A stretch of DNA of 64,000 nucleotides, from the NCBI GenBank assembly GCA_018266835.1, contig JAFDZP010000003.1, forward strand, positions 228,824 through 292,823, written 5' to 3'. This document shows, piece after piece, positions 1 through 64,000 of this stretch (position 1 is its first letter; each line of letters starts with the position of its first letter). The notes beneath the pieces are model-generated. The model did no database searches. It saw only the letters and a program-made list of their open reading frames with translations, and was not told the DNA's origin. The translations under genes were made by a program, and so were the position numbers. Source of the stretch: Bacteroidota bacterium. Lineage in GTDB: Bacteria; Bacteroidota; Ignavibacteria; Tepidaquicellales; Tepidaquicellaceae.

Positions 1-261
1 CTTTCTTATGCAATCGGTGTTGCAAAACCTGTTTCTATTTATATCAATACTTACGGCACAGGAAAAATTGACGATGATAAGCTATCGAAATTAATCAATA
101 AGCATATTGACTTAACTCCGAGAGGAATAGTTGAAAGATTAAAACTGAAAAGACCAATATACAAAGCAACTGCTGCCTATGGTCACTTCGGAAGAGATGA
201 AAAGGAATTTACATGGGAAAAGCTTGATTTAGTTTCCACGCTGAAAAAAATAACAAAGTAA
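1..261 (+). CDS. metK: S-adenosylmethionine synthetase, C-terminal end (partial)
   Basis: This is the 3' end of a gene that begins before the window; 86 codons are visible and stop at TAA 259-261. The reading contains the SAM synthetase C-terminal signatures [12 protein letters not shown] near the start, [10 protein letters not shown], and TAAYGHFGR close to the end. The enzyme makes S-adenosylmethionine from ATP and methionine in the cytosol. The C-terminal domain is intact as far as can be seen. A strong terminator follows immediately, so metK ends its transcription unit here. Confidence 0.93.
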
Positions 262-271
262 TTTTTTTTAT

Positions 272-302
272 AAAAAGCCCGATGCACTATCGGGCTTTTT
301 TA
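272..302 (+). terminator. Rho-independent terminator after metK
   Basis: A 12-bp perfect stem (AAAAAGCCCGAT at 272-283, ATCGGGCTTTTT at 289-300) encloses a 5-nt loop and ends in a T run. It lies 10 nt after the metK stop. The A tract on the left arm means it could also work on the other strand. Confidence 0.9.
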
Positions 303-327
303 TTTACACTCATATTTTAATTATAGA

Positions 328-1083
328 ATGAAAGATTTCTTCTATGGTTTTTTCTACCCCTTCAAATCCATAGCATTTTTTTTCAAGCACCCCAAAGTTA
401 TTTTATTATCAATTATACCTACGATAATAAATTTCTCAATCTATGCCCTGATTTTTTATTTTACTTTTAAAAAAGTTACGAACTCATCATTTGTTGCAGA
501 CGGGCAATCTGAAACTGCTGCCGGTCAGGTGATTGAAATAATTTATAATTATTTAGTTTATGTCATTTCATTTTTAGTAATTTTAATAGTGAGCTATCTG
601 GCATATGTGATAATTGGAGGAATAATATCTGCGCCTTTTAATGAAACGATTTCTCAATATGTGGAAGAAACTGTGACAAGAGTAAAGTGTCCCTACGTTC
701 CGTTCTTAAAAGATACATGGCTTAGTATTAAAGGCGAAATTCTGAAATTATTATTTTATTTTTGTGTGATAATACCATTGTTCTTTGTGAATTATATTCC
801 GGTTGCGGGAACGATTATTTCAACTATTTTAGGTCTGCTTTTTTCTTTCTTTTATAACTCACTGGATTTTTTCGATTACCCGATGCAAAGAAAAATGTTT
901 ACACTTAGACAAAAAATAAAGGAGACAAATTCAGGTTTTATGTTCACATACGGATTCGGTTCTATGGCTTTTTTGATGATGTTCCTTCCATTTATAAATT
1001 CTTTATTAAAACCTTTGTTAGTTGTGGCAGGTACTAAACTTTATCTTGAGAAAATAAATAACAATGTTCTACTAAAGAAATGA
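328..1083 (+). CDS. EI24/CysZ-like integral membrane protein
   Basis: This 251-residue protein has an N-terminal FFYGFFYPFKSIAFFF segment and about four to five hydrophobic membrane spans (about residues 22-48, 80-105, 135-160, 205-230). The layout matches the EI24 domain family, which includes the sulfate permease CysZ and etoposide-induced 2.4 homologues. Transport of sulfate is established only for CysZ, so the substrate here is unknown. The gene overlaps the next one by 4 nt (ATGA at 1080-1083), which suggests translational coupling with aat. Confidence 0.7.
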   Translation: MKDFFYGFFYPFKSIAFFFKHPKVILLSIIPTIINFSIYALIFYFTFKKVTNSSFVADGQSETAAGQVIEIIYNYLVYVISFLVILIVSYLAYVIIGGIISAPFNETISQYVEETVTRVKCPYVPFLKDTWLSIKGEILKLLFYFCVIIPLFFVNYIPVAGTIISTILGLLFSFFYNSLDFFDYPMQRKMFTLRQKIKETNSGFMFTYGFGSMAFLMMFLPFINSLLKPLLVVAGTKLYLEKINNNVLLKK

Positions 1084-1676
1084 ACGAGAATACTTTCTAT
1101 GAGCTGACTCCGATGCAGGTACTAAACGGATATATTAACGGGATTTTCCCTATGGGAAATAAAGACGGAAGCATAAACTGGTTTGAAGCAAATCCCAGAG
1201 CAATTCTCCCTCTTGATAAACCATTAAACATAAACCGTTCTTTGAAACAGGTAATAAATAAAAACACTTTTGAAGTAAGGATTAATGAAAATTTTTCCAA
1301 AGTAATTCATGAATGCGCAAACAGAGATACAACATGGATTAATAAGTTAATAATTGATGCTTACACTCAACTGCATGTAATGGGATACGCGCATAGTGTT
1401 GAATCATATTTCGAAGAAGAGCTTGTGGGCGGATTGTATGGAGTTGCAATCAATGGTTCATTTTTCGGCGAATCAATGTTTCATCATAAATCATATGCAT
1501 CAAAAGTCGCAGTTGTGAAGATGTATGAAATACTTACTAAGAATAATTTTTTATTATTGGATATACAAATGCTGACTGATGTATTTGAATCATTCGGCGC
1601 AGTTCACATAACTAAAAATAAATATCTAAAAAAGTTAGAAGAAGCATTACAGGTAAAATGTAGTTTTAAATTATAA
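1080..1676 (+). CDS. aat: Leucyl/phenylalanyl-tRNA--protein transferase
   Basis: The protein has 198 residues and begins with the family hallmarks [10 protein letters not shown] and [13 protein letters not shown]. Motifs further on include TWI (about residue 81), YAHSVE (about 102-107), and [18 protein letters not shown] in the GNAT-like core. The enzyme adds Leu or Phe to proteins with N-terminal Arg or Lys and so feeds the ClpS/ClpAP N-end rule pathway. It is slightly short but complete. The start ATG overlaps the preceding stop by 4 nt, so it is probably in an operon with the EI24-like protein and possibly purL, 17 nt downstream. Confidence 0.93.
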
Positions 1677-1693
1677 AGCTTATTTATTGTAAA

Positions 1694-3934
1694 ATGAATT
1701 ATCCCGAAGTAAATTTAGAAACAGCAAAAGGATTAGGACTTACAGAAGAAGAATACAACAAGATTTTGGAAATACTCGGACGAACTCCAAGCTATACTGA
1801 GCTTGGCATTTTTTCCGTAATGTGGAGCGAACACTGCTCATATAAAAACTCTATCCTTCAGTTGAAAACTCTTCCCCGAAGTGGCGGAAGGTTACTTGTC
1901 AGCGCAGGTGAAGAAAATGCAGGATTAGTTGATATAGGCGACGGACTTGCAGTCGCATTCAAAATTGAATCACATAATCATCCTTCTGCAGTCGAACCTC
2001 ATCAGGGGGCAGCAACCGGAGTTGGAGGAATACTAAGAGATATTTTTACAATGGGAGCAAGACCAATTGCTGCTTTAAACTCTCTTCGCTTCGGAAAAAT
2101 AAATTCAGATGATAAAAACATAAACGACCGTTCAAAATTTTTATTTTCAAACGTAGTCGGCGGAATAGCTCACTATGGAAATTGTTTCGGAGTGCCGACT
2201 GTTTCAGGTGAAGTTTACTTTGAGGAATGTTATCAGGATAATCCATTGGTAAATGCAATGGCAGTCGGAATCGTCAAGCATAACCAGACTGCAACTGCAA
2301 TGGCAAGCGGAGTCGGTAATCCTGTTTTCATAGTTGGCTCATCAACAGGCAAGGATGGTATTCATGGAGCAACATTTGCCTCAGAAGAAATTTCAGAAGA
2401 GTCAGAATCGAAGAGACCAAATGTTCAGGTTGGAGACCCGTTCACAGAAAAACTTTTGCTAGAAGCAACGTTAGAATTAATTCAGTCAGGAGCTGTTGCA
2501 GGCATTCAAGACATGGGAGCAGCCGGAATAACTTGTTCAACAAGTGAAATGAGCGCGAAAGGCAACTGCGGAATGAAAATAAATCTGGACTTAGTCCCAC
2601 TGAGAGATTCCGATATGAGCGGATATGAGATTATGCTTTCTGAATCACAAGAAAGAATGTTAGTTGTTGTTCATAAGGGTCAGGAAGAAACTGCGAGAAG
2701 AATTTTTAATAAGTGGGACCTGAACTGTGTAGCCATAGGAGAAATAATAGAAGAACCAAATGTAAAAATTTATCATAAAGGAAATCTTGAAGCAGATGTC
2801 CCTGCAGAGCCCTTAGTTCTCGGCGGCGGAGCGCCCGTTTATAAACGGGAAACAAAAGAACCTTCTTACTTTAAAGAGACAAGGAATTTTGATTTCAATT
2901 CTTTACCTGAGCCTAAAGATTACAATGAAGTTTTATTAAAATTACTTTCCTCTCCTAATATCACAAATAAAAACTGGGTTTACACACAGTATGATACTCA
3001 GGTTAGAACAAATACAATGCTCTTACCGGGAGGAGATGCTTCAGTCATCAGAATAAAAGAAACAAAAAAAGCGCTTGCAATGAAAGTTGATTGCAACGGA
3101 AGATATGTTTATCTGAATCCTTACAAAGGCGGACTAACGGCAGTGTGTGAATCTGCCCGCAACGTTGCCTGCACGGGAGCAACTCCGCTTGCAATTACGA
3201 ACTGCCTTAACTTCGGTAATCCTTACAACTCTGAAGTTTATTATCAGTTTACTGAGGCAATCCGCGGAATGGGAGATGCGTGCAAACTGCTCGAAACTCC
3301 CGTAACCGGAGGCAATGTAAGTTTTTATAATCAGTCAAAAGATTATGCCGTCTTCCCTACTCCTTCAATTGGGATGATTGGATTGCTTGAAGATTATGAA
3401 AAAATGGTAACAAGTAATTTTAAAGATGAAGGAGATTTGATTATTCTCTTAGGAAATAATTCCAACAATGCGATTGATGGAAGTGAATACCTGAACACAA
3501 TTCATAATCTTATTAAAGGCGATGCGCCGTATGTAAATTTAGATGAAGAGAAAAAACTAATTGATACTCTTATAGAAGCAGCAGATAAAAAGATTTTAAA
3601 ATCAGCCCATGATATTTCTGACGGCGGACTTGCAGTTGCGTTGGCAGAGTGCTGCATTATAGATAGAAATAATCCTAAAGGATGTAAGATTCGTTTTGAC
3701 TACAAAGATAGAAAAGATTTTACTTTATTTAGCGAGTCACAAGGCAGAGTAATTGTCTCAATTGATAAAAACAATTTAGACAGTTTAAGTTCACTTTGTA
3801 AACACCACGATTTAAACTATATTGTAATAGGTGAAACGACTTTAGATGATTTTGTGTTGAACCAGGAAGTAAGACTAACCCCAGAAGTGCTATCTAATGC
3901 GTATTTTGATACATTAGAAAAAATTATGTTGTAA
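1694..3934 (+). CDS. purL: Phosphoribosylformylglycinamidine synthase subunit PurL
   Basis: At 746 residues this is the small-type PurL that works with separate PurQ and PurS. Visible features are [20 protein letters not shown] (about residues 36-55), [14 protein letters not shown] (substrate/ATP region), [18 protein letters not shown], and a second AIRS-like half with [17 protein letters not shown]. It catalyses the ATP- and ammonia-dependent conversion of FGAR to FGAM in purine synthesis. No purQ or purS lies nearby, so the partners must be elsewhere. Length and motifs look intact. Confidence 0.97.
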
Positions 3935-3947
3935 TTTAAAAGACCTA

Positions 3948-4628
3948 ATGAGGGTATTTCTACAAAAATTTATTTTTTCCATTCTTTTATTTTTCGTCTC
4001 CGGCAGTCTTTGGAGCCAGCCTTCATTTCAATCGAATACGTTTAAGAGTGATAAATTTTATTTTAACTTATCCAAAGACTCTGTTGATACAGAGCCGATG
4101 GATACAAATTTTACTCTTTCCAAAAAAGGTTTTAACCCTACTATTCCCGCGGCACTCGGTGTTGCAGGATTCTTTTATCTGTTTAATCCCATTGTATTAT
4201 TAGAAGACGATAAAATTGCACTTGGTGTAACAAAGGAAGTTTCGCTTGGCTTCGGAGAATTCGGTGAGAACAGATTATCATTTGAGTACTCTTATATATT
4301 CCGAGAGTCAGGAAGCAGTCAGTTCAGATTGGGATTCAAAAGAGATTTGATTATGTCAGATATACTTCCCTCTCATCAGCTTCAGGCGACTACTGCATTG
4401 GCTGTGGGCGCGAGTTCATTTTATGACCTGGAAGGATGGGGAGTTTCTCCCGAAGTCGCATTCGGATTTTCACTGCGCAATGATAAGCTTTTAATATTTC
4501 CACATGTAAAAGGAAGATATACATACACGTTTAATAGTCAGAAATCTAATATAATAGATTTTTCATTCGGGCTTATGATTGGATTTGCAAATCCTTTTAA
4601 CGATTTAAAAATAAGAAGACATTGGTAA
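3948..4628 (+). CDS. Secreted or outer-membrane protein of unknown function
   Basis: The 226-residue protein starts with a clear signal peptide (hydrophobic segment about 8-22, cleavage near LWSQ). A central hydrophobic stretch (PAALGVAGFFYLFNPIVLL) is followed by alternating hydrophobic/polar strands and terminal FGLMIGFANPF, which suggests a small beta-barrel. I do not recognise the family. It lies 13 nt after purL and 25 nt before the MlaE-like permease, so it may be co-transcribed with the lipid transporter and serve the envelope. That link is inference from position only. Confidence 0.55.
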   Translation: MRVFLQKFIFSILLFFVSGSLWSQPSFQSNTFKSDKFYFNLSKDSVDTEPMDTNFTLSKKGFNPTIPAALGVAGFFYLFNPIVLLEDDKIALGVTKEVSLGFGEFGENRLSFEYSYIFRESGSSQFRLGFKRDLIMSDILPSHQLQATTALAVGASSFYDLEGWGVSPEVAFGFSLRNDKLLIFPHVKGRYTYTFNSQKSNIIDFSFGLMIGFANPFNDLKIRRHW

Positions 4629-4653
4629 ATTTTAAAATAATATTAAATAATTT

Positions 4654-5421
4654 TTGATAAAGTTTCCGAAAAATATAACTAACTTTTTTATAGCTACATG
4701 GGATTTATGGAATTTCGCGAAGAAGTTTTTCATAGCACTTTTCAGAAGGCCTGTAGAAGTGCAGGAAACAATCAAACAATGCTTTGCAATCGGATATAAA
4801 TCACTTCCGCTTGTCAGCATAACGGGATTTATTATCGGACTTACTCTTGCATTACAGATAATTCCAACGCTTGATAAATTCGGCGCAGTATCATTGATAC
4901 CTCAGATGCTTTCTATTGCAATCGTCAGAGAAATTGGTCCAGTTATAATAGGATTAATATGCGCAGGTAAAATGGGTTCCGGAATCGGAGCTGAGCTTGG
5001 CTCAATGAAGGTAACAGAGCAGATTGATGCAATGGAAGTTTCAGCAGTAAATCCGTTCAAGTTTCTGGTTGTTACAAGAGTTATGGCAGCAGTTATCACT
5101 GTTCCGATATTAGTTATTTATGCTGATGCACTTGGCTTATTCGGTGGATATTTAGCGATGAGCGTGAATGCAGATATGACTTTGAAATTATTTTTCTCAA
5201 CAGTGTTTGAAACTTTAACATTTGAAGACGTTCTACCCGCAACAATAAAAACTTTCTTCTTCGGTTTTGGAATAGGTCTGGTCGGTTCATATAAAGGATT
5301 TAATTGCTCACGAGGAACTGAAAGTGTTGGTATAGCAGCAAACAGTTCAGTTGTGCTTGCATCGCTTTTAGTAATTTTAATGGATTTAATAGCAGTACAA
5401 ATTTCTTCAATATTATTTTAA
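4654..5421 (+). CDS. mlaE: MlaE-family lipid ABC transporter permease
   Basis: This 255-residue permease carries the MlaE/Ttg2B signatures: LVSITGFIIGLTLALQI (about residues 50-66), IVREIGPVIIGLICAGKMGS and GAELGSMKVTEQIDAMEV. It forms the membrane part of the MCE-type phospholipid transporter between the inner and outer membranes. The start is TTG at 4654; no in-frame ATG gives the expected N-terminus. The ATPase gene follows after 1 nt and the MCE substrate-binding gene after that, so this is an mlaEFD operon. No mlaB or mlaC is present nearby. Confidence 0.92.
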   Translation: MIKFPKNITNFFIATWDLWNFAKKFFIALFRRPVEVQETIKQCFAIGYKSLPLVSITGFIIGLTLALQIIPTLDKFGAVSLIPQMLSIAIVREIGPVIIGLICAGKMGSGIGAELGSMKVTEQIDAMEVSAVNPFKFLVVTRVMAAVITVPILVIYADALGLFGGYLAMSVNADMTLKLFFSTVFETLTFEDVLPATIKTFFFGFGIGLVGSYKGFNCSRGTESVGIAANSSVVLASLLVILMDLIAVQISSILF

Positions 5422-5422
5422 A

Positions 5423-6178
5423 ATGGCACAAGATACAGATAAAGAAATCGTAATTAATATTGAACATGTAAAAAAAGCATTTGGCAAGAACGTTGTGCTG
5501 AAAGATGTAAATCTTAGAATAAAAGAAGGCGAATCAGTTTGCACACTTGGTAAATCAGGAACGGGAAAATCAGTTATACTTCAGTGTATTGCTGGACTTT
5601 TAAAACCTGATTCGGGGAAAATAATAGTTTACGGAGAAAATGTTCCGACATTGGATGATGATGAACTTCAGGCAATCAGAAGAAAAATCGGATTTTTATT
5701 TCAAAGCGGAGCATTGTATGATTCAATGAGTGTGAGACAAAATCTTGAGTTTCCTTTAAGAAGATTAACTGACTTAACTACGCCGGAAATTAATGACAAA
5801 GTTAAAGAAGCGTTAGAACAGGTCGGACTTGCAAATTCAATTGATAAAATGCCGTCGGAATTATCCGGCGGTATGAAAAAAAGAATCGGACTTGCAAGAA
5901 CTCTTATTACAGATCCCAAGATAATGTTATATGATGAACCAACTACAGGACTTGACCCAGCAACCTCAAGAGAAATAAGCCAGTTAATATTACAAGTACA
6001 GAAGAAATACAAAACATCTTCCATTATAGTTACACATGATATGGAATGCGCGCGAATGGTTTCGGATAGAATGGTAGTTTTGAAAGACGGTGAGTATATA
6101 GTTGAAGGTACATTTGAAGAATTACAAAAAAACGACGACCCTTTTGTTAAATCTTTTTTTGAAGGTTTGAATTTTTAA
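5423..6178 (+). CDS. mlaF: MlaF-family ABC transporter ATPase
   Basis: The 251-residue ATPase has Walker A GKSGTGKS (43-50), Q-loop Gln94, signature LSGGM (147-151), Walker B IMLYDEP (167-173) and H-loop His205. It powers the MlaE permease. The family is shared with MlaF/TtgA-like subunits of MCE transporters, and the neighbours confirm that assignment. All catalytic elements are present. It sits 1 nt after mlaE and 24 nt before mlaD. Confidence 0.94.
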   Translation: MAQDTDKEIVINIEHVKKAFGKNVVLKDVNLRIKEGESVCTLGKSGTGKSVILQCIAGLLKPDSGKIIVYGENVPTLDDDELQAIRRKIGFLFQSGALYDSMSVRQNLEFPLRRLTDLTTPEINDKVKEALEQVGLANSIDKMPSELSGGMKKRIGLARTLITDPKIMLYDEPTTGLDPATSREISQLILQVQKKYKTSSIIVTHDMECARMVSDRMVVLKDGEYIVEGTFEELQKNDDPFVKSFFEGLNF

Positions 6179-6202
6179 AATATAAGTTTTAATTTCAATA
6201 TT

Positions 6203-7255
6203 ATGGATGTAGATATCAGAAAAAAAGTTATTACGGGAATCTTTATCATTGCAGGTCTTGCATTATTCCTTGTTGCGACTTTTATAATCGGCAGCAAAAC
6301 AAACATGTTCAAATCGACATTTGAACTTAACACTGTTTTTCAGAATGTTGCAGGAATAAAGGAAGGCAATACGGTTACCTTTGCAGGAATAAACGTCGGC
6401 ACTGTAGATATGGTAAATATTGAAACTTTGAATAAAGTTGTTGTAATGATGACTATTGATTCTAAAATGAAAAAATTTATTAGAAAAGACTCAAAGGTTT
6501 CAATAACTTCTGAAGGTTTAGTAGGAAATAAAGTTGTTTCAATCAGTGCCGGAAATGATAAAACACCTCCTGTAGAGAGCGGTGATTATCTTGAATCTGT
6601 CAAACCGATTGGTGTCGAAGATATTATTAAGGATTTAAAATCTACAACTGAGAATGTTAATCAGCTAACAAAAAGCTTATCAAATATAGTTGACAGCGTC
6701 AGCAACGGTCAAGGTACAATTGGACAACTGATAAACAATGAATCACTATTTAATAGTGTTGATTCTACTTTCAGGAGTTTCGCATCTTCTACACAGAAAG
6801 TTGACGTAATTCTTGCAAAAGTAAGCCAGACTGTTGACCAGGTTACTGCAAATTTCAATAATCTTTCCAAAGGCGTGAATGATATTACTGATAACATTGC
6901 AATGGTTACACAGAAAATAAATTCCAGCCAGAGTTTAGTCGGTACTTTATTAACGGATACAGTCTTTGCAAATAATTTAAAGGACATTGTAAAAAATTCC
7001 AACGCTGCTACTGCAAGATTAGAAGATGGAGCATTCAGCTTTGCTCAGAACATGGAAGCTTTAAAGCATAACTTTTTATTCAAGGGATACTTTGAAGATA
7101 TAGGTTACTGGGATAAGGCCGATGTTGAGAAACAAATGAACGATATTGAAGTACAAATAAAGAACAGAATAAAAGAGCTTAACGAAAAAAAGCTTCAGCT
7201 GAAACAAATTCAAAATCAGCTGGACAGCTTAACTAAAAAGCCTGCGATAAAATAA
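6203..7255 (+). CDS. mlaD: MlaD/MCE-domain lipid-binding protein
   Basis: The 350-residue protein has an N-terminal membrane anchor (about 11-30) and one MCE domain (about 37-115, with FQNVAGIKEGNTVTFAGINV and SEGLVGNKVVSIS). A long helical region (about 130-280) with repeated polar heptads follows, and the last 50 residues are a coiled coil. MCE proteins form hexamers that shuttle phospholipids across the periplasm. The long C-terminal helices resemble those that build tunnels or needles in some MCE proteins, but that function is inferred. It is the third gene of the mlaEFD operon. Confidence 0.9.
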   Translation: MDVDIRKKVITGIFIIAGLALFLVATFIIGSKTNMFKSTFELNTVFQNVAGIKEGNTVTFAGINVGTVDMVNIETLNKVVVMMTIDSKMKKFIRKDSKVSITSEGLVGNKVVSISAGNDKTPPVESGDYLESVKPIGVEDIIKDLKSTTENVNQLTKSLSNIVDSVSNGQGTIGQLINNESLFNSVDSTFRSFASSTQKVDVILAKVSQTVDQVTANFNNLSKGVNDITDNIAMVTQKINSSQSLVGTLLTDTVFANNLKDIVKNSNAATARLEDGAFSFAQNMEALKHNFLFKGYFEDIGYWDKADVEKQMNDIEVQIKNRIKELNEKKLQLKQIQNQLDSLTKKPAIK

Positions 7256-7266
7256 ATTAATTATTT

Positions 7267-7881
7267 ATGAGAATTTTTTTCAAAATAATTTTTTTAATAA
7301 GTTTTGCAATTATACTTTCCAGCTGCTCATCATCAACTGAATATGAAGAGAAAACTGAAAACACTGAGACCAATGAAAATACTAACACTGTAACGTATTC
7401 AGAGGAGAACGGGAACAAAATTCTTTCACAGGCAAAGATTGAGCAGCAGAACAGAATGTACTCCCCTTCAGTGGATTCCACCTATCTATACTGGCTCAAC
7501 AATAAATTAATACTCTTATATAATACCACTAAGTGTAATGTATATGCATTGAACACTTTGCAGAAGTCAGGATTTAAAACTCCCAAGGTAAATGCGCTAT
7601 GCCGGGATTTATATGATACTACAAGATTCAACGATATATTTCCATATGTAAAGATTACAGACAACAGCGATATACGCAAAGGTGATCTGGTGATTTGGAG
7701 GGGACATGTCATATTATTTGATTATTTATTCCTTCCTAACAAACAAAAAAGAGTTTATGCAAAAGCGTGGTGGGCAGGTACAAGTAAGGCAGATGACGGT
7801 GAAACAGTGATAAATAACGTTATATATGGGAAATATGAGCTAAAAGGCGATTTCATAGTAAGACGGCCTGTAAAAAATTAA
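7267..7881 (+). CDS. Lipoprotein with NlpC/P60- or CHAP-like peptidase domain
   Basis: The 204-residue product has a lipoprotein signal peptide with lipobox LSSC (Cys20) and a Thr/Glu/Asn-rich linker to about residue 50. Its C-terminal domain resembles NlpC/P60 or CHAP peptidases: Cys90 in TTKCNVYAL at the start of a helix, then DIRKGDLVIWRGHVILFD with His147. That order (Cys, G-D-L, His) is typical of murein endopeptidases and amidases. The exact subfamily is not certain. It follows mlaD by 11 nt and is probably an envelope protein of the same operon. Confidence 0.6.
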   Translation: MRIFFKIIFLISFAIILSSCSSSTEYEEKTENTETNENTNTVTYSEENGNKILSQAKIEQQNRMYSPSVDSTYLYWLNNKLILLYNTTKCNVYALNTLQKSGFKTPKVNALCRDLYDTTRFNDIFPYVKITDNSDIRKGDLVIWRGHVILFDYLFLPNKQKRVYAKAWWAGTSKADDGETVINNVIYGKYELKGDFIVRRPVKN

Positions 7882-7978
7882 TTTTTAAGTATATTCTTAG
7901 TCCTTTAAAATTTTTACTAAATATACTATATTTACAGAATTATAAATTTATCCTAAAATAAAAAAACGGAGATATAAA

Positions 7979-8221
7979 ATGACTGTAGAAGAAATAAAAG
8001 AGAAAGTAAAACAAGCTGTTGTCGATAAACTCGGTGTAGAAGATTCAAAAGTTACCGACGACGCATCTTTTATTAACGACTTAGGTGCAGACTCACTTGA
8101 CACTGTTGAATTAGTAATGAAATTCGAAGAAGAATTTGACATTAAAATTCCTGATGAAGATGCAGAAAAAATTCAAAAAGTTGGTGACGCTGTAAAATAC
8201 ATTCAGGAAAAATTAGGATAA
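7979..8221 (+). CDS. acpP: Acyl carrier protein
   Basis: The 80-residue protein is a canonical ACP. Ser39 in [12 protein letters not shown] is the phosphopantetheine attachment site, followed by the acidic helix [15 protein letters not shown]. It carries acyl chains in fatty-acid synthesis. A CGGAGA ribosome-binding site lies 8 nt before the ATG. It is followed by a terminator and then fabF, the usual acpP-fabF-rnc order. Confidence 0.98.
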
Positions 8222-8256
8222 TATTTTTTCTAATTCCCTAATACGTTATCATTTTC

Positions 8257-8290
8257 AGAGCGAAATTTTCATTTCGCTCTAATTTTTTAT
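8257..8290 (+). terminator. Hairpin terminator or attenuator between acpP and fabF
   Basis: A 10-bp perfect stem (AGAGCGAAAT at 8257-8266, ATTTCGCTCT at 8271-8280) with a TTTC loop is followed by AATTTTTTAT. It probably lowers read-through into fabF so that ACP is made in excess. The regulatory role is inference. Confidence 0.75.
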
Positions 8291-8306
8291 AACCAAAAGC
8301 AGTTTA

Positions 8307-9587
8307 ATGAAAAAAAGAGTTGTTATCACAGGATTAGGCGTAGTCAGCCCGGTTGGATTATCCGTTACGGATTTCTGGGATGGACTAACTTCAGGAAAAA
8401 ATGGTGTTGGAAACATAACTTATTTTGATACCACTAACTTTAAAACAAAGTTTGCAGCTCAGCTGCCAAGTGATTTTAACCCGCTTAATTATCTAGATAG
8501 AAAACTTTCACAAAGCGTTGACCCGTTCACAAGATATGCTTTAATTGCTTCGGCTGAAGCGGTTAAAGATTCAGGCCTTGATAAAGATATGGCTAAGCTT
8601 GATGCGCACCGCTGCGGAGTTATCTACGGCTCAGGTATCGGAGGAATGAATACGTACAGAGATGAAGAGTACAAACTTTTCAAAATGCGACAGGAAATCG
8701 ACGGCAAGTTCGTTGATGACCCGAGCAGAATAAGTCCTTTCTTTATTCCAAAACTTATTGCAGATATTGCAGCAGGAAGAATCTCAATGGTGTATGGATT
8801 TAAAGGTCCTAACTACGCCACTGTTTCTGCATGCGCAACATCAGCCCACTCTATTGCAGATGCGTTCATGCTAATCCAAAGAGGAACTGCTGACGTAATG
8901 ATAGCAGGGGGTGCTGAAGCTGTTATATGTGAAATGGGTATCGGCGGATTCAATGCAATGAAAGCACTCTCAACAAGAAATGATGACCCGAGCAAAGCTT
9001 CCAGACCATTCGATAAAAACCGCGACGGATTTGTAATGGGAGAAGGCGGAGCAACATTGATACTTGAAGAATATGAACATGCAAAAAGAAGAGGTGCAAA
9101 AATTTATGCAGAGCTTGCAGGTATAGGTTTAACAGGTGATGCATACCATATTACTGAACCGGCTCCTGAAGGAGAAGGATTAGTTGGTGCTATGACAACT
9201 GCTTTAGCAGATGCAGGAATGCAGCCCGAAGATATTGATGTAGTTAATGCACACGGAACTTCCACATACTACAACGATAAAAACGAATCTACAGCTGTGA
9301 AAACTGTTTTTGGTGAAAGAGCATATAAAATGCCTGTTCACTCTATAAAATCTATGATTGGACACTTACTTGGCGCAGCAGGTGCTATTGAAGCAATTGC
9401 TTCTGTACTTACTATCGTCAACGGAGTTGTTCCCCCAACAATCAATTACGAAGAGAAAGACCCTGAATGTGACCTCTTCTACGTTCCAAATACCTCTATA
9501 AAACAAGACGTAAGAGCAGTGATTTCTAATAATCTTGGTTTCGGCGGTCATAATACAGCGTTAATATTCAAAAAATACGAAGAATAA
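8307..9587 (+). CDS. fabF: 3-oxoacyl-[acyl-carrier-protein] synthase II
   Basis: This 426-residue condensing enzyme has the Cys-His-His triad at Cys176 (SACATSA), His316 (NAHGTST) and His353 (KSMIGHLLGAAGA). It elongates acyl-ACP with malonyl-ACP. Length and all motifs fit FabF. It lies between acpP and rnc. The ATG at 8307 begins MKKRVVITGLG, the standard FabF N-terminus. Confidence 0.97.
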   Translation: MKKRVVITGLGVVSPVGLSVTDFWDGLTSGKNGVGNITYFDTTNFKTKFAAQLPSDFNPLNYLDRKLSQSVDPFTRYALIASAEAVKDSGLDKDMAKLDAHRCGVIYGSGIGGMNTYRDEEYKLFKMRQEIDGKFVDDPSRISPFFIPKLIADIAAGRISMVYGFKGPNYATVSACATSAHSIADAFMLIQRGTADVMIAGGAEAVICEMGIGGFNAMKALSTRNDDPSKASRPFDKNRDGFVMGEGGATLILEEYEHAKRRGAKIYAELAGIGLTGDAYHITEPAPEGEGLVGAMTTALADAGMQPEDIDVVNAHGTSTYYNDKNESTAVKTVFGERAYKMPVHSIKSMIGHLLGAAGAIEAIASVLTIVNGVVPPTINYEEKDPECDLFYVPNTSIKQDVRAVISNNLGFGGHNTALIFKKYEE

Positions 9588-9606
9588 TACTTGCTTATCC
9601 CTATAC

Positions 9607-10428
9607 ATGTTTAATTTTTTTAAGAAGGCTTTAACGAAATATCTTCCGTTTTTCAAGAGTAAAGAAAAAACGGAAGATTTTCTATTGAAGGCAATTCAAC
9701 AGATAGATTTCGACGGCTTTCAACAGAGCATACATTACAAAATAATTGATAAGACATTTTTCATAACTGCCTTAACTCACCGCTCATTTATAAAAGTAAA
9801 AAAAGATTTTCAGGCAATCGGTTTGATTTCCAATGAACGTCTCGAATTTCTCGGTGATGCAGTTCTTGATCTGATTGTTGCAGAATATTTGTATAAGAAT
9901 TTCCCTCTTAATGAAGAAGGCGACCTGACAAAGTTCCGTTCAATTTTAGTTAATAAAAAATTCCTTGCTGAAAGAGCAAAAGTAATTAACTTACAAAAAT
10001 ATTTGCTCGCATCTTTCACAGCATTAAAATCAATCGAAGACGGTTACGATACAATTTTATCGGATGCATATGAAGCATTGATTGGCGCAATATTTCTTGA
10101 CTCAGGGTACGAAGCCGTAAAAGAATTTTTGAACAAAGAAATTTTCAATAAGCTTGATGTAAAATGGCTCAACCATTTTGATGAAAATCATAAGAGCAAA
10201 TTCTTAGAATATATACAGGCGCATACGGATTACATCCCTGAATACAGAGTGATAAAAGAAGAAGGCCCTGAGCATAATAAGTTATTTACCGTGGAAGTTT
10301 TTGTAAACAGCAGAAGCTTAGGGAGCGGTAAAGGAAAATCAAAGAAACAGGCAGAACAGGAAGCAGCAAAGAATGCGCTGAACCATTTAGACGTAATTGA
10401 AAAGATGGGCTTGAAAAAGAAAAAATAA
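9607..10428 (+). CDS. rnc: Ribonuclease III
   Basis: The 273-residue protein has an RNase III signature NERLEFLGDAVLDL (76-89), a second acidic site SDAYEALIGAIFLDSGY, and a C-terminal double-stranded RNA-binding domain (about 193-262, ending KKQAEQEAAKNAL). An N-terminal extension of about 30 residues precedes the catalytic domain, common in Bacteroidota. It cleaves double-stranded RNA in rRNA maturation and mRNA decay. It is 19 nt after fabF, so co-transcription is likely. Confidence 0.96.
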   Translation: MFNFFKKALTKYLPFFKSKEKTEDFLLKAIQQIDFDGFQQSIHYKIIDKTFFITALTHRSFIKVKKDFQAIGLISNERLEFLGDAVLDLIVAEYLYKNFPLNEEGDLTKFRSILVNKKFLAERAKVINLQKYLLASFTALKSIEDGYDTILSDAYEALIGAIFLDSGYEAVKEFLNKEIFNKLDVKWLNHFDENHKSKFLEYIQAHTDYIPEYRVIKEEGPEHNKLFTVEVFVNSRSLGSGKGKSKKQAEQEAAKNALNHLDVIEKMGLKKKK

Positions 10429-10558
10429 TTCAGTCTTGTTTTTTTAATAAACTACTTCTATATTTGTTATAATTACAAATCAAACAAGGAGAAGTCTAAA
10501 GAGTTTTTGTTATTAATTTAGTTTAAAAAACAACACCTTCTTATTTGAAATAATATTG

Positions 10559-10620
10559 ACCATTTATTAAAGTACATTCAATTCCTTGAATTATTTGAAC
10601 TTTAATAAATGGTTTTTTAT
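10559..10620 (+). terminator. Long nested hairpin with T tract between rnc and porU
   Basis: A perfect 15-bp stem (ACCATTTATTAAAGT at 10559-10573, ACTTTAATAAATGGT at 10599-10613) is followed by TTTTTTAT. The 25-nt loop itself can fold as ATTCAA/TTGAAT. It probably terminates the acpP-fabF-rnc transcript. The 216 bp between rnc and porU hold nothing else I can support. Confidence 0.75.
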
Positions 10621-10644
10621 TTTATATATTAAACTTAAAATTTT

Positions 10645-13600
10645 ATGAACCTGAAGAATTTAGTTGTATTGATAGTGCTTCTCGTATTAAATACTTCGAT
10701 TTTTTCTCAGAGTAAATCTCCGGTAATAACCAAATCCCCCAATGATTCAAAATCTGTCAACCCGGCAAAAGAAGAATCAAAAGTTCCGGATTTTAAGATA
10801 CTGGCTTCTACTCAAAGTTATATTGAAATCGAGTTTACTCCTCAATATATAAACAGCAATTTTGATTTCAATAATTCACAAGTCGACGGAAAAAAATACG
10901 GTGAACCCGATTTAAGATTCAGAAGCTTTCCGGTATATCTTACATCACAGATAAATAATAAAATTGAAGTAATAGATTCTAAATTTGATATAGTAAATAA
11001 TGCTGATATAAAGCCAATCCCCACTCCAAAAAAATCTATCAAAGATAAAGAAGTAACAATAGGAAGCGACTACATAAAAAACGATAAAGTATATTCACTT
11101 AATAAATTTCTTCCTGCAGATTTTCCCGCCCAACTGGGAAATGTAGGCGCTGTAAGAAACCGCTACATTGCGAACGTAATAATAAATCCTGTAGAATATA
11201 ATCCTGCATCGAAGACAGTTAAAAAATATACATATATTAGAGTAAGAATTACATTTGGCAGTTCACCTATTTTATTAAATAAACCTATAAGTCAGGAAGA
11301 AAGTGATTTCTTAAAAGGCGCTGCGCTTAACTGGAGAGATGCAGAGAACTGGTCAACAAAAGAGTTTAATCAGATTAAAGATAATGTAGTTACAAATAGT
11401 GTTTTTGCATCGGGTGATTTCTATAAACTGGAGATAAAAGAATCCGGAATGTATAAACTCGATAAAAATTATTTACAATCTGCAGGTATCAATGTAGGAG
11501 CTATTGACCCTAAGACAATTAAAATTTATGGAAACAACGGATTTGAAATTCCATACAGTAACTGTGTTGATTACCCTAATGACCCGGTTGAAAATGCAAT
11601 CTATGTAGAAGGAGAAGCTGACGGAGTATTTAACGACAACGATTATGTTTTATTTTACGGTCAGGGAACGGTTGAATGGCAGTATGATTCAGTAAATTCC
11701 GCTTATTTACATTATCTGAATCCTTATTCCAAATCTAATTACTATTGGCTTACATTCGGTAATGGTAACGGATTAAGAATGCAGACTATTATAAGTCCGG
11801 ATGTTCCTAATGCATTTACCCCTTCCAGTTTTATAGATAGAACTTTTGAAGAACCCGAAGTAAATAATCTTGGCGCTACCGGTCTCTTATGGGTAAGTCA
11901 GAGAATTGGCGTAAATGAAAGTTACAGTTTCAATAAAGAGTTAAAAGGATACATAGACGGCACTGATATAAATTTGAGAATGAGGTTAGGCAACGGTTCA
12001 AGCGCTGATGATTATTTTTATATTGCAGATGCTAATTCTCAGTTTCAGACAATAAAATATGTTTATCCTGTAGGCGGCTTTGGCAGTTTTGCTAAAATTA
12101 ATTTAGATTATTTAGGCTCATCTCGTTTTGGAGTGTATTACCCTCTTAATTCGGGCAGGACTTCAGTAAGCCTTAAAGTTTCTTTACCTTCCTCCGCCGG
12201 AAATTCATCGCAAAGCGCGGGATATTATGATTATTATGAAATTCTGTATAAAAGAACTTTCGCAAGCGCAGATGGTAATGTACTTCGTTTCAATGGTTAT
12301 GATACTACCGGTATAGTGGAATACAAACCATCAGGTTTCAATTCAGGCGATGTAAAAGTTTTTGACGTTACTAATTCTTATCAGGCAAAAATAATAAATC
12401 CTATTTCATATACAGGAGGTCAGGTTCGATTTCAGGCAAACACTGTTCAGCATCAGCCTAACGAATATTATGTAGTCGGCGGACAAAATTACAAAACTCC
12501 TCCTGCTGCTTCTAGAATTGCTAACCAGAATTTAAAAGGTAATTTAGCAGCCGGCGCAGATATGATAGTATTTTATCCGAAGGAATTTACATCTGCTGTG
12601 AATAGATACAAAAGTTACAGAGAGAATTCAGGTTTTAATAAACTGAAGGTTGCTCTTGTAGAAGTTGAACAATTATATAATGAATTTTCAGGCGGTAAAC
12701 TTGATCCTGTTGCTTTCCGTAACTTCATGAAGTTTGCTTATAACAACTGGACAACAAGACCGACATTGGCTTTTTTCTTTGGAGATGGCAGTTATGATTA
12801 TAAGAATATTTATAACCTGAGTACAAAGAATTTCTTGCCTCCTATTGAAGTATCTTCGGAGCAAAGTGACGATATTGCAAGTTATTGCAGTGATGATTTT
12901 GCAATGGACATTAATGAATGTTTCACGGTGCCAACTCCGTGTCAGCCTGATTTCGGGACTGGACGATGCTGTGTTACATCAGATGCGGAAGCCAATGTGG
13001 TGGTTGATAAAATTATTTCTTATGAAGACCCTTCCAACTACGGAAGATGGCGCGATAAAATTATGTACGTAGCAGATGACGGCTGGACAACTGAAAATCA
13101 GGGTATAAATGGAGGAGAACAATCTTTACACACAGGACAGTGTGAAGATTTAGCTGAAAATCATACACCAAAATTTTTTGAAAAAGAAAAAATTTACATT
13201 GTAAGCTATCCTGCAATTTATACACCGCAAGGAAGAAGAAAACCTGATGTTAATCCTGTAATTATAAACGGCTGGAATGAAGGCAGACTAATTATAAATT
13301 ATACCGGACATGGAAGTACTGATTTATGGGCGCATGAGCATATTTTTGAAAGACAGGTAAGTATTCCACAGTTAACGAATAAAGATAAATACGCTTTCTT
13401 AACTATTGCCAGCTGCGATCTTGCCCGCTGGGATGACCCGTATGGTTTAAGCGCTGCCGAACAATTAGTGAATGAACAAAACAAAGGAGCAATAGGGGTA
13501 CTGGCTGCTGTCAGACCGGTTTATTCTGCTCCAAACTCTACTTTCAATAACCTCTTTTGGGATAAATTTGCTTTCTTAAAAGATACTTTGAATCTGCCTA

Positions 13601-14763
13601 TTCGATTGGGACAGGCTATATTTCTAACAAAACAAACCTGGCATTATGACAACGATATGAAATTTGCATTATTGTGTGACCCTTCATTAAGAGCCGGCAT
13701 TCCACAATATTTTACAAATATAGATTCTATTAACGGACAACCGGGAAATTCTTTGGTTCAAATGAAAGCTCTCCAGAAAATTAAAATTTCCGGAAGTGTT
13801 CTCAGACCTGATTCAACTCTTTGGAATAATTATAACGGTTCTATTTCTATCAAAGTACTTGATGTAGATAAACAGATTCATATAATTGATTTCGGTGCTC
13901 CGTTTGATTTCAGATTAGATGGAGGCACTATATTTACAGGTAATGCAAATGTAGTTAATGGATTATGGAATCTGGAATTCATTGTTCCTAAAGATATTTC
14001 ATACAGTGAAGGTCACGGAAAGATTTTAGCTTATTTTCAGAATACAACTGCCAACGGAGTTGGATATACTGATAATTTCACAATTAACGGCATAGATACA
14101 TCAGCGGTGCGGGATTCTACCGGACCTACTATCAGTTTGTATATGGATAGCAGGAACTTCAGAAGCGGAGATTTGGTAAACCAGAACCCAAAACTGATTG
14201 CAGATTTTTATGATCCGTTCGGAATGAATTTAACAGGAACCATAGGGCATAAGATTGAAGCAACCTTGAACAATAATGACCAGAGTAAAATTGACCTGAC
14301 TTCTTTCTACAATTCAACAAATGGTTATCAATACGGCTCAATTGAGTATCCGCTGCAAAATCTTCAAAGCGGCAAAAACACATTATCAATTAAAGCTTAC
14401 GATACTTACAATAATTTCACTGTGACAAGCATTGAATTCAATGTTCAAAGCAGCTCTGCATTGACACTGGAAAATGTTTACAACTATCCGAATCCGATGA
14501 AGAATTCAACTGCTTTTGTTTTCAATCACAATTTTGATAAGCCGCTGAATGCCACAATCAAAATTTACACAGTTTCAGGCAGATTGATAAAAGAATTGAA
14601 TAAAACGGGTATTACGGATAAATTTGTAAGTATTGACTGGGACGGCAGAGATAATGACGGTGACAATATTGCAAATGGAACTTATATATATAAATTAACT
14701 ATAAAATCAGACGACGGAACTTTCTCACAAAGCAACGTTAACAAACTGGCAAAATTACAATAA
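10645..14763 (+). CDS. porU: Type IX secretion system sortase PorU (C25 gingipain-like peptidase)
   Basis: The 1372-residue protein has a signal peptide (cleavage near SIFSQ), an N-terminal beta-rich region and a gingipain-like C25 peptidase domain. The catalytic His is His889 (YTGHGSTDLW) and the nucleophile is Cys924 (TIASCDLARWDD). It ends in a T9SS-type sorting domain (YNYPNPMKNS and GTYIYKLT near the C-terminus). PorU cleaves the sorting domain of T9SS cargo at the cell surface and attaches it to lipopolysaccharide. porV follows 31 nt downstream, matching the known partnership. Both catalytic residues are present. Confidence 0.93.
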   Translation: MNLKNLVVLIVLLVLNTSIFSQSKSPVITKSPNDSKSVNPAKEESKVPDFKILASTQSYIEIEFTPQYINSNFDFNNSQVDGKKYGEPDLRFRSFPVYLTSQINNKIEVIDSKFDIVNNADIKPIPTPKKSIKDKEVTIGSDYIKNDKVYSLNKFLPADFPAQLGNVGAVRNRYIANVIINPVEYNPASKTVKKYTYIRVRITFGSSPILLNKPISQEESDFLKGAALNWRDAENWSTKEFNQIKDNVVTNSVFASGDFYKLEIKESGMYKLDKNYLQSAGINVGAIDPKTIKIYGNNGFEIPYSNCVDYPNDPVENAIYVEGEADGVFNDNDYVLFYGQGTVEWQYDSVNSAYLHYLNPYSKSNYYWLTFGNGNGLRMQTIISPDVPNAFTPSSFIDRTFEEPEVNNLGATGLLWVSQRIGVNESYSFNKELKGYIDGTDINLRMRLGNGSSADDYFYIADANSQFQTIKYVYPVGGFGSFAKINLDYLGSSRFGVYYPLNSGRTSVSLKVSLPSSAGNSSQSAGYYDYYEILYKRTFASADGNVLRFNGYDTTGIVEYKPSGFNSGDVKVFDVTNSYQAKIINPISYTGGQVRFQANTVQHQPNEYYVVGGQNYKTPPAASRIANQNLKGNLAAGADMIVFYPKEFTSAVNRYKSYRENSGFNKLKVALVEVEQLYNEFSGGKLDPVAFRNFMKFAYNNWTTRPTLAFFFGDGSYDYKNIYNLSTKNFLPPIEVSSEQSDDIASYCSDDFAMDINECFTVPTPCQPDFGTGRCCVTSDAEANVVVDKIISYEDPSNYGRWRDKIMYVADDGWTTENQGINGGEQSLHTGQCEDLAENHTPKFFEKEKIYIVSYPAIYTPQGRRKPDVNPVIINGWNEGRLIINYTGHGSTDLWAHEHIFERQVSIPQLTNKDKYAFLTIASCDLARWDDPYGLSAAEQLVNEQNKGAIGVLAAVRPVYSAPNSTFNNLFWDKFAFLKDTLNLPIRLGQAIFLTKQTWHYDNDMKFALLCDPSLRAGIPQYFTNIDSINGQPGNSLVQMKALQKIKISGSVLRPDSTLWNNYNGSISIKVLDVDKQIHIIDFGAPFDFRLDGGTIFTGNANVVNGLWNLEFIVPKDISYSEGHGKILAYFQNTTANGVGYTDNFTINGIDTSAVRDSTGPTISLYMDSRNFRSGDLVNQNPKLIADFYDPFGMNLTGTIGHKIEATLNNNDQSKIDLTSFYNSTNGYQYGSIEYPLQNLQSGKNTLSIKAYDTYNNFTVTSIEFNVQSSSALTLENVYNYPNPMKNSTAFVFNHNFDKPLNATIKIYTVSGRLIKELNKTGITDKFVSIDWDGRDNDGDNIANGTYIYKLTIKSDDGTFSQSNVNKLAKLQ

Positions 14764-14794
14764 TATTTAAAAATAAACGGAGGAAAAACCTTTA

Positions 14795-15928
14795 ATGTTA
14801 AAGAAAATGAATATGAAAATATTAGCAGCTATGATAATATTTTCGAGTCTATTAATTTCAAATTCAGATACTTTTGCGCAGAGCAGCAGTGCAGTATCTA
14901 CTGGGGTACCATTTCTATTAATCGGTCCAAACTCAAGATTTGCGGCGATGGGAGAAACCGGTACAGCTATTGCCGATGATGCTTCTGCAATGCACTGGAA
15001 TCCCTCCGGTCTTGCTTTTCAGACTGCAGGTACAGAAGTAAATTTTACACATAGCCCATGGCTTGCAGGACTTAATATCGGAGACTTGTTCTACGATTAC
15101 GTCGCGGGCAGAAAATATATTAAAAGCATTAACGGTACAGTCGGCGCCAGCTTAACTTATCTCAACATTGGTGAGATTATAGTAACCGACGAAACAGGTA
15201 GAGAAACAGGAAACAATTACAAAGCTTACGAAATGGCATTCGCACTTGCTTATGCTACAAAGCTTAGCCCAAGCTGGGGTGTTGGTATAACCACAAGATT
15301 CATCTACAGCAGATTGTCACCTAATGACTTACAGGTTGGTAATGAAAAAGGAACCGGTACAGCTTTCACAACCAGTTTTGACCTTTCAGCTTTATGGAGA
15401 CCAAACACAGGCGCAAAATGGCTAAAAGATAAGTTCTCATTCGGGGCAAATCTTTCAAATCTTGGTCCGAAGATTTCTTACGTAGATGCTGCCCAGGCAG
15501 ATCCGCTTCCAACACAATTAAGACTTGGTGTAGCTTACGACGTTGTAAAAAGCGAATTCAATAACCTTACTCTTACAGCTGATTTCTCTAAGCTTCTTGT
15601 AAACAGATATACCGATGACGCAGGTAATCCGCAATCAGATCCGTTCTACAAAGCAATGTTTACATCTTTCAAGGGAGGTCCTGAAGGAATTGCAAAATCA
15701 ATTCAGACTTCAGTCGGTGCTGAGTACTGGTACGGCGCACCAAGACTTATCGCTTTAAGAGCAGGTTACTTTTATGAAGACCCTTCAAACGGAAACAGAA
15801 AGTTCATCACACTCGGAGCAGGTATCAGATACAGTGTTTATGGTTTTGACTTCAGTTACATCAGTGCTATAGAAGAAAATCATCCTCTTGCCAATACATT
15901 AAGATTCGGCTTGCTGGTTAACTTCTAA
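14795..15928 (+). CDS. porV: Type IX secretion system outer-membrane protein PorV
   Basis: The 377-residue protein has a signal peptide (MNMKILAAMIIFSSLLISNS, cleavage near TFAQ) and the PorV hallmark LIGPNSRFAAMGETGTAIAD followed by SAMHWNPSGLAFQ. The rest is a FadL-like outer-membrane barrel ending in F. PorV ferries cargo from the translocon to PorU for sorting-domain cleavage. A good Shine-Dalgarno (GGAGGA) lies upstream. It is probably in an operon with porU, and a terminator follows. Confidence 0.93.
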   Translation: MLKKMNMKILAAMIIFSSLLISNSDTFAQSSSAVSTGVPFLLIGPNSRFAAMGETGTAIADDASAMHWNPSGLAFQTAGTEVNFTHSPWLAGLNIGDLFYDYVAGRKYIKSINGTVGASLTYLNIGEIIVTDETGRETGNNYKAYEMAFALAYATKLSPSWGVGITTRFIYSRLSPNDLQVGNEKGTGTAFTTSFDLSALWRPNTGAKWLKDKFSFGANLSNLGPKISYVDAAQADPLPTQLRLGVAYDVVKSEFNNLTLTADFSKLLVNRYTDDAGNPQSDPFYKAMFTSFKGGPEGIAKSIQTSVGAEYWYGAPRLIALRAGYFYEDPSNGNRKFITLGAGIRYSVYGFDFSYISAIEENHPLANTLRFGLLVNF

Positions 15929-15954
15929 ATAACTTTCTTATAAAATTGAAATAA

Positions 15955-15992
15955 AAACCTGACAGGTCTTCTGATTTGTCAGGTTTATTTTT
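15955..15992 (+). terminator. Terminator after porV
   Basis: AAACCTGACA (15955-15964) pairs perfectly with TGTCAGGTTT (15977-15986), followed by ATTTTTAT. The left-arm A tract makes it potentially bidirectional. Confidence 0.88.
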
Positions 15993-16010
15993 ATAAAGCA
16001 TATATCACAC

Positions 16011-19000
16011 ATGAAATTACTCGGAAAAGTTTTCTCTCTTCTTTTAATACTTACTGCATCTTTATCCTACGGGCAGAGCAAAGGTACGGACTATAGATTA
16101 TCGCATCCTCTTAAATTCGGAGGAGAAAATAAAAGTTTAACTCCAAAACAATTCAGCGCATTCCCTGATACCTTTAAAGTTGTGGCCATCATGGCTGATT
16201 TCCAGCTTGATGACCAGTCACAGTCAACCGGGAATGGAAAATTCGATTTATCGAATAAATATCTTAACCCTTCAACGGGAAGAGATACTGTTATCGACTC
16301 CCCTCCCTACGACAGCACATACTTTGCCGACCATCTGCAGTTCCTGAAAAATTATTTCAGTAAGGCATCAGACGGAAAAGTAGTGATAAGTTATCAGTTA
16401 TTCGGGCAGGTAGTTCACCTTCCGAACAAAATGCAGGATTATTCACCGCAGAGAAATGAAAATCTTTCCAAGTTAGGAAATTTATTTAAAGATGCATGGG
16501 CAAGAGCAGACAGCTTTATAAATTTTTCCAATTACGATCCGAACAAAACAGCATTCGTAGTATTTCACGCGGGTACGGGCAGAGATGTTGACTTAACATC
16601 TATCTTCGGATTTGACCCGACACCTTATGATTTACCTTCAGTTTATCTTGGGTTAAAAAATTTACAGGAGTTTTATGGTTCTTCATACAATGGTTATCAA
16701 ACCGGAGACGGTTTTACCATAAAAAATTCATTAATAATTCCTTCAACTGAAGTAAGAGAGTTAAATTTATCATCAGGTAAATTTATTCTTGAACTTGGTA
16801 TGAACGGAATTCTTACAGCAAGTTTCGGAAGTTATTTAGGACTTCCCGATTTATTCAATACAAATAACGGTAAAACTGCTATTGGAAGATTCGGTCTTAT
16901 GGACGGTCAATCTATTTTCAGTTTTAATGGTTTATTTCCGCCGGAACCATCTGCATGGGAAAAAGTTTATTTAGGATGGGTAAATCCTATCACTATTTCT
17001 TCAGGTGCAGCTGATTTACGAATTAAAACTTCATCAGGAAATACTACCAATACTGACTCCACAATGTATAAAGTTTTAATTAACTCACAGGAATATTTTT
17101 TAATAGAAAACAGAAACCGCGATTATCTTAATAACGGACAAAAATTATTTATACACAACAGAGCATTTAATGATGTTAATACTTATACAAGAGATGTAGA
17201 TGATTTTATTTATTTTAATACTTCTGCAGTCGGCGGAAACATTACCGATGTTGAAGATTTAGACTGGAGTTTACCGGGTCTCAAAAACGATACGATAAAC
17301 TACAGAGGCGGAATTTTAATCTGGCATATAGATGAGAACGTTATCAATGCAAACTTTGCATCCAATACAATTAATAATGTTGTTGAACACAAAGGCATTG
17401 ACCTTGAAGAAGCAAAAGGCGCTCAGGAAATCGGAATAACTTTCAATACACCTTTCGGCGCAGTAACCGGTGACGGAACAATTGTAGATTACTGGTTTAT
17501 GGGAGAACATTATGTTCCTGGTAGTATTTACAGAAATTCTTTTACTCCCAACTCCATCCCGAATTCTCTAAGTTATTCATTAGCTAACAATGGAGTAAAC
17601 ATTACAGATTTTTCATGGCAAGACACCGTAATGACTTTCAAAGTTTCAGTAGGCGGAGATTTTATTAAACCTCTTGCAGGTTTTCCTAAGTTTATCGGCA
17701 TTGATACAAGCGGAAATGCGCAGCCGGTAGGTTTGCATTTTTCAACATCAACAAACGATGATATTTTTGTGAATGCAAATAATAATGGATATGGCTTTAA
17801 ATATAATGGTATCTCTATAAATTCGGATCCATCCGGTCTGGCATTACCACAAAACGGAAAATATATACTTGGTGGAATTAGAACGACAAATGGTAGTAAC
17901 TCTATATTTGGTATCGGCGAACAATCTATTGCTAAATATTTATCAAGCGGGAATTTTTTAATTCAAAAACAATTCAATACCGGAAGATCAAATGCTCCTC
18001 TTATCGGAAGAGCTTTAGGACTTTGGTGGTATGTAGGACTTGATAATGGTTCTATATATAGATATGACGGAAATTTGGACGGAATTAGAATTGATTCGCT
18101 GGCTTCCCCTGTGAAACAATTTGCAAGTATTGTACTTGCCAGCGATACTTTAACATACATTAATGCTAACAACAAATTTATCGTAACAGGTAGTTTATTA
18201 TCATCTGGTTCTAACGACATTTTGTCTGTAAACAATAACAATGAATTTTTTATAAATGGAACTAAGCTCGCATTAAATTACGGTATATCAAATGTTATTT
18301 CATCTCCGGTACTTGCTGATATAAATAAAGATGGAAGGCAGGAAATAATATTCAATGCTGATAATAAAATTTATGCAATAAATTCCGGTGGTACTTTGCT
18401 TGAAAACTTCCCTGTAAATTTTAATCAGAAAATTACTTCAGGTGTTTCAGTAGCAGATATAAACAATGACGGCGTTTATGATTTATTGTTTACATCATCA
18501 ACAGGTGATTTATTCGCTTATGGAACTGACGGAAAAACTGTTTCAGGTTTCCCTGTTAAAGCCGGAATAAATTCAAATTCTACCCCGGCTCTTGCAAATC
18601 TGAATGACACATTAGGTATTATAGCCTACGGCAGAGACGGATATTTATATGCTTTTAAAACCACAACCGTTTACAATGATAGTACTGTACTTTGGAAAAA
18701 CTTCCTGAAGGACAGGTTTAATTCAAACTACAATACTAAATCAAATTATGTAGCGCCTTCATATTCAGAAAAACTTCCTAAGGATAAAGTTTACAACTGG
18801 CCAAATCCTGTTTATGACGGAAAGACATTTATAAGATACTATTTAAACGGCTCAGCAGGAGTAGTAAGCATTAAAATTCTTGATTTATCGGGAGAGCTAG
18901 TTACATCGCTTCCTTCAAAGAATGTTTCTAATGCAGATAATGAAGTAGTTTGGGATGTTGCAAATGTTCAAAGCGGTGTTTATTATGGAGTGATTGAAGC

Positions 19001-19055
19001 AACTGTTGATGGCACTAAAGAAACAAAGATAATAAAAATTGCAGTTGTAAAATAA
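16011..19055 (+). CDS. Secreted M6-metalloprotease-like protein with lost zinc motif and T9SS sorting domain
   Basis: The 1014-residue protein has a signal peptide (cleavage near LSYGQ) and an M6 (immune-inhibitor-A-like) N-terminal half. The region expected to read HEFGH-LGLPDL reads ASFGSYLGLPDLF at residues 270-282, so both zinc histidines and the catalytic glutamate are absent. Residues about 760-860 hold FG-GAP/VCBS-like repeats (ADINKDGRQEI, ADINNDGVYDL). The C-terminus is a T9SS sorting domain beginning VYNWPNPVYDG. Known biology predicts export by T9SS and processing by the adjacent PorU. Proteolytic activity is unlikely, and a binding or structural role is inferred. Confidence 0.82.
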   Translation: MKLLGKVFSLLLILTASLSYGQSKGTDYRLSHPLKFGGENKSLTPKQFSAFPDTFKVVAIMADFQLDDQSQSTGNGKFDLSNKYLNPSTGRDTVIDSPPYDSTYFADHLQFLKNYFSKASDGKVVISYQLFGQVVHLPNKMQDYSPQRNENLSKLGNLFKDAWARADSFINFSNYDPNKTAFVVFHAGTGRDVDLTSIFGFDPTPYDLPSVYLGLKNLQEFYGSSYNGYQTGDGFTIKNSLIIPSTEVRELNLSSGKFILELGMNGILTASFGSYLGLPDLFNTNNGKTAIGRFGLMDGQSIFSFNGLFPPEPSAWEKVYLGWVNPITISSGAADLRIKTSSGNTTNTDSTMYKVLINSQEYFLIENRNRDYLNNGQKLFIHNRAFNDVNTYTRDVDDFIYFNTSAVGGNITDVEDLDWSLPGLKNDTINYRGGILIWHIDENVINANFASNTINNVVEHKGIDLEEAKGAQEIGITFNTPFGAVTGDGTIVDYWFMGEHYVPGSIYRNSFTPNSIPNSLSYSLANNGVNITDFSWQDTVMTFKVSVGGDFIKPLAGFPKFIGIDTSGNAQPVGLHFSTSTNDDIFVNANNNGYGFKYNGISINSDPSGLALPQNGKYILGGIRTTNGSNSIFGIGEQSIAKYLSSGNFLIQKQFNTGRSNAPLIGRALGLWWYVGLDNGSIYRYDGNLDGIRIDSLASPVKQFASIVLASDTLTYINANNKFIVTGSLLSSGSNDILSVNNNNEFFINGTKLALNYGISNVISSPVLADINKDGRQEIIFNADNKIYAINSGGTLLENFPVNFNQKITSGVSVADINNDGVYDLLFTSSTGDLFAYGTDGKTVSGFPVKAGINSNSTPALANLNDTLGIIAYGRDGYLYAFKTTTVYNDSTVLWKNFLKDRFNSNYNTKSNYVAPSYSEKLPKDKVYNWPNPVYDGKTFIRYYLNGSAGVVSIKILDLSGELVTSLPSKNVSNADNEVVWDVANVQSGVYYGVIEATVDGTKETKIIKIAVVK

Positions 19056-19080
19056 TTTTTAAGCGTGTTTGGTATTTTAT

Positions 19081-19116
19081 AAAAGCGGAGCCTTAAAAAA
19101 CTCCGCTTTTTTTTAT
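19081..19116 (+). terminator. Terminator after the M6-like gene
   Basis: AAAAGCGGAG (19081-19090) pairs perfectly with CTCCGCTTTT (19101-19110) around a 10-nt loop and runs into TTTT. Confidence 0.9.
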
Positions 19117-19176
19117 GCAGTTTAAAATTTATTTCTATTTAAAACTCTTCCTTTTATCTTCTATATATTTTTCCAC

Positions 19177-20277
19177 ATGGTAATTTTTACATTCTCTTTA
19201 ATAATAGCATATTTCCTTACTCACCTTTTTTTAAGATACGGACTTGATAAGTCCGTTTCGCTTAAAACAGTAAATCCATCACCCAATAATAAGGTTACAA
19301 TAATAGTTGCAGCAAGAAATGAAGAGAAAATAATTGGGCAGTGCATAACTTCTTTAAAGCAACTGACATACAATAAGGAAAACCTTGAAATATTTCTTGT
19401 AAATGATAAATCTACGGATGCTACTAAGGAAATAATGCTGAAAGAAACATCCGGACATTCTTTTTTTAAAGTAATAGATTCCCGTCCGGAAAGTTCTACA
19501 AATTTAAAAGGTAAAGCAAATGCGCTTGATACAGCCATTATGCAATCATCAGGAGAAATAATAATAGGAACCGATGCTGACTGTAAAGTGAACAAGGAGT
19601 GGGTGCAGGAAGTAGTAAAATATTATGATAAAGATACAGCAATGGTATGCGGAGTTACATATATAAATTCATCAAATTCAGTTTTTTATAAAGTGCAGGC
19701 TTTAGACTGGGTTTATCTTCAGACTCTTGCTTCGGCCAGTTCAGGAATTAACATGACTCTCAGCTGCATAGGAAATAATTTATCTTTCAGAAAATCAGTG
19801 TATGAAGAACTTGGCGGATATGGAAATATTCCTTTTTCAGTTACTGAGGATTTAGCGCTTATGCAGGAAATTCATTCGAAGGGTTATAAAATAAAATATC
19901 CGATCAATGAAAATTCAATTGTAGAAACGCACGCTTGTAAAAGCCTGGATGAATTGTTTAAACAAAAGAGAAGATGGTTCAGAGGCGGATTGAAAATAAA
20001 TATACTTGGCTTATTACTCGGGCTGGAAATGTACCCCGTAAATCTAATCCTGATTACAGGCTGGTTTTTTCTTAGCTGGGAAATTTATTTCCTGTTTATA
20101 CTAATAAAAATATTTTCAGAGGTTATATTAATTTCAAAACCGATGAGAACTTATAAATTCACATATCTTTATACCTACTTTGTTCACTTCCAGCTGTTCT
20201 TCGCATTCTATGGTTTAACACTGCCATGGACATTTCTTTTTAATACAAAAATACAGTGGAAGGACAGAAAATTTTAA
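19177..20277 (+). CDS. Membrane glycosyltransferase, family 2
   Basis: The 366-residue protein has an N-terminal membrane segment (2-18), a GT-A fold beginning VTIIVAARNEE (40-50), the DxD-type motif TDADCK (Asp133, Asp135), TEDLAL (223-228), and the QxxRW-type motif QKRRW (263-267). Two C-terminal membrane segments follow. This is the architecture of processive or polyprenyl-linked family 2 glycosyltransferases. The sugar and acceptor cannot be read from the sequence. It stands alone between a terminator and the convergent beta-barrel gene. Confidence 0.88.
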   Translation: MVIFTFSLIIAYFLTHLFLRYGLDKSVSLKTVNPSPNNKVTIIVAARNEEKIIGQCITSLKQLTYNKENLEIFLVNDKSTDATKEIMLKETSGHSFFKVIDSRPESSTNLKGKANALDTAIMQSSGEIIIGTDADCKVNKEWVQEVVKYYDKDTAMVCGVTYINSSNSVFYKVQALDWVYLQTLASASSGINMTLSCIGNNLSFRKSVYEELGGYGNIPFSVTEDLALMQEIHSKGYKIKYPINENSIVETHACKSLDELFKQKRRWFRGGLKINILGLLLGLEMYPVNLILITGWFFLSWEIYFLFILIKIFSEVILISKPMRTYKFTYLYTYFVHFQLFFAFYGLTLPWTFLFNTKIQWKDRKF

Positions 20278-20281
20278 CTTC

Positions 20282-20893
20282 CTAAAATTTTACTAATGGA
20301 AAGTGAAATCTTGTATTGATGCTGAATGTTGAATAAGATTTCGAATAAGAATATTTACCGTAGATATCAAAGATATAAAGCGTAAATCCTAATCCCCCTC
20401 CGTAAGCAATCTGACTCTCACTAAGCACTAACCCCGGTATCTGAGTTGTTTCGGGTGCTATTGTAGAAGTTCCTTTAATATATTTAACTTCAAGCGTTGC
20501 GAAAGGTATCGTGAAACTTGTTTTAAGATATTTTGAAAGTATTATATCTATACTCCCCCCAAAAGCAAAAGTTTTCGTATCGAATGTTGTTAAGAGATTT
20601 GTGGTCATAAATTCATCATTGCCATGGTGCTTAGCAACTTCAAGCAAAGCGCCAAAAACAAACGGGTAAGTTTTTTTTGATGAATACTCAAGCCTTACTC
20701 CAAACTGAGCGGCGATTTTATTTGTCTCTGCAAACTTTCCGGTAGGGTATACAGCGGAAAGTGTTGGAGATATAAATATTCCGCCCGGATTTGCAGTCCC
20801 TTTTTTTACAGGTGTGAATGAAGAATCACTTTGGGCAAACAATAATACAGGGAAAATGCACAGAAATATTATGATAAAAGATTTCAGTTTCAT
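20282..20893 (-). CDS. Outer-membrane beta-barrel protein of unknown function
   Basis: The 203-residue protein has a signal peptide (cleavage near LLFAQS), about eight amphipathic strands, and ends in a barrel-like SINTRFHFPLVKF. It resembles small porin-like Bacteroidota proteins, but I do not recognise a named family. It is the last gene of a minus-strand run and converges on the glycosyltransferase gene with only 4 bp between the stops, so no room remains for a separate terminator. Confidence 0.6.
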   Translation of the reverse strand: MKLKSFIIIFLCIFPVLLFAQSDSSFTPVKKGTANPGGIFISPTLSAVYPTGKFAETNKIAAQFGVRLEYSSKKTYPFVFGALLEVAKHHGNDEFMTTNLLTTFDTKTFAFGGSIDIILSKYLKTSFTIPFATLEVKYIKGTSTIAPETTQIPGLVLSESQIAYGGGLGFTLYIFDIYGKYSYSKSYSTFSINTRFHFPLVKF

Positions 20894-20907
20894 TTACTTT
20901 TTTTAAT

Positions 20908-21810
20908 TTAAGAGCGTAGATATTTCTTCATCAGTTTTTCTAAATTAATTTTATCTTTCTTACTTATACTACTTTTTTGCTCAGCAAGTTCTGCTGCAAT
21001 TATACCAAAATTAAGGTACAAATTGGTAAGTGTCTTATCTACTTTTATAAGCTCTTTTATGTGTTTTTCTATAATAGTAACATCATTTCTATCTATGGGA
21101 CCTGTAAGAGATTTTACGACTCCCTGCCTGTTAATATTTTCAAGCGTATTTTTTATTATTGGTTCGTAAATTTTATATGTTTCTTTTTCATCACCGCCAA
21201 TTTGTTTTATTATTTTCGACGCAGCATAAATTAATCCGATTAAGTAATTTGAAGTTACAACTGAAGCAACGTGATATAAATACTTATCTGTGTTTTTTAC
21301 AATAATGAAATTTGATTTCAAATCAGCCGCAATCAGTTTACAATATTCAGAAGCAATCCTTCCGCCTTCGATTCCGAAGTAAATATTTTCAACAAGAGAG
21401 CTGTTCTTTGTAACTTCACTGAATGTCTGTATCGGATGAAATGAACCACAGTTTGTTTTTGCGACCTTCAACCTGTAAAAAATATCAGATGACAGAGAGC
21501 CTGAAATATGAATAAATAATTTATTCTTTAAATCTATTTTATGATTTTTAATTTCATCAACTACAGATTCTATTTTAGAGTCCTGAGTCATTATAAAAAC
21601 AACATCTGCACCATCCAGAAATTCTGAATTAACTTCTGCTGAGCATTGTATCTTATTTTTCTTTAAATCTTTTGCAAAACTCTTTTGTTTCGTTAAATTT
21701 CTTTCACTTACAAAATTTATTGAATATTTTTTCTTAATAAACTCATAAACAAAAGAAGAACCGACCTTGCCAGCGCCTATTATATATATTTTTCTCTTTT
21801 TAAAATTCAT
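20908..21810 (-). CDS. Rossmann-like and DUF2520 domain protein
   Basis: About 300 residues from the ATG at 21810; a TTG at 21831 is in frame but would overlap dtd by 11 nt. It begins NFKKRKIYIIGAGKVGSSF, an NAD(P)-binding Rossmann motif, followed by ADVVFIMTQDSKI and HISGSLSSD. The C-terminal half (SFHPIQTFSE, then YHVASVVTSNYLIGL) is the DUF2520 helical domain. The fold resembles ketopantoate reductase and pyrroline-5-carboxylate reductase, and the substrate is unknown. It is next to dtd and prmC in one minus-strand operon. Confidence 0.85.
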   Translation of the reverse strand: MNFKKRKIYIIGAGKVGSSFVYEFIKKKYSINFVSERNLTKQKSFAKDLKKNKIQCSAEVNSEFLDGADVVFIMTQDSKIESVVDEIKNHKIDLKNKLFIHISGSLSSDIFYRLKVAKTNCGSFHPIQTFSEVTKNSSLVENIYFGIEGGRIASEYCKLIAADLKSNFIIVKNTDKYLYHVASVVTSNYLIGLIYAASKIIKQIGGDEKETYKIYEPIIKNTLENINRQGVVKSLTGPIDRNDVTIIEKHIKELIKVDKTLTNLYLNFGIIAAELAEQKSSISKKDKINLEKLMKKYLRS

Positions 21811-21820
21811 AATCTTACAT

Positions 21821-22267
21821 TCATCTTTCAAGAATAATGGTTACAGGTCCGTCGTTCAATAAATCAACTTTCATATCAGCAGCAAATACTCCTGATTTTA
21901 TTTTATCCGCTTCATACATGTTTTTCATTTCATCAATCATTAACTCATAAAGTTCGTTTGCTCTTTCCGGTTTTTCCGCTAAAACAAAACTTGGTCTGTT
22001 TCCGCTTTTGCCGTTATCAGCGCAAAGTGTAAACTGAGATATAACCACTATCTCTCCCGAAATATCTTTAACGCTTAAGTTCATCTTTCCCTGTTCATCT
22101 GAAAAAATCCTTAAGTCAACAATTTTTTTTGAGAGATATTTTATCTGCTCTTCGTTATCCCCCGTTTTCACACCCAGAAGGATTAGCAACCCTTTGCCGA
22201 TTTCACTGTGCAACTTCCCGTCTATTGTAACAGAAGTCTTTGTTACACGCTGAATAACTGCAATCAT
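21821..22267 (-). CDS. dtd: D-aminoacyl-tRNA deacylase
   Basis: This 148-residue protein has both DTD hallmark motifs: SQFTL (77-81) and the Gly-cisPro region NDGPVT (138-143). It removes D-amino acids and glycine mischarged to tRNA. Residue 82 is Cys where many homologues have Tyr or another residue. The ATG overlaps the stop of prmC by 4 nt (22264-22267), which indicates tight operon coupling. Confidence 0.96.
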
Positions 22268-23145
22268 TTGCTTACCTCTAAAACTCTGTCATTATCGCTG
22301 TAATCTTTATAAAAAGTTGAGTTTATTCCTGAAAATTCTTGTAATAATTTTTCAAGATTTGCCTTCTGATTATATGCAATTTCAAAGAACAATTTTCCCG
22401 TTATAACAGGATTTGTATAAAGTTCTATAATCTTTCTATAAAAACTTAATCCGTCTTTATAATCTGTAAGCGAAATTGTCGGTTCGTATTTATTAACTTC
22501 TTCATTCAAACCTTCAAATTCAGTGTAAGGAATGTAAGGGGGATTCGAAACAATATAATCTATATCCTTATTAAAATTATCAATATCAAAAATATCTTTT
22601 TCTACAAATGAAATTTTATCTTTACTGCCTTCAAGCTTATCAAGGTTGTATTCAGCAACTTTTAAGGCATCCTTTGATATATCTATTGCAACTATGTTAT
22701 AGCTCAGACCCAGCTCATCAAGTTTTTTCCCAATAGCTATTGATATACATCCCGAACCGGCACCTATTTCAAGTATGTTTATATTGTCTTTATTACTTTT
22801 TTTCATATCATCAAGCACCTTTTCTACAAGTATCTCAGTTTCCTGCCGTGGAATCAGAACATGTTCATTTACTTTAAATCTGTATCCGTAAAAATATGCA
22901 TGGCCTGTTATGTATTGAAGAGGCTCATGATTCAATCTTCTTTTAAACCATTCCCTATATAACTCCAGTTCATTTTTTGTTAGAGGTTTCTCAAAATCCA
23001 GATATAGTCTTACCCTGTCACAATCAAGCACCTCACATAACATCAGCTCAACATTCAGCCTCGGGTTTGTTATATTCTTTTTTGCAAGAAGCTCAGTTGA
23101 AGATTTAATTATATCGAGAACCGTCGGATTAGAAATTTTTTCCAT
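22264..23145 (-). CDS. prmC: Release factor glutamine methyltransferase PrmC
   Basis: The 293-residue protein has an N-terminal helical domain, LIPRQETE (97-104), the SAM-binding [12 protein letters not shown] (126-137) and the catalytic NPPYIPY (201-207). It methylates the GGQ glutamine of release factors RF1 and RF2. It starts 2 bp after the amidohydrolase-like gene ends and overlaps dtd by 4 nt, so it lies mid-operon. No release-factor gene (prfA) is adjacent here. Confidence 0.95.
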
Positions 23146-23147
23146 CT

Positions 23148-24821
23148 TTACTTTGAAGCATTTTTAGAATCATAAACAACCTTACCATTTGTAATAGTCA
23201 TTAAAACTTTTGTTTCTAAAAGTTTTTTTGGATCGGATGTAAAAATATCATTTGAGATTACAACCATATCACAAAATTTATCTTTCTCAATGCTTCCTTT
23301 TATTCCCTCTTCAAATGAAGAATATGCGGCATATATGGTATAAGATTTTAACGCTTCCAGAATTGTTAACTTCTGGTCTTGTCCCGGTAAATTTATAACA
23401 GTATCTGCCCACTGACGGGATGTTAAATAATACATCTGAATAAATGGATTTATCTGGTTGAAAGGAAATTCAGAGCCCGTCAAAATGAATCCCGATGATT
23501 TTAAAATCGAATTCCACAATCCGGCCTTTTTACTGACTTCAGGATTTATTAACTCGGGAATCAAAGGCATATCAGTCAAATCTTTTTCAGGATTTACACT
23601 TGCCAATACTTTTAAATCCTTTAAGCGATTTATATCTGACTGGTCAGTAAACTCAACCGAACTCAAAATTGTCCTGTGGTCTTTCGGATTTTTTTCTTTA
23701 ATAACTTTTTCAATTGTATTCAAAGCTCCGTTGAATGCCCTGTCACCAACAGTCTTTACCGAGAACTGAAAATTTTTATCAATAGCTTGTTTAAAAACTT
23801 TCTCAATTTCAAATTCATCGCTATACGGAATTTTTCTCTTCGGCTCTTCTTTGTAATCATCTTTCATAGCAGCATCCTGAATTTCAAATGCTCCGTCGTA
23901 ATCAAGGCACACTGAGCGGACAGTGAGTTTATCTTTATAATTTATTTCCGCTCCTTTTTTAAGATAGTCTTCAAATAATTTATCATTTCCCGTTAGCACT
24001 GCATACATTCTTATTGGAAAACTTCCTTTATCTATGAGTTCTTTAAAAACTTCAATACCGCCTTCTGCAATATTTCTGTCATGAACTTCCGTGATACCGT
24101 ATTTCAGAAGCTCCTTTGCTCCTCTCTCAATCTGAATTGCCATTTCTTCATGGGAAGTCTCAGGCAGCTTATCTTTTATTAACTGCTGTGCATCATCAAT
24201 AAAAATACCTGTAAGCTCACCTTTCTCATCTTTTTCAATTTCACCTTCACCAGGACTTTGAGTGTTTTTATCTATACCAACTGAGTTTAATAATTTTGAG
24301 TTTACCCAGACTATATTGCCGAGATAATTTATAAGATAAACATTGTTATTCGGTGCAACTTCATCAAGTACAGATTTATTTATCTTTAAAAAATCCTCTT
24401 CAGAAAAATTAACTTCGTTCCATCCGTAACCGCCAATCCATTCACCGGGTTTTACACTTTTAACTTTATCTGCTAAAATTTTCTTAACATCATTTAAATT
24501 TTTAGCTGAAGTAAGGTTAATAAAGTTCAGATTCTCAGAAAAATCTACAAGTGAACCATTAGCATCAATTAGCCCGGGAATAACAACTGCTCCTTTCAAA
24601 TCCACTGCATTATCATTTCCATACTTATCAGTTATTGCTTTAGTAGTTCCTGTTTCGATTATCTTACCTTCCTTTACGGCAACGGCTTCAACAATGGTAT
24701 TGTTGTTATCCATTGTGTAAATTTTCCCGTTAATAAATACACTATCCGGCTTTTTAGAACATGAGGATAAAGTCAGAATAAATAATAATACAACCGCTAT
24801 AAAAATATTTTTTTTCAGCAT
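23148..24821 (-). CDS. Amidohydrolase-like lipoprotein (YtcJ type) without metal ligands
   Basis: The 557-residue protein has a lipobox LSSC (Cys21) and an overall YtcJ/amidohydrolase 3 layout (NGKIYTMD, PGLIDA, GYGWNE, VWVNSKLL, TGIFIDDAQQL, VGDRAF, ILTGSEFP). Every expected metal or catalytic residue I could place is changed: the HxH after PGLID is Asn88-Gly-Ser90, the substrate-region His is Asn169, VHA is Val-Lys356-Thr, the following EH is Glu390-Phe391, and the final GSD is GSE451. Only three His remain in the protein. The reading frame is intact, so it looks like a maintained non-enzymatic derivative. It heads the prmC-dtd-DUF2520 operon. Confidence 0.85.
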   Translation of the reverse strand: MLKKNIFIAVVLLFILTLSSCSKKPDSVFINGKIYTMDNNNTIVEAVAVKEGKIIETGTTKAITDKYGNDNAVDLKGAVVIPGLIDANGSLVDFSENLNFINLTSAKNLNDVKKILADKVKSVKPGEWIGGYGWNEVNFSEEDFLKINKSVLDEVAPNNNVYLINYLGNIVWVNSKLLNSVGIDKNTQSPGEGEIEKDEKGELTGIFIDDAQQLIKDKLPETSHEEMAIQIERGAKELLKYGITEVHDRNIAEGGIEVFKELIDKGSFPIRMYAVLTGNDKLFEDYLKKGAEINYKDKLTVRSVCLDYDGAFEIQDAAMKDDYKEEPKRKIPYSDEFEIEKVFKQAIDKNFQFSVKTVGDRAFNGALNTIEKVIKEKNPKDHRTILSSVEFTDQSDINRLKDLKVLASVNPEKDLTDMPLIPELINPEVSKKAGLWNSILKSSGFILTGSEFPFNQINPFIQMYYLTSRQWADTVINLPGQDQKLTILEALKSYTIYAAYSSFEEGIKGSIEKDKFCDMVVISNDIFTSDPKKLLETKVLMTITNGKVVYDSKNASK

Positions 24822-24919
24822 TGGAATTAATTTATAGTATAATACTAATTTCGGATTTTAATTAAAATTTAATAATTTTTAGGTGTGATTTGAGTGGAAA
24901 AGTCTAATTATGAATGGAA

Positions 24920-26695
24920 TTATTGATAAAATGTAACTGTAAAACAACTTCCGCCTTCAGGCAAATTTTGATGTGTAATATCTCCATTCAATAGTTTAAC
25001 AAGTTTCTCAACAATTGATAAACCAAGACCTGTGGATGTCTCACCTCCGGTTGGTTTATTTGAAAGATGAGAGAACTTTTTAAATAACGATGGCAGTTCT
25101 TCTTCTTTTACTCCCGGACCATTATCTATAAACTGTACAACAATATTATTTTCATCATTAAAAGTTTTTATAACAATAGAACCTTCTAAAGGAGAATATT
25201 TAATAGCATTAGAAAGTAGATTTTCTAATATTTCTTTTAAAACATTCTCATCAGCTTTAATTCCTGAATCCGATAAATTATTTTCAAATATTAGTTTCTG
25301 ATTTTTTCTTTCGATACTGTTCTCAAATTCTCTTATCGTCAAGTTTATTACATCCGTAATATCAAGCTCTTTAAAATTTAGTTTTAATTTTCCGTTTTCA
25401 ATATTATTGAGATTAAGAAGATTGTCTATAATTTCCTGCATTCGTTTTGAAGAATGCTCTACTTTATTTAATCTTTGAGTAAGGACAGTTTCAGATATAC
25501 TGCCTGCATTTCTTTTGATGGATGAAACTGATAGAACTATATTTGCAAGAGGATTTTTCAAATCGTGCGCAACAATTTCAAGGAAGTCGCTCCTCTCCTG
25601 ATTTAATTCTTTCAATTTTTCGTTTGCCTCAGCAAGTTCTATATTTCTTAACCTTTCAATTTCTGCCTGCTTCTGTGTTGTTTCAACTTTGTGAATTATC
25701 TCTAATGATTTAATTCTCTCAGCTATTTTTTCGTTCAGTTCATTTGTTTTAAGTTCGTCATGTATTTTATAGTTTTCCAGAGCTGCCTGATAATCCCCCC
25801 TCAGTTCATAAGCTTTTGAATAAAGCAGATAAAATTCAGTAGTCATCCGCACAGCATTAATTTGATTCACATATTTCATTCCGTCATTTAATGCTTCCAA
25901 GGCTTTATCAGCTTCATTTATTTTTAAGTATGTCCCGGCAATATGAGCATAAGTTTCACTAAGCATCAACGAATTATTTAGCTTCAGATATATAGATAGA
26001 ACTTTTTGAAATATTTTCAATGCCTCATCATACTGTCCTGTTTCTTTTTTTATCAAGCCGAGAATACAGTATGAGAACGCAAGCGAGCCTTTATCTTCAA
26101 AAGAACTTTTTATTTTTATTGCTTTAAGAATATATACATTTGCCTTTTCATAATTTTTTAATGCAACTTCCAGAGAGGCAAGATTTGTATAACATAAGCC
26201 CAGACTTTTGTTTTCATCCAGCTTCTTTTTTATCTCCAACGATTGAAGATAATATTTTTTTGAACTCTCAAATTCATTCATAGAATAATAACAGCCGCCA
26301 ATATTATTCAATACTTTTGATTTTATCGCATCCTCACCTATTTCTTCCGCAAGATTCAAACTTTGAAGATGGCATTGCAGCGCTTTTGGATAATCGCCGA
26401 TAAAACTATAGCATTGTCCCAGCAGACTAAGTGTGTTTGCCTGCATTTCTTTATCATTTAAAGATTGAAATAGTATTAAAGACAGCTCAAGATTTTCAAT
26501 GCTAATTGCATAATTACCTAATGCAATGTTTATGCTGCCTAAATTTCTTAATGATAATGCTTCACCTTTAATGTAATGAGAGTCGTGTGATAGTTGAGCT
26601 GCTTTTTCAAGCATAGATTGGGCTTTTTCGGGAGAATTGCTTCGCTCTTGTGAAGCTTTTTCTATGAGCTCATCAATATTTTGGGACAGGGGCAA
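24920..26695 (-). CDS. Soluble TPR-containing sensor histidine kinase
   Basis: The 591-residue protein has no membrane segment. Residues about 20-315 are consecutive TPR units (for example SKVLNNIGGCYYSMNEFESS and SLAFSYCILGLIKKETGQYD). A coiled coil covers about 320-370. The HisKA H-box LEIVAHDLKNPLAN has His377, and the HATPase domain has N box LENLLSNAIKYSP, DNGPGV and GLGLSIV. It should autophosphorylate and pass phosphate to a receiver, with the TPRs probably sensing a partner. The start is TTG at 26695, because in-frame TAA codons sit directly upstream. It is divergent from a receiver-like protein across a tRNA gene. Confidence 0.88.
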   Translation of the reverse strand: MPLSQNIDELIEKASQERSNSPEKAQSMLEKAAQLSHDSHYIKGEALSLRNLGSINIALGNYAISIENLELSLILFQSLNDKEMQANTLSLLGQCYSFIGDYPKALQCHLQSLNLAEEIGEDAIKSKVLNNIGGCYYSMNEFESSKKYYLQSLEIKKKLDENKSLGLCYTNLASLEVALKNYEKANVYILKAIKIKSSFEDKGSLAFSYCILGLIKKETGQYDEALKIFQKVLSIYLKLNNSLMLSETYAHIAGTYLKINEADKALEALNDGMKYVNQINAVRMTTEFYLLYSKAYELRGDYQAALENYKIHDELKTNELNEKIAERIKSLEIIHKVETTQKQAEIERLRNIELAEANEKLKELNQERSDFLEIVAHDLKNPLANIVLSVSSIKRNAGSISETVLTQRLNKVEHSSKRMQEIIDNLLNLNNIENGKLKLNFKELDITDVINLTIREFENSIERKNQKLIFENNLSDSGIKADENVLKEILENLLSNAIKYSPLEGSIVIKTFNDENNIVVQFIDNGPGVKEEELPSLFKKFSHLSNKPTGGETSTGLGLSIVEKLVKLLNGDITHQNLPEGGSCFTVTFYQ

Positions 26696-26815
26696 TTATT
26701 ACTCGTTGGATTTCAATTAAAAATATAATATTGTTAAAAATTTTGATAAAATTAAGCACAATCATACCATTTCTCCCTTGAGATAATTTTAAAAAATGAG
26801 TATCTTGTTAATTCT

Positions 26816-26889
26816 GCCGGAGTAGCTCAGGTGGTTAGAGCGTCGGAATCATAATCCGCAGGTCGGGGGTTCAAGTCCCTCCTCCGGTA
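26816..26889 (+). tRNA. tRNA-Met (anticodon CAT)
   Basis: The acceptor stem GCCGGAG/CTCCGGT has 7 pairs with a terminal G-T. The D stem is GCTC/GAGC. The anticodon loop ATCATAA at 26848-26854 gives anticodon CAT at 26850-26852, and the T arm contains GGGGGTTCAAGTCCCTC. The anticodon stem has one terminal T-C mismatch. CCA is not encoded. It is not an initiator tRNA by the D-arm and anticodon stem (no GGG/CCC run). Lysidine-modified tRNA-Ile2 is the alternative reading. Confidence 0.9.
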
Positions 26890-26965
26890 CACTTTTCTTC
26901 AATACTTTTTCCCTTATCACATTCAACTTTAATTTGTATTTTAAAGCATTAAACCAATCTGCAAA

Positions 26966-29767
26966 TTGAAAATACTTGCATTAAGCCGTGATATATCCTT
27001 ACTCAATATAGTTGACTATATTTTGTATAAGGATTATAAAATTATCAAATCAACTTCATTTGAAAATCTTGATGCAGATATAAGCAGCTTTGATTTGATA
27101 GTAATCGATTTGCCATATTGGGAAGAAAGTCCGAACATAAAAAAAGTTCTAAATGGTATAAACTTACCTATAATAATTCTCACTGAGGATAAATCCGCTG
27201 CCGTACTTTCTAATCTTAAAAATGAATACAATCTTAGAACCGTTCTTAAAGAACCGCTAAGTAAAAAAGAACTTAAGGAAACAGTTAAAGAATTATCAAA
27301 GAAGAAAAAAAATAAAAAAGATAAGGATAGAAGTTTTGAAACAAGCGAAGTATATATTTCTTCACCGATAGAAAGTTTAGTTAATAATAATGAAGTCGTT
27401 TTTTTCAGAATTACTGACTTGCAGGAAAAAAGAATTGAGTATATTTCAGATAACTATAAAAAGGTTTTCAATATAAATCATAGCCTTGGTAATCTGAAAG
27501 AATTTGCAGAGGACCATGAAATACCGTTCATATCAAATTCATCTCCGGAGTATTCAACCGTATATAAAATAAAAAATGAGTCGCAGTTCATAGTTTTAAA
27601 AGAATCCGGTAAAGGTATCTTTGATGCCAACAAATATTTGGTGAATGTAGAAGGCACGATTATAAATTATACTGATGAATACATAAAGCAAAGCTTGGTT
27701 AAATTTGTTGGTTCAGTTTTTAATATTGAAAATTTTTCCCTAGATACATCTGAATTTATCAGAAAAATAGTTCATGAGTTTTCACTTAATATTCCAAAAG
27801 ACTTAATACAGCTTAGCATAACATTTTCCGGTAAAGATTATTTTACTAATGATTTTATTCCTACTGACTTTCTTATATCAAGCGACATTATCTCATCAGA
27901 TAAAAAGCAGGGAGAAGTATTATTATTCTCATTGAACAACAATTATGATGACACATTAAAAGAGTTTTCAAAAATTCTTGCCGATGTTATACTTATTCAT
28001 TCTGAATCTGAGCAGTTAAATTCAAAGTACTCAACCGAAACAAGTGAGCTTAAACAGGAATTGAATTTAATAACAAACCGGCTTACACAGGCAGAGGCCG
28101 CATTCCATGATAAAGCAAAGTCATTCGATAATCTGAATGAACTGTTCAATTCTGCTATGAAGGATTTTAAAGTAATATCTTCTAAATTTAGCAGAACAGC
28201 AATAATATTTGAAACAAATGCTGAGGGTAAGTTCTTATCTGCAAATGAAAATTACTACAGGGCAGTTGCAAAAGATAAATCATCATTAGCCGGAAAGTTT
28301 TTTGATGAAATATTTGATAATTCAAACTGGCAGAATTTTCAGTTTGAATTTTTCAACAACGCTAATCAGGAAGTGACTTTAAAGCAGAAGAATAAAGAAG
28401 GACGCGCATCTTATTTCAGTTTTCATATTTCAAGAGAAGAAACAGATAACGGTTACAAATTCGTTTTCTATGGCAAAGATAAAACTGAAGCGAAATCTCT
28501 CGAAATAGAATTAGGCAAGCAAATTAGCGAGTATAATTCAAAAGTCACCGAATTAATCGATGCAAAGAAAGCGAATGAGTTACTCTGGGAAGAGATTAAC
28601 ACTTTAAAAGAAGAGCTGAAGGAAAAAGATGAAACTATAAAAAAGCAGGAGAAGAAGTTATTAAAAGTTCAGGAGCAAATTGAAACTAAACCTGAAATTC
28701 CTGTTACACCTTCCTTTTCAAAAGATGAATATAAACTTGACAGTAAAGAAGCAGAGGAGATTTTTAAGGAAGATGTTGAACAAAAAATAGAAGAAGCAAA
28801 AGAAGAAATTACTGCGACACAAGACGAGAATGAAGCTATCTTTAAAAATTTAAGAGGAATTGATTTTAAGATAGGACTTGCAAATGCATACGATAACATC
28901 GATACTTACAATGAAATACTTGTAAATTTTGAAAACGACTATGCAGATTTTGTTAAAGATGTAAAAGGAATGTATCTGGTTAATGATAACGAATATATAA
29001 AATCGCGCCTGCTAACTTTATCAGAAGAGTCTAAGTACATCGGTGCTGAAGATTTGGAAAAATCAGCGCAGCTTTTCCATGATAAACTTGCTGATAACAA
29101 AATCAACAATTTTGATTTTGAGCTATCTGTATTGGGAGTACATTTAAACTTTACTCTCGAATCAATTAGAAAATATAAAGATGAATATTCTTTGCTTGAA
29201 CCGAAGCCAAAAGAAGATGTTATTACGCATGAAGATGTTGAATCCAAAGCAGAAGTGTTTGATGTAATTCAGGAAAAAGAATTCACAATTTCCCTTGCAC
29301 CGGAGAAAACTGAGGAATTTAAAGAAAGATCCGAAGAAGAATCCAAAACAGAATTTAATGAAGAGTTAATAACAGAGTCTTTTGAAACTCAAACTGATAT
29401 CGATGTCGAACAAATAGCAGAAGAAAATAAGTTAGTAGATGAAATTCATCAGGAAGTACTAGTTCAGGAGTTAAATAATAATGAACCTGAAATTAAGGAT
29501 GATGGAAATATTCAAGAAAGTACTGAGGAAAAAGCTAACGATAACAAAGAAGAAACTGTTGCAAGTCCTTTTGTAATTCATGTTAATGATTTACAAAAAT
29601 CAATTGAGAACTCAGAAGACACATCTATTTTAAAAGAAAAACTTTTCAAGCTGAAATTCGAAAACAGTGACTTCAATAAAATTGAAAAGCTTGAAGAACT
29701 TGAATCATGTATTGAAAGCGGAAATCACAGCAGCGCTATTTCTATATTAAACGAATTAAAATCTTAA
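26966..29767 (+). CDS. Receiver-PAS-coiled-coil-Hpt-like signalling protein
   Basis: The 933-residue protein starts at TTG 26966. Residues 1-110 resemble a receiver domain (ILALSRD, FDLIVIDLP with the acceptor-position Asp, VLKEPLS with the conserved Lys), though the acidic pair is weak. A PAS-like segment (about 130-210, VVFFRITDLQEKRIEYIS) and an unclear domain follow. Next come a coiled coil, a second PAS (about 412-515), and another long coiled coil (about 520-575). Residues about 620-740 look like an Hpt bundle (LRGIDFKIGLANAY, LTLSEESKYIGAED), but the phosphoacceptor His position is Leu. A very acidic linker precedes the last 50 residues. Divergent from the TPR kinase, it may be its partner (inference). 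Confidence 0.6.
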   Translation: MKILALSRDISLLNIVDYILYKDYKIIKSTSFENLDADISSFDLIVIDLPYWEESPNIKKVLNGINLPIIILTEDKSAAVLSNLKNEYNLRTVLKEPLSKKELKETVKELSKKKKNKKDKDRSFETSEVYISSPIESLVNNNEVVFFRITDLQEKRIEYISDNYKKVFNINHSLGNLKEFAEDHEIPFISNSSPEYSTVYKIKNESQFIVLKESGKGIFDANKYLVNVEGTIINYTDEYIKQSLVKFVGSVFNIENFSLDTSEFIRKIVHEFSLNIPKDLIQLSITFSGKDYFTNDFIPTDFLISSDIISSDKKQGEVLLFSLNNNYDDTLKEFSKILADVILIHSESEQLNSKYSTETSELKQELNLITNRLTQAEAAFHDKAKSFDNLNELFNSAMKDFKVISSKFSRTAIIFETNAEGKFLSANENYYRAVAKDKSSLAGKFFDEIFDNSNWQNFQFEFFNNANQEVTLKQKNKEGRASYFSFHISREETDNGYKFVFYGKDKTEAKSLEIELGKQISEYNSKVTELIDAKKANELLWEEINTLKEELKEKDETIKKQEKKLLKVQEQIETKPEIPVTPSFSKDEYKLDSKEAEEIFKEDVEQKIEEAKEEITATQDENEAIFKNLRGIDFKIGLANAYDNIDTYNEILVNFENDYADFVKDVKGMYLVNDNEYIKSRLLTLSEESKYIGAEDLEKSAQLFHDKLADNKINNFDFELSVLGVHLNFTLESIRKYKDEYSLLEPKPKEDVITHEDVESKAEVFDVIQEKEFTISLAPEKTEEFKERSEEESKTEFNEELITESFETQTDIDVEQIAEENKLVDEIHQEVLVQELNNNEPEIKDDGNIQESTEEKANDNKEETVASPFVIHVNDLQKSIENSEDTSILKEKLFKLKFENSDFNKIEKLEELESCIESGNHSSAISILNELKS

Positions 29768-29770
29768 TTA

Positions 29771-31273
29771 TTACTCTGCATTTTCCGGTAAGCCGGGCTT
29801 TACAAAAATTACTTTTTCTTTTTCAAGAATTACTGTCCCCTCTCTGAATCCTTTTTTCTTTTTAACATATTTGCGTTCAGTATAGGCGACAGGCACATTA
29901 CCGCCGTTACGCGCCTTACTGTAATATGCTGCAATAGATGCAGCGGATAAAATGTATTTCTTATCGATTTCTTTTTTTTGTCCTGTTTTAAGTACAGTAT
30001 GTGAGCCGCTGAAACCGCGGACGTGAAACCATAAATCATTCTGAGCTGAGTATTTCATTGTAAGCAAATCATTCGATGCACTATCCTTTCCTACCCACAC
30101 TTCAAGATCATCTGCGACTTTAAATTTTCTGAACTTATTCGTTTCATCATCCCTTATTTTTTCTTCTTTCACTGCTAATTTTCTTAAATTTTTATAATCT
30201 TCGTTATTTTTTATTGATTCAATTTCTTCTTCTATTTTTTTCTTCTGATTCTCTGCATCTGCTAGTTTCTTTTCTATTAATTCAACTGAACCCTTTAACT
30301 TTTTATATTTCTCAAAATAATTTTTCGCATTTTCCTGTGGAGATAAAGTTTCTTTCAGCTTAATTGAAATTATTTTTTCTTCATCTTCTGTTTCAAATAT
30401 AATATCGCCTTTTTTTATTTTCCATATGTTCTCCATAATTTTATCGCCGTAAAGTTTGTACTTCTGTGATTCATTTACGTTTGCAAGCTGTGTTTTAAAA
30501 CTCAGGATACTGAGTTCGGCATGTTTTAATTTTTTACTAAGTCCGCTTAAAATTTCCTGCTTCGCCTCATTAAAATTCTTTTCCTTATTTCTGTATTTAA
30601 TCCAGTTGAGAAGCAGCTCATTTATATTTTTACATACTATCTTTTCATATTCAGGTTTATCTGTCACTTCAAAAAAAGAAGCAAATATTTTTTCTCCTGC
30701 CCTGTAAAACAGATATTGAGGAGTCGAATAAATTTCCTTTAGCTTCTGAATATCCGGTACAATTGTAAATGCATCTTTCCCGAACTTACTCAGCTCTTTT
30801 TTCAAAACATCGGTCTCTTCTCTTTTATCAGATAAAATTTCGTTTATTGATTTTTCTGAATTATCTTTACTATCCTTATATGAATTAATTACTGCTCCAT
30901 TCTGAACATAAAAGCAATTCTGCTTATGATTTACAAAATTAAAAAGTAAGCATGTGCTGTCATCAAAAAAAATACTGATAAGCCTGTCATCATTAACTAA
31001 GCTGACATAAGAAATATTCTTACCTGTGCACTCTTCCATAATCAAAGCAATATTTTTTGAAGGAAGATAAAAATTATCGCGCTTTACTAAATAAGTGAAA
31101 TCATTTTCAATGCTGTATTCAAGCATTATCTGCTTATCTTCCTTGACGCATTCAATGTGAAGTTTATTCCTCTCGAATGTATTTATACTTTGAATTGTAA
31201 ATCCTTTCAGATCACTGTTCAGATATTCCGACTGCTTTTCAAGTATATAAAAGTTATTTATCCGTGAAATCAT
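29771..31273 (-). CDS. NFACT/RqcH-like ribosome quality control protein
   Basis: About 500 residues from ATG 31273; a TTG three codons upstream is also possible. The N-terminal part is a divergent NFACT-N domain and the middle a long coiled coil (about 235-370). The C-terminal NFACT-R domain is clear: VGKDSASNDLLTMKYSAQND, DLWFHVRGFSGSHTVLK, and IAAYYSKARNGGNVPVAYTE. Family members bind stalled 60S/50S subunits with peptidyl-tRNA and add alanine tails in bacteria. The catalytic conservation of the N-terminal part is uncertain. The gene converges on the receiver-like gene with 3 bp between stops. Confidence 0.82.
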   Translation of the reverse strand: MISRINNFYILEKQSEYLNSDLKGFTIQSINTFERNKLHIECVKEDKQIMLEYSIENDFTYLVKRDNFYLPSKNIALIMEECTGKNISYVSLVNDDRLISIFFDDSTCLLFNFVNHKQNCFYVQNGAVINSYKDSKDNSEKSINEILSDKREETDVLKKELSKFGKDAFTIVPDIQKLKEIYSTPQYLFYRAGEKIFASFFEVTDKPEYEKIVCKNINELLLNWIKYRNKEKNFNEAKQEILSGLSKKLKHAELSILSFKTQLANVNESQKYKLYGDKIMENIWKIKKGDIIFETEDEEKIISIKLKETLSPQENAKNYFEKYKKLKGSVELIEKKLADAENQKKKIEEEIESIKNNEDYKNLRKLAVKEEKIRDDETNKFRKFKVADDLEVWVGKDSASNDLLTMKYSAQNDLWFHVRGFSGSHTVLKTGQKKEIDKKYILSAASIAAYYSKARNGGNVPVAYTERKYVKKKKGFREGTVILEKEKVIFVKPGLPENAE

Positions 31274-31384
31274 AGTAAACAATTTTGTCTAAATGCATAA
31301 TAATAACAATTCAAAAACTTTTTTGAATTGAAATTCTTAAAAACACTTAATAGTTTAGTATAATACTAATTTAACAAATCCCAA

Positions 31385-32719
31385 ATGAAAATTATCCTGG
31401 TTATTTCTATTTTTATTTTATCATTAACAAATATTTACGGGCAAAATATATATAAAGACTATAATATAAATGACACTATTAAAGGGCAAAAACTTACACT
31501 TGGTACAAATGGCTTTTCGTATAACAGAAATGTTTCAAGCTATACAGCAGTAGATTTAAATTTAAATGGTGAATATTCCGCATGGAAATTCACTCCAAAA
31601 AATTTATATTTTGCGAAAGCTCTGATTTTTGAAAACTATCGTAAGATTACGACAGACGGATTAAATCTTCAGGGCGGAAGGGAAAATTCCCTTTACTCTG
31701 AAGTATATGGAGGATATTCATATTATCTCAATCCAAATAAGGCTTACCTGACTGCTTCAACTATTTTAACTTATCAGACTTCCAACAGCGATTACAATAG
31801 TAATTATTCGCACGGCAATGGTTATTTATTTGGCGGATTAGGATACGGAAGAATAGTGAATTCCCAGGGAGTTGAAGCTGCAGAATATTTTTCTGAAGCA
31901 CTGGTAAAATCTAAAGTTACAGATAAACCTTTGGATAAAAGTACTCTACTTGCAATCGACAGGATAATTTATAAATTCAGAAACGGTAATTACGGAAGCA
32001 GTTTTAAAGATGATGCCGAAATTTATCTTATGAAGGATATAGAAAAACTCCTAATGGAGCACAATGTAATTACCGGAAAACTGGATGCAGAAAGCACAAT
32101 GAGACTATATACAATATTAACAAACAGAAGTTTTAAATTTTACTACTACCCGCGATATGTGGGGTTTCAGGCACAGGCTGAAGTTCAATATCATGCATTC
32201 GGAAATATAAAACCGAAAGAAAATTTCGTAAAAATAACAGGTGCTTACGGAATGCCGCTTTCAAGAAGTACTAATTTACTCTTAGGAGGATTTTACGCAC
32301 AGGCTTTAAACGATGACGCTGGCAGATTTTTACAATCGTTTCCGCCATATTCTATGTTAGGTTATGGTGAAGACGACATTAATAATTTTAATTTCTCCGC
32401 AAATAAATTTGGTTTTGGTAATTTTTATAATTCAGTTATTGCTGCAAACAATTCTATAATAGGTACAGATATTTATCTCACTCAATCATTAAGCAGTACA
32501 GCAGGATTGTTCTTCAGGACTTCTTACTATAACTATCCTAAGAATACAAGTTCAGATATTGCTTCTGAATCCAGCTTTTTATTTGAATCAGATTTATCTT
32601 TAAGCTACAATATTTATTCGAAATTAACATCCAATATTTTAGTTGGATATTATAAAAATGAGCAAATTTCCCAGGAAAGTTATGTGGCCAGACTCAGTTT
32701 TTATTACACAATATTTTAA
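31385..32719 (+). CDS. Signal-peptide beta-barrel protein of unknown function
   Basis: The 444-residue protein has a signal peptide (MKIILVISIFILSLTNIYG, cleavage near GQN) and many amphipathic strands. Several aromatic-rich turns (YGGYSYYLNPNKAYL, FKFYYYPRYVGFQAQ) occur and it ends SFYYTIF, a barrel-type C-terminus. A helical section (about residues 180-245) contains conserved-looking Leu repeats. I do not recognise the family. It is alone on the plus strand, divergent from the NFACT gene. Confidence 0.55.
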   Translation: MKIILVISIFILSLTNIYGQNIYKDYNINDTIKGQKLTLGTNGFSYNRNVSSYTAVDLNLNGEYSAWKFTPKNLYFAKALIFENYRKITTDGLNLQGGRENSLYSEVYGGYSYYLNPNKAYLTASTILTYQTSNSDYNSNYSHGNGYLFGGLGYGRIVNSQGVEAAEYFSEALVKSKVTDKPLDKSTLLAIDRIIYKFRNGNYGSSFKDDAEIYLMKDIEKLLMEHNVITGKLDAESTMRLYTILTNRSFKFYYYPRYVGFQAQAEVQYHAFGNIKPKENFVKITGAYGMPLSRSTNLLLGGFYAQALNDDAGRFLQSFPPYSMLGYGEDDINNFNFSANKFGFGNFYNSVIAANNSIIGTDIYLTQSLSSTAGLFFRTSYYNYPKNTSSDIASESSFLFESDLSLSYNIYSKLTSNILVGYYKNEQISQESYVARLSFYYTIF

Positions 32720-32812
32720 GCTTATTTTGCAACCTTGTTTCTGCGAAATAAAATAGAATTTCAACATACATATATTAATGTTAGTTATGCAGAAAATTTA
32801 AAGTGAAATATC

Positions 32813-32839
32813 TTGACAATTTGTTTTATTAGATATAAT
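32813..32839 (+). promoter_or_regulatory. Consensus-like promoter for the micro-gene
   Basis: TTGACA at 32813-32818 and TATAAT at 32834-32839 match housekeeping promoter consensus exactly, with a 15-nt spacer that is 2 nt shorter than optimal. It points at a short region that ends in a terminator, so transcription of a small RNA or peptide gene is likely. Bacteroidota often use other promoter motifs, so the match could be partly chance. Confidence 0.5.
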
Positions 32840-32845
32840 TTTATC

Positions 32846-33031
32846 CATTCTAATAAATCAAATCTTCTCAAATGAAAAACATCTATTATTTAGCAGTTCT
32901 TGTTTTAGTAGTATTTGTAATTGCAAAAGAGATTCTTTCGTAAGAAAAGTTTGATTTATTAAGACGCCCACTCTTAATTTCTTACCAAAGTCTATAAACT
33001 TAAAAGGGAGCATCCAACTGCTCCCTTTTTT
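32846..33031 (+). ncRNA. Candidate small RNA or mRNA with enclosing stem
   Basis: The unit runs from just after the TATAAT box to a terminator. A perfect 12-bp inverted repeat, TAATAAATCAAA (32851-32862) and TTTGATTTATTA (32950-32961), can extend by CTTCTC/GAAAAG with one bulge and one mismatch. It closes a loop that holds the possible 23-residue reading frame exactly. The stretch 32962-33001 carries a weak AGAC/GTCT stem. No match to a known RNA family could be made by eye. 6S-like RNA is a possibility, but the closing pairs are too far from the ends for it. Confidence 0.35.
32872..32943 (+). CDS. Possible 23-residue membrane micropeptide
   Basis: ATG to TAA encodes MKNIYYLAVLVLVVFVIAKE plus ILS, a basic N-terminus followed by a single hydrophobic segment. 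That is the composition of a small membrane protein. No Shine-Dalgarno sequence precedes it, which is common in this phylum. It is framed by a promoter, an RNA stem and a terminator. It may instead be a chance reading frame within a non-coding RNA. Confidence 0.4.
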   Translation: MKNIYYLAVLVLVVFVIAKEILS

Positions 33032-33034
33032 TAT
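33002..33034 (+). terminator. Terminator of the micro-gene
   Basis: AAAAGGGAGCA (33002-33012) pairs perfectly with TGCTCCCTTTT (33019-33029), loop TCCAAC, followed by more T. It ends the short unit that begins at 32813. Confidence 0.9.
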
Positions 33035-33044
33035 TTGCTATTTT

Positions 33045-33173
33045 AATCACAGATTTATATGATGGTTTATGATGACATTGATGTTTTAAAGCTGATATAA
33101 TTTAGAATTTTGAAACTAATTTGTATTAAAAGTTTATCTGTGTAATCATACCAAATCATATAAATCAGTGATT
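33045..33173. repeat. 129-bp inverted-repeat element
   Basis: The arms are 33045-33077 and 33139-33173. Left AATCACAGATTTATATGAT matches the reverse complement of the right arm (AATCACTGATTTATATGAT) with one mismatch, and both continue with a related ATGATNACA. The 61-bp middle is AT-rich without a reading frame. The AATCACNGATTTATATGAT wording resembles dispersed intergenic repeats, and a non-autonomous mobile element is possible. It sits between a terminator and the convergent atp operon. Confidence 0.65.
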
Positions 33174-33181
33174 CAAAGTAA

Positions 33182-33218
33182 TAAAAAAACCCTGATTCAA
33201 TTTCTCAAATCAGGGTTT
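33182..33218 (-). terminator. Terminator of the ATP synthase operon
   Basis: AAACCCTGATT (33187-33197) pairs perfectly with AATCAGGGTTT (33208-33218). The A run at 33183-33189 is the U tract on the minus strand. It lies 40 bp after the atpG stop. Confidence 0.85.
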
Positions 33219-33257
33219 CTGAATATTATTTATTTGGTACTGCTAAGCTGCTATGTA

Positions 33258-34124
33258 TTACGCATCTTTAAGAGCTTCTGCACCACCGACAATTTCAAGA
33301 ATTTCCTTGGTAATTGCTGCCTGTCTTGCCTGGTTGTACGATAACTCAAGTATCTTTAATAAGTCTGATGCGTTCTTTGTTGCCGTTTCCATCGCCGTCA
33401 TTCTTGCTGCCTGCTCCGCTGCATTGGATTCAAGCAATGCTTTCCAGAACTGTACGTTCAGCTGTTTTGGAATTAATGTGTTCACAATTGATTCTGCAGA
33501 AGGCTCATAAATATAATCTGACTTCATTGCCTTCTTCTCTTCGCCTTTACTTTCTACTCCGGCAAACGGTAAAAACTTTACAACTCTCGGAGTCTGTTTT
33601 GCAACGTTTACAAATTCATTGTAAACGATCTCAACTTCATCCACTTCTTTATTGATATATCTTTTTACGATGTCCTGAACTATTTCGTTCGAAACTTCAA
33701 TTGAAAGAGTCTGGAATATATTCGGATTGTTGCCGATTACATCAAGGTTTGATTTCTTGAAAGAATCATTTGCTTTTCTTCCGACTGTTATAACTTTAGT
33801 ATTTATACCTGAACCTATGTGATTGTAAGCGTACTTCAGAAGGTTTGTATTGAACGAACCTGCAAGTCCCCTATCGGATGTAACAACTACTACAAGCTTA
33901 TTCTTTACTTCTCTTTTTTCGAGAAGAACATTTAAACTTGTATCAACCGATGGAAGAAGACTTTTTAAAAGTTCGTCAATTTTCTGCGCATAAGGTCTTG
34001 CCTGCATAATTCTTTCCTGAGCTCGGCGAAGTTTTGCCGCAGCAACCATCTTCATCGCCTTCGTTATCTTCTGAGTGCTTTTTACACCGCCGATTCTGGT
34101 TTTTATCTCTTTAAGTGTTGCCAA
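33258..34124 (-). CDS. atpG: ATP synthase gamma subunit
   Basis: The 288-residue protein starts at TTG and begins ATLKEIKTRIGGVKSTQKIT, the gamma-subunit signature, with KMVAAAKLRRAQ. It ends with SYNQARQAAITKEILEIVGG. It forms the central rotor stalk of F1. It is the last gene of the operon. No atpD or atpC follows; a terminator does. Confidence 0.96.
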   Translation of the reverse strand: MATLKEIKTRIGGVKSTQKITKAMKMVAAAKLRRAQERIMQARPYAQKIDELLKSLLPSVDTSLNVLLEKREVKNKLVVVVTSDRGLAGSFNTNLLKYAYNHIGSGINTKVITVGRKANDSFKKSNLDVIGNNPNIFQTLSIEVSNEIVQDIVKRYINKEVDEVEIVYNEFVNVAKQTPRVVKFLPFAGVESKGEEKKAMKSDYIYEPSAESIVNTLIPKQLNVQFWKALLESNAAEQAARMTAMETATKNASDLLKILELSYNQARQAAITKEILEIVGGAEALKDA

Positions 34125-34147
34125 TCTCTTTGTCTAAGATTATAAAA

Positions 34148-35668
34148 TTATTTAACGGTAGATTTGAATCTTTCCGTAAATTCTTTTAAGAATTTATCAA
34201 GCTTCTCTGTTATTTCTGCAGTCAGTTCTTTCTTCTCTCTGATGCCTGTTAAGATATCATTGTGAAGGCTTTCACATTGTTCTACAACTTCTCTTTCATA
34301 TCTTGCAAGTTCGTTTACAGGAACTTCATCCAGATATCCTTTTGATGCAGCGTAGATAATTAATATCTGCTTCTCAACAGGAATCGGAGTATATTGTTTC
34401 TGCTTTAAGATCTCTACAAGTCTTTCACCTCTTCTTAACTGCTGAAGTGTAGATTTATCAAGGTCTGAACCGAACTTAGCAAATGCTTCAAGCTCTCTGT
34501 ACTGAGCTAAGTCAAGACGCAAAGTACCAGCAATCTTTTTCATAGCTTTAATCTGAGCGTTACCACCCACACGTGATACAGAGATACCTACGTTAATAGC
34601 AGGTCTTATACCGGCGTTGAAAAGGTTCGGCTCAAGATATATCTGTCCGTCTGTAATCGAAATTACGTTTGTTGGAATATATGCTGATACGTCACCTGCC
34701 TGTGTTTCAATAATTGGAAGAGCTGTTAAACTTCCGCCGCCTAAATCAGCAGAAAGCTTTGATGCTCTTTCGAGTAATCTTGAGTGAAGATAGAATACGT
34801 CACCAGGATAAGCTTCACGTCCCGGAGGTCTTCTTAAAAGAAGTGAAACCTCTCTGTAAGATGCAGCCTGTTTTGTTAAGTCATCATATACTACCAATGC
34901 ATGTCTGCCGCTGTCTCTGAAGTACTCGCCGAGTGTTGCACCTGAGTAAGGAGCAATGAACTGAAGCGGAGCAGGATCAGATGCTGTAGCTGAAATGATT
35001 GTTGTGTATTCCATCGCGCCTGCTTCTGTTAAGCTCTTCAATACCGATGCTACTGTTGAACCTTTTTGTCCGATAGCAACATAGATACAAAATACATCTT
35101 TACCTTTCTGATTGATGATAGCATCGATAGCAACAGCAGTTTTCCCTGTCTGTCTGTCACCGATGATAAGCTCTCTTTGTCCTCTGCCGATTGGAATCAT
35201 CGCGTCAACAGCTTTAACACCCGTTTGTAACGGTTCTGTTACAGGCTGTCTTTGCATAACGCCAAGCGCTTTTCTTTCAAGAGGAAGGAATTTATCTGTC
35301 TTAACTTCACCTTTACCGTCGATAGGCTGGCCAAGCGGATTAATTACACGCCCGAGCATAGCTTCACCAACAGGCATAGATGCGACTCTTCCTGTTCTCT
35401 TTACAGTGTCACCTTCTTTTACGAGGGATGAATCACCGAATAAAATACAACCAACGTTATCTTCTTCCAAGTTCAACGCCATACCGAATACACCGTTAGG
35501 GAATTCAATCAGCTCACTTGCCATACATTTAGAAAGTCCGTAAACTCTCGCAACACCGTCACCAACGAATAATACTGTTCCTACATCATAGGATTCCATT
35601 TCATTCTCAAAACCGGCAAGCTGTTTCCTTAGTATCGCAGAAACTTCATCTGATTTTACCTGTGCCAT
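34148..35668 (-). CDS. atpA: ATP synthase alpha subunit
   Basis: The 506-residue protein has the P-loop [13 protein letters not shown] (about 170-182), the ATP synthase signature [14 protein letters not shown] and a standard beta-barrel N-terminal domain. It is the non-catalytic nucleotide-binding subunit of the F1 hexamer. It lies between atpH and atpG. Confidence 0.98.
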
Positions 35669-35697
35669 ATATTAAAATTTAAATTTTAAATTAAAAA

Positions 35698-36249
35698 TTA
35701 GTTTAACTCTGCATCACCGCTCTTGTAAAGCTTATGGAGCTTTTCAAGCTGTGACTTAATGCTTGCATCAAGAATTGTATCCTTGTAGCTGATCTGGAAT
35801 CCGCCGATGATATCTTTATCGATCTCAAAAGTCGGATTGCTTTTCAGATTAATAAGCTCGTCAATTTTCTTCTGCATGTTTTCTTTTTCCTTAGCGCTAA
35901 GTTCAACTGCTGTTTTAATCTTCACATTCATAATACCAAGACGCTCATTTCTTAATGCAAGATAATCTTCGTAAATAAATTTCAAAAGATTATCTCTTTT
36001 TCTCTCAATAAGAAGGTCAATAAATCTCATAGAGACTTCAGAGATTGAATCCCCTAAAATCATCTTTGCGATTTTTTTCTTCTTAAGTTTATTTATTATA
36101 GGGCTGGAGAAGAATAAAAGCAAATCGCGTGACTCGTTAAGCATGCTTATAATAAAATCCGCATCTTTCTTAACTTCATCAAGCTTCTTTGTATCTTCTG
36201 CTACGCCGTATAAAGCGAGAGTATATCTTCTTAAAATCTTGTAATGCAT
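35698..36249 (-). CDS. atpH: ATP synthase delta subunit
   Basis: About 183 residues from ATG 36249; an in-frame TTG is directly before it. The protein begins MHYKILRRYTLALYGVAED (OSCP/delta N-terminal helical domain) and ends with the delta signature KDIIGGFQISYKDTILDASI. It joins F1 to the peripheral stalk. Order and spacing fit atpF-atpH-atpA. Confidence 0.95.
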   Translation of the reverse strand: MHYKILRRYTLALYGVAEDTKKLDEVKKDADFIISMLNESRDLLLFFSSPIINKLKKKKIAKMILGDSISEVSMRFIDLLIERKRDNLLKFIYEDYLALRNERLGIMNVKIKTAVELSAKEKENMQKKIDELINLKSNPTFEIDKDIIGGFQISYKDTILDASIKSQLEKLHKLYKSGDAELN

Positions 36250-36292
36250 CAATAATAATTTAGATTCAAAACAATAACATCAATTGTTTCTA

Positions 36293-36856
36293 TTAATTCT
36301 TTGAAGGAATCTGATTTAAGAAATCATTGACGATTTTCTTCTGTTTAGTTTCGTCAAGATTTTCTCTTATCACTTTCTCAGCTGTTTTAATAGCAAGGTC
36401 TGCGACTTCGCTTCTTAGCTCAGCCAAAGCTGATTCCTTTTCAGTCTGTATATCTCTTTTGGATTGCTCCAGTATCTGCTTTGCCTGTTCATTAGCTTTG
36501 TGAACGATATCATCCTTCACTTTGCCTGCAGCTTCTCTTGCTTCGTTGAGAACTTTCATTGACTCTGCATTTGCATCTGCCATTGCTTTTTTGTTCTCTG
36601 CAATCATCTGTTCAGCTTCTGCTTTTATTCTTTCAGCGCCTTCGATTGCATCTTTAATTGATTGCTCGCGTGTGTTCAGAGCAGTCAATAAAGGTTTCCA
36701 TGCAACCTTTTTTAAGAGGATAAGAGTTAAGACAAAGATTATTATAGTCCAGATAATAAGACCCGGATTAACGTCTAATAATCCTGCTTTATGCTCTCCG
36801 CCTTCGCTGAATAGCAATACAACAGACCAGTTATATAATAAAGTTAAATAGTGCAT
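36293..36856 (-). CDS. atpF: ATP synthase subunit b
   Basis: The 187-residue protein has one membrane helix (about 28-46, NPGLIIWTIIIFVLTLILL), then KKVAWKPLL and a long charged coiled coil to the end. It is the peripheral stalk. The N-terminus before the helix is longer than usual. It is 40 bp before atpH. Confidence 0.95.
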   Translation of the reverse strand: MHYLTLLYNWSVVLLFSEGGEHKAGLLDVNPGLIIWTIIIFVLTLILLKKVAWKPLLTALNTREQSIKDAIEGAERIKAEAEQMIAENKKAMADANAESMKVLNEAREAAGKVKDDIVHKANEQAKQILEQSKRDIQTEKESALAELRSEVADLAIKTAEKVIRENLDETKQKKIVNDFLNQIPSKN

Positions 36857-36966
36857 GTTCGATTAATTATAAAATTACCTGGCTTTTAAAAAATAAAAAC
36901 CGGTAAACCTTAAATAAACATCCTGGACCTTTTTTTCTTAAAGCCGAAATCTTAAGATGTAAAATC

Positions 36967-37188
36967 TTATGATTTTGTTGCTAAAAGAATGCAGATAACA
37001 AGACCGAAAAGCGCAACACCTTCTACAAGAGCTGCAGCGATAATCATTGAAGTTCTGATATCACCAACTGCTTCAGGCTGTCTGCCGATTGCTTCTAATG
37101 CTGAACCTGCAAGTCTACCGATACCTAAACCGGCACCAATAACTACTAAACCTGCACCGATACCTGCTGCTAAATAAGCTAAATCCAT
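36967..37188 (-). CDS. atpE: ATP synthase subunit c
   Basis: The 73-residue proteolipid has two membrane helices joined by the polar loop IGRQPEA. The ion-binding Glu lies in ALVEGVALFGLVI. No Gln occurs in the first helix and a Gly follows the Glu, so the proton type is expected. It has a strong Shine-Dalgarno (AAAAGGAGAA) upstream, unlike its neighbours. This fits the need for many c subunits per complex. Confidence 0.97.
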   Translation of the reverse strand: MDLAYLAAGIGAGLVVIGAGLGIGRLAGSALEAIGRQPEAVGDIRTSMIIAAALVEGVALFGLVICILLATKS

Positions 37189-37352
37189 TTGATTTATTCT
37201 CCTTTTGTTTTTTTAATTTATTTTTATATAAAAAATTTATTTCAATTAACAATGAACAATTAGTAATTAACAATTTCATCTAAACATAATCATCGAATAA
37301 CAAACAACGAGTAACGACCATCTGACAACTAGCAACTAACAACCGAGAACTA

Positions 37353-38297
37353 TTAGTGGTCCTGATGCATTGCCATGTTAATGAACAATACAGAAAGCAT
37401 TGTGAAAATATAAGCCTGCAATAGCGCAACGAAAATCTCTAAGCAATAAATGAACATTGCAAAAGGCACTGCAATAACTGCCCCTGCCCATTTCAAAATA
37501 AATACTAAACCTATTAATGATAAAATGATGATTGTTCCCGCAGTGATATTCGCGAATAGACGAATAAGGAGTGAGAACGGTTTTGTAAACAATCCGATGA
37601 ATTCAACGATAATCATAATCGGAAGAACGAACACTGGAATTCCCGGAGGAACAAGTCCTTTTAAGTATCCGGCAAATCCGTTTTTCTTTACACCCATTAC
37701 CTGAGTAACTGCAAATGTAACAAGTGCAAGTCCGCCGGTAACGTTCACATTCTTAGTCGGCTGTGCCATGAAAGGAAACATACCGATGAAGTTTGCAAAC
37801 AGAATGAAAAAGAAAATTGTAAGGAAGAAAGGAAGGAGCTTAAGTCCGTCTTTTCCCATATTCGCAACGACAATGTCATCGCGTACAAAAACTATAAGTG
37901 ATTCAATTAAATTACCAAGACCTTTAGGAACTTTGTTCTTTGCATTTTTAGATGCAGCAGCTCCCAATACTATAATAAGTAGAACTGATGAACAAATCAT
38001 CATGAACAGGCTTTTTGTGATTGAGAAGTCAATGGTCATTCCGCCGATGTGCACGGGCGGGAATTTCGGTAAGTGAAGTTTGCCAAGGAAGTAAAAATCT
38101 ACGTAATCGTGGTCAACAACTTTGCTGATGATATCAAGCTTTGAATTATCTTCTTCGTGCTCCGGATTGGCAGTAGGTGAATGTGTTTCAACTTTTGGAT
38201 TTTCCGGTGTTCCGGTAGGTGCCTTCTCATGCTGCGAGAAAGCTGAATTAAAATTTAAAACAATAAAACCGATTACAAGTAATACTAAATTTTTCAA
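37353..38297 (-). CDS. atpB: ATP synthase subunit a
   Basis: The 314-residue protein has a signal-like N-terminus and a His-rich segment common in Bacteroidota. Five to six membrane helices follow, including the channel helix with SLLIRLFANITAGTII, where the Arg is essential. It forms the proton half-channels. The start is TTG at 38297 with GAGGG upstream. A 164-bp gap separates it from atpE. Confidence 0.95.
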   Translation of the reverse strand: MKNLVLLVIGFIVLNFNSAFSQHEKAPTGTPENPKVETHSPTANPEHEEDNSKLDIISKVVDHDYVDFYFLGKLHLPKFPPVHIGGMTIDFSITKSLFMMICSSVLLIIVLGAAASKNAKNKVPKGLGNLIESLIVFVRDDIVVANMGKDGLKLLPFFLTIFFFILFANFIGMFPFMAQPTKNVNVTGGLALVTFAVTQVMGVKKNGFAGYLKGLVPPGIPVFVLPIMIIVEFIGLFTKPFSLLIRLFANITAGTIIILSLIGLVFILKWAGAVIAVPFAMFIYCLEIFVALLQAYIFTMLSVLFINMAMHQDH

Positions 38298-38317
38298 TTA
38301 TAAACCCTCTGGATTTT

Positions 38318-38749
38318 TTAAACTTTTGTTTCTGATTTTTCCTTAAAACTTTTTGTTATAAACTGAAGCTCAAGAATCAGAAATACGATGTAAAACGCAA
38401 AAAAACTAATTACAAAAACTAAACGGTCAAACTTAAAAAACTGCAAGCATACGAATATCAGACCTACATTCACAAATATTCTCAGAACCATAGAACCGAG
38501 AACCTTATTAATAAACTTCTGAGGCGCAAGGCTCGCATTTTTTACTAAAATAAGCGCGCCTGAGTAAACATTCAGAAAGTTTATTATGAAACTTGTGAAA
38601 ACTGCTCCCCTCCATTCATTTTTCCCGGAGAAGACCATATATAAAAGAGCTATTGTTAAAAGTGAAACGCTTACTATTACTAAGTGTGCTACAAATTTCT
38701 TAAAGCTTTTATCCATCGGTGATGCCGGCTGTTCATTCATCTCATTCAT
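38318..38749 (-). CDS. AtpI-like membrane protein of the atp operon
   Basis: The 143-residue protein has four hydrophobic segments (about 23-42, 50-68, 85-103, 108-126). Position and topology match the accessory ATP synthase subunit I (AtpI), which helps assemble the c-ring. Sequence alone is too divergent to be certain. Its ATG overlaps the preceding atpZ-like stop by 4 nt. Confidence 0.65.
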   Translation of the reverse strand: MNEMNEQPASPMDKSFKKFVAHLVIVSVSLLTIALLYMVFSGKNEWRGAVFTSFIINFLNVYSGALILVKNASLAPQKFINKVLGSMVLRIFVNVGLIFVCLQFFKFDRLVFVISFFAFYIVFLILELQFITKSFKEKSETKV

Positions 38750-39099
38750 TTTTTGCCGTACTTTGCTTTTCGTGTTGCATCGTCCTCTTTAGTAAGCTTT
38801 TGTATCGTGATGAAAAAATTATAGAAGCCTCCGAAAAATCCGAGCATTGTCATTACAAGAGTGAACCACGGGCTAGTACCAAGCCAGTCATCTATTTTCA
38901 TTCCGAGCCATAAAAAAACGAGTATTACTACTGCAAGTGTTATTCCCAGTCCTGAGTACTGAACATACCGCGAATCAGATTTGATTATCGGTTTGCTTAA
39001 AAAATCCTTCAAACCGCCCTTGTTATTGTTGCTTTCCGGGCTATTTTCGGAGTTTTTCGTATTATTGTTTACCTGTTCAGGCGGGATGTCTTCTTGCAT
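38746..39099 (-). CDS. atpZ: AtpZ/AtpI family protein
   Basis: About 117 residues from the ATG at 39099 (MQEDIPPEQVNNN); a longer version to 39129 is possible. Asn-rich N-terminal residues are followed by two membrane helices (about 50-70 and 82-103). AtpZ with AtpI is a magnesium/calcium transport-like accessory pair at the start of atp operons. It is the first gene of the operon. Confidence 0.75.
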   Translation of the reverse strand: MQEDIPPEQVNNNTKNSENSPESNNNKGGLKDFLSKPIIKSDSRYVQYSGLGITLAVVILVFLWLGMKIDDWLGTSPWFTLVMTMLGFFGGFYNFFITIQKLTKEDDATRKAKYGKK

Positions 39100-39225
39100 T
39101 ATTGTGATACAAATAAAAGACAAAACCAAAGATAATGATTTTAGAAAATTTAATCAATTTAATAATGCAGGGATAAAGGGGGAAAGGGATTTAATACAAA
39201 TGCACGAAAGACACGAAATGAATAT

Positions 39226-39699
39226 TCAACAATTTAATGAACTTTGGACTAAATCTTCCAAAGACTGGATTTCTTGCATAGTTAATAATTCATCATTGAA
39301 ATTATTACCTTTGTAGGGATTAAGAAGTTCTATATTTTTAATAGGGAGCTTAGATTGCACAATTTTATTTAATCTTCTTTCGGCTTCATTTATTTTTGCT
39401 CGGTCTAAAGAATGAAAATCTACATTATATTTTCCAAAAGTAATATAAAAAATCTTATAATCAAATTTATGAACATCATTTATTTTATTTCTTACCTGAG
39501 AGTGAACTTTATTATGTGAAAAATGATTTCCAATTCTTGTTATTATTGTATTGCAGCCTGCATTATTATCTCCAAGCTTTCCAACATACATGTTCTTTTT
39601 TTTATTTGTGCTGTTTTTCGCAACAACAATATACACTCCCCATTCTCTGTTTGTTACATATCCTGGTAATTCAAACTCATGAATTTTTAATCTTGCCAT
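39226..39699 (-). CDS. GIY-YIG-like nuclease domain protein
   Basis: The 157-residue protein has Gly21-Val-Tyr23, Tyr38-Val-Gly40, Arg55 in ITRIGNHF, and Glu105/Glu107 in INEAERRLNK. This order (GxY, YxG, Arg, Glu) is the active-site layout of GIY-YIG endonucleases. The domain is nearly the whole protein, with no extra DNA-binding module. It is 1 bp downstream of a helical partner gene in the same direction. Whether it cuts DNA or RNA is unknown. Confidence 0.6.
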   Translation of the reverse strand: MARLKIHEFELPGYVTNREWGVYIVVAKNSTNKKKNMYVGKLGDNNAGCNTIITRIGNHFSHNKVHSQVRNKINDVHKFDYKIFYITFGKYNVDFHSLDRAKINEAERRLNKIVQSKLPIKNIELLNPYKGNNFNDELLTMQEIQSLEDLVQSSLNC

Positions 39700-39700
39700 T

Positions 39701-40741
39701 TCACTTTTTTATATTGGAAAAAATACTGTAATATAAATTTAAATATTCATTATAAAGTGTTTGTATTTCATTTTCAGTCGAAGATTTATTTTCTTTGAAA
39801 ATGTCCGTTAAAACACTTTTTAAATTTTTCCTACTATTTTCTAAATTCATAAATAAATCATATTCGGATCCATCTATCGGAATTAAAAATTCTTTTACAA
39901 AATCATCCCACGTTTTTTTCTGACTTCTATTGTTTCCAACTAAAGATACAAATTCACCATAAGATTTCTCAATGAAAGTTCTAGCTGTAGTCGCAAAAGC
40001 TTTGCGATCTTTATTTTCTTTAAGATTAAAATATTCAATCTTTGATTCCTCGAATAACTTTTCACACTTAGGGATATATTTATTTATAAAGTCCAATACT
40101 GTTTTATACAAATCATATTTAACAGAATAAACTTGAAAACTTGCTGTACTGTCACTTAGCCATTTTTGGGTATTTGTGTCAGACACAGAAACTGAAGATA
40201 TACTTGCTAAACTTCCGGTAACGGAAGTTGTTGCTAATGCAGCTATCATACTTGACCTTTCAATTTCTCCATTATCCCAGGAAATTAATTTTGTTAAATC
40301 TGAATTAAACCCGCTTATTGAACCACTAACATTTTCATATAATTTTGAATTAAAAAACCATCTAGAATTTTCTGGTGCAGATTCAATTGTCCCTAACATC
40401 CAATTAAATGAATCTCCAACTTTTCTTAGCTCTGGAAGTATTTTTTCAATTTTTTCAATTTTTTCTATAGCATGTTTTATATGTTCGTTTGTAACTTGAA
40501 TTGAACTTTTTAATTCGTCAAACCTAATCTCAAAAAACTTATCAACATCTTCCCCAGTATCATTTATTATACACTTTGAATCTTTTACTAATTCACCTAA
40601 TGCAATTCTGAATTGCTCTAAAGTTTCAAAATCAAAAATTTGTTTTTCATCATCTATCCTATGAACTTTATAAATATCACCTTCTTTAACTATTCTGAGA
40701 ATTTCTTGAGAAAGATCATCACTTGGTTTTATTAAGTCCAT
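39701..40741 (-). CDS. Helical protein of unknown function paired with the GIY-YIG gene
   Basis: The 346-residue protein has no signal peptide. Residues about 60-105 form a coiled coil (FDELKSSIQVTNEHIKHAIE followed by KIEKIEKIL), and 150-210 contain a Ser/Ala-rich stretch (ALATTSVTGSLASISSVSVS) that is weakly hydrophobic. The C-terminal half is charged and helical, with RKAFATTARTFIEKSYGEFV. I cannot assign a family. It directly precedes and is probably co-transcribed with the nuclease gene (1 bp gap), which suggests a two-gene module. Confidence 0.6.
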   Translation of the reverse strand: MDLIKPSDDLSQEILRIVKEGDIYKVHRIDDEKQIFDFETLEQFRIALGELVKDSKCIINDTGEDVDKFFEIRFDELKSSIQVTNEHIKHAIEKIEKIEKILPELRKVGDSFNWMLGTIESAPENSRWFFNSKLYENVSGSISGFNSDLTKLISWDNGEIERSSMIAALATTSVTGSLASISSVSVSDTNTQKWLSDSTASFQVYSVKYDLYKTVLDFINKYIPKCEKLFEESKIEYFNLKENKDRKAFATTARTFIEKSYGEFVSLVGNNRSQKKTWDDFVKEFLIPIDGSEYDLFMNLENSRKNLKSVLTDIFKENKSSTENEIQTLYNEYLNLYYSIFSNIKK

Positions 40742-41089
40742 AAGTATTTTTTTTATAATTTAATGCTTAATTTATTTAATTATTACTCAACATCTTCCCC
40801 CATACCTACTAATAGGTAACATCTTCTTTCAATAATAATCCATTCTGATTATATTAGAATGGATTATTTGTATATACCAACTTTACATAATAATCCGTCA
40901 AAAACTCATCAAAAAAAGGGAAATTAATTTACTCAAAAATTAAAAACGCATTTTCAAGCTGGAATCAAAGAATGCGAAGCGCAGCGTAGTCCAGCTATAG
41001 CGGGGCGACAATAATGCGACTTTTTTCCAATTCATAATTGTAACCTTCCTAACGAGGACGTTAGGAAGCAGGGGTTTTTTATGAATTAT
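40742..41089. other. Non-coding region with several hairpins
   Basis: No gene is seen. Hairpins: ACCTA/TAGGT at 40804-40817; a perfect 13-bp stem AATAATCCATTCT/AGAATGGATTATT at 40834-40868; AGCTGGA/TCCAGCT at 40957-40996 enclosing TGCG/CGCA; and CTTCCTAACG/CGTTAGGAAG at 41045-41068 with loop AGGA followed by GGGGTTTTTT. The last looks like a plus-strand terminator, so a small plus-strand RNA between about 40940 and 41080 is possible. The 13-bp palindrome could be an operator or processing site for the helical-protein gene. Confidence 0.5.
41045..41080 (+). terminator. Possible plus-strand terminator without a known upstream gene
   Basis: A 10-bp perfect stem with an AGGA tetraloop is followed by CAGGGGTTTTTT. 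The T run is on the plus strand although the flanking genes are on the minus strand. Its sequence style also matches the intergenic hairpins at 59145-59248. Confidence 0.4.
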
Positions 41090-41617
41090 TTACAAAGCCA
41101 TAATTTTCAAAATCGTATTCCAGTTCCTCGTCGTGGCAGGGATTTTATGCTCCTTCTCTATAAATAAATTCGCTCCGCCGCCTGAGCCAACGATATCCGG
41201 TCTGGCAACGCAAAAAAAGTTATTATCCAGAGCAGCAATAACTTCCACTGCATATTTTTCGGATAGGAACGGAAGCTTTAGCTTTGTAAACTTCTCCTTC
41301 ATGAACAGAACATAGAACTTGGGCTTCTCTATTTTTATTTTAGCAAAGGGATTAAGCTTTACAATTTTCTCCAGCTCTTCTTTTGTGCGGATAAAGGCTA
41401 TAACTTCAAAGCCGAAAGTCTTTAAAATTTCTTTTTCAATTTTTGCTTCAAGCTTTGACGCATCTTTTTCATTCGACTCAAACAAAACATTACCGCTTGC
41501 AATGTAAGTCTTAACATTTTTAAATTTCATACCGGTAAACATTTTAGCAAGGTCAACCATTTTTATAATCTTATGTCCGCTGACGTTTATTCCGCGTAGG
41601 AAGGCTATATTAGTCAT
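41090..41617 (-). CDS. DUF1697 family protein
   Basis: The 175-residue protein begins NIAFLRGINVSGHKIIKMVD and contains FKNVKTYIASGNVLFES, the DUF1697 hallmarks. It ends with KIPATTRNWNTILKIM. The family is widespread and uncharacterised. The gene is complete and alone. Confidence 0.9.
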   Translation of the reverse strand: MTNIAFLRGINVSGHKIIKMVDLAKMFTGMKFKNVKTYIASGNVLFESNEKDASKLEAKIEKEILKTFGFEVIAFIRTKEELEKIVKLNPFAKIKIEKPKFYVLFMKEKFTKLKLPFLSEKYAVEVIAALDNNFFCVARPDIVGSGGGANLFIEKEHKIPATTRNWNTILKIMAL

Positions 41618-41769
41618 AATTTTCTTTTTTATTAAAATATCTATTAAAAATTGGAATTGAAATCTGTAAAAACAGTTAGAAAATGCAACGTCATTGAGAA
41701 AACTGTTTTAGTATTTCATATTTTTTGTTAACTTATTTTCAATAACTAACAAAAAGGAGGAACTTACAA

Positions 41770-43266
41770 ATGAAATTTCTAAAACTTTTTCCCTTAGTAA
41801 TTTTTTCATTTCTGGTTACAACTTATTCTGCAATGGCGCTGGATGATGTTAAGCCGGGTGCCGTAGATTTTTCCACACTAAATCATAACAGCCAGAGTTT
41901 TTCATTCGGAGCTGATGTGTTAGTCGCAGCCTCGGAGCCTGAAGGTCCGATAAGCGGAGTGAAGGCAAGTAACGGAACAATATGGGTTGCCATCAACGAT
42001 ACTACAATTAATTCAGGTAAAGGAATTTTATTTTACAAATCAACTAATTACGGTGATAACTGGTCCCTGCATCCGACTGCAATTCAACCTTCATTTATTG
42101 CAGACCAGATTAAAATGTTAAAGGCAGGAGACTCAACTTACTGCTTCTTCAGAATTGGTACAACTATTTACAAATTTAATGTCGGTAACAGTTCTTTTTT
42201 TACAATGCCTCAGACTGCAGTAACACAATTTGATATAGTTGCTTCATCTACAAATTCATTATACCTTTATTACTCAAATGCCACTCAGGTTCTAAGAACA
42301 GGTTCAATAGACGGTGGTTTTACATGGATAAATAATGGTACGGTTTCAACTGCTATATTACCTACATTAGGTATATCTGCAACGGGTGATACACTCGATG
42401 TATTATATAGAGCATCCGGGGGAAACACAACTGCTATTACAAGATTCAGATACAGGGAAACAGGTGCGGGAGTTGTTGCCTTTATGGGCAGCGCAACAGC
42501 GGTGCTCGCAGCAGGACCGACAAGAACTCAATATCGTTCGTATAGATGCGGAGCAGTAGAATGGATTATCTATACTGAAGGTGACTCACCAAACACTATA
42601 CTTTATGGAATTCAAAGCACAGACGGAGGTAATACATACGGAACTCCTCAGCCAATAGCTCAAACATCGGGTATAGATAATATATGGTTTACGGCAGGAA
42701 TTTCTCCGGACGGTTCATTCAAAGGAATTGATTTATTTTATATGAGAGACAGTTCGGGAACATCGAATGATAAATTATTATATACATACTCAGCAGTTAA
42801 TTCTTCAAACTTCAATCCGGCACGCGTTCAGATTTCAGATAACCCAGCTGTTATAAGTACACGAAATTATATTCCTTCTGCTATCGAACTTGGGAATTCT
42901 AATGTGGGAGTTGTATTTGTTGCACAAAATGGCGGCAACAGAAATGTTTACTGGGATAGATTCGGAACACCTACACGCATTCAACAGAATTCTACGCTTG
43001 CAGAAAATTTTGATCTGAAACAAAACTATCCTAATCCATTTAATCCGTCAACAACTATTTCATTCAGCCTGCCAAAGTCAGAGTTCGTATCTTTGAAAGT
43101 TTTTGATATAAACGGAAAAGAAGTGGCAGATTTAGTTTCTGATAAATTAAGCGTAGGAAGTTACGATGTAAAGTTTGATGCAGGAAAATTAACATCGGGA
43201 GTTTATTTTTATAAGTTAATTACCGGAGAATTTGTAAACACAAAAAAGATGATGCTTATTAAATAA
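41770..43266 (+). CDS. Secreted BNR/sialidase-like protein with T9SS sorting domain
   Basis: The 498-residue protein has a signal peptide (cleavage near YSAMA) and a beta-propeller-like region with BNR-type Asp boxes (STNYGDNWS, SIDGGFTW, STDGGNTYG). A type A T9SS sorting domain starts at about residue 417 with LKQNYPNPFNPSTTISFSLP and ends KKMMLIK. Known T9SS biology predicts surface export. The enzymatic role, if any, is unknown. A strong AAGGAGG site precedes the ATG. Confidence 0.8.
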   Translation: MKFLKLFPLVIFSFLVTTYSAMALDDVKPGAVDFSTLNHNSQSFSFGADVLVAASEPEGPISGVKASNGTIWVAINDTTINSGKGILFYKSTNYGDNWSLHPTAIQPSFIADQIKMLKAGDSTYCFFRIGTTIYKFNVGNSSFFTMPQTAVTQFDIVASSTNSLYLYYSNATQVLRTGSIDGGFTWINNGTVSTAILPTLGISATGDTLDVLYRASGGNTTAITRFRYRETGAGVVAFMGSATAVLAAGPTRTQYRSYRCGAVEWIIYTEGDSPNTILYGIQSTDGGNTYGTPQPIAQTSGIDNIWFTAGISPDGSFKGIDLFYMRDSSGTSNDKLLYTYSAVNSSNFNPARVQISDNPAVISTRNYIPSAIELGNSNVGVVFVAQNGGNRNVYWDRFGTPTRIQQNSTLAENFDLKQNYPNPFNPSTTISFSLPKSEFVSLKVFDINGKEVADLVSDKLSVGSYDVKFDAGKLTSGVYFYKLITGEFVNTKKMMLIK

Positions 43267-43324
43267 TTTATTAAATAATTTATTAAATAATTTATTAAAT
43301 AATTTATTAAATAATTTATTAAAT
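43261..43324. repeat. Five tandem copies of a 12-bp AT repeat
   Basis: The unit AAATAATTTATT is repeated exactly from 43261 to 43320, with a partial sixth copy. The first copy supplies the stop codon of the preceding gene (AAA TAA). Slippage could change copy number. The array contains stop codons in several frames. Confidence 0.9.
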
Positions 43325-43325
43325 T

Positions 43326-43356
43326 CTGCCCGCTGAATAAGCGGGCAGGTATTTTA
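43326..43356 (+). terminator. Hairpin after the BNR/T9SS gene
   Basis: CTGCCCGCT (43326-43334) pairs with AGCGGGCAG (43340-43348) around a 5-nt loop, followed by GTATTTTA. The T tract is weak. Confidence 0.6.
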
Positions 43357-43447
43357 CATTTAATCTTCTTTTGCCTACTCAAAAATGCCATTTTAAAAAA
43401 TTTGCCAATTCCGTATCTTCAAATTTCTGCAATTTTCCGACAATAAT

Positions 43448-45535
43448 TTGAAGCCAAACCGACTACTCAATGAAAAAAGCCCTTATCTGATACAACATGC
43501 GTATAACCCTGTCGACTGGTATCCTTGGGGCGAGGAAGCCTTCGAAGCTGCAAAAACACAACAAAAACCCATATTTTTATCTATAGGATACTCCACCTGC
43601 TACTGGTGCCACGTAATGGAACGCGAAGTTTTCGAAAACGAAGAAATCGCAAAGCTCATGAACGACACTTTTATAAATATAAAAGTTGATCGTGAAGAGC
43701 GTCCTGATATTGACCGCGTTTACATGACTGCATTGCAGGCATTGACGGGCTCAGGCGGCTGGCCGATGAGTATGTTTCTTACACCTGCTTTAAAACCATT
43801 CTATGGAGCAACATATATTCCTCCGAAAGCAAAATACGGCAGAACAGGAATAGAAGATATCATCAATGAAATAGGCAAAGCTTGGTCTGACAAAAAAGAA
43901 GATATAATTGTAAGCGGTGATAAAATTTTAGAAGCACTCGCTTCCCACAAGAACAGCAAGCCTGCAGAAGATGCTGCAATTGACATAGGAGTTTTTGTAA
44001 AATGTTATGAGCAATGCGTATCAACTTACGATGAGATTTGCGGAGGATTCGGTAAAGGAAATAAATTCCCACGCCCCGTAATTTTCAATTTCCTTCTTGA
44101 GTTTTTTTATCATACAAAAAAATCGGAAGCGAAAGATATGGTGACTTATACTCTGAAAAAAATGTATGACGGCGGAGACTACGATCACATCGGCGGCGGA
44201 TTTCACAGGTACTCGGTTGACTCCCAATGGAGAGTCCCCCACTTTGAAAAAATGCTTTACGACCAGGCGCAGCTGGCTTGTTCATATTTAGATTGCTATA
44301 CAATTACAAATAAGCCGTTCTTCCTTTATGTTGCTGAAGAGATCTTAAAATATGTAAAAAGTAAACTGACTGACAAAAGCGGAGCGTTTTATTCCGCTGA
44401 AGATGCAGAGAGCGCAACTGACCCTGCTTTCCCTAAAGAAAAAGAAGAAGGCGCATTTAACCTATGGGAGAAATCAGAAATAGATGACTTACTCGGAGAT
44501 GATGCAGATATTTTCAATTATCACTTCGGAATTCTTCCGCATGGAAATACTTTGAACGACCCGCATGAAGTTTTCGGGACTAAAAATGTTTTATACAACG
44601 CCTACGATATTCATGATACGGCAAAACATTTCGGACTTGAACCGGAAGAAGTTCTTGAAAGAATTAACAAGAGCATCAAAAAACTTTATGTAGTCCGCGA
44701 ACAGAGACCGAAGCCGCATCTAGATGATAAAATTTTAACATCATGGAATGCGCTTATGATTTCAGCGTACGCATATGCTTATAAAGTAACGAAGAATAAA
44801 TCATATTTGGACTCTGCTATAAAAGCAAAGGACTTCATTCAAAAACATCTTTTAAAAGATGACTTTACTTTGCTCCATAGATACAGAGACGGAGAAGCAA
44901 GATTCGAAGGAACACTTGAAGATTATTCATACTTTATTAAAGCTCTATTAGATTTATATGAAGCAGGCTTCGATGAAAAAGTTTTGAAGCTAGCAATTGA
45001 TATCAACAATAAAACAACTGAGTTATTTTATGATGATGAGAACGGCGGATATTATGATGTAAGAGAAAGTGAAACCGATATCGTACTGAAAACGAAAGAT
45101 ACCTATGACGGCGCCGAGCCGGGAGCGAATTCAATTCAGCTGCAAAATATACTTCGTTTATCAGTAATGACAGATGATGCTGAGTTATGGGATATGGCAG
45201 AGAAGAGTCTGAAATTATTTTCATCTGATTTCAACAGGATGCCGTTCACATCGCCTCAAATGCTTTGCGCTTTAAATCTATTTTTAAATCCCGTTAAGGA
45301 AATTATATTTACAGGTGATTTGAAAGATGAGAAAACAATTTCATTGCTTGAAGAGATTAATAAAAAATATAATCCGAACAAAGTTGTAATACATGCGACT
45401 GAAAAACTTTTTGAATCTGCTCCGTATATAACAGATATAATTTCTGATTTTAAGACGCCGAAAGTTTACATCTGCGAAAATTATAAATGTAATCTGCCTG
45501 TTGATAAAGTTGAAGATTTAAAACCATTGCTTTAA
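43448..45535 (+). CDS. YyaL/SPATA20-like thioredoxin-domain protein
   Basis: The 695-residue protein starts at TTG 43448, which gives the standard [22 protein letters not shown]-terminus. An N-terminal DUF255 thioredoxin-like domain has Cys51-Tyr-Trp-Cys54. The rest is an (alpha/alpha)6 barrel like N-acylglucosamine 2-epimerases ([36 protein letters not shown]). The physiological function is not established. The gene stands alone, with aconitase 48 bp downstream. Confidence 0.9.
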
Positions 45536-45583
45536 AAAAATTTTAATACATATTTTATATAATTCATTTTAAGGAGTGAACAA

Positions 45584-47848
45584 ATGATATTTGACATAGA
45601 CCTAATAAGAAAAGTCTACACTGAATTTAAAAACAAAGTTGATGAAACTAAAAAGATTCTTGGAAGACCGCTGACCTACGCTGAAAAAATTCTTTACTCA
45701 CACTTATTCAATCCTGTTACACAGGAATATGCGCGCGGAAAAGACTTCGTTGATTTCCGCCCCGACAGAGTTGCTATGCAGGATGCCACTGCACAGATGG
45801 CATTACTTCAGTTTATGTCAGGTGGAATACCAAAAGTAGCAGTACCTTCAACTGTGCATTGCGACCATTTAATACAAGCTGAAGTCGGAAGCAAAAATGA
45901 TTTGCTCAGAGCATTTGATGAGAACAAAGAAGTTTATGATTTCCTTGCAAGTGTATCAAATAAATATGGTCTCGGTTTCTGGAAACCGGGCGCAGGAATT
46001 ATTCACCAGGTAGTTCTTGAAAATTATGCATTCCCCGGAGGAATGATGATCGGCACAGATTCACATACACCTAATGCTGGCGGACTTGGAATGATTGCAA
46101 TCGGAGTCGGCGGCGCAGATGCAGTAGACGTAATGTCTGGCATGGCATGGGAATTAAAATTCCCGAAATTCATCGGAGTAAATCTCACAGGCAAACTCAG
46201 CGGATGGACATCACCTAAAGATGTTATCTTAAAACTTGCAGGCATCTTAACAGTTAAAGGCGGTACGGGAGCAATCATTGAATATTACGGCGAAGGCGCT
46301 GAATCAATTTCATGTACAGGCAAAGGAACAATCTGTAACATGGGCGCGGAAATCGGGGCAACAACTTCCCTCTTCCCATATGATAACAGAATGGCTGATT
46401 ATTTGAAAGCTACTGAGCGTGAAGAGATTGCAAAACTTGCAGATGAAATAAAAGATTACTTAAGAGCAGACGAAGGAAGTGATTTACATTATGATCAGGT
46501 TATTCATATCGACTTATCGGAATTAGAGCCGCATGTTAACGGACCGTTCACTCCCGACCTTGCATGGCCGATTTCGAAATTCAAAGATGCTGTTAAAGAA
46601 AATAATTATCCTGAAGAATTGAAAGTTGCTTTGATAGGAAGCTGCACAAATTCTTCCTATGAAGATATGGAACGCTCAGCTTCAGTCGCAAAGCAGGCAT
46701 TGGAGATTGGTGTTAAAGCAAAATCAGAATTTACAATTACTCCGGGCTCTGAACAAATAAGAGCAACTATCGAACGCGACGGACAATTGGAAACATTTGA
46801 GAAAGTCGGCGGAATGGTATTAGCTAATGCATGCGGACCATGTATCGGCCAATGGAAAAGACACGATGTAAAAGAAGGTGAAAGAAATTCTATCATAACT
46901 TCTTACAACAGAAATTTCTCAAAAAGAAATGACGGTAACAGCGCAACACATGCCTTCGTTGCATCACCTGAAATTGTTACAGCATTTGCGCTGGCAGGTA
47001 ACTTAACTTTTAATCCGCTTACCGATACAATTAAAAATGATAAAGGTGAAGATGTAAAATTAAAAACACCTACCGGCAACGAACTTCCTGAGCACGGATT
47101 TTTAAAAGGTGAGGCAGGATTTGTTCCACCTGCTTTTGACGGAGCAATGGTTGATGTAATAATTGACCCTGCAAGTACAAGACTTCAGAAGCTGGAAGCA
47201 TTTGCAGCTCCTGACCTTGATAAAGATTTTGAAAATCTTCCGGTGCTCATCAAAGTAAAAGGTAAGTGTACAACTGACCATATTTCTATGGCAGGCCCAT
47301 GGCTGAAATACAGAGGACATCTTGATAACATTTCTAATAACATGCTTATCGGTGCAGTAAATTTCTTCAATGATAAATCCAATTATATAAAGAACGCATT
47401 ATCAAATTCGTACGATGAAGTTCCAAAGGTTGCAAGAGATTATAAATCGCAGGGACTTGGCTGGGTTGTAATAGGTGAAGAAAATTACGGCGAAGGTTCT
47501 TCAAGAGAGCATGCGGCTATGGAGCCGAGATTCTTAGGCGGAAGAGCAATCATTGTAAAATCATTTGCAAGAATTCACGAAACAAATTTAAAGAAACAGG
47601 GCATGCTTCCGTTAACATTTGCAGACCCTACTGACTACGATAAAATTCTTGAAGACGATAGAATTTCATTGAACGTAAGAGACTTAATTCCGGGAGAAAG
47701 AGTAATGATGAGAGTTACACATGCAGACCCGAATGCAGACGTTGATGTGATTATGCTGAACCATACTTTCAATGAAGCGCAGATAAAATGGTTCCTTGCC
47801 GGCAGCGCATTGAACTTAATGGCTAAGAAAGAAAATACAGTATTCTAA
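45584..47848 (+). CDS. acn: Aconitate hydratase (mitochondrial type)
   Basis: The 754-residue enzyme has the substrate region DSHTPNAGG, iron-sulfur cysteines in [11 protein letters not shown] and [10 protein letters not shown] (CxxC), and the catalytic Ser region [15 protein letters not shown]. It interconverts citrate and isocitrate in the TCA cycle through a 4Fe-4S cluster. Length and motifs fit the mitochondrial-type aconitase of Bacteroidota. A strong AAGGAG ribosome-binding site is present. The next gene begins 1 bp downstream. Confidence 0.96.
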
Positions 47849-47849
47849 A

Positions 47850-48362
47850 ATGAGTTCCGTTGAAATTATTTCTTTCAATGAAAATCATTGGCAAAATCGC
47901 TGGAACGATATAAAAAGAATTTATGAAGAAGGCATTACAACCGGAATGGCAACGTTTGAAACAAAGTCCCCTTCATGGGAAGAATGGAATAAAAAATATT
48001 TACAGATATGCAGATTGGCCGCAGTTTCAGATAATGAAATTTGCGGCTGGACTGCCTTAAGTCCTGTCTCATCAAGAGAAGTTTATAAAGGGGTTTGTGA
48101 CGAAGCAATTTATGTCTCTGAAAAACACAGAGGCAAAGGAATCGGAAAACTTTTGCTTCAGGCTTTAATAAAAGAAAGTGAAGCAAACGGCATCTGGACA
48201 CTCCAGGCAGGAATTTTCTGCGATAACAAATCAAGCATTACACTTCATTTAAAAAACGGTTTCAGGATAGTCGGTACAAGAGAAAAAATTGGTCAATTGA
48301 ACGGCAAATGGAAAGATACTATCTTGCTGGAGCGAAGAAGTAAAATAATAAATTACATTTGA
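47850..48362 (+). CDS. GNAT N-acetyltransferase (phosphinothricin-acetyltransferase-like)
   Basis: The 170-residue protein has the acetyl-CoA-binding loop EKHRGKGIGKLLLQALI (about 91-107) and the family pattern YEEGITTGMATFET near the N-terminus. The C-terminus contains NGFRIVGTREKIGQLNGKWKD. It resembles the phosphinothricin/methionine sulfoximine acetyltransferase branch, but the substrate is uncertain. It follows aconitase by 1 bp, so co-transcription is likely. Confidence 0.88.
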   Translation: MSSVEIISFNENHWQNRWNDIKRIYEEGITTGMATFETKSPSWEEWNKKYLQICRLAAVSDNEICGWTALSPVSSREVYKGVCDEAIYVSEKHRGKGIGKLLLQALIKESEANGIWTLQAGIFCDNKSSITLHLKNGFRIVGTREKIGQLNGKWKDTILLERRSKIINYI

Positions 48363-48368
48363 TGAAAA

Positions 48369-48812
48369 ATGATTAACAAACTTAAATTTTTATTAGGTAA
48401 TTGGAAAGGCGAAGGACATGCTGCCTACCCTACAATTAACTCAGCCGATTATACCGAAGAACTTACTTTTGAAAGCTGCGGTGAGGAAAATAAAATTGAA
48501 TTTAATCAGAAGACATTATATAAAAATGAAAGCAGACATCTTCATCGTGAGTATGGATTTATTCTTGAAAAAGAAAAAGATGTTTTTACTTTTATAAATG
48601 CTCAAAACAACGGCAGAACAGAAGTATTAAAAGGTGTACTTGAAGCTCCAACTAAACTTGTTTTAGACAGTACTCACTACGGAAATGATGAAAGACCTGT
48701 TAAGACACGCCGAGAATATTATTTAGAGAAAGGATTGCTTCATTACAAACTTTTTCTTCAGACACAAAACCAGCCTTATCAGCTGCACCTGGAAGCAAAG
48801 TTATCGAAGTAA
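48369..48812 (+). CDS. Nitrobindin-like heme-binding beta-barrel protein
   Basis: The 147-residue protein has the nitrobindin start LKFLLGNWKGEGHAAYPTI (6-24), a ten-strand barrel layout and the C-terminal HLEAKLSK, where His140 is the expected heme ligand. Nitrobindins bind ferric heme and nitric oxide and isomerise peroxynitrite. It ends inside the 3' end of the convergent gene (12-bp overlap). Confidence 0.82.
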   Translation: MINKLKFLLGNWKGEGHAAYPTINSADYTEELTFESCGEENKIEFNQKTLYKNESRHLHREYGFILEKEKDVFTFINAQNNGRTEVLKGVLEAPTKLVLDSTHYGNDERPVKTRREYYLEKGLLHYKLFLQTQNQPYQLHLEAKLSK

Positions 48813-50237
48813 CTCATTTATTTTTTCAATCATCCATAATCGGTTTACAATACTTTCATCTGCAATAATTTTCTTTTTAAGTTTATCAAGATTGAAACTG
48901 TCAGGCTTTAATTTCAGCTTAGCAAGTTTATCAATGCATCCAACCATCTGCTTAAAAATTTTTCTGTAACGGTCCGAAATAATCGTCTCATTATTATTTA
49001 TCCAGTGTCTGAACGAATCTATTTTTGAAAACAGCGCTTCAGTCTCGTCTATCTCGTAATAAATTTTCATAAGCAGTGCATCGGTTTCATATTTATAGGA
49101 TGAATCTTCATTCTTTACTTTGGCAAGACTTTCAATTGCCTTATTATAATTTTTAGAGTCAAAATATAATCTGCCGAAACACAGATTATAATTACTTTCT
49201 CTGTGTTCTTCCGGCTGCATATCTTTGAATTTATTAAGAAAATCTTTAGTCCATTCAAATTCACCGCAGTTGCAGCCGACACTCGTTGCTCCGCGATAGA
49301 CTGACGGTCTTAACAGATTATCTTTATTCCAAATATTATTACTCTCCATCAGTTTATAAATTTCCAGAGCCTTGAATTCATATTCACTGTTTCCTTTCAA
49401 CGCCTGAGTCCTGCAATAATTTATTAATGCAATTAAGATATCTGTCGCATCTCCGCTGTTAATTTTTTTAAAATTTTTTAAAATAAATTTATATAATGTA
49501 ATAAAACTTTTTTCGTCATAGTTCTTATACAGCATAGCTGAATAATAATTAAGCATCAGATAACTTTCATTTTTAAAATCATCGAAATTGTTTTCTATTA
49601 TACCGCATGCTGTTTCAAAATTTTTAGGAGAGTACCCGTAGTTAAAAAATGTACGCTGTTTATTAAGAATTCTGCTTGAATTTTTAAAGAAGAATGAAAG
49701 ATAAAATTTTAATGATTCATCATTAATTTTTTTCAGAATTTCCTCGGTTTCTTTCGCATCTCCGCTGTTTGCATTGAGATATGCAAATCTTAAATCGTAT
49801 AATTTTATGTTGTTGTTTATTGCCCACTCATCTGCCGGCTCTTTTCCTTTTTTGTTAATTACTTCTTCGTATTTTTTCTGGAATAAACCATAGTGCCTCT
49901 TTGCATTAAATGATGCAAGCTTGTAAAGGTCAGTTCCGTTATCATCTTTTTGTAATAATTCTATCATCATAAATTTTTCAGCAAGCAGTTTCAAATCCGA
50001 ACAAAAATTTCTTATCCTGCTTTCTACGAATTTTTCTCCCGGATAAATTTTTGCAAATATTTTTTCTTTCGCTAAATCATTATCGGGAAATTCCGGATAC
50101 AGTGAACTGAGATAATCCAGTAAAACCTTTACATGATTTTGTTTATTAAAATAAGGCGAATCTACAAAGTGAGTGAACCTTGATAATTCATCTTTTGTAA
50201 ACTTTTTTAATATAAATATTAAGTTTTTGCTGATCAT
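48801..50237 (-). CDS. Alpha-helical protein of unknown function
   Basis: About 478 residues from ATG 50237; a TTG four codons upstream is also in frame. There is no signal peptide. It is rich in helix-forming repeats resembling TPR pairs (for example YNKAIESLAKVKNEDSSYKY and LLMKIYYEIDETEALFSKID). It begins ISKNLIFILKKFTKDELSRF. I do not recognise the family, though similar long helical proteins are common in this phylum. It overlaps the nitrobindin-like gene by 12 bp at its 3' end. Confidence 0.6.
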   Translation of the reverse strand: MISKNLIFILKKFTKDELSRFTHFVDSPYFNKQNHVKVLLDYLSSLYPEFPDNDLAKEKIFAKIYPGEKFVESRIRNFCSDLKLLAEKFMMIELLQKDDNGTDLYKLASFNAKRHYGLFQKKYEEVINKKGKEPADEWAINNNIKLYDLRFAYLNANSGDAKETEEILKKINDESLKFYLSFFFKNSSRILNKQRTFFNYGYSPKNFETACGIIENNFDDFKNESYLMLNYYSAMLYKNYDEKSFITLYKFILKNFKKINSGDATDILIALINYCRTQALKGNSEYEFKALEIYKLMESNNIWNKDNLLRPSVYRGATSVGCNCGEFEWTKDFLNKFKDMQPEEHRESNYNLCFGRLYFDSKNYNKAIESLAKVKNEDSSYKYETDALLMKIYYEIDETEALFSKIDSFRHWINNNETIISDRYRKIFKQMVGCIDKLAKLKLKPDSFNLDKLKKKIIADESIVNRLWMIEKINELLR

Positions 50238-50365
50238 ACTATGGTGCAATTTTACACTAAATATGCTAATTCTAATCGATTATATCAATATTTTATATTT
50301 AACGAAGGTGCAAATATGTATTTTTTTCTTTGTAATTCTATTATTCAGCTTGATATCTTTGTGCA

Positions 50366-50457
50366 GTTTCGAGGCAAAGAAAACTAAATTAAATATTCTG
50401 GGCGGACAGGTTCTTATCTCTGATAAATTTCGATTGCCTCGAAACACTTGTCTGCCC
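50366..50457 (+). promoter_or_regulatory. Interleaved inverted repeats (possible pseudoknot) upstream of the YCF48-repeat gene
   Basis: Arm A GTTTCGAGGCAA (50366-50377) pairs with A' TTGCCTCGAAAC (50434-50445), 12 bp perfect. Arm B GGGCGGACA (50400-50408) pairs with B' TGTCTGCCC (50449-50457), 9 bp with one G-U. The order is A-B-A'-B', which is a pseudoknot topology. It ends 23 nt before the start codon at 50481. A 73-codon frame (50264-50484) crosses it, but I doubt it is real. Confidence 0.5.
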
Positions 50458-50480
50458 GTAAAATTTAATAAGGCGTTTTT

Positions 50481-52646
50481 ATGAAAAGTTTATTTTTATT
50501 AATATTTATAATCAGCTGCTCTGTTTCCTTTTCCCAGGTAAACACTGCAGGCTCAGGCTGGAGCTGGTATAATCCGGGTCCCATGGGCAATGATGTTTCA
50601 AGTTTTTCAATTGCTCCCGACGGTACTCAATACTTATGCGGAACTCACGGCACTCTCATGAAATCAACAGACGGAGGCCTTCATTTTACTCCTATGGGTT
50701 CAGTGGGAGAGAGTGAACTGAAGGAAATCAAAGTACTTGAAGGCTCATTAAAAATTATTGTTGTTGGGCAGGACGGCGCAAGATTATCAAATGACGGCGG
50801 CGCTCACTGGGTAAGCTACGCTCCTAATTACACTCTCCTCAATACTGTGGCTGTTAAGAATGATAAAATTATATTGGCAGGCGATAACGGAAAAATTATT
50901 GCTTCTACAGATAACGGCGCAACCTTCAATCTTACTTATAACAATCCCGTAACTGATTTTAAACGAGTGATTTTTTTAACACAGAACGGACCTGAAGCTA
51001 TTGCAATTGGGACTAACGGAAAAATTTTTTATAGTAACTTCTGGGGAATGTCATGGATAAACGTAACAAACCCTGGAGGTGGTACGAACTTCAACGGAAT
51101 TGCTTTTGCCAATGCAAGTACAGGGATGATTGTAGGAGAAAATGCCAAAATATTACGTACTACAGACGGCAGGCAAAACTGGACGCAGCTTGTTGTTTCA
51201 ATCGGTGTTGACCTTTACGATGTAAGAATGCAGAGTCCTACTAATGCTATTGCATGCGGCGACGGAGGAAAAATATTTCGTACGACTGACGGAGGCGAAA
51301 ACTGGAGCGAGATATTTTCATCACCAACAGGAAACAGATTAGTCAGTTTTGATTTTTTTAATTCAAATCCGAATATAGGTGCGGTGTGGGGTCAGAAAGG
51401 AATTAGTGCAACAACAACGGACGGCGGCGCAACATGGAATGAACCTTTCCAGGAAAGAAAAGAATTTAATTTAATAGCTCCGTTGAATTACCAGAACAGA
51501 GATAACTCTTCTGAAGGTGATACTTTAATTGCAGTCGGCAACTCAGGTGCTTTTTGTAAATCAACAAATGCAGGCACCACGTGGATTTCATACAATACAG
51601 GAACAACTCTTAACCTGGAAACTGCATACTTTGTTGACTCTCAAACAGGCTGGGCAGTCGGCGGAAAAGAAAGTCCTCTGCAAAGAATAATTCTTAAAAC
51701 AACAAACGGCGGACTGAACTGGTCAACTCAGTTAACAGCTAATTCAAATAACTTGTATGATATTAAATTTATAAATGCAACTACGGGCTTAGCTGTAGGA
51801 AATTTTGGAGTAATTCTTCGCACTACAAATGCAGGCACAAACTGGATAAGTATTACCGGAGTAACATGGACCTTACAGGATGTAAAATTTCTTGATGCAA
51901 ATAATGTTATTGCAGTCGGAGAAGCAGGAAGAATTTTTAAATCAACAAATGCAGGACTTAACTGGACTCAGGTAAACTCTGGTGGAATTACTTCCATGCA
52001 GTACAGTGTAGACTTCACGGATGCAAATACAGGAATCTCAGTCGGCTCTGCAGGAACTATGTACCGCACAACAAATTCCGGAGTAAACTGGACTCTTCTT
52101 CCTTCTGTAACACAAAACACGCTCAATGGAATTTATTTTGTAAACAGTTTAACCGGATACGTCTGCGGAACGAACTTGGGCAATGACTGCTCAGTTTTGA
52201 AAACAACAAACGGCGGTCTTAACTGGGCAAGACAGAATACCGGAACAAGTAATATTTTAAATTCAGTTTACTTCTCAGACGCTAACACAGGATTTGTTGT
52301 GGGAGAAGCAGGGACAATTCTTAAAACAACAAACGGCGGCGCTTCAGTTGTCGGCATTCATAACTTATCAGCTGAACTTCCAAAGACACATTATCTTTCA
52401 CAGAATTATCCGAACCCGTTTAATCCTGTTACAAAAATAAAATTCGAATTGCCAAAAAATTCTTTCGTAAAGATTATTGTTTATGATATTTCAGGAAAAG
52501 AAATTGAAACGCTGGTTAATGAAAATTTAAAGGCAGGATATTATGAAACAGATTTTAACGGAAGTAATCGCTCAAGCGGAATTTATTTTTATAAACTAAT
52601 CACAAATGATTTTATAGAGACAAAGAAAATGATTTTAGTAAAATAA
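50481..52646 (+). CDS. Secreted YCF48/BNR-repeat protein with T9SS sorting domain
   Basis: The 721-residue protein has a signal peptide (cleavage near VSFSQ) and about a dozen YCF48/BNR-like propeller repeats carrying STDGGLHF, STDNGATF, TTDGGENWS, TTNGGLNWS or STNAGLNWT motifs. It ends in a type A T9SS sorting domain from about residue 640 (LSQNYPNPFNPVTKIKFELP to KKMILVK). It should be exported and surface-attached through PorU/PorV. Its ligand is unknown. Confidence 0.85.
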   Translation: MKSLFLLIFIISCSVSFSQVNTAGSGWSWYNPGPMGNDVSSFSIAPDGTQYLCGTHGTLMKSTDGGLHFTPMGSVGESELKEIKVLEGSLKIIVVGQDGARLSNDGGAHWVSYAPNYTLLNTVAVKNDKIILAGDNGKIIASTDNGATFNLTYNNPVTDFKRVIFLTQNGPEAIAIGTNGKIFYSNFWGMSWINVTNPGGGTNFNGIAFANASTGMIVGENAKILRTTDGRQNWTQLVVSIGVDLYDVRMQSPTNAIACGDGGKIFRTTDGGENWSEIFSSPTGNRLVSFDFFNSNPNIGAVWGQKGISATTTDGGATWNEPFQERKEFNLIAPLNYQNRDNSSEGDTLIAVGNSGAFCKSTNAGTTWISYNTGTTLNLETAYFVDSQTGWAVGGKESPLQRIILKTTNGGLNWSTQLTANSNNLYDIKFINATTGLAVGNFGVILRTTNAGTNWISITGVTWTLQDVKFLDANNVIAVGEAGRIFKSTNAGLNWTQVNSGGITSMQYSVDFTDANTGISVGSAGTMYRTTNSGVNWTLLPSVTQNTLNGIYFVNSLTGYVCGTNLGNDCSVLKTTNGGLNWARQNTGTSNILNSVYFSDANTGFVVGEAGTILKTTNGGASVVGIHNLSAELPKTHYLSQNYPNPFNPVTKIKFELPKNSFVKIIVYDISGKEIETLVNENLKAGYYETDFNGSNRSSGIYFYKLITNDFIETKKMILVK

Positions 52647-52651
52647 AAAAA

Positions 52652-52690
52652 AGACCTGATCCCGCATTTGCAGGATCAGGTCTGAATTTT
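52652..52690. terminator. Bidirectional terminator between convergent genes
   Basis: AGACCTGATCC (52652-52662) pairs perfectly with GGATCAGGTCT (52673-52683). An A run precedes it and ATTTTTG follows, so it can serve both the 50481 and the 52718 genes. Confidence 0.88.
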
Positions 52691-52717
52691 TGATATCTAT
52701 CTAATTAGAACAGTCTA

Positions 52718-55700
52718 CTAATTCGGCACCTTTGTATCCTTATTAATAATTATCTCAGGCTTGCCTGCTTCTCTTAATTTTTTATTAAGATTGTTCAATG
52801 GCTCCTTGAATAATTTATCTGCTGCTTCTTTAGATAAGTTCAGCTCGTACAATAAGCCGTCATATCTTTGCATAATAGATTCAGTCGGCTTGCCGTTGTA
52901 GAAAAGTATCGTCGTAAACACGTCGCTCACTTTTGAACGCAGCTGCTCTTCACCTATAATTCCCGTACCTTCTTTAGTTTCAGTCAGTTTCTTTCTTTCA
53001 ACTTCAACTTTATCTAAGAAGTCAGCAAGGTCATTTTTCAATGCGCTGTTTTCATCAACTACTTTTTGTCTGTCCTTAACATCATCACCCACACTTTTCA
53101 GCTTATCAACTAAGTTTGCCAAATCCTCTGACATCTTATAAGTATCCATCAGATATTTTCTTCTTAAATCTCTATCCTCTTGCGAGTGCACTGATTTCGG
53201 GTCAGCTTTTATTTCAATCGTTCCCTCAACCGTTTTATCTCCCTTTATCAATTTTACTTTATATACTCCCGGCAATACTTCAGGACCGTTGAATCCGCCG
53301 AAATCAAGTCTCGCTCCCTGCGCAACTTTTGGCGGCTTCATTCTCATATCCCAGTATACTTTATTAAGTCCTTTTCTTTTTGAGCCCGGTATAGTCTGCA
53401 GCACTTCGCCTTTATCATCAAGTATCTGAACCTTAACATCTTCAGTCATAGGTCTTTCTTTCAGATAATATAATATTAACGCATCGCCGTTTGGATTCGG
53501 TCCGTTGAAATTTCCTCCCTGTACAGGAAACGAACCGCCTACGTTATCATCTACCCAGATAGTCGGTCTGGTCGGAATTAACGCCATTTCCGATTCCAGT
53601 ATCTTCGATGTTAAATTTCTTATTCCCGTTAAGTCGTCAATTATAATCACTCCTCTTCCGTGAGTTGCAAGTACTAAATCATTGGTAACAGGATGAATTG
53701 CAATATCTTTCACAGGTGTATTAGGAATTTTCGAATTCATCTGCACCCAGTCAAGACCCCCGTTAATGCTCATGAATAAACCGAACTCTGTTCCCACGAA
53801 CAATAAATTCTTATTCACTAAATCTTCTTTTACTCTGTGTGCAAATCCTTTTATATCACTTGTAGAAATTTTTGTCCATGTCTTTCCTAAATCACTCGTC
53901 TTGTACACATAGGTATTCATATCTCCCATTGCGTGTCCATCAACAGTAATGTAAACTACTTTCTTATCGTATCTGCTTGGCTCAATGCTTGAGATACACA
54001 AGTATCTCGGCAAGCCGCTTATATTAGTTGTTACGTTGTTCCATGTTTTTCCTTCGTTGTTTGATATTTGTAAGTTACCGTCATCTGTCCCTACAAATAT
54101 TAAATCCTTATCTATCGGCGACTCCGCTATAGTAAATATCGTGCAATGGTTTTCCGCAGATGAGTTATCCACACTCAGTCCGCCCGATTCCTCCTGCTTC
54201 AGCTTTTCAGGGTCGTTCGTTGTTAAGTCTCCCGAAATCCTATCCCAGCTATCGCCTTTATTTGTTGAGCGGAATAAAAACTGCGCGCCCATATACAATA
54301 CGCCGGGATTGCTGAACGGCATGTATATCGGAGTGTTCCAATTGAACCTCAATTTCTTTTCACCCTTCAGCGGCTGTGGTCTTATATCTTTATTTTCGTT
54401 CGTGCCTCTGTTAAGTCTGTTTATGTTACCGCCCTGCGATTCCCAGTAAACAATATTCTTATCCGTGTAATCCGGCTGAACCCAGAACCCGTCGCCAAAG
54501 CCCACTGCATTCCACATCTTGCCTTGCACTCCGCCCGGAGCGCTTGATGGTCCTACCCATGATCCGTTATCCTGCAAGCCGCCATAAATATTGTACGGCT
54601 CCTGCATGTCCAGCGCAACGTGATAGTACTGCGCAAGCGGAAGATTATTTAAAAACATCCAATTGTTGCCTTTATCAAACGACATATATACTCCGCCATC
54701 CGTACCAAGTAACATATGCGATGAGTTGTTCGGGTCTATCCATAACGCATGCAAGTCTGAGTGTACCCATCCGCCTTCATTAGATGCATCGAACCACGAT
54801 TCACCTGCATCATCACTGATTGATAAATTGAACGCAGGTCTGTAAAGTCTGTTTGCATTTGTAGGGTCAACCTTCAATACTGAGAAATAAAAAGGACGCG
54901 CTGTTACATTCGATGACGAACTTTTCTTCGTCCATGTATCTCCGCCGTCAGTTGATTTGAACAGCGCAGTTGCCTTCGCCTCTGCTATTGCATAAATTAT
55001 TTTTGAATCCTGCGGCGACATTGATAAAATTATTCGCCCCAGTATTCCGTCTGTAAATCCCTTATCTATTCTGTTCCATGTTGCGCCCCCGTCTGTGCTT
55101 TTATAAAGTCCGCTTCCCTGTCCGCCTGAGTTGAACGCCCAAGGCTTTCTTCTGAACTCCCACATCGATGCATAAATTATGTTCGGGTCTTTCGGGTCTA
55201 TCATTACATCTGCGCATCCCGTCTTATCATCTATGTATAAAACCTTGTCCCATGTCACTCCCCCGTTAACGGTTTTGTAAAGTCCTCTGTCGGGTGAGTC
55301 TCCCCATAGCGCTCCGGGAGCAGCTACGTAAACTATATCTGAGTTGCTCGGGTCAATCTGTATTTTACTTATATGCTCCGTGCCTTCAAGTCCCATCTTC
55401 TTCCAGCTTTCTCCGCCGTCCATCGATTTGTATATTCCTTCGCCGACCGATACGCTGTTACGCATATTCGATTCGCCCGTTCCTACCCAGATTGTATCAG
55501 GATGCTTCTGGTCAATTCTTATATCGCCGATTGACTGAGTGTATTTATCAAAGACGGGCTTCCACAGCGTTCCGCCTGTGATAGATTTCCACACGCCGCC
55601 TGCCGCTGCGCCAACGTAAATTATCCGCGCGTCTTTATTGACGGCATCTATTGAAGTCACTCTTCCGCTCATTACCGTGGGACCGATGTTGCGCCCTTCG

Positions 55701-55813
55701 TACATTCCGAACGTTGAAGATGTAACTTTGACAGGTGTCTGTGCCTGTGCCTGACCAAAGGAAAATGGTAAAACTGAAATGAAAAGAAGAAGTACAGAGA
55801 GAACTCTTTGCAT
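52718..55813 (-). CDS. Large BNR/VPS10-like secreted protein
   Basis: The 1031-residue protein has a signal peptide (cleavage near SFGQAQA). It has a long beta-propeller region with repeated Asp-box motifs (SMDGGESWKK, TVNGGVTWDK, STDGGATWNR, STDGGDTWTK) that begins with GRNIGPTVMSGRVTSID. Residues about 790-890 are an Ig-like domain with LPGVYKVKL, and the C-terminus is helical. This matches the sortilin/VPS10-like, glycosyl-hydrolase-annotated proteins of Bacteroidota. No T9SS sorting domain is seen, so it is probably periplasmic. Activity is unknown. Confidence 0.8.
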   Translation of the reverse strand: MQRVLSVLLLFISVLPFSFGQAQAQTPVKVTSSTFGMYEGRNIGPTVMSGRVTSIDAVNKDARIIYVGAAAGGVWKSITGGTLWKPVFDKYTQSIGDIRIDQKHPDTIWVGTGESNMRNSVSVGEGIYKSMDGGESWKKMGLEGTEHISKIQIDPSNSDIVYVAAPGALWGDSPDRGLYKTVNGGVTWDKVLYIDDKTGCADVMIDPKDPNIIYASMWEFRRKPWAFNSGGQGSGLYKSTDGGATWNRIDKGFTDGILGRIILSMSPQDSKIIYAIAEAKATALFKSTDGGDTWTKKSSSSNVTARPFYFSVLKVDPTNANRLYRPAFNLSISDDAGESWFDASNEGGWVHSDLHALWIDPNNSSHMLLGTDGGVYMSFDKGNNWMFLNNLPLAQYYHVALDMQEPYNIYGGLQDNGSWVGPSSAPGGVQGKMWNAVGFGDGFWVQPDYTDKNIVYWESQGGNINRLNRGTNENKDIRPQPLKGEKKLRFNWNTPIYMPFSNPGVLYMGAQFLFRSTNKGDSWDRISGDLTTNDPEKLKQEESGGLSVDNSSAENHCTIFTIAESPIDKDLIFVGTDDGNLQISNNEGKTWNNVTTNISGLPRYLCISSIEPSRYDKKVVYITVDGHAMGDMNTYVYKTSDLGKTWTKISTSDIKGFAHRVKEDLVNKNLLFVGTEFGLFMSINGGLDWVQMNSKIPNTPVKDIAIHPVTNDLVLATHGRGVIIIDDLTGIRNLTSKILESEMALIPTRPTIWVDDNVGGSFPVQGGNFNGPNPNGDALILYYLKERPMTEDVKVQILDDKGEVLQTIPGSKRKGLNKVYWDMRMKPPKVAQGARLDFGGFNGPEVLPGVYKVKLIKGDKTVEGTIEIKADPKSVHSQEDRDLRRKYLMDTYKMSEDLANLVDKLKSVGDDVKDRQKVVDENSALKNDLADFLDKVEVERKKLTETKEGTGIIGEEQLRSKVSDVFTTILFYNGKPTESIMQRYDGLLYELNLSKEAADKLFKEPLNNLNKKLREAGKPEIIINKDTKVPN

Positions 55814-56188
55814 ATAAATTGAGGTTTGTTATTAGATTTTAATTTATACGTAAAATATCTTAAAAGAGTTAGAAAAGGGAGAGAAAAAAAGATGCAAATT
55901 ATTTTTTTAAAATAGTCAACTAATTTATTTACTTACTTGATATTACAATTGATTATATTGAGATTATTTTTTACGTTATTTGGGCACATCTTTTATTAAA
56001 AACTTTTGGGAGAAAGTTTTTTCAACATCAATCTACATACTTTGAAGATTCCAGTATCAGATAAATGACACATCAGGCACAATTGAAAATAATGAATAAT
56101 ATACAATTATTTAAAAATTACCGCTAAAAAACTTCATCGAACTTTTAAATAATGCATTCTCAATCTAAATTATTCCTGATAAAAGATT
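55814..56188. other. Divergent intergenic region, no gene seen
   Basis: These 375 bp separate the divergent BNR protein and the TonB-like receptor gene. The region is AT-rich, with T and A runs and no convincing hairpin or conserved motif. It presumably holds promoters for both genes, but I cannot place them. Confidence 0.5.

Positions 56189-64000: not shown

Follow-up and report, generated by a model that had tools for sequence, protein, structure and literature searches.

A lipid-anchored YtcJ-type amidohydrolase homologue that lost its metal site once, across a bacterial order, and probably persists as a binding protein

The window (that is, the whole stretch of 64,000 nucleotides that was analysed) encodes a lipoprotein of the YtcJ-type amidohydrolase family in which the catalytic metal site has been lost. 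The loss extends across the order and has a single origin, the Cys of the lipobox never varies, and the gene is under strong purifying selection in a fixed neighbourhood. The protein thus combines lost catalytic residues with long-term purifying selection, as is characteristic of pseudoenzymes, and the lipid-anchored pseudoenzyme proposed in the original prediction is strongly supported. On balance, we favour a metal-free pseudoenzyme that derives from a YtcJ-type enzyme dismantled once, that probably holds a Lys-carboxylate pair in the metals' place, and that probably has a binding role.

The gene is read from the minus strand as an uninterrupted frame of 557 codons, in agreement with the clean frame claimed initially; stops abound there on the plus strand. 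Its product matches the Pfam family Amidohydro_3 (PF07969) with an E-value of 6.7e-69 and 234 bits (cut-off 29.7) over positions 2-472 of the 472-position profile, which full-length match places it in the Amidohydro_3/YtcJ-like sequence family. When Pfam and NCBIfam were searched with the protein, general amidohydrolase models and weak partial matches were returned, and no family specific to the pseudo-amidohydrolase was found. The closest solved structures are 3igh and 3icj, both uncharacterised metal-dependent hydrolases (E 1.1e-20 for the sequence match to 3igh). Two further details of the original prediction were recovered, namely that the 557 residues include only three His (224, 247, and 382) and that the conserved Lys region reads VRSVCLDYDG (residues 301-310). 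The signal peptide terminates in the expected LSSC lipobox with Cys21. This Cys is present in 40 of 40 aligned orthologues and is preceded by a hydrophobic stretch in those with a complete N-terminus, as is typical of bacterial lipoproteins. Judged by these sequence features, the protein is presumably exported, lipid-anchored, and periplasm-facing. An AlphaFold model built from an alignment of four rows only (the window protein, L052, L053, and L054) reached a pLDDT of 38.6. The gene and its former catalytic positions are located in the window as follows:

23148..24821, minus strand: pseudo-amidohydrolase lipoprotein gene, 557 aa (open reading frame and translation, with the Amidohydro_3 match given above)
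24759..24761, minus strand: lipobox Cys21 (LSSC)
24552..24560, minus strand: former HxH, now N88-G89-S90 (H88 and H90 in 30 of 30 active relatives)
24315..24317, minus strand: former auxiliary His, now N169 (role of the His from PMC13081902)
23907..23909, minus strand: former bridging Lys, now C305 (Lys in active relatives)
23754..23756, minus strand: former strand-5 His, now the clade-invariant K356 (Lys in 40 of 40 orthologues versus His in 30 of 30 active relatives)
23658..23660, minus strand: former strand-6 His, now S388 (alignment with intact relatives)
23469..23471, minus strand: former strand-8 Asp, now E451 (alignment with intact relatives)

In the YtcJ-type metallo bile salt hydrolase BwBSH1, the predicted ligands of the two metals are H110, H112, the carboxylated K373, H441, H474, and D583; the alanine mutant of each single ligand is dead, and H196 is an auxiliary catalytic His (PMC13081902). 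To set the ligand columns, the protein was aligned with 30 intact homologues plus the PDB chains 3igh and 3icj; the correspondence to BwBSH1, whose sequence was itself not in the alignment, follows the order of the motifs. The HxH, carboxylated Lys, two His, and Asp of a YtcJ-type enzyme are replaced in the window protein by H88 to N, H90 to S, K305 to C, H356 to K, H388 to S, and D451 to E. It had been claimed that all ligands are replaced. This is true of five of the six (N88, S90, C305, K356, and S388), but the change to Glu451 is conservative, and most orthologues keep the Asp. The strand-6 His, which had been assigned to Phe391, is put by the alignment in column 388 (Ser). The predicted change at Asn169 is real, but the position is that of the auxiliary His of the VDGHA motif (H196 in BwBSH1), a catalytic residue and not a metal ligand.

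Among the order's 44 genomes, 41 carry an orthologue, with all 19 genera represented, and 40 orthologues were aligned. In two of the remaining genomes (G031 and G041), the contig breaks off at a prmC fragment, just where the gene would be expected next, and the third (G037) has the locus unassembled; true absence of the gene from some genomes of the order was rejected on these grounds. The HxH is present in none of the 40 aligned orthologues, and the close orthologues with an intact HxH that would have contradicted the prediction were thus not encountered. Position 356 is Lys throughout. Position 88 is E, D, or N (E or D in 38 of 40), position 90 is S or N, position 305 is S, T, C, G, or E, and position 169 varies among N, S, T, D, and P within the clade. 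Position 451 is acidic in 32 orthologues (Asp in most) and Asn or Gly in eight, while E390 and R410 are each found in 36. Every orthologue carries an acidic residue at 88 and/or 451; the apparent compensation between the two positions is suggestive and statistically not strong, with about 0.4 double losses expected by chance. The full metal site is found in 30 of 30 nearest homologues outside the order, which belong to other families of the class. The pseudo clade forms one side of a single branch (SH-aLRT 100); its exact sister is left uncertain by the long branch of the outgroup, the paralogue L002 from the same genome. No match of comparable strength outside the order was found in samples of the class and phylum, and scans of viral contigs for further relatives yielded one partial relative or none.

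The clade kept much of the enzyme's framework. Most pseudo-clade members retain 52 of the 87 columns that do not vary among active relatives, mainly structural Gly, Pro, and Asp residues and hydrophobic positions. None of the six invariant His columns is kept, the invariant Lys is also lost, and the substrate motifs GSR (313-315) and QxxH (410-413) have disappeared. The disappearance of the His and Lys columns alongside the retention of these 52 indicates that the loss was concentrated on the catalytic site. Eight new states, each switched once, are nearly fixed in the clade (R165N, R315Q, H356K, I358V, Q390E, V391F, Q410R, and A435L), and homology would place most of them at the mouth of the barrel. 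Several pocket residues that are conserved elsewhere have changed again within the window's genus (N88, N410, and S387), which makes one conserved ligand less likely.

By the NG86 method, dN/dS between close pseudoenzyme orthologues is 0.03-0.09 (0.12 for the distant pair L005/L010). In several pairs dS approaches saturation; where saturation is least (dS 0.6-0.9), the ratio is about 0.04-0.05. These values are generally lower than those of pairs of active relatives (0.07-0.19), and the neighbouring prmC gives 0.06-0.21 in pairs with measurable dS. The pseudoenzyme is therefore at least as constrained as working enzymes. Its protein evolves more slowly than the adjacent PrmC in most pairs, and at the same silent divergence its close orthologues differ less in protein than working homologues do. 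In the window's genus, the constraint is somewhat looser (dN/dS 0.09) and PrmC is the slower of the two. The conservation and dN/dS analysis that had been recommended thus found the site absent clade-wide and purifying selection strong, and the relaxed selection that would have told against the prediction is not seen. Recent decay was rejected by the clade-wide site loss, the presence in 41 of 44 genomes, and the low dN/dS. The probability that the protein is a recently decayed active YtcJ, or an artefact of sequencing or assembly, is negligible, given also that independent assemblies show open frames free of internal stops, two of them truncated where the contig ends; no evidence in its favour was found.

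Only 2 bp separate the end of the gene from prmC, after which comes dtd, and this upholds the gene's predicted place at the head of a translation-quality operon. The neighbours in the window are the following:

22264..23145, minus strand: prmC, downstream neighbour (PrmC_N E 6.9e-22; conserved synteny)
21821..22267, minus strand: dtd, D-aminoacyl-tRNA deacylase (Tyr_Deacylase E 3e-55; conserved synteny)
20908..21831, minus strand: Rossmann/DUF2520 protein, conserved cluster member (neighbourhood comparison)
20282..20893, minus strand: small exported protein of 203 aa, conserved cluster member (no Pfam match)

The gene order pseudoenzyme-prmC-dtd was observed in every genome of the order with readable flanks (in L037 and L008 the contig stops too early), and the genes for the DUF2520 and small exported proteins follow dtd wherever the flank reaches, with the exception of L038, where DUF2520 was undetected. 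In some relatives (four genomes of family f13 and one of family f17), an intact YtcJ gene precedes prmC-dtd and is read in the same direction. The simplest reading of this arrangement is that an ancestral active enzyme stood at the locus, which suggests its conversion in situ.

Directly upstream of the pseudoenzyme gene lies a TPR-histidine kinase gene (24920-26695, minus strand), which was detected at this place in the window's genus only. A 933-aa protein (26966-29767, plus strand) without a Pfam match, whose N-terminus resembles by eye a response-regulator receiver followed by a coiled coil, is flanked by this kinase and an NFACT-like gene, an arrangement repeated in L052. The NFACT-family protein (29771-31282, minus strand), near prmC and dtd, is conserved in that same-genus locus. 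Elsewhere in the genome, L002 (G000:C4:394516-396093) is the only full-length YtcJ paralogue found; its metal site is complete, and it has no evident signal peptide. Similar weak matches, at 25-30% identity, turn up in the majority of the order's genomes. L002 is unlikely to be a partner of the pseudoenzyme, since without a signal peptide it would reside in another compartment.

The ancestor of the pseudoenzyme would have been an exported YtcJ-type dinuclear metal amidohydrolase encoded beside prmC-dtd, most likely passed on by vertical descent, whose metal site would have been dismantled once, in the ancestor of the order. The lipid-anchored, periplasm-facing product would retain the amidohydrolase fold as a metal-free barrel. 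The strand-5 His was replaced by the invariant Lys356, whose most likely partner is an acidic residue at 88 and/or 451; such a pair is plausible given that at least one of the two positions is acidic in every orthologue. The putative salt bridge would take the structural place of the metals, and the old pocket, which most clade members line with E88, N165, Q315, K356, E390, and R410, would be reused, most likely for binding a small ligand or protein partner without hydrolysis. The most likely function is binding without catalysis, within or beside the former pocket; its main rivals are a protein scaffold and a new reaction that needs no metal. A point against the metal-free reading is that one metal might, in principle, be coordinated by Glu451 and Cys305.

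The pseudoenzyme resembles YtcJ-type enzymes (BwBSH1, PDB 3ICJ/3IGH) in its whole-profile match, in the conservation of most structural Gly, Pro, and Asp residues, and in the intact homologues that relatives carry at the same prmC-dtd locus. It differs from them in lacking the HxH, the bridging Lys, the strand-5 and strand-6 His, and the auxiliary His169, in having lost the motifs DGALGSRGA and QPxHxTSD, and in its invariant Lys at strand 5. Pseudoenzymes of the amidohydrolase superfamily are already known. In bacteria, they include inactive (pseudo-) dihydroorotases that are associated with aspartate transcarbamoylase. These belong to another subfamily, are cytoplasmic, and act as scaffold for a known partner enzyme. 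The CRMPs (dihydropyrimidinase-related proteins) have lost Zn-ligand His and perform non-catalytic roles (PMC7325199). They are eukaryotic, cytosolic, and members of the dihydropyrimidinase branch, whereas the present protein is bacterial, exported, lipid-anchored, and of the YtcJ branch, and the losses are independent. No YtcJ-type pseudoenzyme is described in the literature searched, which covered few subscription papers, and with respect to that literature the YtcJ-branch case is new.

A wider formulation, in which the metals of a YtcJ-type barrel gave way to a lysine-carboxylate network and the exported protein, the product of an order-wide core gene, acquired a new role in catalysis or ligand sensing that needs no metal, is put forward tentatively. 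A repurposed, metal-independent enzyme, in which Lys356 with Asp309, Asp360, and Glu390 would constitute a novel active centre for some exported reaction, would be in keeping with the invariance of Lys356, with the eight positions that switched once and are now nearly fixed, and with selection as strong as on enzymes. We nevertheless consider it unlikely, as invariance is incomplete at the new polar positions other than Lys356 (E390 and R410), several of which have changed in the window's own genus, and D309 and D360, being equally invariant among active relatives, are uninformative on new chemistry.

Equally improbable is a non-catalytic subunit or scaffold whose surface interfaces, and not the old pocket, are under selection. 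Inactive dihydroorotase-ATCase complexes set one precedent in the superfamily. The CRMPs set another (PMC7325199), and it would fit a scaffold that the framework's glycines, prolines, and aspartates are kept and the catalytic residues are not. However, the invariance of Lys356 points to the pocket, no operon partner is apparent beyond prmC, dtd, DUF2520, and the small exported protein, and the paralogue L002, which keeps its metal site, would be in another compartment. Still less credence is given to a degenerate single-metal site (e.g., Glu451, Cys305, and Asp309) with some hydrolase activity. Some amidohydrolases do work with one metal, and the prevalence of acidic residues at 451 and 88 (32 and 38 of 40, respectively) would suit such a site. 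Yet in all 40 orthologues the second-metal His is Lys and the bridging Lys and HxH are lost, eight have Asn or Gly at 451, and in BwBSH1 the mutation of any one ligand abolishes activity (PMC13081902).

Automatic annotation normally labels PF07969 proteins as metal-dependent hydrolases, and here an order-wide core gene with this label cannot use the known chemistry. The locus presents a clean natural conversion of an enzyme into a pseudoenzyme, with intact homologues at the same place for comparison, and the role of the old metal pocket once a lysine replaces the metal thereby becomes directly testable.
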